Origin: Volvox africanus
Taxonomy: Eukaryota; Chlorophyta; Chlorophyceae; Chlamydomonadales; Volvocaceae
Direction of reading: 5' to 3'
Assembly (NCBI GenBank): GCA_030268105.1
Contig: BSDZ01000080.1
Span: 1,922,001-1,986,000 of the forward strand
DNA length: 64,000 nucleotides
Positions 1 through 64,000 of this stretch are shown here, one piece after another. The position numbers and the translations under genes were made by a program. Each line of letters starts with the position of its first letter. Positions within the stretch are counted from its first letter, which is position 1. Under the pieces are notes generated by a model. That model made no database searches and had not been told where the DNA came from. It saw only the letters and a program-made list of their open reading frames with translations.

Positions 1-80
1 CTGGGGAGGTGCAGGCTAGGGCGGCTGGGGGTGGTACTGCGGCTTTCGGAGGTGATCCCGAGCATCTCCGGCCGGGCTGA
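1..80 (+). CDS. Possible 3' end of a gene entering from the left
   Basis: Frame 3 is open from base 3 to a TGA at 78-80 and reads as an Ala/Gly-rich tail, the composition seen at the ends of other genes in this window. The downstream region is AT-richer, and a TGTAA lies near 1208-1212, which would imply a very long 3' UTR. Only 25 codons are visible and no domain can be seen, so this may equally be intron or intergenic sequence. Confidence 0.2.
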   Translation, partial: GEVQARAAGGGTAAFGGDPEHLRPG

Positions 81-3000
81 CAAGGTCAGCCGGGATAACC
101 TTGCTTGCTGCTTAAAAAACTGACAGAATATTCTTCCAGCGCTCGCTTGGTGGCGGGGTCGCTGCGTGTGCGGGAGGCCGTAAAGTTTATGTAGTCCGGT
201 GCGGAGTGGGGTACAACCTAAAGTAGGGTGCGGTGTGGAGCAGAGGTGTAGCGTTGGCGAAACTCGTGTGTATCTATCTCATTGTGCTGTATGTTGTTTG
301 GTTTTATGCTGTGTTATCGCGTTGTGAAATGGCGCGACCAAGCGTCACCGTTTTCTTCTTTCTCGTCTCGGTATCTTTCCGGCCGAGGATTCTGTGCTTG
401 TCCGCGGGGGCCGCGCATATGCGCGTGCCAACGTGACCATGCAGGCATGTCCCCTTGCGGTGCTTGCTTACTTCTAATGTCGCCTTACGGTGGTTGTTGG
501 GACGCATATTAATGCCTCTCCACAGTCCAGAAATTTTGGACGTGGAGGGCTGACTGTAGCTAGTGTGGTGCACAGCTATTGAGTGCATCTTCTGTTGCTA
601 TCACGTCATCACTGATGAATCGACGCTCAGACGAGAGCACTACCCCGGTGATGCATGACACTGCTGGACGGTAACGTCATCATCTGTTATGTCTTCCGTG
701 GAAGTATTTGACAGGAAGGTACAGAGACAGCGTCATGGTGGTCCGTTTCCTGGGGATTTAAGCAGCGTTATGCAGGGTAAGGGGCATGTTTAAATGGCAG
801 GCGGCCCACAGATGAAGGCTTAGCTTCAGAGGTGTACGGAGGTGCAGGCTTCTGTCCTTGCCATTTGGGAGGGGGTCGGCGTCGTGTGAAGTGTGTGTTT
901 GAGGCCGGGGGAACTTATATGGCGATCTTTAAGGCCCTAAGGAACTTTCTGAAGCATATGCTTCAACAACGCAACGGCCATTTGAAGGCTCGGCTCAGTT
1001 ATTATTTTAGAGGGTCAGGTTCTGGGTGCTGGCTTGTGTCTCGTCTGAGATATGCATATGTCCGAAGGGTTGGACAGCAAGCTTAGACTGCATGCGTGTA
1101 GGTTATGCGTGGGCATTTCCGAGCAAGGGGGTATCTCCCCTGTTTTCGAGCTTTCAGGCTCTAATAGCTGCGGATGATTTCCTAGGTTCCAGATAGCATG
1201 ACACTATGTAAAGATACTGGGTGTTTACATGATCGTACAGTATAAGTACAAAAAAATGAAAAATGCTCAAGCTGCTGCGTACGTCACTTCAACTGCCTCC
1301 GGTAGCAGTGTGTGCTAACGAGATGCACTCCAGTTTCAAGAATCTAACGATGCTGAACCTGCATCCAACATCCATATCCCTAGGATTAAGAGGTGCCATT
1401 CTCGGCAACTCCAGCGGGTTTACTAGCCTCGCTGCTATTGGGAAGCCGGCCCTGCCCGCGCATGACGGCACAAAAAACCAATCATACGCTACCACAGATG
1501 CAACCCCTTATATATATAAATCAGTTTCCGTCTGTAAGGTTTCCGAGCCATCTGGAACTCCCTGCTGTCCTTCAGAACCTTAAGCGGGCAACTCCCGCGG
1601 GTTCGTGGCCTGCCGAATAATTTGAAGGACAGCTGCGGAGACATAGGAAAGGGCGCGGCAAAGTTGAAGACTGTACTAAAAAGAAACGGGAAGAAGTACA
1701 GCGTTGCAATTCAGCAAACATTCAAGAATAATGGACCCACCTGAACCGATGACAACGAAAATGAAGAAGCCCAGCATCAGAGGGCCAACAGGCAACTTGC
1801 TGGCCCTTTTCTGCAGGAGAAGAACAGAAGCGCACAAGATCGGTACCGGCGCGCACTGAGGACGCGCTGAGCCTATCTGGCAACATTCAATGCAAACCTG
1901 CTTTATCTCGTCCGTCACCCCACGCTTATGGACGCCTTGGTGGAACTTGCCACTCTTGGCATTGGCAACGCGCTTGGACACAGTCTGCGGTGCATTCCAC
2001 AAGCTGAGAGTAAATCAACATTTAGACCTCGCATTATGCAATAAACCCAGATTTGGGAACAGACTGACCATTGTCGTCTTAATGAAGTTGAAGGAGACAA
2101 AGGAGAACGATAAGCTCAGGCCAGAAAAATTATATTTAATCTATCTAAGGACTACAAAACGAAATATAGGAAATTTGCCATTTTTGACTACTAGTAACTT
2201 GTGGGCCCGTCGGACGTGTCCCGTTGTACGGCGTCTACGACTATCGGCTGTTGCGAAACGACGGTCACAGAAACCCAGAGCAAGTTTTTTTATTCTCCTT
2301 GCAGGCTTAGCGATGTATTGGAACCTGTGATGCGCGGAGTGCCCTCATACAGATGCAACGGACACGGATGCATACTGTTGCACCTGTTTGGATGCATCAT
2401 GCTATTACGGCGTCTAGTTGGCACAGCAAAATTTTCTAAAAAACTTTACCAATGTTTTATGCGAGGGCTAAGTAGGCAACGTAGCACTGGCTATGGAAAA
2501 GTACGAGAAGTGTGATTTGACGATCGCGATAAAACGACCATCACTCTTACTTATGCATCAGATGATAAAATTAGAGGTGCAGCCTAGCCTTAACACGAAG
2601 ACTTGGGTAACCTTGAAAATGACATTGTGAATAGAATGACACTGGTGGCTACCTAACACGGCGACCCGTGTTTTGGGGGCCAGGGTCCATAATCGCTTCC
2701 ATGTCACACTATCCATCAGGCCACATCGAACAAGTAATCGTTAAATTACGCACAGACTGAAACCCGTATGCATCCCAACGTGTGCTATGTAGTCCATTCA
2801 ACACAACTCTGCACGTCTTTCATGTAACGAGCTATGACTATGTAATCTGCTTTTGTATACATGCTTGTCCTGGTTTTACGCGTGCATTACTTTTTGAGAC
2901 ATCGTACAGGTCGTACCTCGTTTCCCTAGATACCACCACACCAGTCCTGTGGACCGGGTGTCTGTAGACACCACCATCGATTTGGATGTAAGCCTGGATG

Positions 3001-4268
3001 TGACATTTCAGTCCATGGATAACCTAGGGCCCAGGTAAGCAAGCTCGGATGCAGTACCAGACTTCCCTGCTTGTTTTGGCCTGCACCGTTCTCCTCCCTT
3101 GAGCACTGGTGACCGCTTTCTATGTCTGACCTTGATTCCCGCTGCTGGTTATCTGCCGGGTAGCGCACATCAGCATACCTCCGCCCCTAATGAAGCCCTG
3201 ATAGGGGGATCATGGTTCGATATCCTGACATTCAACCCATCAACGAACACATGTTTGGGGACTACAGAATTCGGTCGCGAAACATTTTTCAACCAGCTTT
3301 ACAGCGAAGTGCGGATCAGGTGACCGGGCCTTCAAAGCCCCTGTCGCAGGTTGATGCCGACGCATTCTTAAAAAGTTAAGAAATGTGTTTGGCGGTCATG
3401 CAAGAATATTGTTGATGCTCCAAGTACGAGACACCCGCCTGAAGAATATTCGCACCACCTGGAAGTCCGAGGCCCATTCCCGTCGCGTTTTGTACGGTGA
3501 GGGTGCATCTGGGTACGGTAAAAACTAAATTATTCAACGCCAGCACGCAACCCGTACATGTCCTTCTTGTGCAGCTTGTCCAGCTCCCTAGGACACCCGG
3601 CGATCATGTCTTTTCAAGAGCGCAACAAATAAATAGAAAAAGAGAAATCGGGCGAGGATATGAAGAGGAGGACCATGCACCAAATCAATACACGCGGATG
3701 AAAATACATACAAAAGGTTGACGTGCAGAAGGACCTAGAAGTACTCATGCTCCTACCAATTGGAAACAGGAGAAACACGAACCGGAACGGGAAAACGTCC
3801 GAGGGCCGCTCCTGAGGAGCCCATCATAACGGTTGCGCCCTGTATCGCAGAGTCCAACTAGTTGCGCGCAACAGTGCGCGAGTAAGAAGACATTCAAGCC
3901 AAGTGTCAACAGAGAAAAATAACCCAAACTTTCAGCGAGTCAAGATACACCCAAAATAAAGTGTTACGTGCTTAAAAGTTGGTAAAGGTTTCTTCATGGA
4001 GCAGGCCCAACGCCAACAGCCAATCGCGTAAATCTCTCGGCTTGTCTGCTGCTGTCCTACTTCACCAAACACGGTCACACGATCTAGTCACGCTGCGTAC
4101 TTTTTTGCGGCTCTCTGTTCACAGTCCCTCATAGCCAAAATCAATTACTGGCCCTAAAGCCTGCCTCCTTATGCAAACCACGTCAAATGCCTTATAGTAC
4201 GCTGCGAAGCTTTAGGAGTGCTCCGTGAGCGGTAAAAGCCATCAAAGACCGGATGCTGGCTGTATGAC
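81..4268. other. Stretch without a recognisable gene
   Basis: All open frames here are short (up to about 150 codons), overlap on both strands and show no known motif or volvocine-like codon bias. The right part must contain the 3' UTR of the minus-strand gene that stops at 4269. The nearest TGTAA on that strand is near 3299-3303, almost 1 kb away, so its 3' end is not fixed. I see no RNA gene or clear mobile element. Confidence 0.5.
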
Positions 4269-7200
4269 TCATTTGACCCCGCCGGTACCCGGTGTCGATC
4301 CACCCCGCATATGCATCCCAGACATTGCGCTGGATAAGCCCCCTGACGGAAACGAGCTTACGGACCCCGGCCCCACTTGTGAAGATAGTGCGGTCCCCTG
4401 CATCAGGGGAGTCCCAAACTCAGGCCATGACGGTGTCATTGCATTCCCCGCATTTGAATACGGCATAGCCTGCGCTGGCATGCCGTACATCTGCATCCCT
4501 GAAGTTGGCGGCGGCCGATACCCTTGCGGCATGTTCGGTGGCGGCATGCCGTACATTCGCATGCCGTAGGAACCCATGGAGGATGGATAATAGTAGCCGG
4601 GCGGGTAATCATACGGTGGCGGCGGCACGGTATTGCCATAGTAATTGGGCGGTATTGATACGGAAGATGGCAGGGGACCGCATATGCTGGGCGAGACGAT
4701 GGTCGACTGACCCATGGTTCCTCGGGTCGAGCTGTGACGCTGCGGTGGGCCGTGTACCTCCTCCCCATCGTCCTCCACCTCCGCCGCCATGCTGCCTTGC
4801 TGACCAACCCGATAAGACCCCACGCCAACGAGCGCACCGCCGCCATTTGGTAGCAGTTGCTGCTGTTGTGGGGCACTACGGACAGGGGCTGTCTGTGCTA
4901 CAGACACGCTATGTGTCGCAGAGGCTGACGACTTGCCGGACATGGCTGGCCTCGGTCCCAACGGTGCTGACGCCGCTGGAGCCGCCACCGGCACTGTCGC
5001 CGCCGCCTGCGGCAGTTTCCCAGTGACGGCAGCGACCGCGGTGCTGCCGCCGGTTGCACCATTACCAGCAACCACGGCACCACCGGGGTGGCCGCCGCCG
5101 CCGCCGCCCCCTGCCGGTGGCGGAAATAGCTGCCGCATGGCACTCGGACCCGGAGCCGGAGCCGACGCACCCATGCCGCCTGGAGCCGCGGCTATCATCT
5201 GCATCGGCACCGTTGGCGCCAGATCGCCATTTAAGCCCTCCGCGCCACGGCGGAGAGTCGCGGAGCCGACACCACCGCCACCGCCGTGTATGGGCGGCAG
5301 TGGCATTGTGTGGTGTGCTGTGGTTGTGTTCACCGGTGCAGATGGTGCCGGTCGCGCGCGGACGGGTGATACGGCACCGCTAGCGGAAAGGCCCATCGCG
5401 CCACGCTTATGTGGTAATGACATGGAGCCTCCGCCGCAACCACCACTACTGCCGCCGCCGGCAGCAGCTGCCGCAGGGGCTACCCCTGACGGACCGGTCG
5501 TGCCATGTGGGTATGCGTCCCCCCCCTGGCCCGGGGCCCCCACACTGTGCCGTGACTGCTGTGGGTACGGTGGGCACAGCGGGTTGAGAGCTGCCACTCC
5601 AGAGGCGGTTGGGATTGACGCGCTCGATAAGGGGTCACCGGCTGTCCAACAGTTCTGTGATACCGAAAGTGAAGGAAAGGGAGAGATATGAATGTTTAGA
5701 AAGGACACAAAAAGCAACAGCACCAGGGACCCGAATCCTTTTGGGTTGACCCTTCTATGTTGTACTGTTCAGCTGGGCACAACTCGACTCACCGCAGGTC
5801 GCATGCGGGGTTGCGTGGCGGCTCCACTCCCGGCCACTCCCTGTGCCTGTGCCTGTGCGTGCACTGCCGCTGCATGTGCATGCGCCACCTGCGCCTGTGC
5901 CGCCGCCTGAATCTGTTTGCTCCGTGCAAGGTCCATTCGCCGTTGCAGGAACTCCTGCGTAACTGCGCGCAGCTCCTGCCGGATCCCATCCACCGTAGAG
6001 CGGGGCAGTGGCAACGGCATGTCGTCCGCTGCGAACTGCTCGTGACAGGCCCGAGCAGCCTGGGATGCAGAAGGGCAGGAAGGGTTGCGGTGCGGAAACG
6101 TGAGCCTCGTACCTCGATCACCATGGACGCCTTTCGAACCGCACTTGACAGTAGATAGGTTAAGCTCTAGCCCCTAGGGGGCTTTCCATCACAAGACTAA
6201 ATCACACATGGAGGCCGGCGGGACAGAACGGACTACTTGTGCGCATTTGTCGGAGCACAAAACCAGGACAGTTTGTAACCGTGAACTAACATCACCGGAA
6301 TGAACTAATTTAATATAAATAGTATAGTATACTACATTATGCTATGCTATACAATGCTATGCTATGGTATGCTATAGCATTGTATGGCATAGCATTGTAT
6401 GGCATAGCATATCATAGAAAAGCATATTATAGCATAGTGTAGTACAGCATAGTATAGTATAGCATAGTATAGCATAGAATAGTACAGCATAGTATAGCAT
6501 AGTGTAGTATAGCATAGTGTGGTATAGCATAGTGTAGTATAGCATAGTATAGCATAGCATAGCATAGTATAGCATAGTATCGATCCCCCTACTTCCCGCA
6601 CAGGACCCGAACCCATGCACAGGGCGCTTCTGGGAGGAGAGAAAGGGAGAAAAGAAAAATGAAAGAGAAAGAGAGAGGGAGGGTAGCATTCCTTCACAAC
6701 AGGAATTATTATTTGTGCTACACAGGCAACACACGAGGACCGCTACAGGACCATGTTAGCCAAGCTTCCGTCCTTCTCGAAATTTCGACACGGAATCAAG
6801 TCCTCCTCTACGTCCTATTCCCGGTTTCGTCGGCTAACCTCCCCAATGCGCAGCTGAACCCTCAAGCCCTACCATGGAGCTTTCCATATCCACCGCACCG
6901 CTGCCGGGAACTCCTGACGACCCGCCAGGTGCCCCGGTCACACGGCCACCCTGCATCAATATCATCTGGCAATGTGATCCACCGCCACCCGAGACCTGGT
7001 CCACCGGGCCCTGCAGATTAGGGTTTGATGAAGTGCCGCCACAACTGGCAGCCCGTGGCGGCGGCGGTGACGCAGGCGGCATTGCTGCCAATGGGCCGGT
7101 TGCCGACTGAATTCCTGCCGTACCATTTGGCCGCATGCTGGGGGCAGCACCGGCGGTATGGGAACCGCAAGGGCCTGATGCCGTGAGGGGCCCGGGGCAA

Positions 7201-10003
7201 TGGCCCAACTGTTGCACAATGCCGTCTTGCCCCGGCCCCGCTGCTCCCGCTGCTGATGGCGTTTCTAGCGCCGGGCCGCAATTGTCTCGTCGCGCGTGCT
7301 GCCCATTGGCAAACCGGCGGTACAGTCGCTGCCGGGGGAGAACACAACCTGGGTAGTGAGCAACCGCTGCGCTGTAGCTCAACGTGTCCGGGCCGGCTGC
7401 AGGTTGCGGCGGCGGCGTGTCCATCATGGGAGAGTAGCCGTAGCCAGGGTGATAGTACGGATCACCATACGGCATTCCATACGAAATTGGGTACGGTGGC
7501 GGCATGCCATATACGTACGAATATCCTGCACCTTGGCCGTACATTGCATTACTGTCAACACCCATAGCATCGCCCGCGCTTTGGCTGCGGCTGCTAGGAC
7601 TGCTGGACCGCACATCGGCAGCACCGCCAGCAGAGGCGTCGGCTGCTGCTGCTGCTATTACTGTCGTAGTCTGGGGGGGTGCACACATCGAGGCACCTGC
7701 CGGTAATGTTAAGACCGGCTGCACGTCGGTGGGCTGCTGTCTTAGCCGTTTGCCGCGCGAGTCAGCGGGACTGCATAGCATCGGTGCCATGAAGTACCCT
7801 CCACCACCACCACTGGTGGCGTTGGCTGCCGATGCCGATGCCGGCACTGACACTGGTGTTACATCCATCTTGCTGCCGATGCTTTGTACCGACGCGGCTG
7901 TTGCGCCAGAGGCAGAAAACCCCATACAGCTTTGCGCCCGCAAGGGTCCGTCGACATGCATGGGAGAGCCCGCACCACCGACGGACATGAGACTGGTGGC
8001 TTGGTCACGACGGGGCTGTACACCGGGCACTGGCGCCGAATGTGCTGCCGTCAACGGGTCAGGTGTGTCCAATGATGCCATGGAGTGAGATACGCCATAC
8101 ACGCTGGTTTGTGTAGCCGAGCGCGGCCGCTGGTATGCCGGTGACTGTTGTGTCTGCTGATGCAGCATCTGTTGTTGCCTCGGCATCTCTTGCTGATGAT
8201 GATGCATATACAGTTGTTGCTGGCGATGCTGCACATGATGCTGCATCTGTTCCTGTTGTTGCATCTGCTGCTGCATTTCTTGCTGCTGTTGCATTTGCTC
8301 TTGTTGCATCTGCTGCTGCATTTCTTGTTGCTGCTGCATTTGCTCCTGTTGTTGTACCTGATGCTGATGTTGTTGTGCGTTCTGCTGTGACTCATACTCG
8401 GCCCTGAGATGGCCTTGTGTGCCACAGCCCCACTGCCGCACACCCGCCTCCGTGCAAGCACCCGGGTATTCTAGAGGCGCATAAGACCCGGCAGGGCTCT
8501 CTGTGGAGACGTTGCCATTGCTGCCCCGGACGCCAGTGGCAGCCGTACGACATGGCGTGGTCACAGCCGAGGAGCATGGCGGCTGCAACGCCATATGCTG
8601 CGGCATCAGGGCGCTGAAGGACAGCGGTGCATTGTAGGAGCCGAGAAGCGGAGGCAGATGCGACTTAGGATCCAAATTGGATCCAGGTGCGTTGTCTTCT
8701 GCGCCCATCTGTTGCCTCACCTGCTGCCGGGTGGCGCTGTCGGCCTCCGCCTCTTGGTCTGTCAGTGTTGCTGGCGTCGGACGCTGGCTGTAGTCGGAAA
8801 ATGACGGCTGCAGCGCCACGTCCCCGAATGGCCCGGCAGCCAGAAAGGACGAAGGTGTGGCGAGAGGAGGGCTGTTAGCGACGCCGCCAGGCTCAGAGCC
8901 CAGGAGCTGGTCCAGGAGGTCTCTGTCAGGGCCGGAGAGGCTGAGACTATGAACGGATACGAGTTCGCCAGGGGCGGGAACATCACGGGTATGGCACGTT
9001 GATGGGCTTTTGCAGCTGCCGTAATCCACATGGGCCTCCTGCACGGGTTCGAATGATCCGGGTAGACTGGGAAATGCGCCGCCGCCATCTGGGTCGGGAG
9101 TATGTAGGCAGGTGGACTGTGCGGGGCAGGGCCGCTCAGATAGGCCGGATTGTTGCTGCTGCTGCTGTTGTGAGGGCTGGTGTTTGTGGTAGTGTTGGCT
9201 GTCATGTTGGTTTTGAGTCTGCTGGTTAAACGGTGTTGATTGTGGAATGGGCGGAAGAGATGGAGGACAAGGAGGAAGAGGAGCGACTGCTGAGTCGGTT
9301 GGGAGGTGCTGTCGGAAGGTTACGTTGCATTCGGCCAGGACGGGGGCCTGATCCACCAGGACTGCGTGTCCAGCGCTAAGTTGTAAAGAGTGGGAATCGG
9401 GGTAACCCATCAAGGAAGAATTCTGGCCATCATAGGAATCAGCGCTGGGACCGGCGGTTGACAAAGCGATGACTCGCGAATCCCTGTGTGCAGCGGAAGG
9501 CGAGCATGCGAGGCAGGGTTGTACGTCATAATTGTAATCTTTTCTTGGCTCCAGGCTTCCACTGGGCATAGATTCCAGGCTCGCTGCTGCACCGTCAGTC
9601 GACTTGTACTGTAGCGACAGCGGGTGTGCCCCGGAATGTCTCAGCAACCTCTCCTCTGACTCTGGCGATGGTTCTGGATGTACATATAAATTCAGCGGTG
9701 CCTGAAGCAGCTTCTTGGCACGGCATTCTTCACCTGCAAGTTCAGCACGAACATGAGATATGCAAGATTTTTAATTCATACAGCACGAAAACGCTTTAAA
9801 ATAGATAAGGGATTACTTTAATGAGTCGCACGATAAAATGGAACCCCGCAAGCGAGGCAATCATGTGCTACAAGCCAATAGTCCGCAAATCACCCCGGTG
9901 CCCCCTAGGTACCATGATAAAATGCAGAATTTCATAGGCGATACAGTAAAGCTTAGCAATGACGCCGGCCATTCTCACCTTGCACCCAGAGGGGGCCTGA
10001 CAT
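4269..10003 (-). CDS. Long Q/G/P/Y-rich, prion-like protein of unknown function
   Basis: I do not recognise this family. The model has four exons: 9979-10003, 6873-9733, 6059-5793 and 5654-4269, with donors GTGAGA, GTAGGG and GTGAGT, giving about 1512 aa. The 25-nt first exon (ATG at 10003, preceded in frame by TAA) was chosen because its phase-1 end joins exon 2 in the only open frame. After the start the protein has a Lys/Glu-containing stretch, then long disordered sequence with a Gln/Met/His-rich tract at about residues 457-520. Exon 3 (89 aa) is Ala/Gln-rich and probably helical. Two Tyr/Gly/Met/Pro-rich blocks with YGMP-type repeats lie near residues 735-790 and 1385-1450. There is no signal peptide or membrane segment. 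Composition resembles proteins of transcriptional or RNA condensates; that is inference only. Intron 2 carries an AT-rich satellite. Confidence 0.6.
6316..6583. repeat. TAGCATAGTA-type satellite in intron 2 of the prion-like gene
   Basis: About 270 bp consist of imperfect 5- and 10-bp units built from TAGCA, TAGTA and TATGC, tandemly arranged. It lies within the intron 6060-6872 of the minus-strand gene. Open frames of Cys-Tyr-Thr-Met-Leu repeats through it are products of the satellite and not proteins. Confidence 0.9.
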
Positions 10004-10691
10004 TTACGCCTGAGGGTTGCTCCTGCGCCCCGTTTCTGAATTTCGATGATCTGTAAAGCGGTGTGATGACTTAATTTCACAGACATAAGCAGGCCATCCT
10101 TCAAACATAAAGTCGGAGTTCGCAGTCAGTGCTGCAGCCTCTGCATAAACTGCCAAATTGATGCAAAACTTTAATAATAATCCACATGCCCTATATGAAA
10201 ATATCTGTCAAGGGGCTTTCGCTGTGCATGCCGTGGTGAGATTTCTGCGCTAGTACCGGGCACAGTACGGCGTTTGGCCAAGGTAACGGCAACAAAAAGA
10301 TGTAGATACGAGTGCCCACTTGAAGTTAAACGATGTTTCTTAATTGCAACATTTTATAGGCGTCATATTTTCGTTTCTGCTGATTGCGGCAAGAGATTCG
10401 ACCGACCGTAGATAACGGAACGGCAAGCCTTCGCGTGCATATCATTTTAAGTGAAAAGGATTTTGTAATATTTGAAACTGCTCGTGCCTGGATGAGATGT
10501 TAGGTTCGCACCACGACCACTTAACTTCCCAATAGGACATTACTCACCCTCAACACTAAGAAACACATTATCATAGAACAAAGCTCTCAGAATTATTTTT
10601 CAGTTGGGTATTGACATCTGACGGGGCAAAGATCAAGTAGCAATCATATGTAGTCGGTACGTAAACTGTGCGTATGTTCAGGACACGTCGA
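10004..10691. other. Upstream region of the prion-like gene
   Basis: AT-rich, without a supported ORF. It should hold the 5' UTR and promoter of the minus-strand gene that starts at 10003. I could not pick out a convincing TATA box or other element. Confidence 0.4.
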
Positions 10692-11503
10692 GGGTGTTTA
10701 CACTTGGATTAACTTGGACTGGTTAGGTTTAAAAGCGTCTTAGTCCGCTGGAAATGGAAACAGCGCATGGATTAGGCAGGATTAGAGCGAATTAGTCGGA
10801 TTAGGGAGACGGGATTACAGCTTGTTGTACCCGCTCAGACGAGATCAACTTGAATTAAACTCATATATATATTAAGATGTCTATTTTCAGCCTGTAGCTT
10901 GGGCTGAAATGTGGTGACAAAAATTTGGTACCTGGTCGCCTCCGTGTATCAAATTGGCATTTAGGGATTAAGCCAACTTTGCAAGGCATCTACCTCTTTC
11001 AAACACAGGAACCCTCCAATTATCTCAAATAAGGATCATTGCAATTAAGAGATAGGCATTTCGATCAAGTTCACGGTGTTGCCAATAGTAAGGCGATGTC
11101 ACGAGACGGAAACGGTGCGGGTTCCCGATGACGGCCGCTGCCGCGTTATGCAAGGCTTTCATGTCGTTAGCTCGGTTGGTGTCCACAGCAATACCAGTTA
11201 GAAGGGCTGCCATCGCGATGGAAACCAGTAGTATAGTTGCTAATGCGCACGCCATGGCCGCAAATGCCTGCCTATTCCTTTCGGGGCCCATCACAGCATA
11301 AGCTTAGTATGTTCATCAGGTAAGAGCTGTAAAAAGTAGCTAGATTGCGTCTTATATTGAGAACTATCGTGTCGTCGTAAGTAAGCCGCGCCTTAATCCT
11401 TGACCTTGAGAACACGACTGAGATTAGTGTCGGATTAGGTTGTATTTTTTCACAGGATTAAGAAGAGCCTAATCCGTCCAAGATAATCCAAGTGTAAACA
11501 CCC
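10692..11503. mobile_element. Non-autonomous TIR DNA transposon (MITE-like), about 812 bp
   Basis: The ends are 36-bp terminal inverted repeats (10692-10727 and 11468-11503) starting GGGTGTTTACACTTGGATTA, with three mismatches between them. Both subterminal regions are rich in further GGATTA/TAATCC motifs in opposite orientation (10768-10820 and 11393-11480), a common arrangement for transposase binding. The inside has only an 89-codon minus-strand frame with no transposase motif, so the element must have been moved by an enzyme coded elsewhere. The GGGTGTTTA terminus is loosely reminiscent of PIF/Harbinger ends, but I cannot see a clear target-site duplication, so the superfamily stays open. 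Confidence 0.8.
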
Positions 11504-12756
11504 CCATAGCGTTCGAGAACCTCGAAACGTTTCGCTGGCCAACCATCCTTACAAAAACATAACGCATGTGGCATCTCCGAATGCAATCGTGGTTGATTCT
11601 ATGATACATTGGCCTTACTGGCGCATCAAGCTTACGGGGGCTTCCGAGGAGGCCAGTCGTACCCTTGCGCGCCTGCTAAGCTTGCACTGGCTGCACAATC
11701 CTGAGGCTTGATACTCAACCTACTCGATATTTCACTCCATGGATCAATTAGCAGAAATAGCTTTCGGAGTATCATAATATACCAGACGCATTACCATGTA
11801 TATATTGGGGACTTTCTCACAGTATTTCATCTCGTCCTTGTTGTCTCACTGGGTAATACTGTATAATGGCATAAAATGATGCGTTATGACCTCTGCAGAA
11901 CTCATCCCGTCACCCATAGGGTTGACGACATGACCCAGAGCAAAGGGTTGGGAGTCAACAACGGTAAACGTCATCGACTGAGAAGCGTACGGCAAAACGT
12001 GGGATGCAACCTGGTGACGGTAATACAAACCATGACCAAAGGTGTCTTTATGCTCCAACTCCGATGCAGAATGATCTTACGGAATATGCCCCAGGCCCCC
12101 AACCAAAGACCTCACCTATCTGGCATCACTCCCCTTCATAAGAATCCACAGATACCTAAACACGTTATAATGTAAAGCGCGTTGGGGCCGAAGTGCTTAC
12201 GCATTTGGCAGAGTAATATGGCAGAGTAGGGAGCCGTACGCAGTGCATTAATAGCATATTGCTTTCTACGTGCCGTATCAGGGTTGCTGGAGTATGTGAG
12301 TGCGGAGAACGTTTCCGGTTGGTAAATAAGGTGATTGGAAACCCAAATGAAGCTGCATTCTCAAAAGCTTTTAGACCAAGGTACGCTGAGGCAGGGCTGA
12401 CTACGTGCCTTGGTCTACGTGCTTTGGTTATGAACCCTAATTATATTTGGTAGTGGCACTGGCTCCCCGAACATGACCCCATTACCGATACCCCGGAGTT
12501 GACCTGCAAGTGCGCTTGCTAACGCGCTGGTACCAACGCCCGCGGTTTTATTTTATTGACATCATGGGGCCGGGGTTTCTGGAGACCTTATGAATTTCTC
12601 AATGGGCACCGAACCCGAAAACCAGGAGCAAGCCTCCCAGCCAACTCTGGCCACAAGGGCACTCCTCACCCTGCTCCCCCCCAACTCCCCCTCCTCCCTA
12701 AGTTCTCCTCCTAGCGGCTCCTTAACAAAAACTCCTGAAACTGCTGCCTCTGACCC
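11504..12756. other. Stretch without a recognisable gene
   Basis: Only short overlapping frames on both strands and no recognisable protein motif. It separates the TIR element from the retroelement-like relic; its right end may be 3' untranslated sequence of that relic. Confidence 0.4.
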
Positions 12757-14940
12757 TTAATCTGTCAGCTCAGCTGGCGCTGCACACTGGATTTGACCAC
12801 CGGCCACTGCACGGATGGGGTGTTGTGGCCCTACCCGGTCCCAGCCTCGCCGGGGGATACCTAAGGCTGCAAAGGAGTGCAGCCGAGCCCAAACGTCTGG
12901 TACTGTTCGGGCACGAGCACGGTGAAGGGGTGAAGTGGCTGTTGCTGCTGTCAGCTTCGTTTGTGCTGGTCCCCCTAAGGTCGCCTGGATCAGGGGGATG
13001 CCTAGTTGAGTGTCAGTGGCTTCCTCCTCCGCCTGGATTAGGAGTTTCCCTGACCGTGATGGCCCTTTGACGGGGTCCCTGCTCTGCACGAGTCTGAGTT
13101 CGAGGACGTGATGACTGTCCTGGGGCCGTAGTCTCTACTGGCCTCTGCCTTGCGCGGGTTGCTGCTCGGAGGCAGTATCTGCCATGTCCCATGGCTGACA
13201 GGGCTGCCATTGCTATTACATCCCAATGGGGCCTATTCACAGCCAGGGGGTGCTTGGATGAGCCAGAGATGTCAGTCCATGCATCCCTCTGTGGTTGTTG
13301 ATGACGGCAAGTGTCTGTCAATCTGTTCTCGCACTGCCTGCGCAATGGGGTACTCCCAGAAATGGTGCAAGCGCAGGGAGCAGAGATGGCTAGGTGTGCC
13401 TCCAAAGGTCCTGCATCTGCTGGGCTGTGTGGGCAATTGCGACAGGTGTGTGTTGCCTGGTAGGGGTATTCCATTCACTGCGAGGCGCAACAGGGTCTCC
13501 TTATTTTGGTTCTCCCATCTAATATCAGACCACAGGCGGACGAGGGTTGAACAAAAGTGGTCGACTTCAGTCTCTAGGTTGAGCTGAGCTGCCGCTCATG
13601 GTATGCCCATGGCCTCTTGCACAAAGGCGGCCATCAGCTGCTGTCGTTGCTCTTGGGCTGACCCGCCCTGCAGCTGTGTGGTTTGGCGGACTGTTAGTCC
13701 ATAGATTGGCACTGCGGTTGAGCCTCCAGGCAGTTTCCAGCCCATCCGCCTGATGATCATAGCCATCATTGTTTTGCGGTCAGGCAAGGGGTGCACCCGC
13801 TGTTCCTGTTGCTGTCTATCTTCCTCGTGTCTGAGGGTCTCCACTGACCAAGCTGCCTCTAACAACATCGGGTTGATATCAGCGCACAGGGCAGTAATGG
13901 CGGGGAGGGTGGCTTCCTTATTTCTCTATAAGATAGGCATAGCACTGGGGTCCAGGTGGTGATGAGTCCTGTCAGCCCAATCGGCGTCCTGGAGTTTGGT
14001 CACTTCGCCGCGCTCCAACATGTCATGGACCCGCACCAGGTCCCCCACGGTCAGCAGTTTCTTGCGAGAGACCAGCACTGATGTGCTTCAAGGCCTGGGC
14101 GCTGGTACATGCTGTTGCTGTTCCCGCCAGCATTGTTGTTATGCAGTAATGGGTTGCCCCACAGAGCTGCTGCCCAGCACCAGTCTCCTGGGGTCAAGGG
14201 CGGGCCGCAGATGTCTTCTGGCGGAGGCAGATACCCCAGGGCCCCAACAATCCGGCTAATATCCCTGGGGAGGTTCACCCCACCTATCCATGGCCCAATG
14301 GCCCGGGCTGTGGTAAGGGCTCATGGCTGGAGGGCAGGGTGGGTGAGCTCCGGATAGGTGGCTAGGGTGCAAAACCAAGGATGGAGGGCCCCGGTCTCCA
14401 TGGTTCCCTGGATGAAATGCACAGCCCACACTGCACGCCTGGCCTGCTTGTGTTGTTTGAGGGGCAGCATGCCAGAGCCACCAGTAGAAGGATGATACCC
14501 ACCAGAAGCCCATTAGGCACCCCAGCTGGCCCTGGTCTTCTGGGTCCTGTTTCTGATCCACCAGGCGGGCTGTCAGGCATTCAACTTGAGCCAGCATGGG
14601 GTCTGGTGGGGGGTCATCATGTTCCATGTGCCAGGTTACTGTCTGTAGACCATAGACTGACGCTGCTTTGGCTCGGCCAAAAGCTGAAAGCAGGAATCGA
14701 GCGAAGTGTTGCATCTGCCTGTTGGCCAGACCTAGCATCTTGGGCCAGTCTAGTTGAGGTGGCTGGGGTTGATTGTCCACAGGTAAATTGCGGGCTGTGG
14801 CCGTGGTCCCTACCTTGAAGCCGCTGATCATGGTTGGCTGTGGCTGTGGTTGAATTTGGTTGGTTGACGTGGACGGCTGCACCTGGTGGTCCTCAATCCC
14901 TGCCCTCAATAATTTCACTTTGTCCCGGTTAAGACGCTGG
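12757..14940 (-). pseudogene. Decayed retroelement-like ORF with a zf-RVT-like region
   Basis: Consecutive minus-strand frames (14918-14256, 14278-14051, 13868-13596, 13490-13272, 13474-13013, 13089-12757) read as one coherent protein broken by frameshifts and stops. The piece at about 13530-13272 runs through LLRLAVNGIPLPGN, several Cys/His, then HHFWEYPIAQAV, which resembles the zinc-binding region at the end of reverse-transcriptase polyproteins (zf-RVT). The end of the reading contains WARLHSFAALGIPRRGWD. From memory, similar stretches recur in repeat-derived hypothetical proteins of volvocine algae. No reverse transcriptase catalytic motif remains visible, so the class (LINE-like or other) is uncertain. 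Composition differs from the flanking AT-rich DNA. Confidence 0.5.
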
Positions 14941-15341
14941 CCTGAAGCTTGACATGAAAGTTGTTTTACACAGTCGTACGTCAGCCTACGTCACCGGGGG
15001 TATAACTTCTCTCCTCGTCCTATCCAGAGCCGGTCCGATCTACCTAGTACTCATGCCATGTGTGCATATTTTAATGTGCCTTCCGTAACTGGGTTCTTCC
15101 TAGGTAACTAATTACTTGTAAATTGGCAGAAGAGTTTATTTGCTGGAAGATGGCCGGTCATGAAGGTATAGCCTTGTTTCTGACCTTATAATCCCTAGCA
15201 GCTGCAACCGAGGCTACTTCAACTTCAAATGGATCGGGCCATACCGTGGGCTTTGATGAACTCAAGGTGTGACAACGAGTCTGAATCCGGTCAGGGCCGT
15301 ACGAGGTTTCCGTCTTTCAACGACAGAAACACGCAGCCTAT
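14941..15341. other. Spacer between the retroelement relic and the P4H pseudogene
   Basis: No gene seen. The right part may be decayed 5' sequence of the prolyl 4-hydroxylase pseudogene, but no homologous reading could be followed further upstream. Confidence 0.35.
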
Positions 15342-16340
15342 ATGTTGTCAGGAGGTGAAAATGTTCACTTGTCGTGGTCTCCTCGGGCTTTCCTACTGAA
15401 GGGGGTTCTTCCAGACGAGGCATGTGACCAAATCCTAGAAATGGTAGTACGTCTGCCAGAGCGTGCTCTGGCATTTGCCTGTCTTTTGTCTAATTCTCGG
15501 GTGGTTTTATTTGGCGGAAGCTTTGACCCAGCAACGTAGCTTGTTAACAACACCGCTCAAGCAAAGCCTTGAATGGTGAAGTCGTCTGTCGTCAACAACA
15601 ACACCGGGAAGAGTGTTGATAGTGAGATCCGCACAAGCACGGGCATGTGGTTTCGTCAAGGGCGAGGATGAAATCATTCCTCGCATTGAGGAGCGTGTCA
15701 AGTTATGATGATTCCCTTGGAGAGGCTTGGAGGACTACGAGGGTCTTAAGGTGCTGCACTACAACGACGACCGGAAGTACGAGCCACACACTACGACAAT
15801 TCCATGATCCCGAAAACGTTGCACCCGAGTTGCCCATGAATAGCGTCGGGTATATGGAAGTCTTGCAGGGACACCCGCCGGGTTGGGACGCTTGGATATT
15901 GTAACTTCTGAACGACGCTAGTACTGTTTACAGTAGGGCCCACTGAATGCGCACGCACGTGATGGTTACAGTGTCGAGTGTTCCTAAATCATATATGTCG
16001 TTCCAGGGCTTTTGGTAAGAAGGCTGCACGTCGCATCATGAGCATTAATGCAACAGCGCTACAGACTTCCAGGTCCCACCGCTTCTCAAGCCAAAGGTGT
16101 GTGTCGTACGCTGACTTGCAGAACGAGTGTTGAGGAGGTTGGCGAGACTGTGCTGCCGCACGCCGATCAGAAGGCTAGAAGCGAGGGCGGATCTGAGTGC
16201 GCTAAGCGTGGTCTGGCAAACGGCGATGCGCTCATAGCTTCTAGCAACAATTCTGCCAGCTTCCGTAGAGACTGCCCGAGGGGTACAAATGGAGCGCAAC
16301 CACTTGAATTCATGGTGGGTTTCTGGTTTCATTATGATAG
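15342..16340 (+). pseudogene. Prolyl 4-hydroxylase (P4H alpha-type) pseudogene
   Basis: Intact family members are 2-oxoglutarate/Fe(II) dioxygenases that hydroxylate proline, here presumably in cell-wall hydroxyproline-rich glycoproteins. Four blocks follow family order: SPRAFLLKGVLPDEACDQILEM (15375-15442), VKSSVVNNNTGKSVDSEIRT and following (15570-15695), a block around the HxD iron-binding motif (15720-15870), and one with VEEVGETVLPH then SECAKRGLA (16120-16330). Lesions are visible: an in-frame TGA before the second block; small indels around the HxD motif, which destroy it; the distal iron-binding His changed to Arg (CGT); and a TGA in place of Trp in the conserved WSATxWIH block near 16300. 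Loss of both metal-ligand regions makes an active enzyme impossible. Confidence 0.8.
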
Positions 16341-16424
16341 ACGCCCTGGAAGCGCCGAATAGTACATTGTCATGATTATCATTCTAGTTACTTTTCATGG
16401 AGCGCCTGTGTGTGTGATACGATC

Positions 16425-16920
16425 CGCGCTTGCTTGTCTCGTCATTCTTTGGTCCTGCCCAGAAGGCATTGATCAACGCACTACACAGAATAGGGTTGAT
16501 CATCCGTCTCCTCTCCGTCCTTGACGATGACATATGCAGGGGCAAGACATAATTAACCTGGGTATGCCAGAGTCTCGCGACACGAACGAGCAGTGCATGG
16601 AGTGGGAGTTCTTAGGCAAGTGCGAGAGGAACCCTGTTTACATGAAGTAGAAGAGCACACGTTCATGTAACAGGTGCAAGTAGGATACTGGGGCTACACG
16701 CAAAACAATACGGAGCTTTAAACATGGGACCGATCAAGCAGGGTAGGCGTTGGGATGCGTCCTAATTGACTCCGGTTATTTTACATGAGGGAGGCAGCGG
16801 GGGACTGCCCTACTTTGCACCCGCACACATATATCTCCTGAGCTATTGCAAACTGCATGCCTTGGAGTTCAAATGGTGCGACTTCTTCACAGTCTGTGCA
16901 AGCCCCAGGAATGGCACCAT
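16425..16920 (-). repeat. Duplicated flank of the WAV2-like gene, copy 1
   Basis: This stretch downstream of the hydrolase gene matches 19435-19905 imperfectly along its length. Examples are the shared segments reading ACTTTGCACCCGCACAC, TGTCTCGTC.TTCTT and AATAGGGTTGA/GATAGGGTTGA in the same order and spacing. It is the 3'-flanking part of the tandem duplication described for the pseudogene at 19435-20138. Divergence is high, with many substitutions and indels, so the duplication is old. Confidence 0.7.
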
Positions 16921-17099
16921 GTGGATTGTAGTTTTCGCAAGGATATCAAGGATTCATAGGACTGCTTGCAGTGATACCCAGCTGCGATGTCGTCAGCGTG
17001 GGTTTCCGGGAATATATGGGCTGGACATCAGCTTTTGCGTACATGGACATGTGTCAGGTCCTTATAAACACAGCATCTGTAACATCATTACGGCAGGCC

Positions 17100-17104
17100 T
17101 TACA
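17100..17104 (-). terminator. TGTAA polyadenylation signal of the WAV2-like gene
   Basis: TGTAA on the minus strand, 45 nt after the stop codon. This pentamer is the standard polyadenylation signal of volvocine algae. Confidence 0.55.
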
Positions 17105-17148
17105 AATCATCTCCTCGCGGCACAACACGTATCCTGAACGACACGCAG

Positions 17149-19271
17149 CTAGAGCACCTGCGCATCTGCTCCAAAAGGCTTGTCCACGTGCGTCGTCAGG
17201 AAGTGTGCGAGTGCTCCCCAGTACAGTTCCGGCTCCGTGTCGTAAGCGTCCATATGCCTGGCCTTCTCAAACTGCACCAGCTCGCAGTTAGGCGAGGTCT
17301 GGGCCGCATGCAGTCTGAACATCTGACTAGAAGGCACCATCTCGTCCTGAAACAAAAGAAGCAGCATTGTAGTAGCCAGGTCAATGGGGACACCGCCGTG
17401 AAGACGTGCAAACATCAAAGAAAACCCGCTAACTGATGAATTGTTGAGTAACGTTTGGCGCGTGCTATTGCCTCTACAGCCCTGCTCCTCAAATACACAC
17501 CGTGTAACACGCACCTGCAGCGATACCATCATGAGCATGGGTAATTTGATGCGCGGAATCATGTCGATGTTGGACCACTTGTTGGTGATCAGAAAGTTGC
17601 ACGGCCGACCAGCTCCGATCAGCAACGATAATGGTGGTACCACGCGGGATGCCATGTCTTGGACGGCTGTGAAGGTGTTCTCAACAATCAAGCCCTGGAT
17701 CTGCGGAAGAAGAAGGCCGATTCAGGGCAGCCAAGGTTACTCCAGACCTGCTTTCATAAGAGCCACCGTCCAGCAGCCCACGATGCACGAGCAGTATGGC
17801 GGAATGACTGCCAGCGGAAATGCCATGCAGCCTACGGTTCATGCCTCCTTACGGGCCCTTCTTACCTGCGCCTGCTGTTCCGCAGCCAGATGTATCGCAA
17901 CAGCGCCACCCAAGGACCGTCCGAACAGGACGACCTTGTCCGTTGCAAGATCATTACGTGACAGTACGTAGCGCAGGCCCGCCAGCGCGTCCTTCTGCAG
18001 ACCACGCTGGTTCGGTCGGCCCTCGCTCAAACCATAACCACGGTAACTGCACGCAACGAAAAAACGCAACTAGGCAGTGTCTAACGGCCCTGGATGCTGC
18101 ACCAGTGTCTCGAATACATGCAATGCGTTGCCGGCCTGGGTCAGGCCGGCAACGCAGGTTCAATTACACAATTACATGCAGCATGGAGCACCGGAGAGGA
18201 CGACGTCAGGTCTGAGCCCGCCTGACAGTTTGTGGCCTCGACCGTCAAGACCGTGCGAATGTGGCTCCCTGCCTGAAAAGGTGGCTTCATTACCACTCAT
18301 CATTCCCGCTTCTTCCCTTCCGCACCTCAACGCGAACACGACGACGTTTAAGCGATACACCAATAACCGCAGAAACGGCAACCGGTAGGACATATCACCA
18401 GCATTTTCCTGCAAGAGAGGGCGTGACCCCATGCCGTCACGAAAACCGATGTCCCGCCCTGCTCATGTATAGTACACCGCCGTGTAAGGCGTGGGCTCCG
18501 ATGAAATGTACAAGGGGCGACATGAGAGAGCCGGATGGTCCATGTGCTCGTGGCCAGGGAGAATGGCAGGCAAAAAAGGGTCGTTTGCGCACTGAAATCA
18601 CCTGGAAAAATAATACCACGGGTCGTGATTTGAGCACCTCCTTGGTCCAGCCGCTGCGCCACAGCAGCCACGCATGCAGCTTCACACCATCGTCCGTGGT
18701 TAGGTACACGTCCTGAGAGCCGGCCAACAGAGGGGCCCGCACGTGGCAAAGACGCACAAAAGCTACTGAATTGGACGGGTACTTCCTGTACAGTTAGGTA
18801 CAACCGGCTGCAATAATTCTTGATAAGGGACTAAGCTCAGCTCCAGGGCAATGCTGGAAAGGGAGGTGTCAATCAAAGGCGCCTGCACATACCTCATACT
18901 CCAGCTTAAAGTCATTTGGGTATTTCCAGAAGCCAGCGGGTACCCCGGGGAGTCGGGGAATATATAGCTGAAACACAGAGCAAAAGAGAGCTAGTCATTA
19001 GAGAGCGGGTTATGTGACAGATGTAGGCGCACGTGTGGACGAACGCCTAGCAGTTCAAAGGGGAACTCACGAGGTTTTCCTGAAAGAAATACAGCAGTGC
19101 CAGCGCTAATCCCGCGACACCTCCGGCCTGTAGGTAAACAATTCGCGTTTAATTTTGTTACAAGTAGGTGCACATGTCCAAGGCGGGCGCGAGCCCTGGT
19201 GACCATGGACTGATGGAACTCAAACTTACCCCGCAACATAATCGAAACAGCCAGCGTCCCAGCAAGTTCAT
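17149..19271 (-). CDS. WAV2/ABHD13-like alpha/beta hydrolase (BEM46 family)
   Basis: Eight exons: 19271-19230, 19127-19071, 18967-18893, 18712-18602, 18408-18326, 18046-17866, 17700-17515 and 17346-17149, with GT-AG introns and matching phases; 310 aa. Residues 10-35 form a hydrophobic N-terminal anchor (LALALLYFF). VVLFFQENAGD at the end of exon 4 and start of exon 5 is the plant-type oxyanion region (FFQENAGN in Arabidopsis WAV2). SYRGYGLSEG follows. FGRSLGG carries the nucleophilic Ser, QDEMVP the catalytic Asp and ARHMD the His, so the triad is complete. The family is membrane-bound; plant WAV2 modulates root bending and the yeast relative is Bem46; the substrate is unknown. Length matches the family. 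A truncated copy lies just upstream. Confidence 0.92.
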
Positions 19272-19434
19272 GTTATATACTCTAATGCATTGACCGTATA
19301 TGTCCTCCTAAATAAGGGATTCAAGGGGTACGGCAACAGCTGCAAGACAACTTGCTGGAAGGAAATCGTCCTGTCTTTCTTGTCTTAAGTAATTTTGTCG
19401 TTGAGCATCATCTATGCTATGTGCTTGATATCCC

Positions 19435-20138
19435 TGCTTGTGTGTCTCGTCGTTCTTCTGCGTCGAGGACGCTGACGATCGTGCCACACTGGATAGGGTT
19501 GAGCAATGATGGATACATCTGTCTCCTCTGATTGGTCCTTGGTGATTAAAAAATGAACCTAGGGGCGACAGAGTGTCACGACACGAACAAGCAGAGCATA
19601 GAGAGCCTACTTCCGCGAGCGCGAGATAACCCTGGTTACATGAGGGAGAACAATGCACTTTCTTGCAAGATATGCCAATATGATACGATGGCTGTGCGCA
19701 AGGCATCGCGGAGCTTCGAACATGAGGACCGACCTGGCAGGACAGGCGTTTGGGATCCGTCCCCTATGTTTTCTCAATGCAGCGGAACTGCACCCACTTT
19801 GCACCCGCACACGTATATTGCCTGAACGTATTGCAAACTGGGTGCTTGGTAAGTCCAAGTAATGCGACAAAATCAGCTTCACGGTTTGTGCAACGCCGTC
19901 GATACCGTACATTTCAGCCTACCACTCCGGAAGCCAGCGGGAACCCCGGGGATTTGGGGAATGTAGAGCTGGAGCGCAAAACCAAAGAGAGCCGTTCATC
20001 CAGAAGCGTTTTTTTAGCATGTGTAAGCTCATGGACGCATAGGATAGCACGCGTGCGGACTCCCTAATATTTGAGAGGGTAGCTCGCTCGACTTTACCCA
20101 CAACACATTCGAAACAAGGAAGGCCATAGTAACTTTAT
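19435..20138 (-). pseudogene. Internally deleted tandem copy of the WAV2-like gene
   Basis: Reading down the minus strand, 20138-20097 aligns base for base with exon 1 of the intact gene, but its start codon is ATA instead of ATG. Intron 1 and exon 2 are missing or fused into sequence resembling intron 2. A recognisable exon 3 then follows at about 19967-19930 (CTCTACATTCCCC, CCCGGGGTTCCCGCTGGCTTC against the same positions of the intact exon). Immediately after this the sequence jumps to the 3' flank (19905-19435), matching 16920-16425. Exons 4-8, with the whole catalytic domain, are gone. The copy ends about 165 bp upstream of the intact gene's ATG, so it could influence that promoter. Confidence 0.85.
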
Positions 20139-21400
20139 GTTACATAACTCTATCATCGATGCTGTATGTCCCGTTGAATTTTGTCAACTGTTCGACGGCA
20201 ACGACAACAACAGCCCTTTATGTGGCTGCAGCCTTCGCCGCAGCTCGCTCGCTCACAGGGTATGCCACTGCGATGGCATTCGGGTCTGGAGGATCGGCAT
20301 GTCCTGGGCACCCCAGGGTTAAATGGAACAGAAAGTACGGTATTAGCATCGTGTATACGTTCTCACTCCCCAGGGTTGCGAGCTCTAGCATCTACGCGTA
20401 GCAATCATCTCTAAGCTGTGGAAAAAAGCTTAAGAACCCGTGGGGGAACCCGGGTATGGACGGCTCCAAGAGGAATGGTAGGCGAGTGCAATTTGAAGGA
20501 GGTACCCTCCAAAGTGGACGGAGAATGCCCAACAGGCTGGCTAAAAGCTACCGGTGGTATCAGGCCCCTGGGTGGTATAGGATCTTGTAGAAATCCCGAG
20601 AGCCCCATTTTGAGCTGCTTGAGATAATGAACGGCTCCTGGTGGATCTATGCAGATGTCTGTTGGATATTCGTCCACCCATTTGAACCGCCATACGCACT
20701 TGATTTGCTTCCGGCTGCATTATTGCGCTTTTGGGGTGAACGGCTCTAAAGGTAGCTTATATTTGGAGCGTAGCTGCCCAGTTTGAGTCTCCAGCAAGAT
20801 GTAAGTTTGATATCAAGGTCTGATGCTCTTGCGAGAGCATACGTCAGGAGTTGCGGAGTAGCGCTCCTATGTCAGAAGAGGATATGTTGAGTATAATGGA
20901 TGCAGATAAGCAGTGTTTGTCGGCCAACGTATAATGTTATATGCGTGAACACGGGGCACAAAGCTGGCACAGTTAGTCCTTCCTTTCGTCTTTTTTCTCC
21001 CCTTGCTTTTGGAGTCCCTTATTACCCTCCATTCGACTCTTGCTTAAGTCTATTAAGGCCCCTGGCTCGTACGGGCCTTACGAGCTCATGAAGCTTGTAA
21101 CAACACAAAAAATCAGTGACCTTACAAGTATTATATGTTCTAACTAGGAATTCTATGTTGTTATGCAGTAATTGACTTTCTGCTCCACTTTGAGAGTTTT
21201 AAAGGTCTTATAAAGGGACTTTCACGGTGGCGTACAACTTTGCAGAAAATTAGCCTTACCGTTACCAGGTTATGGCTGATGTGGACGATGCTCAAGGGGT
21301 GAGCACAGTGGCTTAGTTACTAAGTCCCATTTGCCGCGGCAGGACCTTTCTTAAACCCACATTGCCTTGTAACTATCATTCAAGACAGAAGCTCTTGCAA
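20139..21400. other. Spacer without a recognised gene
   Basis: Holds the upstream side of the pseudogene and the promoter/5' UTR of the CFAP184 gene. A minus-strand frame of 88 codons at 20677-20411 is Pro-rich but matches nothing I know. No repeats or RNA genes seen. Confidence 0.4.
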
Positions 21401-24400
21401 ATGGTGCAGGATCAATATGGGGACGATGGGGGTGCCGGCTCGGAGGACGCAAGGGGCGCGACAGCAGACAGCATGGTGCGTGGTCCATAACACAAGCCGC
21501 TGTATAGCCCGTAATGAGCAATTATAATATATACGTAGTGTTGCTCCTGAGTTATTCCTCTTTAACCCTTGAGTATTGGGTATGCCGCAGGGCGCTGACG
21601 GACAAGGGTTAGACGCTTTCGAGGATGGCCAAGGCGATTACGACGCGTCGCCGCTTGGTAAAGAATTGTCTTGGGAAATGGAGGGAGAGATACCCATTTT
21701 GTCTGAAATTTTCATAAGGGCCAATCCATGGAGCGCCGAACTTACGGGGCTACCTTGTACGGCGCCATTTGGTGCCATACTTAGGCCTCGGCCATGTCAC
21801 ACGATCGCTCAGACTCAAGTAATATAAATGGATACAAACACGTACGCAGCATCATTCAGCAACGCTATCCTTCGGGTCGGCTGCAGGCACGCCACTTCAA
21901 GGTGCACGGCGAGGTAGTGCAGCAGCAGGTGGCACCGGGGGTGGCGGGGGCGGCGATTCGGACGATGACATGCCTATGCCAGGGCGGCTTGAGGCGCTGT
22001 CTCAACGGTCAAGATCAGCGGACAGTAGCTCACAGCGGTACTCACGGCCAGGGTCTGCGGTGATCAACTTGCGTGGTTCTCGGCCAAACTCGGCGGCCAT
22101 TGCGCAAGAGATTGAAGGCTTTGAAGATGACTTCATGGTGGGTTCGGAGGGGTTGCGTGGGGCCCGGGGCGTTGGAGCTTATGGCACATGAACCGCGAAG
22201 CATAAACGGAAGTGCATTCGGGTGGTGGGATGCAAATTGGTGGGACATAGCTGGTCAATGTCTGAGCCATGTGTTGCTGCTTCCATGGGACAAGTCGTGG
22301 GGAAGGGGATCCTGAGAACCTGAGAGCTTGAGTTGACAGCGTTCTGGTCGAAATGGTGTCCAGTCCTGCGAATAGACAGGCAATTACGGCATGCATGCTA
22401 GCTAGAGGAAAAAAGGGCACGGTCGTCCTTCGGGAGGCGTGGATTAGGCAGGACAGGGCTGCTGGGGTCTAAATTTTTGTGGGAGCTTTGGAGCAGCTTG
22501 GTCAGGGGAGGGCGAACTGCGCGTGCTTGAAGACATTAGTTTACGACATGCTAGAAGGTGAGGAGATGAGAGGGCTACTTCTTCTGGCGTCTGGCTTCGC
22601 TGGAGATACTACGGGGTCAAAAGACATTTGCTGCAGCTTTGGGGGTTACGGCTCGCCATTAACGACCCACCATTTCAAATTGCTGTGCAAACACCCCACG
22701 CTGTCGCCACGCTGCCGTGCTCCCTGCTACATGTGGCAGGAGCGCGTCGAGGAGGAGCCCGAGGAAGAGATGATGGAGGAGGAAGAAGAAGAGGAGGACC
22801 TGGGGCCCAGCATTGAGGAGCTTATAGCGCGAGCACAGCAGGAGCAGGTGCAGATGGGCAGGTGCAGATGGGCAATGGTGGGCGCAAGTCTCGCTGATCA
22901 GTGCTGGGCCTTGTTGGTGGCCGCGGCGGCGAAAAAGCAGTTACGAATCGTGCTGGAGGTGTTGTACTACTGTAAATTGGTCCTGTAAGGAAAAGTTGGT
23001 AGCCAAGCCAGTCGAGTGCAGCTGCCAACGGCCCAAAGAACTCTAAGCTACTCAATACTGACGCAGTGGGAAAGGTCATCATGCAGGGAGGCTCCCCATT
23101 CAGGTACCTAGATACCTGCATCCCTAGGGTCCATGCTGGGCAGTACGATTCTGCGGAGATGGGCCCGGTCGCGGATAGCAGGGCGCAAAGCAGAGAGCAG
23201 GGTTACTTTCTGCTGGTGAGGATCGTGGGCGGTTTGTCCATCATCCCTCGTCCGCCCTCCCGCACCCAGGCCCGGTTGATGGAGGCTAATGACGCGCTCC
23301 AACGGCGAGCCCGAATGGCTCTGGACTTCCGAAACAAGGGGCGGCCGCCGGTGAACCGGGACCTATCACGGTTGGACGGGGCCGCTACCCGTTACCGGGC
23401 AGCATTACGGCAGTGGATCGAGATCTTAGAGGAGCGCGACAGGTGAGCCGCGTGCTTTGGATGCTCCTCTCCCTTCCTCCCCTTTTTTCTATCCCTTTTT
23501 CTCCACTTTCTATCCCTTTTTGCATACCTCTTTTATTTCATGTTCTTTTCATGGTTGCATTTCCCTGGTACCCGGGTGTATCAATGCGCTTCACCCCACA
23601 CCACTCCATCCTGTTCCTGCACGCCTTTAATTGCAGTGTGGAGTCCCACTATCAGACCACCATCTTTGACATGAAGTCGGAGTTGGAGGAGCGGATCAAA
23701 CGCGCGGATGACATCTCCAAAGCCTACAAGCACTTCCGCCTGGAGGTGGCCAAATCAGCCGAACATTCCAAGACCTCCCGACCCATCAGCGAGAAGCTAC
23801 TGGCACAAATGGAGTCCGAGGGTGAGACGCTGTGGAGCGGAGTGGAGTGGGTTGACGTGTATGATGCGGTGGAGTGGTGTACCGGTCGGTAAGGGCGGGG
23901 CGTAGACTCAGGGCTTCCCTCCAAGGCCTGGTCGTGTTCGGGGCACATCAGGCACCGAAGGTACGGGCGCGAAAATTAAGGAAAGGAGATGGATTATATT
24001 AGCCGGATCGGTGCTTTTCAGGGGGATGGAAGTAGGGGGAAGAGGGAGGATTGGGCAGCGAAAGAAAAGAGAGTAGGGAGGATGATGCATGTTACATGCC
24101 GTCTTTGGGCCGCAGGCCAATCACCACTTGCTGCACCTGTTGATCCGCTGAGGAAGCATGAGGTTATCCAGTGCGCTACTGGCATAACAGCCGCCTGGAT
24201 TCGGATACGGCAGCTTCGTTTAGCCTAATGGAACCCTTTCCTCAGATCCATTCACGTTTCCATTATGACCCGTTTTCCCCAAGCTGTTGGCAAGCACTGC
24301 TAAGTATGGAATGAGATCGTCAGCGCCTACTCCGTTCACCTTCTTCTAGTCCTCAGAGTCCTCTTCTTAAGTCTTGTGCCCCGCTTAACTGACTGGCCCT

Positions 24401-26004
24401 GTTTGCCCTTTTCCCGGCCTCCCCCCGGCTTCTTTTTTCGGATTGCTGCGCAGACGCCGCTAAGGAAGAGGAGGTGCAGCGCGTGCGGCTCAAGAACATA
24501 CATTTGACAAACCAGCTGCGCCGCATCGAGCAAACGCTGCGGCAAAAGGAAGAGCTGGCGGAGGGGCTCCACCTCATCGACTTTGAGCAACTCAAAATCG
24601 AGAACCAGTCGCTCAATGAGAAGATCGAGGAACGCAACGAGGAGCTGCTCAAGCTCAAGAAGAAGACCACCACCACTGTGCAGGTAACAACCACCAGCAC
24701 CATCGCGTATTTGCATTCGGGACGGACACAGCTTCACGGCGGTTTGCAAATGACCTGCGAAGAGCAGACGAAAGCGCGCGTGAGGGTTGGATGTCTCGGT
24801 TGAGAGATTTGGAGGGGAGGTTTAGACCAGTCGTCATCCACCCTAGTTATGCTGCTGGTCCTGGGAACTCTCCTACGCAGAACGTCTCGCTGGTGAAAAC
24901 CCTGTCGCACGGGCTGCACGGGAACCATTACAACCCCTGGAAGAAGTGTTCCGAGTGCTAGGCCGTGGATAAGCAATTGCAACTCCTACTCCGGTGTTTT
25001 AGCGGCTGGAAACCCTAAGTTGTCATTACGATTAACAGGCATAGAATTCTGGTCCACAAGATCACGACCCCGGGCTCTGCTGTGTATTTGCACCAGCATT
25101 CGCACGCCTTCACCAGTCCTGTTCTTTATAACGCGCTGCTATATCGTCATAGGTGCGTGGTCCCCTCTGGCTGTCCCCTCTGGTGGTCCCCTCTGACTGG
25201 ATCCCTTGGTTTTTTGTACCCCTCCGCCTCCACACCCCTGGGGCCCCTCCACCTCGACCCAACTCCCAGATCTTGACCCACGTTCGGGAGAAGCTGCAGT
25301 TCATAGAGAAAGAAAACGCGGCGCTTGCCAGCCAGCTATCAGCGCTAGAAGCCGAGCTCGCGGATAAGCGCGACCGACTAGGGCGGGCAAAGGCAGAGCG
25401 TGACACGTTGCGCGCTAAGGGTCGCAAGATCAAGGAGAGCGGCTCCAATATCACCAGCACGCAGCTTCTGGATGACATTGAGGTGGGTCTGCCTGCCCCA
25501 TTCCAAGCCTAATCCTTCCCCTTTTTATATGGATTCGAGTGCTGGCACCGGCTTCTTCCATTTGTATGTTAAACCCCTCTTGAGGGGTTCTTTGGAGCTC
25601 AGTCGTGTTCCCTCTTTCGGGACTATTGAATTCACGCAGGGTAACCTGGACTAATCCGTATCCAACTACCGTTTTCCCTGTATTCTTGCACTCTTTTTGT
25701 AGAAAGATAAAAGACACCATGCTTCTGAACGTCATCCCTTTCGCCCCTGTTCATTACGTCCACAATATGTCCGCAGATTCAAAAGGAGAAAAGGGAGACG
25801 CTGGCGGCTGCCATTGAGGAGGCTCAGCGGCAGTACGCGGAGCTGTCAGACTCAATCCAGCGTACCAACACGCGCATCATGACGGTGGCGGAGGAGCTGC
25901 AGCAGGCGCAGGCGGCCGCCGCCATAATCGCCCCCGGCATGGGCGCGCAGGCCGGCCGAACTGCAACCGGTGCGGGCACTCGCTCGATTACTCAGCGCGC
26001 ATGA
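21401..26004 (+). CDS. CFAP184: Ciliary coiled-coil protein CFAP184 (CCDC96)
   Basis: Nine exons: 21401-21475, 21591-21657, 21860-22137, 22740-22847, 23270-23442, 23637-23821, 24454-24683, 25270-25482, 25777-26004; 518 aa with consistent phases. The first ~150 residues are acidic and Gly/Ser-rich, then a Glu-rich segment, then almost continuous coiled coil to the end. The family signature is in exon 7 (residues 296-372): RQKEELAEGLHLIDFEQLKI and ENQSLNEKIEERNEEL, followed in exon 8 by LTHVREKLQFIEKEN. In Tetrahymena Ccdc96 pairs with Ccdc113 at the base of radial spoke 3 and tunes ciliary beating; the Chlamydomonas protein is FAP184. The ATG at 21401 is the first that joins the acidic N-terminus in frame. 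A 14-bp duplication copies the donor of intron 4. Confidence 0.93.
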
Positions 26005-26783
26005 TCTTCAGGGGGTGCGAGGTACAGGGAAGGTGTAGCATGATTGGTTGGTTGGTTGATTGTTTAACGGTGACGGAGGTTGCATGCTGTGGAATGAAGG
26101 TGCGATGTGAAGCGTCCTGTGGTGCATTGTAGTGCATGTTTGTGTGGTGCGATACCGGTAAGAGTGGGAAAATCCAGGAGTTTAGTGTGCTGCCGATAGC
26201 TTGCCAGGCCAGCTGTGTTGCAATTATGGCAGGATTATTGCGTTAAGGACTTGCTACTGGAACCAAGCATAGGTACAGGACAGGACACGGGAAGGCGTTG
26301 TGGCGGAAAAAACTTCTGCGCGGATGTTACTCACATCCGTCGACTGGACTTATAAACGGCGGCAACTTTGCCTGTACACAAGTGACAAGAGAAAATGAAT
26401 TCCACCTAATGTGAAATTGTATATGTTGTATTTAGAAAGTTGAAGCCCTATGTTTACGGCAGGCAGTCGCTAACTCGAAGGGTTACTTTCAATCTGTTGA
26501 CTGAACATGTGTCGATTAAGAAGTTGGACTTCAGATTTCCTGAAGTATATCTGTTGAAAAGCGATAGTCCTTCTAACAGTCTTGGATTCCAGATGTCAAG
26601 AGCTCCATACGTCTACAGTTCCACTCGGCATGCAGTCAGGCCGTTAGTTGTTGTACATTAACGGTTATAGGCAGCGCAGCACGCCGGTGCAGCCATCATC
26701 GGATGCCGGGCCTGTTTCCTTTGGTAACATTATGAGAAATGGCCGTACACATTACGACTGGAGAGGGCAGTTTAGATTGATTG
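26005..26783. other. Spacer between CFAP184 and the first HDAC gene
   Basis: Same-strand spacer of about 780 bp. It should contain the CFAP184 3' UTR and the HDAC promoter. I found no TGTAA signal in it by eye and no TATA box. Confidence 0.4.
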
Positions 26784-29384
26784 ATGCAGCTGCCGAAACT
26801 GCCCATTACAACTGATGCATTCCTTTGTGCAAGGAGTATCGGCAGGATGCCTAGCAAATCTTTCATATCGCGATGCTGGGGTCAGAAAGAAGCAACTCGC
26901 CGTCCTCAGCAGCGCGAGACAGTCCCGGTGGCGCGAGCGACCGCTCCACCTGGGATCCCGGAGCACCAGTCCCGAGAATGCATTAATTGCAATTACACGG
27001 CATTTAGAGGAACCACCACTTGCGAAAACTGTGGTCGGCCTCTGCGCGAAGAGGTGGTGAACCAGGAGCTGCTCGCAGCTGCCATCGAGTACATGGAGCA
27101 GCCAGAGGCATCTACACCTGACAAGAAAAAACCATCAAAAAGAAGCGATAACGCTGCAGATGTCTTGCTTGCGTATGACGATCGTTGCCGGCGGCACCGC
27201 GATGAAAGGACCCTGGGGCCCTTCCTCGGCCGAGGGCACCCGGAACGACCAGAGCGGGTGGCCGCCATAATGGCCAGGCTGAAAGAGTCGGAAATATTAA
27301 AACGGCAAGTTTCATACGGCGTGTAGGTTTGACACCCAGTTTGGCCCAGGGTGTGTGCTTTCAGGTGCGAAGCCGGCCAGCGCCGGCCTTTTCAACGCCT
27401 AAACTTAACACACCAACGTTCATCACCCGAATATTCAAATACCCCTAGGATTGTTAGATTCCTGTTATCTTCCTGTGTTGCGGCCTACTCTTTTGCGTTT
27501 GCTTCGTTTTCCCCGAAGGTGCAAACACCACAAAGGTCGCGAGGCCAAACGGGAGGAGCTGCTTGCGGTGCACGATGAGGCCCTTCTGGAAGCAGTGGAA
27601 CAGGCGACCAAGGTGGCAGCATTAGCAGCAGAGCGGGACAAGACGACCTGGTATGGTCCACTGGACGCGCAGCTGGAGGCGATGGAAGGCAAAAACAGGT
27701 GCGGCGTGCTTGGAGGAGGTCCGCCAGGCCGCCACGCCTCTCAGATAGAAGAATATGCTCTTATGCATGGCTTACGGTGCGACGTCGATGCTAAAAGCTT
27801 GGCGGCTTGATTTTTGGGGGACTGACCGACTGCCACGGCGTTTTGTTCCTCTGACGCTACCGCTCTGCCTACTTTTTCGGCCCTTCCCCACCGCACATTT
27901 TGAACCACAGTAAGCACATACAGGATGTGTATTTCAACTCCTCCACCGCCGTATGCGCCCGCCTGGCGGCTGGTAGCGCAGCGGAGGTGGCCCGCCGTGT
28001 GGTTTCCGGATCCGCCCGCCACGGCGCCGCGATCATCCGGCCCCCGGGTCACCACGCTGAGTCCTCTGTGGCCATGGGCTTCTGCTACTACAACAACGCA
28101 GCAGTGGCGGCTCGCGCGGCGCAGGCCGCGGGGGCGCGGCGGGTATTGATTATGGACTGGGACGTGCACCACGGAAACGGCACCCAGCGCATTTTCTACG
28201 ATGACGCCTCTGTGATGTACATGTCCACTCACCGATACGACCACAGCTGCTTCTACCCGGGTACCGGGGACGCGACCGAGGTAGGGAAGCGGGGCTTAGG
28301 GGCCGGTGGCTGCGTCCGCCGGCGCCTGGGGCTCTGTCGCTAAGGCCTAAGGCATTTCATTTCATTTGACTGATGAACCCGGGGGCGTGTCCGATGGGTC
28401 GTTCGGAATTTGGGTCGCGCGGGACGATGATGATGAGAGGAGGAGGGGGGTGGTAGTGGTGGCACAACGATTAGCGGTTGAAGCCGAGTCCTTTGTCCCG
28501 CCACACCGGTTCGTTGCTTGTCCCCATCCTTCCATCCTTTGCCCCTGACTCCCCATCGTTTGCGCCTCCTCCCCGACCTGTACCCTCTGGCTTCATGCCT
28601 CCCATCCGCTCCGGACCCTCTGGATGCGCCATCAACCTCCTCCCTCTCAACCCCGTCCCTCCTAACCCGCACACAGACCGGCTCCGGCCCCGGTGTTGGC
28701 TTCACCGTCAACGTGCCCTGGAACGGCGGGGGGGTTCGCGACGAGGACATGCTGGCCGCGTTCCGCTACGTCATCAGGCCACTGGCCGCCGAGTTCCGTC
28801 CCGACATCGTCATCGTGTCGGCGGGATTTGACGCGGCGGAGGGAGACCCACTGGGCGGATGCCGCATCAGCACCGCTGGCTTCAGCCACTTCGCCGCCAT
28901 GCTGTCCGCACTCGCACCCACCGTGATGCTCCTCGAGGGCGGCTACAACCTAATCGCCACCGCCGCAGCCACTGAGGCGTGTCTGCGGGTTCTGCTGGGA
29001 GAGCAGCCGCTGCCGCTGCAGGAGAGGCTGCAGGCGAGGGCGGGTGCGACGTCGCCGCAGCCGCAACCTTTGGACCCAGCCGCCGACCCGTGGATCATGT
29101 CGGGGCTCGAGGGCGTCTCGGATAGCGCTGTGGACTCGGTGTGCCTGGCGCTGCGGGTACAGTCTGAGTTTTGGGATGCAGCACGGAAGCATAAGGCACT
29201 GTTGGACACAGCGGTCGCGGTACGCCAGCAGCGGAAAGATCAGATATTGCGGCCGATATTCCAAGCATCGAAGAACACGCAATTGCCACCGGAAACAGTG
29301 CCACCTAAGCTACCACAGCCGGAGCCCGAGCAACCGCCTAATACCAGGTCTGAACCACAAGTGGGGCCTTGTGAGTTACTTTGA
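26784..29384 (+). CDS. Histone deacetylase with RanBP2 zinc finger (HDA15-like), copy 1
   Basis: Four exons: 26784-27304, 27519-27698, 27911-28280, 28677-29384; 592 aa. The start is the first ATG after an in-frame TGA at 26778. A RanBP2-type finger lies at C66, C69, C80, C83 (spacing CX2C-X10-CX2C), then a class II HDAC domain from about residue 125 to 480: LLAYDDRC, HPERPERVAAIM, PPGHHAE with the catalytic His pair, MDWDVHHGNGTQ with zinc ligands, FYPGTGDATE, VSAGFDAAEGDPL, and LEGGYNL with the catalytic Tyr. This order, finger then HDAC, is that of plant HDA15, a nuclear deacetylase that represses transcription. Intron 1 uses a GC donor (GCAAGT). Bases 27930-29161 are almost identical to the opposite-strand copy; both ends of the protein differ strongly from it. 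The final 75 residues are unlike the other copy, and a further 3' exon cannot be excluded. Confidence 0.9.
27930..29161 (+). repeat. Inverted near-identical tract, arm 1 (HDAC copy 1)
   Basis: 1232 bp matching 33624-34855 in reverse complement, with no indel. Two substitutions were found: 28738 G versus A (Arg/His) and 28814 C versus T (silent). It covers most of exon 3, all of the 396-bp intron 3 and the first part of exon 4, and starts and ends inside exons. Outside it the two genes differ sharply within a few bases. Confidence 0.95.
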
Positions 29385-29519
29385 CTTGTTTCCCATTTAG
29401 ATATCTTCGCCCGAGGCCCTATAACCCGGTAGGAGTTTGTGGGTCGACGCATACTGCCGTACCAGCCACCAGAGCCGAAGCCCAGCGCGCGTAGCAGCAC
29501 ATGTACAAATAGAAGGACT

Positions 29520-29524
29520 TGTAA
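29520..29524 (+). terminator. TGTAA polyadenylation signal of HDAC copy 1
   Basis: TGTAA 136 nt after the stop codon at 29384, at a plausible distance for a volvocine 3' UTR. Confidence 0.5.
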
Positions 29525-29583
29525 TATGTCTTTTTAGTGTTTAAAATTTTAAAGTGACTTTTCTAGGGTTGGTTTGTTATGAG

Positions 29584-29613
29584 GACCTCGGCGCAGCAGT
29601 TCTCGCCGAGGTC
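29584..29613. other. Perfect 10-bp hairpin downstream of HDAC copy 1
   Basis: GACCTCGGCG and CGCCGAGGTC flank a 10-nt loop, followed by a short T run on the plus strand. It lies about 60 bp past the presumed poly(A) signal. It could be a structured 3' element or part of an unrecognised repeat. Confidence 0.5.
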
Positions 29614-32600
29614 TGCCTTTTTCGGCTAGGCATTAAAAGCCATTGATGCCCTGGTCGCAGCTGTATGTCCCACCTGCAGGAGTGACCCACTAAAATGTCT
29701 ACAGCACAGCTCGGGAAATGACGACCAGGATTAGGATCCGTTTGCCAGCCGGGCAGAAGCTAAATTGGTGTGTGGCTTTGAGGAGAGGACTTGAGGACTA
29801 GATTTTTTGTAAACTGGTCTACATGAGGTTCCTGGTGTGCTGCTCGTCAAGTGTCTGTAGGAAGTGAAGGTGGGCCGGGACACGATATGCAGTGAACCCT
29901 GTCCTGCCCTGGCACAGGAAAGGGAAGATCTTGACAGCCGCAAAATCCTGAACCGTCTCCAATCAGACGGCATCTGTGTGTCAGGGTTTTCGCTATTACA
30001 TGAATACAGCGCTGGTACAGCGCCCTCGAATCCCCCCCCAATAACCCGCGCTGTTTACACGCGGAAGGCTCGTCGCCCTTGCCAGGTATCCCGCAAAGGC
30101 CAGGTGTATCCCGCATATTCTCCACCCAGTGGCCCAGTCTCCAGAGTTGACTCCTGGTCAAATATCACTGTCGAAAAACTCGGCAAGCACAGTTTTTCAA
30201 GTCCGCATACGGATACACACTTACCAATGTGGCGCAAAAAAAACCTTAAAAAGCATAACAAAATGTCATGCCTCTAAAACTCTACTCTCCCCCTGAACGA
30301 ACGTTTGCAAAGTCCAAGCCAGCAACTTATCACAACGTAGACTCGTCATTTTTTGCATGCGCAGAGTATCACGTCACATCGTTCGACACGTTGTCCCCTC
30401 CCAATAAGATAATGCTTATTGTGGGACGCATCTACGGGTCGACATCGGGGCAACAAAGACGCAGGAGCGGCCGGGGCCGGCGGTGGCAGCGACGATGCCA
30501 TCCCTGCATCTGCACGATCTAAACGCCCCCGTTGGAGCCTTCAGACCCACAAACAGGCCTTGCAGACCCAAGGCACGCCTAGCTTAACTCGAATGAATCT
30601 ACTACTCTTCAAACTTACGTATTGTTCGCCAAATGCAAACACATGCATACAGTGCTTTCCCCTCGCACCCCCAACAACGTTTCATAAAAGCACATCCTCG
30701 CACTCTACGCACACGCTATACCCAGTGACTTAATGCGACGGACAGATAGGTAAATGCCAGTCAGCGGGCGCTCCTTCAAGTGCGCGGCAGCACCAAGCAC
30801 CCCAAGACGGCACCCGATGGTGGCCACTCATCTCACCAAAGCACACTTCTATATATCACAACCTTCCTGGTATGTACGCTGCCCAAAGACATCCTTAACA
30901 GGCACCGACGTTCCAGCTTCCCTTCCTCCTTCCCTCCCACCCTACCCCGCTCTCTCATACGATGCACACGGCCATGAGATCTGTTTACTTGGCTGCTCAC
31001 AGACCCCAACTGACCGATGCCCCCACAATCTTGCAATAAATGCAAGATTGCAATCAATTTCGGCAACAACCGGAAACCGCTCTCCACTTGGGCAGTGGGC
31101 CGAGCGGGGCCGTATCCTCGAAAGCTGCGGTGAAGAGTTTGCGACAGCCCCCTCTTCCTCCATCAGGAAAGCGCAATCTAGCGACACCCAGAGCTATGGG
31201 CGATCGGGGACCATGTAAAAATGACCTGTCATCGGGACACTAATCAAGGACTGCCACTGGTGCAGCTGGGGCTGCGCCAGCGGCAATGTCAGCCGTGGCA
31301 GCGGCAGCAAGCACAACTGCAGCAACACCAGCATCTGGGCCCCTAACTGCACCCCATCCCACCTTAACGTGATGGGAAGAGCCACACCGTACCAGCACAC
31401 ACTTTAGACTCTTTTAACGGTACGTCGTTGGACACTACCACTGGTGTGCACAAGCGTCCATCCCTGCCCACTGCGTATGAAACTTGTCTACGGGCTTGCA
31501 CTTCCTTCCCTAATCGCCACCTCCACCTCCACCTCCACCACCATCGCCATCATAGCGGACCTGCAAGTAATTATATCCACATACATACAAGCGTGAGGTC
31601 TATAATGATGTTTTGATGTTTTGCCAGGGCGGGAGGGCGTACGGGGCCCGGGGCTCTGGGTGAAAAGCGTGTGAGCGCGCGGCGCCATTAGCAATAAGGA
31701 CTGAATTCACGCGCTTTGCCATACATGAAGTCCAAAAGTGCTGGGATGCGCCCTAGTAAGTGTACGCCTTCATCCACCCGTGCCTGCCCACCTCACAGAC
31801 GAGGAACTCTGAGCGACAGCGCTCGGCTCAGGATAGCCCACAAGCCAACAGCTGAACTGTCCCGATTGCGGCTGATACCTCCCGGTGGGTACCCGGCTAC
31901 AGCAGCCGGGTAGACAGCAGCTATGCATCTCCGAGGCCGATACTGGCGCCCTTCCTAGCATCGCAGTTCAGGGCGCCGCCTTATTCATTAATGCGCCCTT
32001 AGACACAGACGCAAGCAGAAACATACGCCCTTCGTGCTTCACTGACAGACGGACAGACAGACAGTCAGACAATCGTACAGGCGCGCACACACAGGCAGGG
32101 ACACGGGCACGCCAATGGATGAACGCAAAACGCAGCGCACGCAGTCCATCCCAGCACTCTTCCTTGTTGCCGTCAAATACTGCAAAGTATACGACACCAC
32201 CGTTCACTGTTCGCGCGCACATATGCTGCGAGCTTGTATATGTGTATACGTAGTTACTGGATGGGATCGGGGACAGAGGCGTCCATTTGTATCCACCCTC
32301 TTTCGGAGCCCCCAGGCGTAAGGCCCAGAGCGCTCTGTACGTGCCGTCTCTCCTTCCTTAGGACCGAGATTCTCCCGGGCGTATCACATACACACACGTA
32401 CACGTACAAGTACTCAGACACAGACACGTACACGTGCTCAGACACAGACGCATAGACATACACATGCACAGAACCGACACGCGCGCGCTCTGAATTTTGC
32501 GCAGCCAGGCATGTCGAGGTTGGGAGCTGACTCCGCCGCATGAAGGGCAGTCCTGCCAAGCCTGCCAGCCATGTCATGCCAACTCGGCCCCCTCCCTGGT

Positions 32601-33097
32601 CTACCGTACGCAGCGATACCATCACTCATCATCACCGACACGGCCACCAGCACCAGTACCATCATCATCACCACCTCTCGCCAATGGGCGCAGGGGCCCT
32701 CACCCTCCGCTAGAGACAGGGCAGGGGCTTCCCTCTCCCACGTCTCCCCCAGCTTGTTTCACAAGCTTATCACCTGCGACAACTCGTCTCCCTGTACCTT
32801 TCCTTTATCTTCTTCATTCGTGCGGCCAACTCAAGAGCTTAAGACGTCAGGAGCGCTTTCCAGTCCTTCGAGATCGGCTTCGGCGTTGCCTGACTTGCCT
32901 GGCCGTAGGAAACTACGGCTTCAACGCACTCGCGCTGTCAGCACGCCATACAGGCTGAGAGGACGGCGAGACACACAACGCACTTTCGGATTATTCAGCC
33001 GCCATTGGGACTATGACATTTGGAAGGTGATATACCCCAGCGTTTTGCATCGCCATCTTTGGTGCCGTTGGGTTCGTTAAACATCATTCGTTAGCCG
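29614..33097. other. Spacer between the two tail-to-tail HDAC genes
   Basis: About 3.5 kb without a recognised gene. Two places have coding-like composition: plus strand 30440-30560 (Gly/Ala-rich frame ending in Lys/Arg) and minus strand about 31345-31240 (Ala/Val-rich frame ending at a TAG at 31242-31240, with a possible acceptor before it). Neither could be linked to other exons. Near 32385-32470 there is an imperfect tandem of ACGTACACGT and CAGACACAGAC units. Confidence 0.4.
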
Positions 33098-36000
33098 TTA
33101 GCCATGCATATGCACATCGCTGCCCACAATGCAGGAATCGCCCAGCTGGTCCAACACCCCACCGCTGATGGATTCCATGCGCCGCCGCCGTTCCGCCTCC
33201 ATCTCCAAATCAGAAGCAGCGTAGAGGCTGTCAAAGCCCCGCCCTCCTGGGATTCGGAGCTCGACCTCCTGCTCTTCATCGTCATCCTCCTCATCTTCCT
33301 CCTCCTCGTCATCCATTCCGTGATGGTTCACGGCGACGGCGACGCCCAAAGCGGCCCTGTGGATGCCGCCACCGTTACTGGTGGGGAGCTGAGGCGGCGG
33401 CGGCGGCGGCGGCGGCAAAGCTGCCGCTGCTGTTGTCACCACCGTCAGCTGTGGCGGTGGCGGTCGCGGTGGCGGCGGTGCTTGCACGTGCCAGCCCCAA
33501 TGCTCCCGCGGCTGCAGCGGCTGCTGCTGCTGTTGCAGCCGCAACAGTTGGCGCTGGCGCCGTACCTCCACCGCAACCTCCATCGCAGCCAAATGCTCCC
33601 GCGCCGCCCGCCAAAATTGGCCTTGTACCCGCAGCGCCAGGCACACCGAGTCCACAGCGCTATCCGAGACGCCCTCGAGCCCCGACATGATCCACGGGTC
33701 GGCGGCTGGGTCCAAAGGTTGCGGCTGCGGCGACGTCGCACCCGCCCTCGCCTGCAGCCTCTCCTGCAGCGGCAGCGGCTGCTCTCCCAGCAGAACCCGC
33801 AGACACGCCTCAGTGGCTGCGGCGGTGGCGATTAGGTTGTAGCCGCCCTCGAGGAGCATCACGGTGGGTGCGAGTGCGGACAGCATGGCGGCGAAGTGGC
33901 TGAAGCCAGCGGTGCTGATGCGGCATCCGCCCAGTGGGTCTCCCTCCGCCGCGTCAAATCCCGCCGACACAATGACGATGTCGGGACGGAACTCGGCGGC
34001 CAGTGGCCTGATGACGTAGCGGAACGCGGCCAGCATGTCCTCGTCGTGAACCCCCCCGCCGTTCCAGGGCACGTTGACGGTGAAGCCAACACCGGGGCCG
34101 GAGCCGGTCTGTGTGCGGGTTAGGAGGGACGGGGTTGAGAGGGAGGAGGTTGATGGCGCATCCAGAGGGTCCGGAGCGGATGGGAGGCATGAAGCCAGAG
34201 GGTACAGGTCGGGGAGGAGGCGCAAACGATGGGGAGTCAGGGGCAAAGGATGGAAGGATGGGGACAAGCAACGAACCGGTGTGGCGGGACAAAGGACTCG
34301 GCTTCAACCGCTAATCGTTGTGCCACCACTACCACCCCCCTCCTCCTCTCATCATCATCGTCCCGCGCGACCCAAATTCCGAACGACCCATCGGACACGC
34401 CCCCGGGTTCATCAGTCAAATGAAATGAAATGCCTTAGGCCTTAGCGACAGAGCCCCAGGCGCCGGCGGACGCAGCCACCGGCCCCTAAGCCCCGCTTCC
34501 CTACCTCGGTCGCGTCCCCGGTACCCGGGTAGAAGCAGCTGTGGTCGTATCGGTGAGTGGACATGTACATCACAGAGGCGTCATCGTAGAAAATGCGCTG
34601 GGTGCCGTTTCCGTGGTGCACGTCCCAGTCCATAATCAATACCCGCCGCGCCCCCGCGGCCTGCGCCGCGCGAGCCGCCACTGCTGCGTTGTTGTAGTAG
34701 CAGAAGCCCATGGCCACAGAGGACTCAGCGTGGTGACCCGGGGGCCGGATGATCGCGGCGCCGTGGCGGGCGGATCCGGAAACCACACGGCGGGCCACCT
34801 CCGCTGCGCTACCAGCCGCCAGGCGGGCGCATACGGCGGTGGAGGAGTTGAAATAGCAATCCAGGACATGCGCACTGCCGGTTACGGAATCCGGCAAGAG
34901 ATAGGGAAGGGATAGAGCAGCAGGTCACAATACGGCAGCGGCAGGAATCACAAAAACCGATAACCAACATAACCGGCTTAACTGTGGATCCCACAGCGAA
35001 GGCTACCGCAGAGGGAGGTTACAGCAGAGGTTTACAGACCCAAGGGAGCAGATGGAGGGGTGCGTGTGTGTTTCGGGTACCCGCGTAGGTTCGCCCCGGG
35101 GACTCGAGGGGGAGGGAGTGGGGTACGTATCGGATGTATGTTTTCGGGTCCTTAGCTGCGAAACCCTAAAGAAACCTGGTTGGGCGCTCGGGCCGCGTGC
35201 ATTGAAATGTAAGATAAAGGAGCGCCTCTGCCGTACCTCCTCTGTGGCATGGACCACTCCTCGCCCATGTCGCTGTCATCGCCGCCGGGCCCTGCCGCCG
35301 GGCCCCCTGCTCCCTGCCGTGCGGCCGCGACCTGCGCCATCCTCGCCGCCTCTTCCGTCCGCGCATTCAGCTCCGAGACCAGGTCCACATCGTGCACCGC
35401 TACCAGCTCCTGCAGCGTTGCCTCGCGGCCAGTGATGCGGTCGAACCTGTGCAGCATGCGGCAGTCATTAGAAGTGGAGGAAAGCACTAAGCACGTAGCA
35501 CTAAGTGGATGAGGATGGGAAATAAGGCCAGAAGCGTCGGACCTATAGCAGGGCAAGGGATAAGGGGCATGGGACTTGCTCAGACAGGAAGTGTCCGGTA
35601 GTGCGGATCTGAGGGACAGCAGCGTCATGCTACCGACTTTAACCACCATGATGCAAATCAGCGAAGAGTGAGCCGCTCAGGGGTGGAGGTGGAGATTCGA
35701 CACCGGCAAAAACACGTGCAGGCATGCATGCAAATCCATTGTCATAAACTAATTACGGGTTACGACCCTATCTTCTGAAATTGCGTGGAAAAGGGCTGCT
35801 GCTGCTGCTACTACTACTGTGGCTCATAATTTTATTGTTATTGCTTGAGTGTTTAAATATCTATGTTCTATCGGTTTCGGTTTTATACAATAAGGAAAAA
35901 TGGATAGAATTGTTAGGGAAATGTATACTGAGAGCATGGATACAACTCTTGTTGTACTACAATTCTTTCCCGCGCCTGGACCGGACCGGACGTGAGACGC

Positions 36001-38599
36001 ACCTGGAGAGCAGACCCGCGCCGTGCAGCCGTGTCATGATGGCAGCCACCCGCTCGGGTCGCTCCGGGTGGCTTCGGCCCTGGTCGTGTGATAATCCCGG
36101 GCTCGTCTCCTCCAAGTGGGCCCTACATCGGTCATCGTACGCCAGCAACACGCCCTCACCGCGGCTGCCCCCGCCGCTACCGTGACGTTGCTGCTGCTGT
36201 TGCTGTTGCCCAGCCAGCATGCTCTGTACAGCACCCTCCAGCAGCTCCGGAACCACGACCTCCGTATCGACGGGGTGACGGCAGAAGCGACAGAGGGTGC
36301 CCCAAAACGGTCTGGTGCAGTTGACGCAGAAGTGTTGTTCATGAGGGTAGGCCGACGGGTACAGCGCTGGCGCTGGCGCTGGGGCCGCCGGAACTGTCGG
36401 CACCGACACTGTGAAGCCGGTCATGGCGGCACTCCCGAAGACCATGGCGCCTCCGTCCTCTTCTTCCTCCCCATCCAGTAGGTCCTCGTCCTCACCTTCC
36501 AGGACATCGTCTTCGCCGAAATCCCCGTCAAGCACGTCCTCCTCATCCAGCGCGTCCACCATGCTGGCCCCGTCTATCTCCCCATGTTCCTCTTCCCCAT
36601 GGCCCCGTCCTTGGGCGCCCATCTGCATCAGGATGCGATCCCCGCTGTTGTCCATATCAAATGGGCGGCGGTGGTAACCGACCATTGGGCTGACGCCGGC
36701 GGAGCCAGTCCCCAGACTAGCTAACGGTGCGCTGTGCTGGGCGTCGTGGTCAAGCTTTTCAGCGAGGCCATGGGGATGCCGACCCTCGGAGCCGCCACCT
36801 CTGACGACATCGCCGAGTATCGCCGTGTCCAATCCGAGCGGCTCTACGCTGGAGTAGTTGCACCGCTGCAGTCGGTGGTGTTGATCCGCGGGGTAGACGG
36901 CGGTCGAGGGCGGCGGCGGCGGCACTGCCGTGTCTCCACGCATGATTACGCGATCATGGAAGCCCACGTGATCACCGTCATCGTGCTGCACCTCCACAGC
37001 ATCCTCAAATTCCTCATCACCATCGGTGTCGCGTGCCGCCGCTTCTGCCGCCATGACAGTCGTCGTGTCAGCTTTCACAGCTCCGCTCCTGCAGTTTACC
37101 CCTCCTACCGCTTCGCAGCCTCCACTAGTAGGGCTGCTCTCCCCTTCCATCAAGTTAAACTGCGTCCCCGCCTCGTCCGACCCACGGGTTGTGCCAGCGC
37201 CGACATGACCAATAGGTCCACGGCCGCCACAGACGGCAGCAGCGGCTGGTGCAGCACCACCATCGACCTCAGTGTGCAGTTGCATCTGCCGCTGTGGCAG
37301 ACACACCTCCTCACCGTTCGCGGTGCCGCCCTCGCCGCTGCTGCCGCCGCCGCCGCCGCCAGCAGCAAGGGACAACCCTGGAAATGTTGAATGGAAAGAA
37401 GCGGCACTGGGGCTGACCGAGCCGACGAACTGCACAGGCGATGAGATGCGTGCCTTTCCGTCCGTTTGTAGATAGATGGGCTGTTGCTGGTGGTGTCCGA
37501 CAAAGTGTTGCCGGTTAAATTGGTGATCGACATTCTGCGTGATGCTGCGTTGCGCCGCGGTAGAAGCGCTGCCGCCACCACTGCTCGGCAGGGGCGTGTG
37601 GATGGTGGTCGCGCGCGTGCGGCTGCTGGCTCCCACGCCAGCGATGGCGATAGGTATGGCGGGCGACGTCCCCGCTGGGATCACTGCGTTGCACATCAGT
37701 AGTGGAAGCGAGGCTGTACGAGTGATGTGGTCGGAGAGGGAGCCCGTTGGGGACGTGCCCAAACCAACGACGGCATTTTCGCCGTGGCCAGCGGGGTGGC
37801 AGCCTGAGAGCCCGTAGCTGATAGTCGTGGCGCTGCCGTGGCGTGGCCGCGTGGGAAACGCCGCCGCCGGGGCCCCCATGCCGTGCGGCGTGTACTGCTG
37901 CGGCTGCGGCGTTGAAGGCCTTCCCGTCGCGATTGGGATTGCGATGCAGTGCGGCTGTGGGGGCGACACGCTCTGCGTAGGGAATCTGCCAGACTCCGCG
38001 GCGTCTTTCTCTCCAAAGCAGCTTTCCTGACGTGGCGTACTTTGTGCTGCCGCCAACAGCACCGCGTCCGCCGCCGCCGCCGCGCTGTCCGGGACTGAAC
38101 CCTGTAGGAGCTCCTCTCGTTGAAATAGGTGTACCGAGACCATGAGGTGCTCGTTGCCGCTCACGGTGGCCTGCTCATAAGGCATGACCGGAAAGCCCGT
38201 CATAACTGCGGCACCGCGGGCATTGTCACTGTAGATAACAGAGGCGCTGACTGGGTCCAGAGGGGACATGCTATGTGCGCCGAACTGTGGAAAAGATGCG
38301 GAGAAGCGGCCCAGCGCTGGACGATCGGCAAGGGGCGTCGCTGCTACCCCTGCTCCACCTACCGCTGCTGAGTCGCTGGAAGGCGAGGGGCTGGCTGTGC
38401 CGTCCAGGTGTGCAGCGTTAGTTCCAGCCAGCTGCGCAAAGGCGTGGCTGTCTGAGTTGCGGGAGGGCGATGCAGGTGTGCTGCACTCGAAGCCCCCTGG
38501 ATGTAAGGTGGACGCGTTTGTAGCCAAGGCAGGCTCGTAAGGGCTGCCTGCGTGATGATATCTAACGTGCAATGGAATTGCTGAGGACCCGAATACCAT
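33098..38599 (-). CDS. Histone deacetylase with RanBP2 zinc finger and long N-terminus, copy 2
   Basis: Four exons: 38599-36003, 35446-35237, 34874-34505, 34108-33098; 1395 aa. The ATG at 38599 is preceded in frame by TAG, and a TTTTGCAG acceptor just upstream suggests a 5'-UTR intron. The first ~740 residues are low-complexity (Ser/Ala/Gly/His-rich, with an acidic run at about 690-725). A RanBP2-like finger (CVNC, then CRFC) follows near residues 750-770, then the HDAC domain at about 825-1250 with the same catalytic residues as copy 1. The end is Pro/Ala/Gln-rich with an acidic patch. Intron positions and phases equal those of copy 1, proving paralogy, and exon 3 (370 nt) and intron 3 (396 nt) have equal length. 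Intron 1 here has a normal GT donor. The gene diverges from NOL10 across 970 bp. Confidence 0.9.
33624..34855 (-). repeat. Inverted near-identical tract, arm 2 (HDAC copy 2)
   Basis: Partner of 27930-29161; every position pair sums to 62785. The substitutions are at 34047 and 33971 on this arm. The centres of the two arms are about 5.7 kb apart. Confidence 0.95.
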
Positions 38600-39569
38600 A
38601 ATCTAAACCTGCAAAAGGGAAGGTAGGAGGAGGGTAGGTGAGGAGGCCGTTTCGAGACACGTGGCAGCTAGATGGACGTTCCATATACAAACGTTAACGC
38701 AGGCAAAACACCATCCCAGAGCACTATTGCGTAGCTTATACGCATGCAATTGTACTCGCATGTCCATGAGCTAGTTTCCGTTGCCTGTTAGGTAATTCCT
38801 ACGCGCTCGCGTCCCGTACAATCTGATCGCGGTTTGGTCCCGGGTTCACCAGGCTGAACAGCCTAACGTGCTGAAATATAAAAACCAATGGCAATATTGC
38901 GGCAGTTATTTCATGTTTTTCCTTGGAGACACCGAGCTTACCTCAAGTGCAAATGGGCCTTACGAGGCAAGAACCTGGATACCGTGCCTTTCTGGCCCCG
39001 GCAGCTGCTAAAAGAGGTCTATTTGACCAGAAAATAGGTTGCTATGCTATTTTTCGCTTCCGGAGAGCCTTTCGTGGTTAATACAAAACTTTTAAAGTTT
39101 TCCAAGAAGATCAGCCAGGGGCCGGGCCAGTCTTCGGATGGCCGGCCCGTTGCATACAGCTTATAAAGCAAAGATTTTGTAAGCAAAGCGTCAAATTGCA
39201 TGGCCTTAGGGCACAACTTGGTTTGGGAATGTTTTCAAGACGTACGATGTACGGCATGTACAAACATAATTTGCCCCGGGTGTCATCGTTCTAACTTGCT
39301 CTGTTGGATAAAAATCAGAAGAATAATACATCGCAAATGAGGCATTGTCTCAATCCTCGTGAATCGGCAAAACGCCCTTATTAAAATTGTGACGTTTGTT
39401 GACATATGACAAAATTAGTAAGAAGGTAAACTTATATTTTAAATTCTGCAATAAACAGAGCATACTATAATTGGAGCTGGCGCCGCCGGGTCCGTGGGCC
39501 AGCGGAACGGGCGGCGAAAGCGGCAACTCCGAAGTGCCATAGCGTCTTTGTCCAAAGGACCAACAGAGG
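38600..39569. promoter_or_regulatory. Divergent intergenic region between HDAC copy 2 and NOL10
   Basis: 970 bp separate the two start codons on opposite strands, so promoters for both genes must lie here unless upstream non-coding exons exist. The sequence is AT-rich in the middle. A minus-strand frame of 65 codons (39216-39019) has no recognisable motif. No specific promoter element is claimed. Confidence 0.45.
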
Positions 39570-42500
39570 ATGACACTGAAGGTTTCGGCGCCCGATGGCG
39601 TTAAGGTGTGCGGGGTGGCAAGAAATGTAGCTTAACTCTTCATTGCTTGCTGTCGGGGAACCGGAACCGATGTTTTTGTGTATGCTTGTTTGATCTCATT
39701 AACATCAAGCACGGACTCAACCACTGAGGATTGCCTGTATTATCTTTGGGGGTGGGTCAGCCGCATTGGGAAACAACAACAGTTGCCTTTTAACTGCCAC
39801 CGACCTGGGCCGACCTGTGCCTCGACTTAGTTATTGCTATACTAACGTGTTTTAAGCGTACTATGTCCGAATAATTATATAAACTGCTGGTAGAAAGAAA
39901 CCCATAGCAAGAAAGTTGGCGAGATGGGGACAGTGACATTTGGCAGACCCATAGCCTTTTTCGGCGTGCGCCTCCATTACTACATGAATTTCACCTGGTT
40001 TACATGAAGGTAGCTCTCAGCTTGGCACCAGTACAACGGTACTTTTTTTTCCTGGTTCGGGGGTTTTCCGCCGTTCATTCCGAATCAATACCACGCCCAA
40101 ATGCCCGACCCACAAAGCACCCGCTCGCCTAGACCCCCATTCCCTCATTCGCCCATTTCATCCCAGCATTTACGTCCGATCTCAACATCTGTGCTCCCTG
40201 CTCCTTAATAGACCTCCACCGCTCCACTCCCGTCCTTTCCCTGGATAATCTTTTCCTCCTTTCCTGTCCCACGCGCTCCTGGTCCTGCCTCGCCCGGTCT
40301 CTCATATGAAAGGTCTACCATATCACCAGTGGCAAGACACTGCCGCAATGGTTGGCTGAGAGCAAAAAGAAGTCGCTTAAAAAGAATGACGCCTACCGAC
40401 GCCGTCTGGAGCTCATTCAGGACTTCGGTTTTAAATCAGCGGCTCAGCGGATAAAGATCACTCCCGACCGTAACTACATCTTCGCCACCGGGTACCACCC
40501 CTTTTCGGTGGGTCAGTTTCCGAAGCACGGGACGATCTGCGTGGTCACATTTCTGTCGTTCTGTATGTCTGTCGGTCTGTTCCCTGACTGCTTGCGTGAC
40601 AGGGCCGACACTGCCACTTATCACCTCCAGCTGATGCCCCCCAATCCCCTAACCCCGCCTTGACGCACAATATCACACACACACACACACGTCACACTCA
40701 CGCGTCACAGGTCCGCTGTTTCGACCTGTCCAACCTGTCAACGAAGTTTGAGCGGAACCTGGACGCAGAGGTGGTCGACTTCTGCATTCTGTCAGATGAC
40801 TTCTCCAAGCTGGCGTTCCTGTGTTCAGACCGCTCAATCTCGTTTCACGCGCGATTCGGTGCGCGGATCAGACTCTCGTTGCGGGACGGGACGGGACGGG
40901 ACGGGACGGGACGGGCATAGGGGACGAGAGGGGGTTGGTAACGATGAGGCCCTGGCTTGGGCCCTCGGTTGACATTATTTGGGATTCGTCACAGGGAGGG
41001 ATCACCAGGAGGGGAGGCCGCCATGGGGTTGCTAGGAAGGATGGCGACGGGAGAAGAGTTGACGGCAGAAAATCTGCATGCATAAATCAGCAGGTAATCA
41101 ATATAGTTGGGAATAATGGTAGTGTTTGCGATTGCGCTATGCGTGTGTGTACTTTTGTATGCGTATTGTCTACTTGTGTGTGTATGAAGGAGAGAGGGAG
41201 AGGGAGAGAGAGGGAAGGGGTGGAGCGGGAATTTTCGCTGCTGCTGCTGCGGAAATGTGTTTCTTCTCCACGTAGTTACGGTTTCACTTGTCCCGGCGGC
41301 CACACAATCATTGCCGGCACACAAATTCTTGTCGCCGTATGCGCAATTCTACAGGATCATACTACCGTACACGCGTGCCCAAGTTCGGTCGTGACCTGGC
41401 GTACTTCTCCCCCTCCGCGGAGTTGATGGTCGTGGGCTCTGCGCCCGAGGTGTATCGCCTCAACCTCCAGGAGGGCCGCTTTATGACTCCCCTACCTACC
41501 ACCTCATCAGCCGTCAACAAATGCGGTAGGTCCGGACCGGATCCTCGGGTGAGGGAGGAGCTTGAAACAAGAGGGGCCGGAAAGGGGCGTTGCGGGTGTA
41601 CGTTTCCAAGGACTGGGCAGTGAATGTTTCTTATCCAACCCTCATTCCCTGACCCTCGCCCGCAGGCGTCGCCCCCTCACATGGCCTATTTGCTTGTGCG
41701 GGAGAGGACGGTCACCTCGAGTGCTTTGATCTGAGGCAACGGGAGGCGGTTGGGCTGCTGGACGCGGCAGCAGCAGCTGGAGCGCCGGGTAGGTGGCTTG
41801 TGAATTCGGGTAATGCGCCTCTGGATAATGCTCCTACGGGGCGGATGGAAGGGACTTAGGGTTTGTGGGGACTGTGGGGAGAGGTGTGTGTTGATGAAAG
41901 GCTTCTGGTGGGATAGAATGAATGTCGGGCTGTGGAAGGGTGTGCACCAGGGTTTTTCAAAGGTATTTCCATTTACTATGAATCATGAGTTGCATTAAAC
42001 AACTGAATACCCGTATACAACCTTGCATTGACTTTGTGGTTTAAAAAGAAATTTATGGTTTGTTAATATTTTTTGGGGTAGTAAGTGGACATGTTCCTGA
42101 GTTTGGAGTGTTTAAGGACCTGTTTCCCGGTGTCTGCGCCTCTAGAACGGGTCCACGTGAATGAAAGCCACCCTCCCTTGGCTTCAGGCCGGCAATTAAC
42201 GGCGCTGCGCTTTGATGAAAGCGGCCTACACGTGGCGGTGGGTACGGACAACGGCTTGGTGGCGTTGTACGACCTGCGCTCGCAGCGACCGCTCGTGATT
42301 AAAGATCATATGTACGGCGGCAGAATAGTGGACATCAAGTTCCATTCGTATGGTGCAGATGCTTCGGCGGGGACTCGGCGAGTCATCTCTGCCGACCGCA
42401 ATATTGTCAAGGTGATAACACGTCTAATAAGTGTTTTCATGCACATGCCTACGCAAATATGCTTCAAACATTATGCAAAATATTCGTATAAATATAATAA

Positions 42501-45500
42501 ATTTGCGAAACGGAAATCATGTTTTTAAAGTGACATGCCATGCTCATATGATTATTAGTGTAAAATTGATGGGTTAGTATTCATTAGTTTTGATGGTATT
42601 AAAATATAGACGATTGGCAAACATAACATTGCGTTCAAAATTCATTTGCTCGTGTACGTGTAGCCAACAGCAACCAGAAGAATGCCCAGGATGGACACGT
42701 TCAGAGAAGTTTGTAAAACCACCACCTTGGACTCTGAGTTATCACATCGGACTCTGAAACGATAGCTAGGTGAGATTCAAACAACACAACGCGGTAGTGA
42801 ACTTTGAAACATGGTGGAGGTGGAGGTGGTGGTGGGAGACAGAAGCGAAGGAGGAGGTGGTGGAGGCAGTGGCGGTCTGAGGTGGGGATGGCAGAGGTGG
42901 CAATGGTGGAGGGGAAGGGGGAAGGGGAAAGGGAGCAGGGGTGGAGACGGTAATGGTGGTGATGGTGTGGCTGAGGGGGGGGGCTTGTGCCGCGGAGAAA
43001 TCCGGAGGTATAGAACCTGAGAGGAAACCGCAACAAAACCAAAGTACAAGCCTGGGGTACAAAGTACAACCCTATGAAAGCATTTAATGTATAAGTTGTG
43101 TGCATGGCAGATATGCTGAGAACGCCGTACAAAACTCAAAACAACCGTACGTGGGGTCTATGTCTAGGCCGTTGCCTTCCTGGCTATGTGACGGACAGAC
43201 ATCAAAAAACAACATGAATTTAAACAATTTAATAAAAGCAATAATAACGATTGAAAGGAGCGATTGTCACATAGGGTGCAATAGCGCGGCATGCCGGGGT
43301 GCGAGTTCCCCCGTTACACCTGGCTGGGGTGTCCAGCTACGAGCATGTATTATCCGGGATGGACCGTGTATGTACGGACATTATGTATGGACATTTTCCG
43401 GACGAACCTTTGCTGCATGCATGTAGGCGGATATGACAGATACAACACATAATTGTGCAATCCTGGCTTCCCTGCTGCCAGCAGCCCAGATGATGTCCAG
43501 GATTGGTTGATGAACCATGCAACTTAACCAAAACTGCATCAATTCAAGGATTTTTTGAAGGATGCATCTCATTAGGAAAAGTGATTTGAAAGTGCTTTTC
43601 TCTGAAAGAAGCTGTCGTGGAATGCAGAGCTGTACGACTCATTTTGTGATGACTCGAAAACATTTTACCCAGTCTAATATGAGAATTGGCAATAAGTAGC
43701 CCTGTAGTACAGTATCTTTACTTGTACCTTTGCATTATAAGCCGCATAAAAGAATTAAGTCAAACTATGTACCTTATGCCTACCTTCTATTTATTGAATA
43801 ACTAAACGTTTGTAAATGATTATATATATAATTTATATTTTTATTACGTATGTCGTTTTTAGGCTTTTAGGGTTTTTCGGGTTCAACACCGCACAAGAGA
43901 TACTACGAACAATGAAATTATACTAAATTTGATCAATTGCCGGTATATGAAGGGTGTGTTATGTTTATTTTCAAAGCAACAAAAGGTATGTTGCGTTGTG
44001 TTGCCCCTGCCAACTACAGGCTGGTTGAGCTAATTATGTCTGACAGGCCACAGTCTGACCTAATGAGGCTTAATTAGACTCAAAACTAACCTTAACTATA
44101 CATCCCAGTCAATAGATGGCAGGTATGTGTTGTGTTGTTATCCAAATACCGGCCCTAATTGCCGCAGGTGTGGGACATCAATACGGGGGAGGGGTTCACG
44201 AGCATGGAGCCGGAGGAAGGAGATATTAATGACGTGTGTGTTTGGCCCGACTCGGGTACGCGGGGCCCGGGGATAAGGTGGGGTGAGGTGTGGTGGGGTG
44301 TAACCTTAGAGCTCGTGTGATGAACACCCGTACAGGGCAGGGAACAACATGGGCAGGGCAAACACCGGCAGAAGGAAAGGGTGAGGCTGGTGGTGATTGT
44401 GGCGGGTCACTTCAAGCCCTGCGGTCTGGTGCACCGTAGGGCCGCTAACAAGCTCCATTAGCGTTCCTGATCCGCCCCCCCTCGCCATGCCTCCATATCC
44501 CTAACTCCTTTCCCAACACCACTAGCACCAGCTCCATCACTAGTTTTTATCCTTGGGACTTACCACAGAAGCCCGCAAGTAGAAAGCCAATTGGAACCAA
44601 TTGATGTTTTCTGTCGTCATGTTCCACTGTGTACGCAGCTTCTGGTTACATCCCTCCGTCTTATGCGCGTAGCCATCTTGTCTCTCATCTCTCCCCCCCC
44701 CCTTCCTCCCCTGTATTCCCTCGCTCTTCCTCCCCCTTCCACCTCTCCCCTCCCTCTCCCCCATCTCCGCAATTTCGGATGGTTAGGCCTCATCATGGTC
44801 GCCAACGACACTCCTAACATGCACGGGTACTTCGTTCCCGCCCTGGGCCCGGCACCGCGATGGTGCTCCCACCTGGAAGGCCTCACGGAGGAGCTCTCAG
44901 AGGCGGCCCCGACGGTGTACGACGATTATCGCTTCGTAACCCGTGCTGACTTGACACGTTTGGGTCTTGACCACTTGCTGGGGACCAGCCTGCTTAGGGC
45001 GTATATGCACGGCTTCTTCGTGGATAACCGGTGGGTGTCCATCTGGCGGTCTCTCCGCCACCGCTGACCATGTCTGTCCGATGAACTCCTTCTCGCCTCC
45101 CCGCCCCATTCGACCCTCACGCTTAGTTCTCGTTCCTCCAGTATCAGCACCAGGATTCGGTTTTTTTCGACTTCCCCTTCCCTCCTCCCCTCCCCGCTAC
45201 GTCTACACGTCGCCTCCACTATCGCAGTTAGTCATGCTTTAAAGCAGCGTCTACAGCGATATTATGCCGCGTCTATTCGACTTCCCCTCCCCACCCTCCC
45301 CCGTCTGCAGGCTGTACGCCAAGGCCAAATCGCTGATGGACCCCTTCGCTTACGAGACCTACCTCCAGCAGCGGATCGCAAGAAAGCTGGAGGAGGAACG
45401 CAAGGCCCGCATCTCCATTGTTCGCAAGCTGCCTAAGGCGAGTCTGCCGGCCTCCCTCCACACACACACACACAACCACAACCCCCCACACGCACACCCC

Positions 45501-47065
45501 CCCCATACACACACATCTCCCCACACACACCTCCTGGGTTCATGGGTCGCCGGGGTCCCGTTGTTTATCTGAGCACCCGCGCACTCCGGTACTCCAGCAC
45601 AGCGTCCGCCAGTTTATCCGCAGGACCGTCTGTCCGTCAGTCCGTCCGTTCATCTATCGTCTGACCCTCCCATCGCCACACTTCAAACCCACTCCCCCAC
45701 TCCTTCCTTGTGGCTTTCAGTGTTACCTCTTGAAAATAGAAATGTCTTTCTGGCCTTCCCTCCCCCTCGTCCCCCTCGTCCCCCGGGTGTACTCCCCAAT
45801 TTGCACTCCCCTCATGATGTGTTTGGTGTTAATCCCGACGTTGTACCCGGATTCGCCCTGCGGGTTGGGGTGGGGGTGGTGCTTGGGTGGGGACACATCG
45901 GTCAACGCAGGTTAACGCAAAAGTGGCGGTACGGCTCATGGCGGAGGCAGGTGCCGCTGCGGCGGAGAGCGACGCGGCCGCCGCCAAGGGCAGCCAGCGT
46001 GCTGCCGCTGCCGCCGCCAACCCGCTGGCGGACTCCCGGTTCTCTGCCATGTTCGAGGACCCCGACTTCACAATTGACGAGGAGGCGGAGGATTACCGGT
46101 TGCTTCACCCCAACGCGGCCCGGGACCAGAAGAAGAAGGATGAGGCGCTGCTGAGGGAGCACTTCGAGGTGAGCAGGGAGCAATTGAAAACTGAACCAAG
46201 ATGAGGGAGGCGAGGGCTTCAGTAGAGGAGAGAAGGTTTTCTTTACGTTTTAATGATACGAAAGAACCCATTAAATTTGGAGCGAAATTTGAACCATCAG
46301 CTTTTGATTTTGTCCGTACACTGTTGGTTTTGGGCACCAGGCCCACGCTAGTATTGAGAAGTTAAAATGTGATATGGTAAGGCATTCGACAGACAAAACG
46401 TAAAGAGATTGTCCGCTAAGGAAAATCGTTGCCGCGCGACTTTTTCGATGCAGGAGGTTGTGTCTGGTTCCGAAGATGCAGATGACGACGATGGTGACGG
46501 CGCAGATGATGACAGTTTGGACGAAATGGACGAGCAACCAACGGAGGCGCGGGCGGCAGCTCGGTCCGCCGGCGGCCGCAAGCCCAACAGTAAGCGGCTA
46601 CCGGACAGAGGGACGGATGTGGACGGAGCCCAGGGGCCGCCGGCCAAACGCGCCAAGAAGGACGATGGCTCTGCTGCTGGGCCCAGCATGTTTGCGGCCC
46701 GTGACGCAACCGCAGCGGAGGCGTTCCGCCGGGGAGAGTCGCTGGCGTTGAAGCTCAATCAGCCGCTGGCGGACCGAGTGGCGACGGACCCGGCAGCAGC
46801 ACAGTCACGGCGGCTTGGCGGCAGCCGGGAGGTGTCGTTTGTACCGCGCGGCGGCGGCGGAGGCGGTGGCAGACGAGGGCGTGGTGGCCGCGGTGGCGCT
46901 GCAGTCCGCAGCAGTGGCAACGCCGGTGGCGATGGCGGCGGTCGCGGCCGCGGCCGTGGTGGGGGTGGTGGCCGTGGTGGGGGTGGCGGAAGGAGAGGAG
47001 GGCGGGGAGGTGGTCGAGGTGGAGGAGGACAAAGAGGGCGAGGAAGGGGCAGGGGCAGGCGGTAG
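39570..47065 (+). CDS. NOL10: Nucleolar protein 10 / ENP2, small-subunit processome WD-repeat factor
   Basis: Eleven exons: 39570-39605, 40313-40507, 40711-40858, 41355-41525, 41666-41788, 42146-42411, 44168-44255, 44787-45030, 45311-45437, 45911-46168, 46454-47065; 755 aa. The 12-codon first exon (MTLKVSAPDGVK) was chosen because it completes the family N-terminus and joins in phase. A beta-propeller covers about residues 1-400 (YHITSGKTLPQWL, YYRTRVPKFGRDL, VALYDLRSQRPLV), followed by LGPAPRWCSHLEGLTEEL and LRAYMHGFFVDNRLY. A NUC153 motif (SRFSAMFEDPDFTIDEEAED) lies near residue 505. The last ~70 residues are an RGG/Gly-Arg tail, unlike animal NOL10, as expected for an RNA-binding nucleolar protein. 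Family role: early 18S rRNA processing. Intron 9 has a GC donor (AAG then GCGAGT). Confidence 0.95.
40884..40917. repeat. GGGAC pentamer microsatellite in NOL10 intron 3
   Basis: Six to seven tandem copies of GGGAC, G-rich on the coding strand. Confidence 0.85.
42811..42985. repeat. G-rich GGTGGA/GGAGG tract in NOL10 intron 6
   Basis: Purine-rich strand-asymmetric sequence within the 1756-bp intron 42412-44167, with many runs of three or more G on the transcribed RNA, so G-quadruplex formation is possible. The rest of this unusually long intron is AT-rich and holds no recognised gene. Confidence 0.7.
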
Positions 47066-48909
47066 CACACGGCCCCCTGCGGTGAGAGAGGTTAGGAACG
47101 GGATTAGGTGGAGTGGTTAGCAACCACCGATATCGAACTGCCACACTGGGTTCATGCTGCGAGTGTTACCAGTAGTTTTATCACTTGACGATTGGTTGAG
47201 GAATCCGTTGGTGAAGATTAGGATTACGGTACTGCTGTGTACTCGGAAGAACTCACGAGGCGAGGTGAGACAGATGTATACGGGATATCTGAGGGGACCA
47301 GCCCAGCCTGCAGCTTGGGGACATGATCCGTCCGTTTCTGTACGGTGGATGGATGGAGGAAATAAGAGCTGGAAAAGGGCTTGGCTGGAGGATTGGAGCC
47401 AACAACGGCCCTGGTTTAAGGGGGCATCCGTCACATAGCAATGGGGGCGGGGCCGGGGAGCATTGCACGGGTCGACTCGTACATCCAGATGTAGAGCCCC
47501 CCCCCCTTAACACACCACCACCACATAGTGCATGGGCGTCAGATGCAGGGTTGGTCCATACAAAGGGGGCTGATATGCAGACTGGGTGGGGCGACGGGTG
47601 ATGTACGCATAGGGCTATGGAGCTATCCAGGGGCCATGGAATGACGAACAGCGAAAGAACCGACACTACCCTTGCATAGGAAAGAGTTGTCCAGCGAACC
47701 CCAACGTCAACGGGAATTGCAGCGGCGGCGGTGGAGACGGCGGAGACAGAGCGCAGGAGGGGCGTTGTGTTGCCCAACAAAGGGGCGTGGCCGTGACAAA
47801 ACGATGAAGCGTGGCAGGCGGGAGCGTGGAGTGGCAGGAGAGCGAAGCGGGAGATGGCGGGTCGATTAGATTCCTCCATGAAGGGGGAAGTCCTCTCACG
47901 TCCAGCGGGGCATACCGTGGTGGTTAGTCCATCGGAGACGTAGATACGCGCCAAAAGAGGGCCTTGGGAGCTGCGCGTGTATGTTTGATGTGTGCTACCA
48001 TAAAGTGCAGTTGAGGAGTTCAGGTCTGGAGCACAACCCTGTGCGGTCGAGTACAGTCATGTACAAGGTACGGGTTCGAAACATGTGGAGACCCAAATAC
48101 GGACGCATGGACTGCGCCAGGTTGCGTTCAAACTGTGCCCCGACTTCAGAGTTTGGATTGGATCAGATGGGATGTGTGAACAATCGGGGGGGAAGGGACA
48201 CGTCGTTTTGCGTGCACTGTGTCGCCCACTGCTCACTGCTCGGCACTGGAGCCGCATGCACCCTTACGTTGGGTGGGAAAACTTGAAAGCAAGAGCGTCC
48301 TGGTATTTTACGAATGAAGGCGTGTTGGATTGGATTCTTCAGATTTGTTTTCGTTAATGGCAGATACTGTCGCCCAGCCGATGTACGCAGCGCTCACATC
48401 TATCAGCAGCATTTTGGGAAGTGCAGCACCGTCACTTGGGGACGGGAGGAGCTGCTCTGATTCGCCTGCGCCTAAGGGGGAGAAAGCCATCACCTGGCCG
48501 GCTCCTGATATTCGCTCAGCGCCCGTTTCGCAGCAACGTGTAAGCCCACGCGTGCCTTTGTAGAGAAAGGCACTGAAGAAACAAGTCCGTTTGAATTTTG
48601 AAACCTGACCGCACCCGCCAGTACCCCTTCACACACCCCGATCACCACTTTTCAATGCTCGTTTTCCCGAATCGTGCCGCGACCCACATCCCAGTCCAAT
48701 CATAACCCCTGTCGAAGTCCTCGGCTGTCGCTATTGTCACGTCATGCAGCTCTCGCAACGCTTTTTCCTTCCGTACCTAATCCTACCCCTTCTAAGCAGT
48801 CCTCCGGGACCACATATACTCGTGTAAAGTTACGAAAGGTCCTTCCCTCTCTTTGATCCATGGACTGGGTGTAATTGCTACTTGCGCAACCCTCCTCCCT
48901 CCTCGTCTG
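47066..48909. other. Convergent intergenic region between NOL10 and RIO2
   Basis: Contains both 3' UTRs. TGTAA occurs on the plus strand near 48538 and 48825, far from the NOL10 stop, so the 3' end is unclear. A 233-codon minus-strand frame (47954-47253) has no motif and shows no codon pattern like its neighbours; I do not call it a gene. Confidence 0.4.
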
Positions 48910-52052
<3,143 letters not shown>

Positions 52053-55000
52053 TCATAAAAAGTCATCGTCGTCCGAATCGATGTACCACCCCGGCGCGCG
52101 TTTGCGCTTTGGCTTTGGCTCCTCCGGTGCCGCCTCCCCACCGCTCACTTCTATCGCTCTGCGATCGCGAACCGCCCCTTTGGCAACCCCAGCCGGAGCG
52201 GCACCTGCCGCCAATGATGCAGGTCCTGCAGCCTTGGACGGCGCTGGCGCTGATGGCGCCTTCGTTGCCGCAGCCTTCGTTGCCACAGCTGCGGCGGCTG
52301 TTGCTGTGGCCGCCACTGCCGCCAGTGACGGCACGGGTTTCGCAGGTTGTGTGTTAGGCCCTGCGGTATGGCGAAGAGGTTGCGCAAGGGGACAGCCTCC
52401 TTGGGATCCCCTGGGTTGTCCCGCCGCCGCCACTGCCGCCGCCGCCGCCGCCACTGCCACGGCTGCCGCTGCCGCTGACAGGACTGCCGGCTTGCCGCCC
52501 CCGGCTGCTGCCGCAGTGACAGCTGCGGAAGGCCTGCCGCCGGTTCCGGAGCTCGTCGGATGCGCTGCTGCTGACGCCACCAAGGCACCCGTGACGCTGC
52601 TGGACAAAATACTACCACTACTGCTAGTGCCACCCCCACCGCTGCTGCCGTAGCCGGCGGCAGCAACAGTATTGTGACCCGTGGGTCTGTTGGCCGACCC
52701 AGGGTTTGATTGCGGTTGCGGTTGCAGTTGTAAAAATGACGATGATCTGTTGCCGCAGGGCGGTGCTTGCCTCGACGCGCCGAGGGTGGTTGGAGAGGCA
52801 GCAGTAACTGCCGAGGGCGTACGGGCTGCTGCATCTGACGGCGCCGGCTGCGGTTCAGCCACCGCTGGGTGCGGTGACCGATGCATCGCTGGGCCTGAAA
52901 GCATTGCCGCCGTCGCCGCTGCAACCGCAGCAGTGGGGGCAGTGGCTGCGGCGGAAACCTGCACGGAAGACTCAGAGCGCGGGACACTCGTCGCCGCTGC
53001 CGGCGCCGGCGTCGAAATGGGGCCTGTTGCGGCAGCGGAGGGGTCCAGCGGCGTCGGCGTCACGCTAACGCTGCCGCATAGCGGTGGCCGCGGCGCCGCC
53101 GGCGGTAAGCTCGGACGCCCGCCCACCCGCCCGGCCCCGCCCCGGCTGCCGATGCTCCGCAAGCCAACACCCATGCCAGCGACGCCACGAACTGCTGTCA
53201 CAGGCGCAGCTGCGGTGCCTAGGCCGCCACCAGGGCCCACTGGTGTGGCTGTGGCGGCGGCGACGGCGGCGCCACCCGCCTCCGCCAGCCGTCGCTCCTC
53301 CTCGTCTCCTCCCTCGATGGGCTTCCCGGCAACAGTACAGCTGAAGATGAACGACACGTCGGGTGCCGCTATTCTGCGCATGACGGCATCGGGGACGGTT
53401 TCGGGGTTCGGGTGGTGGCCCCAGTTCGCCAGGTCCTCCTCCGCCGGCTCACCGGACTGCATGGCCGGAATGAATTTAGCATATTAGGGTTGATCAGGAT
53501 TAGAACATACTCACATATAATACGTTTGGTTGAAGGTATTATTTATGTCGTTCTGACTATTTTATAAAAGAAAGAAAAGAAATAATTTAGAAAAACATTG
53601 ATCTCTACAGGCGTTGGGAAAATGGAAAAGAGCATGCCTAAGCTGACAAAGTAAACAAGGAAAAATGCATGCACGCACATATGCCAGTAGCGTCAAATAT
53701 AAAACTGAACAGAGCACCCATTCCTCGCGCTCTTGCTTCACTCAAATGGCGGCAAGAACTTTCCTTTCCTCCCCAAAAATCAGATAATCAGATTTTTATT
53801 CTTCTTTTGATGGTCACCGGGTATCGGGGGTCCCCTGTCATCCGTTCGTTACACACACCTGCCGCTTGTGAACCGGTGGCAGTCGCACCCCAACCTCCGC
53901 TGCGCCCTTCGTCGCCTGCGTGGAAGATACCTCCCCGCGGCCCCCACCGCCTCTGCAGCGTTGCGCCACAACGTCGTCTTCAAATGACAGGTCGATGAGG
54001 CTGATGTCGCTACGCCCCGCCACCGGCCCCACGTCCGGCGGTGGCGGCGGCAGTCCCGGCCCGCCGCACATATAGTCGTACGTGTCAGACCATGTGTCGG
54101 CATTGAGGGTGAATAGCTCGCGGAGGTCCTCCGCCGTCATCACGTTGGCGGCGGCCTTGCCTGTACAACAGTGACGGTGATGGCGGCAGCGGTGAATGCA
54201 TGTCAAATGGTGGCCGAAACCTAAGAGATCCGCTTAGCTGCGTTGACCGTTGCGGGGATTATCCAGCTGTTGTGACGCAGGTGAGGCGTAAGCGGAGTGG
54301 TGGTGACGGCGGCCGGGGCGGCGGTTGGGGGATGCTGCCGGGATACGATGCGGCCAAGGGAAACAGCCAGACACGCACATACACACAACTGACCCAAACA
54401 CACACACACACACACACACACGCTTACACAGACACAGACAGACACACAGACACACACACACACACACGTGCCTCGTCTAGGTTCCTGGGCACCTGACATC
54501 TACAATATATTCCTTATATGTCCCGCAGAACCCACCATTCTTGCTCACGAGCTGTTTCAGTCCCTCCTTGCTGAGCTGCCGCTGATAGACCTTCTCCTCA
54601 ATACTGCCGGTGGACAAGAAGCGGTACACGAAGACGCGTTTGCGCTGACCGTCACGCCACACCTAAGAACGGAGTGGGCGGAGGACACGGGGGGAGGGGC
54701 AGAGGGATCTAAGGACTCCCGACCGTGACCAGGGAGAGGGATATTGGAGAGCAGCAGCACGTGTGACGCAAAGAAGGAATCGCCGCGTGGCAGTAACGAT
54801 GATGACACTACATGACATGACGATGAGGAGGAGGAGCAAGGACGCCAAGGGATGTAAGACAATCAAAACGGGAAAACCCTCAAATAAACCCGAAACATAA
54901 CATAATGCCCCTTGAAACGGCCCATGGACGGTTACCCGAGCGGCAGCCTGCTGGTCGTTAGCGGGGTTCCTGCCGATGGGGGGGAGGTGTTTCGGAGCGG

Positions 55001-58000
55001 GAGGTTAGGTTTCGACGTTCGGGAAAGAGAAAGAGAAAAAGATGGCGGCAAACAGGTGTGAAGAAGGTGTGAGAAGAGGGAACACCAGCAACCAAATCGG
55101 GTCCGGATGTACAAGGTCCGATACCATCCTGTTCATGACAGTTGGATACAGTCTGCTGCGGAGGTGGTCAGGAAGCAACGGACTCAGTCCTATGCAACTC
55201 CGCATAAGGCCCTTTGCCCCTGCCATTGACGCTGGTCGACGCTGATTGATGATCATCACTGAACTCCGAAGTTGTCCCCCTAGGGTGGGGATAAGGGGTT
55301 AAGGGGGTCGACGGACGCACATGGACGGACGCACCAGTCGGGGTCGAACAGCACCAAGCGATTGGCCCCTATGAGATTGAGCCCGCAGCCACCCGCCTTA
55401 GAAGACAGCAAGAAAGCGAACTGACGCTCAGCGGGGTCGTTGAAAACCTGGCGACAAAGGATGTGATGGTGGTGGTGGTGGGGAGGTGCGGGGAGGGGAA
55501 GGAAACAGTTAGGGCAGGGCAGGGCAGGGCAGGGCAGGGCAGGGCAGGGCAGGGCAGGGCAGGGCAGGGCAGGGCAGGGCAGGCCAGGGCAGGGCAGGGC
55601 AACATGTGCACATACCACTTATACATACACGCTCACTAACAAGTGCAAGCTTCGAATGCCCCCCCCTGCCCAACCCATTTATCACCTTGACCAACTTTTG
55701 TCGCTTGTTGATGGTCGTCGTGCCGTCCAGGCGCACGAACGGGTAGCCCCGCTCCCGACACAAGTGGGCGAACAGATCCAAAGTTGAGGTGTAGTTGGAA
55801 ACCAGCACGATCCTGAGGGGGCAACCGCCTCGAAGGATTTGGTTTTGAAGCTTCAGGAGGAAAGACAGCTCGTCCCTAAGGATTCTGAGCTTAGGAGGGA
55901 GCGTTGTAATGCTCGGGATCACTTTGCGCTCGCAGCTCCATATCCGATTTTTAAAACGCAGGAATGCTATTTCGGAGCATGATCACTGGAGATGCCTTTT
56001 CAACCCTTAAAATCTTATTAAATGTTGATCCTTAAGAGCTTTTTAACGTTAACGCTTACACGTTAATGAAGTATATAACGTTTTAGATTTCATTCCCCTT
56101 ACACTTGCCAACCTACCTGTCGTTCGTTTCCGAGTACAGCACGTGCAGCATGCGGGAGAGAACTGCCAGCTTGCCGGATACCGCCTCCCAGCCTGCTGCC
56201 ATACCGCCCCGACCCACTCGGCCATTGTCGAAGAGGCCAGGCGGGAACAACGACCCCACGTCCTGCAGACGGGAGGAAAAGGCGGACACATGTCGGGGTT
56301 CTTTAAATGAGGCACCACACGGACCTTTAAATTGATCCCTGGTTTTGGGGTTTAGATTAAGGCTTGCCCTTCCACACGACACGCTGTCAACGATCTGCAA
56401 AAACACTTAAAACCCTGAAACCCTAAACCCCAAATCACAAACTTTAAAAACGTTTAAATCTCTAAACTCTGAAAACCATCAGACACATACCTCGAAGCCA
56501 TCCGCGCGGCCGCCATCTCCATCCTCCCCGCCGCCACCCCCCAAGGCCGCCGCCGCCTTGCTGTGCACCGCGTCGTAAATGAGTTTGGGGTGGTTGCAGA
56601 GCTTCTTCAGGGAGGTGATGGCGGACAGGACGCCACTGGTGCGGCCGTTGAGGACTCTGCGAGCGGCTTTACTTTGGAGGAAGTGGCCGTAGAGCTGGCG
56701 TTGAAGATCCGTCAGCCGGCAACACACCACTTCGATGACCTGAAAGGGATTGTTGCTGTTGTTCAAAAAGCGGAAATCGGAGAGCAAAACGCGGAGAACG
56801 AGTGAGCGATGGTGGGTGCAATCACCTTAGTTGTTATGTTTTTGCCTGTAACGGCAACAACAGGTGAAGACGAAACACAGACAGAAAAAACACAATACAG
56901 GACAGGACAGGACGGTATAGAATCGTGAAAAGTGGCAGGTGTGCAGGCACCTTTGGTGGCAGGTGTTGGCTGAGCAGCTTGTTAGTTCGGCGCAGAATGA
57001 AGTTGTTGGTCAGTCCGCTCAGCTCCCGACTCCGTTCCTCACCGAGAACAACCTCCTCGGGGGCCGCGTCTGGCTCTCGACCCGCGAGGATGGGCAGCTC
57101 GTAGTACTTCCGGAACTGCAGAAGCCAGACAGGCAGACGGACGGACGGACGTACAGATGGACGATTGGAGAATGGACAGATAGACAGATAGAAAGATAGG
57201 TAGGTAAACAGACAGTTGGGCAGACAACATAAAGCTTTCCAAAAATTGTGATCAAATGAGTCCCCCACAGCTCGTATACGGCTGCGTGAGAGGGGCCAAC
57301 CGGGGCCCCCCATCCCCTAATGGCCCAGGTGATTTCGGAAATACGATGATCTGAGGTCCCCATCTGAGGACGACGAGGAACGACGGTTTCGGAGGAAGGT
57401 GTCCCCATGGCTTCATGAAAACAAGGATAATACATAAACACGAGCAGAAAACAAACATAAAATAGTAGTGGTAAAAATAATAATTATTATTATAACACTA
57501 ATAATAAAATATAATAATATAATAATATAATGATATAATAATATAATTTTGATGTTGTTAGCGATGTAAAACATACACACACACACACACACCTGAGCAG
57601 GTAGCCCCAGCACCCCCGGGTTGCAGAAGTCAACCATCGCGAAGAACTCGTCAAGATGGTTCTGCATGGGAGTGCCTAATCAGGAAACGGCGGTGGCAAC
57701 GGTGGAGGGTGTATGTGTGGGATGCCTTATTAGGAAATGGGGATGGCAAATACGGGGACCTGGGGAAGGGCGGGTTGCCAAAACCATTTCCCTCTCCTGA
57801 ATGCATTTGTAGGGCTCACCGGACAGCAGCACGCGACGCTTGCACGACAAGTTGTCGAGCGCCTGCACGTGGGGCAGTAGCAGCAACAGCAGCAGTAGCA
57901 GTAGCAGTAGGAGGAACAGGCGGGGCGGGAACCGGAGCACCAACGACAGTGTTACACCAGGGGGATGTGTGTGTGTGTGTGCTTTCAAACAGAGTCCCGA

Positions 58001-61000
58001 GGGAATTTGAGAAGCCGAAGCGCAGTACTGCAGTAAATATATGCGTGGGAGGGGGGAAAGAAGAACCCGTACATATCATACATAGATCCGTGTGCGTGTC
58101 TGGTGTATGCCCGCATTTCGACATGGGCCGCCGAAACCGTCACACGTCCTATGATGACCTGCTGCTGGCAATTTCTCCATCTTTCCCAGAGATACAGGTT
58201 CAAGCGATTCGGCCCAACATACGAGAGCATACGACACTTGAAACGGGGCACCGTTTCCCGAGCTTCCTCTTCCCTCACACAACCCTTCGAGCGGTGTCTG
58301 AGACCTCTGAAGCACTCGGGAAGGGAACTTACTCACCCTGTTGGTTAACGTGGCATCGTTCTTGAGACGATGTGCCTACATGCGCAGAGAATGCATCGCA
58401 GCAACGCACAGCATTGTAAAGCACAGCAAAGCGAGCTAAAGCGTATAGGAAGGCGGGATGGGCCTCGAGTAAGGCGAAGATGCGCGAGGGGAAGGGGGCC
58501 GCGGACGTAAACGACACTTAACAGAGTTTAGAGTGCAATCAGGATGAAGAGTGCCGGAGGAACGAGTAACGGAGATAAGCAGACACCATCCAATCAGACA
58601 CACACACGTGTTCCTACTTCGCACGACTAGTCACGCGCCGACGAAGCTCCTGATGGTTCCTCTGACCCACGGATCCTCTGCTGGCCTTCTCAATACTCGA
58701 TCCTAAACACTCCCAACACATAAGCAGTTAGACAGACACACCCAATCATCCCCCTCCCACCTCGTCGCACAAAAGGAGGTCGCAGGCATGGGGCACCTGG
58801 AAGCGCTCGGCGTGCAATCGGAATGTCTCGTAGCTGATGATCAGGACCTGGATGAAAGGGGGGAGTTGGGTGGGGCAGGGGGGAGTTGGGTGGGGCAGGG
58901 GGGAGGTGGGCGGGGCAGGGGGGATTTGGGTGGGGCGGGTGGGGAGTCGGTGGGGCAGGGGGGAGTTGGGTGGGGCAGGGGGGAGTTGGGTGGGGCTGGG
59001 GGGAGTTGGGTGGGGCAGGGGGGAGTTAGGTGGGGCGGGTGGGGAGTAGGGTGGGGCGGGTGGGGAGTTGGGTGGGGCAAGGGGGAGTTGGGTGGGGCAG
59101 GGGGCAGGTATGAAGCAACTGACCAGGGAACCCGGCGGGGGGGTGAGGGGGTATGGGAGGGAAATGAGGGGGGAAGGTGTTGACACTAACACAACATATA
59201 CGGGTGGGGTGGTCCGGGATGATGTTGGAGCAAGCCGCTTGAAGCCCGGCGAACAGGGTGAGGGGGCGGCTACAGCCACAGCCACAGTCACAGCCACAGC
59301 CTGGGTGGACTGGACTGTCGCTTCCCTTGCTGGGAGCTTAAGCGCCAAAACGCTAAACAACCCCGAGTGCCCCCCCATCCACCTTGTAAACATTTGAAGG
59401 GTGCAGGAACATCCCGATGTTCGCCACCACATCTTCCCTGGAGCTCTCGCACATCGCCAAAACCTTCAAACGGCCCTGCACAGTTATTACTTCAGCCGGT
59501 ATGTCAGTTGTTCGTTTGTTGATTTGTTTGGACGTAAATCTTTTCAGTCCTCACCGAACTTGTACACCGTACGGTACGCCGTATCTCATCACCCATGCAG
59601 GAGACCACGTATCCCCTGCGGCCCTCCTCCTGCCTCCCTCCCCTGTGGGAACGCTGTACCTGCAACCACTTGGTGCACTCGTTGTCCCAGTTCGAAACCA
59701 AGCTGGTGGGGCAGACGATGATGGCTCTGCGGGCGATGGGGCAGCCTCCCAACAGGGTGTGGCCGCTGGTGAGCAGGGTCCACATGAGGGTGATGCCCTG
59801 GAGGGTCTTCCCCAAACCCATGTCGTCCGCAAGAATGCAGCCTGCGCGATAACTCAGTGGCATGGGTTTGGCAGGATGGCGGGAGAGTATTCCCATCATC
59901 ATCATATTAATAATGAGGAGGATAAAAATGATAATAATAATGGAATGGGTGGACTTAAGCAAAGCAGTGCACAGCTACTAAACCCTTTCCCCCACCAAAA
60001 CCCGATCTATCTTCCGCAGCCACCTCTTTCTCTTCCCCTTTCCCTTCCTCTTCCCCTTCCCCTTCCTCTTCCTCTTTCCCTTCCTCTTTCCCTTCCCCGC
60101 ACCCCCGCCCCCTCCTGGAGCCTTCCTAAGGTCGAGTCCTTGACCTTTCCCATCCACAGCCAAGGTTCCGCCCCTCCGCTCCCACCCTGTCTGCCTTCCA
60201 GTCTCTGTCCAGTCACACAGTCGAACATGAACTGCACACCCTCGCGCTGATGCGGTCGGAGGAAGCGAACAAGCATGGTATCTACGACAACCGCATCGCT
60301 GGCGGCAGCGTCGCTGCTACCGACAGGCGCCGCCGCCGCCTCTTCCACTGACCCATGGGGTGCTTGCCATAGCACCAGGGGCTCTATACCCTCCGGAAGG
60401 GCGGGCTCCTGCGTCAATCGAAGGCGTGAGTGTAAAGTGGCGTATAACCGTTACGTAGCCATTATATAATCAAATAATAACTATAACCGTTCGCAGGATG
60501 TTATGGGTCAAGTTTTTGGCTTACCGGAACGGGCGAGGGCGGGGCGGGTGGCTCCGAAGGAGGTTCCGGAGCCGCTGGCAATGTGGGGTTGGGCGGCTTC
60601 AAGGTCATCATGGGGATGGGAAGGGGTGTGGAGCTCCCCCAGGGAACGAAGTGTCGCCGCGCGGCCAACTTGCGGCGCAGAGCCTGTTTAGGACACGAAA
60701 AGGTGTGTGCGTGTGCGTGTGTATGTGTATGTGCGCGTGTGTGCTTAGGGGGGGTTGTAGCGGTTCCAGGGTCGCGGGGCTTCCCGAGGTGAGCGTGTTG
60801 ACACGTGGCGCGGACAACCGACACCAGCGACACCAAAGACGCGGGGCCGCCGGTCCAGAGAGAGAGAGAGAGAGACCCGCATCCCTTCTTTCTTATATAA
60901 AGAGCCATCCCTGCGCCCGTCTCACCACATTTTCCCTTCGCCGCACGGATCCCTCGTCGCTGTCTCGTACCTCCCCACCCCACTCCTCTCTTTCCTCACC

Positions 61001-62907
61001 TCGCTCATTCTTGGTGCTCCCTGGAGCGGACTCTGGAAGGGCTTTCTGAGAACCACCTGGCTCTCCATAACGGAAAGGAATTTGGACATGAGCGGCTGCC
61101 GGCAAGTCTGGAGACTGCGCGGAGGCAGAGGTAGAAGGTGAGGGAGATGGAGGTACGGCGCAGCGGGTTTGCGAATATGGACATGTGGATTCATGAGTTC
61201 GTCATGTGGCAGGAGAGTTCAATGAAGTTTGTGTGTGTGTTTGTGTGTGTCTAAAGTTGCACCTTCTTCCAATCCTCTTTCCTCTCATCTGTTCGCCTTC
61301 CACTCCTCCCCCCTCTCCTCCCCCCTCCCCTTGCCCCTCCCCTCCCCCCTCCCCTCCCCCTTGCGCCTCTTCTCACCCGAGCCCAGCCGTGTCCACAGGT
61401 CAGCCACTTTCAGACCCGCAACCGGGACTCAAGTGCCGGAGCTCACTCCCCTCTTCTTGAACGTGTCGCCACTGAGACTTAACGATGATAAAATACAGCG
61501 TTTTCCCGTGATGAGTACCAGCCCTTTGCCCCTTCCCCCTTATCCTCCGTTTACCTTCCCTCTTTCTTCTTCTCACCTGTTATTAAGGAGTGCCCGGATG
61601 TTTTCCTCGCGACGGCGCTGCAGCTCCGCCTCACTCGGCGAATCTTCATCCCCCTCGTCCCCCTCATCGCGCAGGCGGCTCACAGCAGGGCGTGAGGGTT
61701 GTGCAGGTGTGGAAGAAAGGCTGCACCGGCGCAGCGTTAGCCTGGGCCATGTGAGAAGGGGCCAGCAGCGAAAAAGGATGTAATAAATCCAAAAAGGGTC
61801 AAAAGGGCAAAGGACGAACGAGCGGAAATTACAAGTGCGAACACAGAAGCACTCTAGGACTGAATCCCTAAGAATTCGTAAGTTGGTTGTGAGTAAGTTG
61901 TAGTCATTAGTAATGAAAAAGGGATGGGAGAGGACCTGATGACACGCCTGTCATGACATGCCGTGAAAGGTCATCAGGTCCTGCTCTTAGGCCGGACCAC
62001 AACAGGCCGTACGGCGAAGGCAGCCGTGAGCCCGTATGCGGTGATCTGGAAGAGAGCAAGAGGTGGAATGGAAAACGGGTAGGGGCCCTCCATGATGCGG
62101 AGGTAAACCGAATGAATGCAGGTTTAGGTCGATTGTCGATTCGCATCAAGGTTGTGTCTTTCTATGTAAGAGGGTTAAGGAGCCGACGGAAGGAGCCGGG
62201 GTTCTGTGGGGCATTGTTGTGGAGCAGAAGCGCTCTCCCTAGAATGATGCTGCGTTACCGTTGGCAGGGATGTGGGTCAAAACCTTCTTCTCCTTCGCCG
62301 TCTCTCTTGTTTTCTTAGATAGCAACCGTTAGATAGCAACCTCCCCCCCCCCAGCATTCTGATGCGTGAGAAGGTCGTCTGTTCACCACCCACGTTGGTC
62401 TGAGATTGCATCCAAGCGATCAGCATAACCCGGGGTGTGGGGTCCATGAACGCCCTCCTGGCATCGTGAGTTAGTGACTCGCCCAACAAGCCATGCATGA
62501 CGGGACTTCGATATTGGGGCTTACATCGTAAGCGCGAGGACAAAATACAGGCAAGGCGCGGGGTTTTACCTAGACTTGGTCGTACCTGCCGGTGCCGGCT
62601 CGAGGAAATGCCGTCCCAGGTGGCCTCGGAGGCCGGCTCGGCAGAAGTTCGGCCTTCGCTCTAGCCCGAGCATTTTCAGGAGAGTCTTCTTCTTTTCCGT
62701 CTGAAATGTCACTGTCATCAGCTGTTCCCGCTCCGTCATAGCTCTCCTCGTCGTCGTCGATTGCAGCTCCTTCAGTGCTCTTCCAACATGCGTAACATAG
62801 TAGTTATTATGTTAAGCCACTTGTTCTACAGATAATTGTAGAATGCAAGCAATTACAAAACTTGCCAGCGCGCACTCCTCTTCTTGCTCGCTGTCGTCGC
62901 TAGCCAT
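52053..62907 (-). CDS. RAD54: RAD54 Swi2/Snf2 recombination motor with long C-terminal tail
   Basis: Twenty-one exons: 62907-62866, 62779-62586, 61741-61577, 61114-61000, 60683-60525, 60408-60186, 59841-59660, 59475-59383, 58847-58761, 58375-58337, 57862-57820, 57675-57593, 57115-56951, 56739-56491, 56262-56117, 55812-55686, 55447-55335, 54969-54936, 54662-54536, 54160-53859, 53456-52053; 1363 aa, all phases matching. RAD54 translocates on duplex DNA and helps RAD51 in strand exchange. Motifs in order: [13 protein letters not shown], Walker A in ADDMGLGKT (about 305), CDEAHRLKN (DEAH box, split by intron 9), [62 protein letters not shown] and VWRDGQRKR. The conserved C-terminus ends near residue 943. 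It is followed by ~420 Ala/Thr/Pro-rich residues ending SDDDDFL; relatives are about 750-900 aa. Intron 1 has a GC donor. Confidence 0.96.
54397..54471. repeat. CA dinucleotide repeat in RAD54 intron 19
   Basis: Two CA runs separated by a CAGACA-rich piece. Similar shorter CA runs occur at 57573-57592 (intron 12 donor side) and 40672-40690 (NOL10 intron 2). Confidence 0.85.
55511..55600. repeat. GGGCA pentamer minisatellite in RAD54 intron 16
   Basis: About 17 copies of GGGCA with one variant unit (GGCCA), G-rich on the plus strand and so C-rich in the transcript. Confidence 0.9.
57471..57546. repeat. AT-rich TAATAATAT repeat in RAD54 intron 12
   Basis: Imperfect tandem of TAATAAT and ATAATATAA units directly followed by non-repetitive sequence and then a CA run next to the exon 12 donor. 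Confidence 0.8.
58857..59105. repeat. 20-bp G-rich minisatellite in RAD54 intron 8
   Basis: About a dozen units of GGGGGAGTTGGGTGGGGCAG with small variants (GGTGGGCGGGG, GGGGTGGGGAG). It fills nearly half of intron 59382-58848. Proline-rich and glycine-rich open frames across it are artefacts of the repeat. Confidence 0.92.
60024..60100. repeat. CTTCCC/CTTCCTCTTCC pyrimidine tandem in RAD54 intron 6
   Basis: Alternating 6-bp units of TTCCCC, TTCCTC and TTTCCC on the plus strand; purine-rich in the transcript. Confidence 0.8.
61931..61982. other. 13-bp perfect inverted repeat in RAD54 intron 2
   Basis: AGGACCTGATGAC (61931-61943) and GTCATCAGGTCCT (61970-61982) flank a 26-nt loop. It sits well inside the 844-bp intron 61742-62585, away from the splice sites. 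Confidence 0.7.
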
Positions 62908-64000
62908 ACAGCACTAATAGTGCACCACCACATACATAATAACTACAGTGATAGCCTTTAGTTATACGCATATTCACTTCACTAAATCAAATCTTTCGGT
63001 GCTGAGTGATCGTGTGCTAGTGGTCAAGTTCCGTGCTGTGCATGACCTGACATGGATGGTGTGAGAGGCAGGAAAGACCGTTATGTTAAACATCGTTGCA
63101 CAAAATTTCACGAGATGTAATAAACCAGCTCGCTTTGTTTGTGATTGTTTACCTCTCTAATTTTATGTCATAGACGGTGGCAACCGACTGTCGATTGGGT
63201 TCCACGGATTAGCCGGCGTTAGCCCAGCGATCATGACCAAGCCCCTCCTCTCTCTCTACACGCAGACGCAGACGCATGCACCTGTACCGCCTAGTTAACT
63301 GCCGGCGTGTACAAGTCCCTTCCAAGTCCACCACCCCACTCACTGAGGGTGCTCGATGAAAGGTTTGCTGGATTGTTTTCTGCCTGGGATCAACTTCTGG
63401 CGCAGGCCGTTTCCGCACTTACCACAGACTATATACGTAGCAGCGCCCCTGGGCGAGGCCAGACTGCTTTAGCCGCGTGCGAGCCGCTAAGGCCGCAGAT
63501 GTATTCCAAGGATTTCTTTGCTTGTCTGTCTTTTCCTTTAGTTCTGCCTCTTGCCTAATTTCTGTCCTGACAAGCCCATTTTCCCTGCTTTAGAAGCACT
63601 CCCGCCCCTTCCTTTCCTCTCCCCTCCCGGGGCTTGGTACGTTGTTGAACGAAAACCACCTCCGGCATCCCCATCCCCCAGCCTCAGGCTCTGATACCTG
63701 ATTCCGCAATATCCACTTCCAACGCCATTACAAAACTTGCACCAGCTTTCGGCATCCAGCCACATTGTGATGCAGCAAATGCACAAACCACCCCGACCCA
63801 TTTCCTCAACCGACGGCATCGCGTCCCAGTCCCCTCCCAACAAAACACAACCCAACGTCACAGTCTTCATCACTTTCACGGCTGCGCCTGTTGAGGATCG
63901 GTATGCGGCGCAGCAAAGACTGCGTCTCAAGAATGAATGAAGTCGATTCACGGACAAAATCTTGAATTTGGTCAACGTGATGACACGGTGACGTGATGAC
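62908..64000. other. Upstream region of RAD54, no recognised gene
   Basis: Should contain the RAD54 promoter. A minus-strand stretch at about 63418-63345 reads RKRPAPEVDPRQKTIQQTFH and then reaches a GTGAGT donor, so it might be an exon of another minus-strand gene; it has no in-frame ATG and no partner exon was found. The 145-codon minus-strand frame 63975-63538 shows no motif. Confidence 0.35.

Follow-up and report, generated by a model that had tools for sequence, protein, structure and literature searches.

Apparently recurrent gene conversion in the predicted catalytic core of a convergent histone deacetylase gene pair of Volvox africanus

The mammalian pairs BMP8A/B, DDX19A/B, and TUBG1/2 were described by Carson & Scherer (2009) as two linked copies with homogenised segments, introns included, and a divergent remainder (PMC2720389). 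In that report, the segments were homogenised in every lineage examined, over more than 100 My and with conserved mosaic borders, and such segment-confined concerted evolution, kept in separate lineages, was called rare and left unexplained (PMC2720389). The Dlx genes of the annelid Capitella teleta form a tail-to-tail inverted pair with a diverged remainder, and conversion between them is reported to be confined to the most conserved domain and the adjoining intron (PMC3199776). A similar pattern is seen in two deacetylase genes, A and B, in a 64,000-nucleotide window of DNA from V. africanus strain 1101-NZ-11 (NZ11). A search by title and abstract, in which subscription journals are thinly covered, found no published description of this convergent deacetylase pair.

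The gene pair and its shared tract

The gene models are given in Table 1. Intron 1 of gene A is a GC-AG intron with the donor GCAAGT, placed by comparison with Vretimale_4232, and the start codon of gene A probably lies at the position listed. The gene B model equals VaNZ11_013205 (P0123) across all 1210 residues. For exon 1 of both genes, the initial splice models were superseded by orthologue-supported donors; the homologue queries, Pfam scores, HDAC6 alignment, and A/B identity counts (core and amino-terminal) are based on the initial models, and the trees, AU tests, and counts of fixed differences and private residues on the later ones.

The Hist_deacetyl family (PF00850) matched A with 312.7 bits and B with 305.7 bits (initial splice models; cut-off 27.9). 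The gene A motifs PPGHHAE, DWDVHHGNG, AGFDA, and EGGYN, at which gene B is identical, align with HDAC6 chains, and we take them to supply the catalytic His-His, the zinc ligands Asp/His/Asp, and the Tyr. The predicted proteins are classed as class II histone deacetylases, HDA15/HDAC6-like, and both are expected to be catalytically active. Plant HDA15 bears a RanBP2-type zinc finger; in the head of gene A the CxxC...CxxC motif is present, Pfam gave no RanBP match there, and the zinc-ribbon-like matches were all sub-threshold.

Table 1. Coordinates of the gene pair, the tract, and the two paralogue differences
Feature	Position	Strand	Basis
Gene A exon 1: CxxC-x10-CxxC motif (26979-27032) and start of deacetylase fold	26847..27304	+	
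Gene A exon 2	27519..27698	+	
Gene A exon 3; initial 19 nt outside tract	27911..28280	+	
Gene A intron 3 (396 bp), same sequence as its gene B counterpart	28281..28676	+	
Gene A exon 4 with stop codon; 29162-29384 beyond tract	28677..29384	+	
Gene B exon 1: long low-complexity/acidic amino terminus, CxxC-x8-CxxC (36281-36328), start of deacetylase fold	36003..38599	-	
Gene B exon 2	35237..35446	-	
Gene B exon 3; initial 19 nt outside tract	34505..34874	-	
Gene B intron 3, 396 bp	34109..34504	-	
Gene B exon 4 with stop codon; 33098-33623 beyond tract, with WGW tail motif	33098..34108	-	
Putatively converted tract, gene A arm: all of intron 3 and the greater part of exons 3 and 4	27930..29161	+	self-BLAST, alignment
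Putatively converted tract, gene B arm	33624..34855	-	self-BLAST, alignment
Inter-arm spacer, 4462 bp: gene ends and convergent intergenic DNA	29162..33623	.	self-BLAST
Paralogue difference 1, Arg (A)/His (B, 34047)	28738	+	arm alignment
Paralogue difference 2, synonymous Ile codon (33971 in B)	28814	+	arm alignment

Self-BLAST of the window gave a sole long inverted match, 27923-29161 with 34862-33624. Its gap-free portion, 27930-29161 with 34855-33624, forms the tract: 1232 bp in each arm, one the reverse complement of the other, with two mismatches and no gaps (99.8%). The mismatches, G/A at 28738/34047 and C/T at 28814/33971, lie exactly where a sequence-only reading had found them by eye, and the equal arms, the complete intron within the tract, and the 19 nt of exon 3 before it were likewise as that reading had described them; intron 3 shows no difference between the arms. 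Because the residue at 28738 is Arg in 11 and Cys in one of 12 other volvocine A/B rows, the His most likely arose in gene B. At least five matches to the tract were found in the 141-Mb assembly (five of five candidates scored): the two arms, and three weak ones (69-74% over 104-159 bp). No second A/B repeat inside the spacer was found among the 60 longest self-BLAST matches listed for the window.

Codon-aligned nucleotide identity between A and B is 99.8% over 278 codons inside the tract, compared with 52.8% before it (173 codons) and 50.9% after it (74 codons). Synonymous divergence, a comparison proposed with the original claim, was 0.005 inside 27930-29161 (NG86 dS) and 1.9 and 2.6 outside, near saturation. 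With 356 mismatches in 1575 aligned coding positions, the chance of two or fewer falling in the tract's 834 by even spread is about 10^-137. The flanks had been called strongly diverged, which these identities bear out, and unalignable except in motifs, which was not upheld: before the tract, 67 of 171 protein residues are identical (initial splice models). Because the flanks align as proteins, they are read as old homologous sequence, not unrelated, and outside the tract A and B are, on sequence grounds, old paralogues. Recent interlocus conversion over the catalytic core, as first proposed, is by far the best reading of the tract, supported by the identical intron, the near-zero dS inside, and the old flanks. 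Homogenisation of the intron is established for one genome, this one.

GC3 is 0.82 in the tract (229/278), 0.58 in the A flank (171/294), and 0.75 in the B flank, counted from its zinc finger (271/363). This contrast had seemed to point to conversion from B to A, but a like rise in the core of the unpaired paralogue C (0.84, 174/208, vs 0.71, 154/218) led to its rejection as evidence; the GC3 of the tract backs neither GC-biased conversion nor a direction. The cores of two further deacetylase loci have values of 0.78 and 0.75. Intron 3 has a GC content of 0.624, vs 0.477-0.571 in the other introns of both genes; this is not unusual, as 9.4% of the overlapping 396-bp windows taken elsewhere (1026 in all) are at least as high.

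Cores and flanks in other volvocine algae

Relatives were compared as proteins of deposited gene models, in 13 volvocine rows (this genome's included) chosen by name from the best 120 of 6734, 1089, and 7975 matches, many of them nameless. Both genes were present for this V. africanus (NZ11), V. reticuliferus, Pleodorina, and Astrephomene, and fixed differences and private residues were counted in these four species only (8 of the 13 rows). The Pleodorina A and B records carry different strain prefixes (PLESTM and PLESTF); the Astre_A and Tetra_A records are marked partial, and their tree positions rest on long branches. Among the best 120 listed there was no named A gene for Vafri (Japanese V. 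africanus), Gonium, Edaphochlamys, or C. schloesseri, and no named A or B row for V. carteri or C. reinhardtii, although all these genomes may hold them. Locus numbers that lie close together (Vretimale_4232/4234 and Agub_g2169/g2170) suggest that A and B are linked in relatives too.

Within each of the four species, identity between A and B is 97-100% in the core (227/228, 212/213, 221/228, and 228/228 for the 228-residue core) and 39-47% in the amino-terminal flank. Conversion had been said to be contradicted if each arm were more similar to its own orthologue than to its paralogue; in the core proteins of four of four species, identity to the paralogue exceeded that to the nearest orthologue of A or B in the set of 13 rows (0.996/0.969, 0.995/0.962, 0.969/0.904, and 1.000/0.890). 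The core tree united A with B in V. reticuliferus (98/94) and in Pleodorina (95/93), with A=B in Astrephomene, while support for NZ11 A+B was only 74/76. The amino-terminal flank tree gave a Volvocaceae A clade (99/99) and a B clade (98/97). AU tests of the core rejected a Volvocaceae A clade (p 9.8e-84) and did not reject a grouping of NZ11_B with Vafri_B (p 0.124); those of the flank rejected all four A+B species pairs (p 1.6e-4, 9.6e-8, 1.3e-4, and 3.5e-3).

Single residues gave a similar picture. Fixed A/B differences in the three Volvocaceae numbered 0 in 258 core columns (core to RVQ) and 20 in 122 amino-terminal columns. Residues that both genes of a species share and the other three species lack numbered 7, 9, 12, and 41 in the core and 0, 0, 0, and 6 in the amino-terminal flank; the 41 of Astrephomene are inflated because it is the sole non-Volvocaceae of the four. 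The two Pleodorina cores match at only 246 of 273 columns when extended to RVQ. Because the core pairs A with B by species while the flank splits A from B, conversion looks recurrent and would have happened once or more in each of four lineages, three of them on protein evidence. The earlier suggestion of repeated conversion that maintains a uniform active site between diverging ends is thus supported as a pattern by the proteins of four species. One short Pleodorina stretch hints at A-to-B conversion in the Volvox lineage: Pleo_A has DHSC...ATE in common with both Volvox genes, and Pleo_B has DGGN...ASE.

Proposed mechanism and alternative explanations

It is very probable, in our judgement, that an old convergent pair has had its core re-homogenised separately in each lineage by non-crossover copying, while heads and tails drifted. 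A and B would be an old inverted pair of class II, HDA15/HDAC6-like genes, in which the catalytic exons, being under strong constraint, would stay similar enough in DNA to allow ectopic repair. If one arm breaks, it may then be mended by copying from the other, about 4.5 kb off, with non-crossover repair as the presumed molecular route. Copying would end where homology ends, at the unalignable intron 2/exon 3 border on the left and in the fast-changing tail on the right, so that the edges are probably set by the limits of homology. Every event would return the core to identity and make the next one possible; the core block would persist, re-homogenised per lineage, and the amino-terminal part and tail would drift apart. 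In the three species in which it can be read, the left edge lies at one and the same codon (the Vreti_B model is missing the beginning of exon 3, hence the edge is unreadable there), and the position of the right edge varies between genera. After RVQ there is one fixed A/B difference in 64 columns, a low count that reflects tails differing from row to row.

The pair might be older than the Goniaceae/Volvocaceae split, dated to ~247 Mya (297-190) (PMC11007952), and perhaps older than the branching of Tetrabaenaceae too, with the block re-homogenised since as identical cores under two regulatory heads were selected. We put this forward tentatively, as possible but doubtful; if true, the products might, for example, form mixed dimers or serve as interchangeable subunits of one complex.

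Inverted arms can recombine and invert the intervening DNA, and crossovers of this kind, with flip-flop inversion of the spacer, could have been the main exchange and conversion a by-product. Crossover would swap the tails, whereas B-type tails remain with B-type heads: all 8 B-headed rows have the WGW motif and none of the 5 A-type rows does, although its lack in Astre_A and Tetra_A weighs less because both records are partial. Selection against swapped tails could conceal crossovers, and even so this explanation is very unlikely. A single recent event, in which one core overwrote the other a single time in this strain and the process did not recur, fits the DNA evidence of the one genome (two differences in 1232 bp), but three other species have their own species-specific common cores. 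A single ancestral event would instead leave A grouping with A, which the AU test rejects; at the protein level the single event is largely refuted, and we allow it only a slim chance.

Slimmer still is the chance that real differences between the arms were overwritten during assembly or polishing, as short reads can be misplaced within repeats. The assembly was polished by Pilon with 150-bp reads; however, it had been built beforehand by Canu from 197x PacBio coverage with 20- and 30-kb libraries (PMC10291315), which exceed both arms and the spacer (6.9 kb). The reading frames also continue over both edges into flanks that match orthologues, and the same pattern is present in three other species. 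Purifying selection alone, which might be expected to hold alike a core with catalytic motifs and a good alignment to distant deacetylases, has a negligible probability, being refuted for this genome by the identical intron and opposed by the near-zero dS, by paralogues that are closer within species than orthologues, and by their private residues in common.

Comparison with known systems

The pattern, which we attribute to repeated non-crossover copying, is long-lived, segment-restricted concerted evolution, a kind already known. The inverted duplicates of Drosophila evolve in concert over whole coding regions, vs one domain in A/B. Those duplicates (Hsp70, Hsp82, alpha-amylase, and trypsin) are, like A/B, closely linked, and hexapod engrailed/invected resemble A/B in conversion within the conserved domain of a gene pair (PMC3199776). 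Unlike A/B, engrailed/invected are homeobox genes. The Dlx conversion is reported for one species, with no evidence in two other two-Dlx annelids, whereas A/B conversion appears in four lineages (PMC3199776). The homogenised parts of the mammalian pairs are reported to have no obvious overlap with protein domains (PMC2720389), whereas the A/B block holds the catalytic motifs; a rise in GC, which served as support in mammals (PMC2720389), fails the paralogue C control in A/B.

Trees built from the deacetylase domain alone will mis-date the A/B duplication. The A/B pair is compact, with breakpoints located to single-base precision in one species, and it occurs in culturable algae with deposited proteins from at least four species. 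It thereby permits a direct test between conversion kept up by persisting homology and conversion favoured for identical active sites, in a case of the same kind as the mammalian pairs.

The inverted tract and the two genes

The inverted 1232-bp tract claimed by the sequence-only reading was found to be real, its alignment being gapless with two mismatches. When a global alignment was divided into 60-bp blocks, 59-60 positions matched within the tract and 16-36 outside it, except for two blocks with 46 matches, one in exon 2 (27540-27599) and one spanning the left tract edge. The arms lie 4462 bp apart, and a search of the whole assembly revealed no third close copy. This assembly comprises 126 contigs and 140,993,249 bases, 5,979,070 of them in contig 77, on which the window occupies 1922001-1986000. 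The published genome of the strain, Thai V. africanus 1101-NZ-11 (NZ11), is described as 129 contigs and 141.0 Mb, obtained from 20- and 30-kb PacBio libraries (~197x) by Canu assembly and Pilon polishing (PMC10291315).

Features of the window and its contig
Feature	Position	Strand	Description
Tract arm, gene A	27930-29161	+	1232 bp; reverse complement of the other arm, 2 mismatches, gap-free
Tract arm, gene B	33624-34855	-	as above
Gene A		+	571 aa, 4 exons; exon 1 donor chosen after orthologues
Gene B		-	1395 aa, 4 exons; exon 1 donor chosen after orthologues
Gene A intron 1	27305-27518	+	apparent GC-AG, donor GCAAGT; inferred from Volvox reticuliferus orthologue
Third deacetylase paralogue (L003)	G000:C77:1859084-1862242		CxxC...CxxC; same contig, ~88 kb upstream of gene A
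Short tandem repeat arrays	6319-6580, 55511-55601, 58857-59109		6319-6580 also with inverted matches

The convergent genes A and B each match the histone deacetylase domain end to end; among solved structures matching gene A, HDAC6 chains ranked best and HDA15 fifth. The PPGHHAE, DWDVHHGNG, AGFDA and EGGYN sequences, which we take to be the catalytic motifs, all lie within the tract. The CxxC...CxxC motif, both tails (the parts after the tract) and the amino-terminal part of the deacetylase fold lie outside it. The gene B model agrees with VaNZ11_013205 (P0123), the deposited model, across all 1210 residues of that protein, which is labelled partial and ends within the tract. No deposited gene A model was present among the matches listed, and the presence of two copies of the block may have misled annotation. 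The third paralogue was not homogenised (best protein pieces 59-66% identical); its GHHAE motif has AQ in place of HH, read over an inferred splice junction, and its AGFDA motif is AGFGA, changes that suggest a relative without catalytic activity.

Divergence inside and outside the tract

Synonymous divergence, which the sequence-only reading had proposed to compare, was 0.005 within the tract (278 codons) versus 1.9 ahead of it (173 codons) and 2.6 beyond it (74 codons), the latter two near saturation. On this sequence evidence, the genes are old, whereas the tract became identical recently. Gene B encodes His at the first mismatch site; since the other volvocine rows have Arg (11/12) or Cys (1/12), the His change most likely postdates the last copying event at that site.

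Relatives were compared as proteins, the A and B types being distinguished by head and tail. A-type proteins were listed for V. reticuliferus, Pleodorina starrii, Astrephomene (partial) and Tetrabaena (partial), and B-type proteins for V. reticuliferus, P. starrii, Astrephomene, Japanese V. africanus, Gonium, Edaphochlamys and C. schloesseri. A WGW tail motif occurs in 8/8 B rows and 0/5 A rows, two of which are marked partial. In NZ11, V. reticuliferus, Pleodorina and Astrephomene, respectively, A-B identity in the core (the catalytic block encoded within the tract) was 227/228, 212/213, 221/228 and 228/228, and 278/279, 260/264, 246/273 and 273/279 when the core was extended to the RVQ residues at the right tract edge. 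In the flank, ahead of the tract, A-B identity in these species was 39-47%, and identity between orthologues within Volvocaceae was 72-88% for A and 77-92% for B. Conversion had been set against the alternative that each arm is closer to its own orthologue; on proteins, the core was closer to its paralogue than to the best orthologue in all four species (0.996 vs 0.969, 0.995 vs 0.962, 0.969 vs 0.904 and 1.000 vs 0.890). Among the three Volvocaceae, none of the 258 core columns shows a fixed A/B difference; such differences occupy 20 of the 122 columns of the amino-terminal part and 1 of the 64 of the tail, which varies in every row.

Trees and timing

The core tree paired A with B species by species, and the flank tree separated A from B within Volvocaceae. 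Approximately unbiased (AU) tests rejected a Volvocaceae A clade for the core (p 9.8e-84) and an A+B species pair for the flank in all four species (p 1.6e-4, 9.6e-8, 1.3e-4 and 3.5e-3). Core support for the NZ11 pair was only 74/76, and a grouping of NZ11 B with Japanese V. africanus B survived (p 0.124). That 1101-NZ-11 had already separated from the Japanese strain when its last event occurred is suggested by counts of core differences, 1/228 between NZ11 A and B versus 7/228 between NZ11 B and Japanese B.

Because the flank rejects Astrephomene A and B as sisters (p 0.0035), the duplication is probably older than the Goniaceae-Volvocaceae split, dated to ~247 Mya (297-190) in PMC11007952. 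This age is probable, short of proven, since the A clade with Astrephomene and Tetrabaena has support of only 68/96, with long branches and partial rows. Four of the seven Pleodorina core differences (P0002, P0124) are clustered at DHSC...ATE / DGGN...ASE. The Pleodorina differences may keep an older A/B difference, hinting at an A-to-B event in Volvox. An argument on conversion direction from GC3 failed its control.

Tract edges and recurrence

The left edge falls at the same codon, before the YF residues, in NZ11, Pleodorina and Astrephomene; the V. reticuliferus B model lacks this part of the protein. On the right, the edge coincides with RVQ in NZ11 and V. reticuliferus; that of Pleodorina comes before this point and that of Astrephomene after it. 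The simplest account is that copying would end with the homology: intron 2, unalignable between A and B, stops 19 bp short of the left edge.

The conversion reading was correct, and the pattern is wider than first claimed: conversion is recurrent in at least four lineages, one supported by DNA and three by proteins. Selection for identical cores may be hypothesised; constraint together with proximity accounts for the recurrence equally well. For the mammalian pairs, Carson and Scherer likewise note that an explanation is lacking (PMC2720389). The A/B pair falls within an already known kind of evolution.
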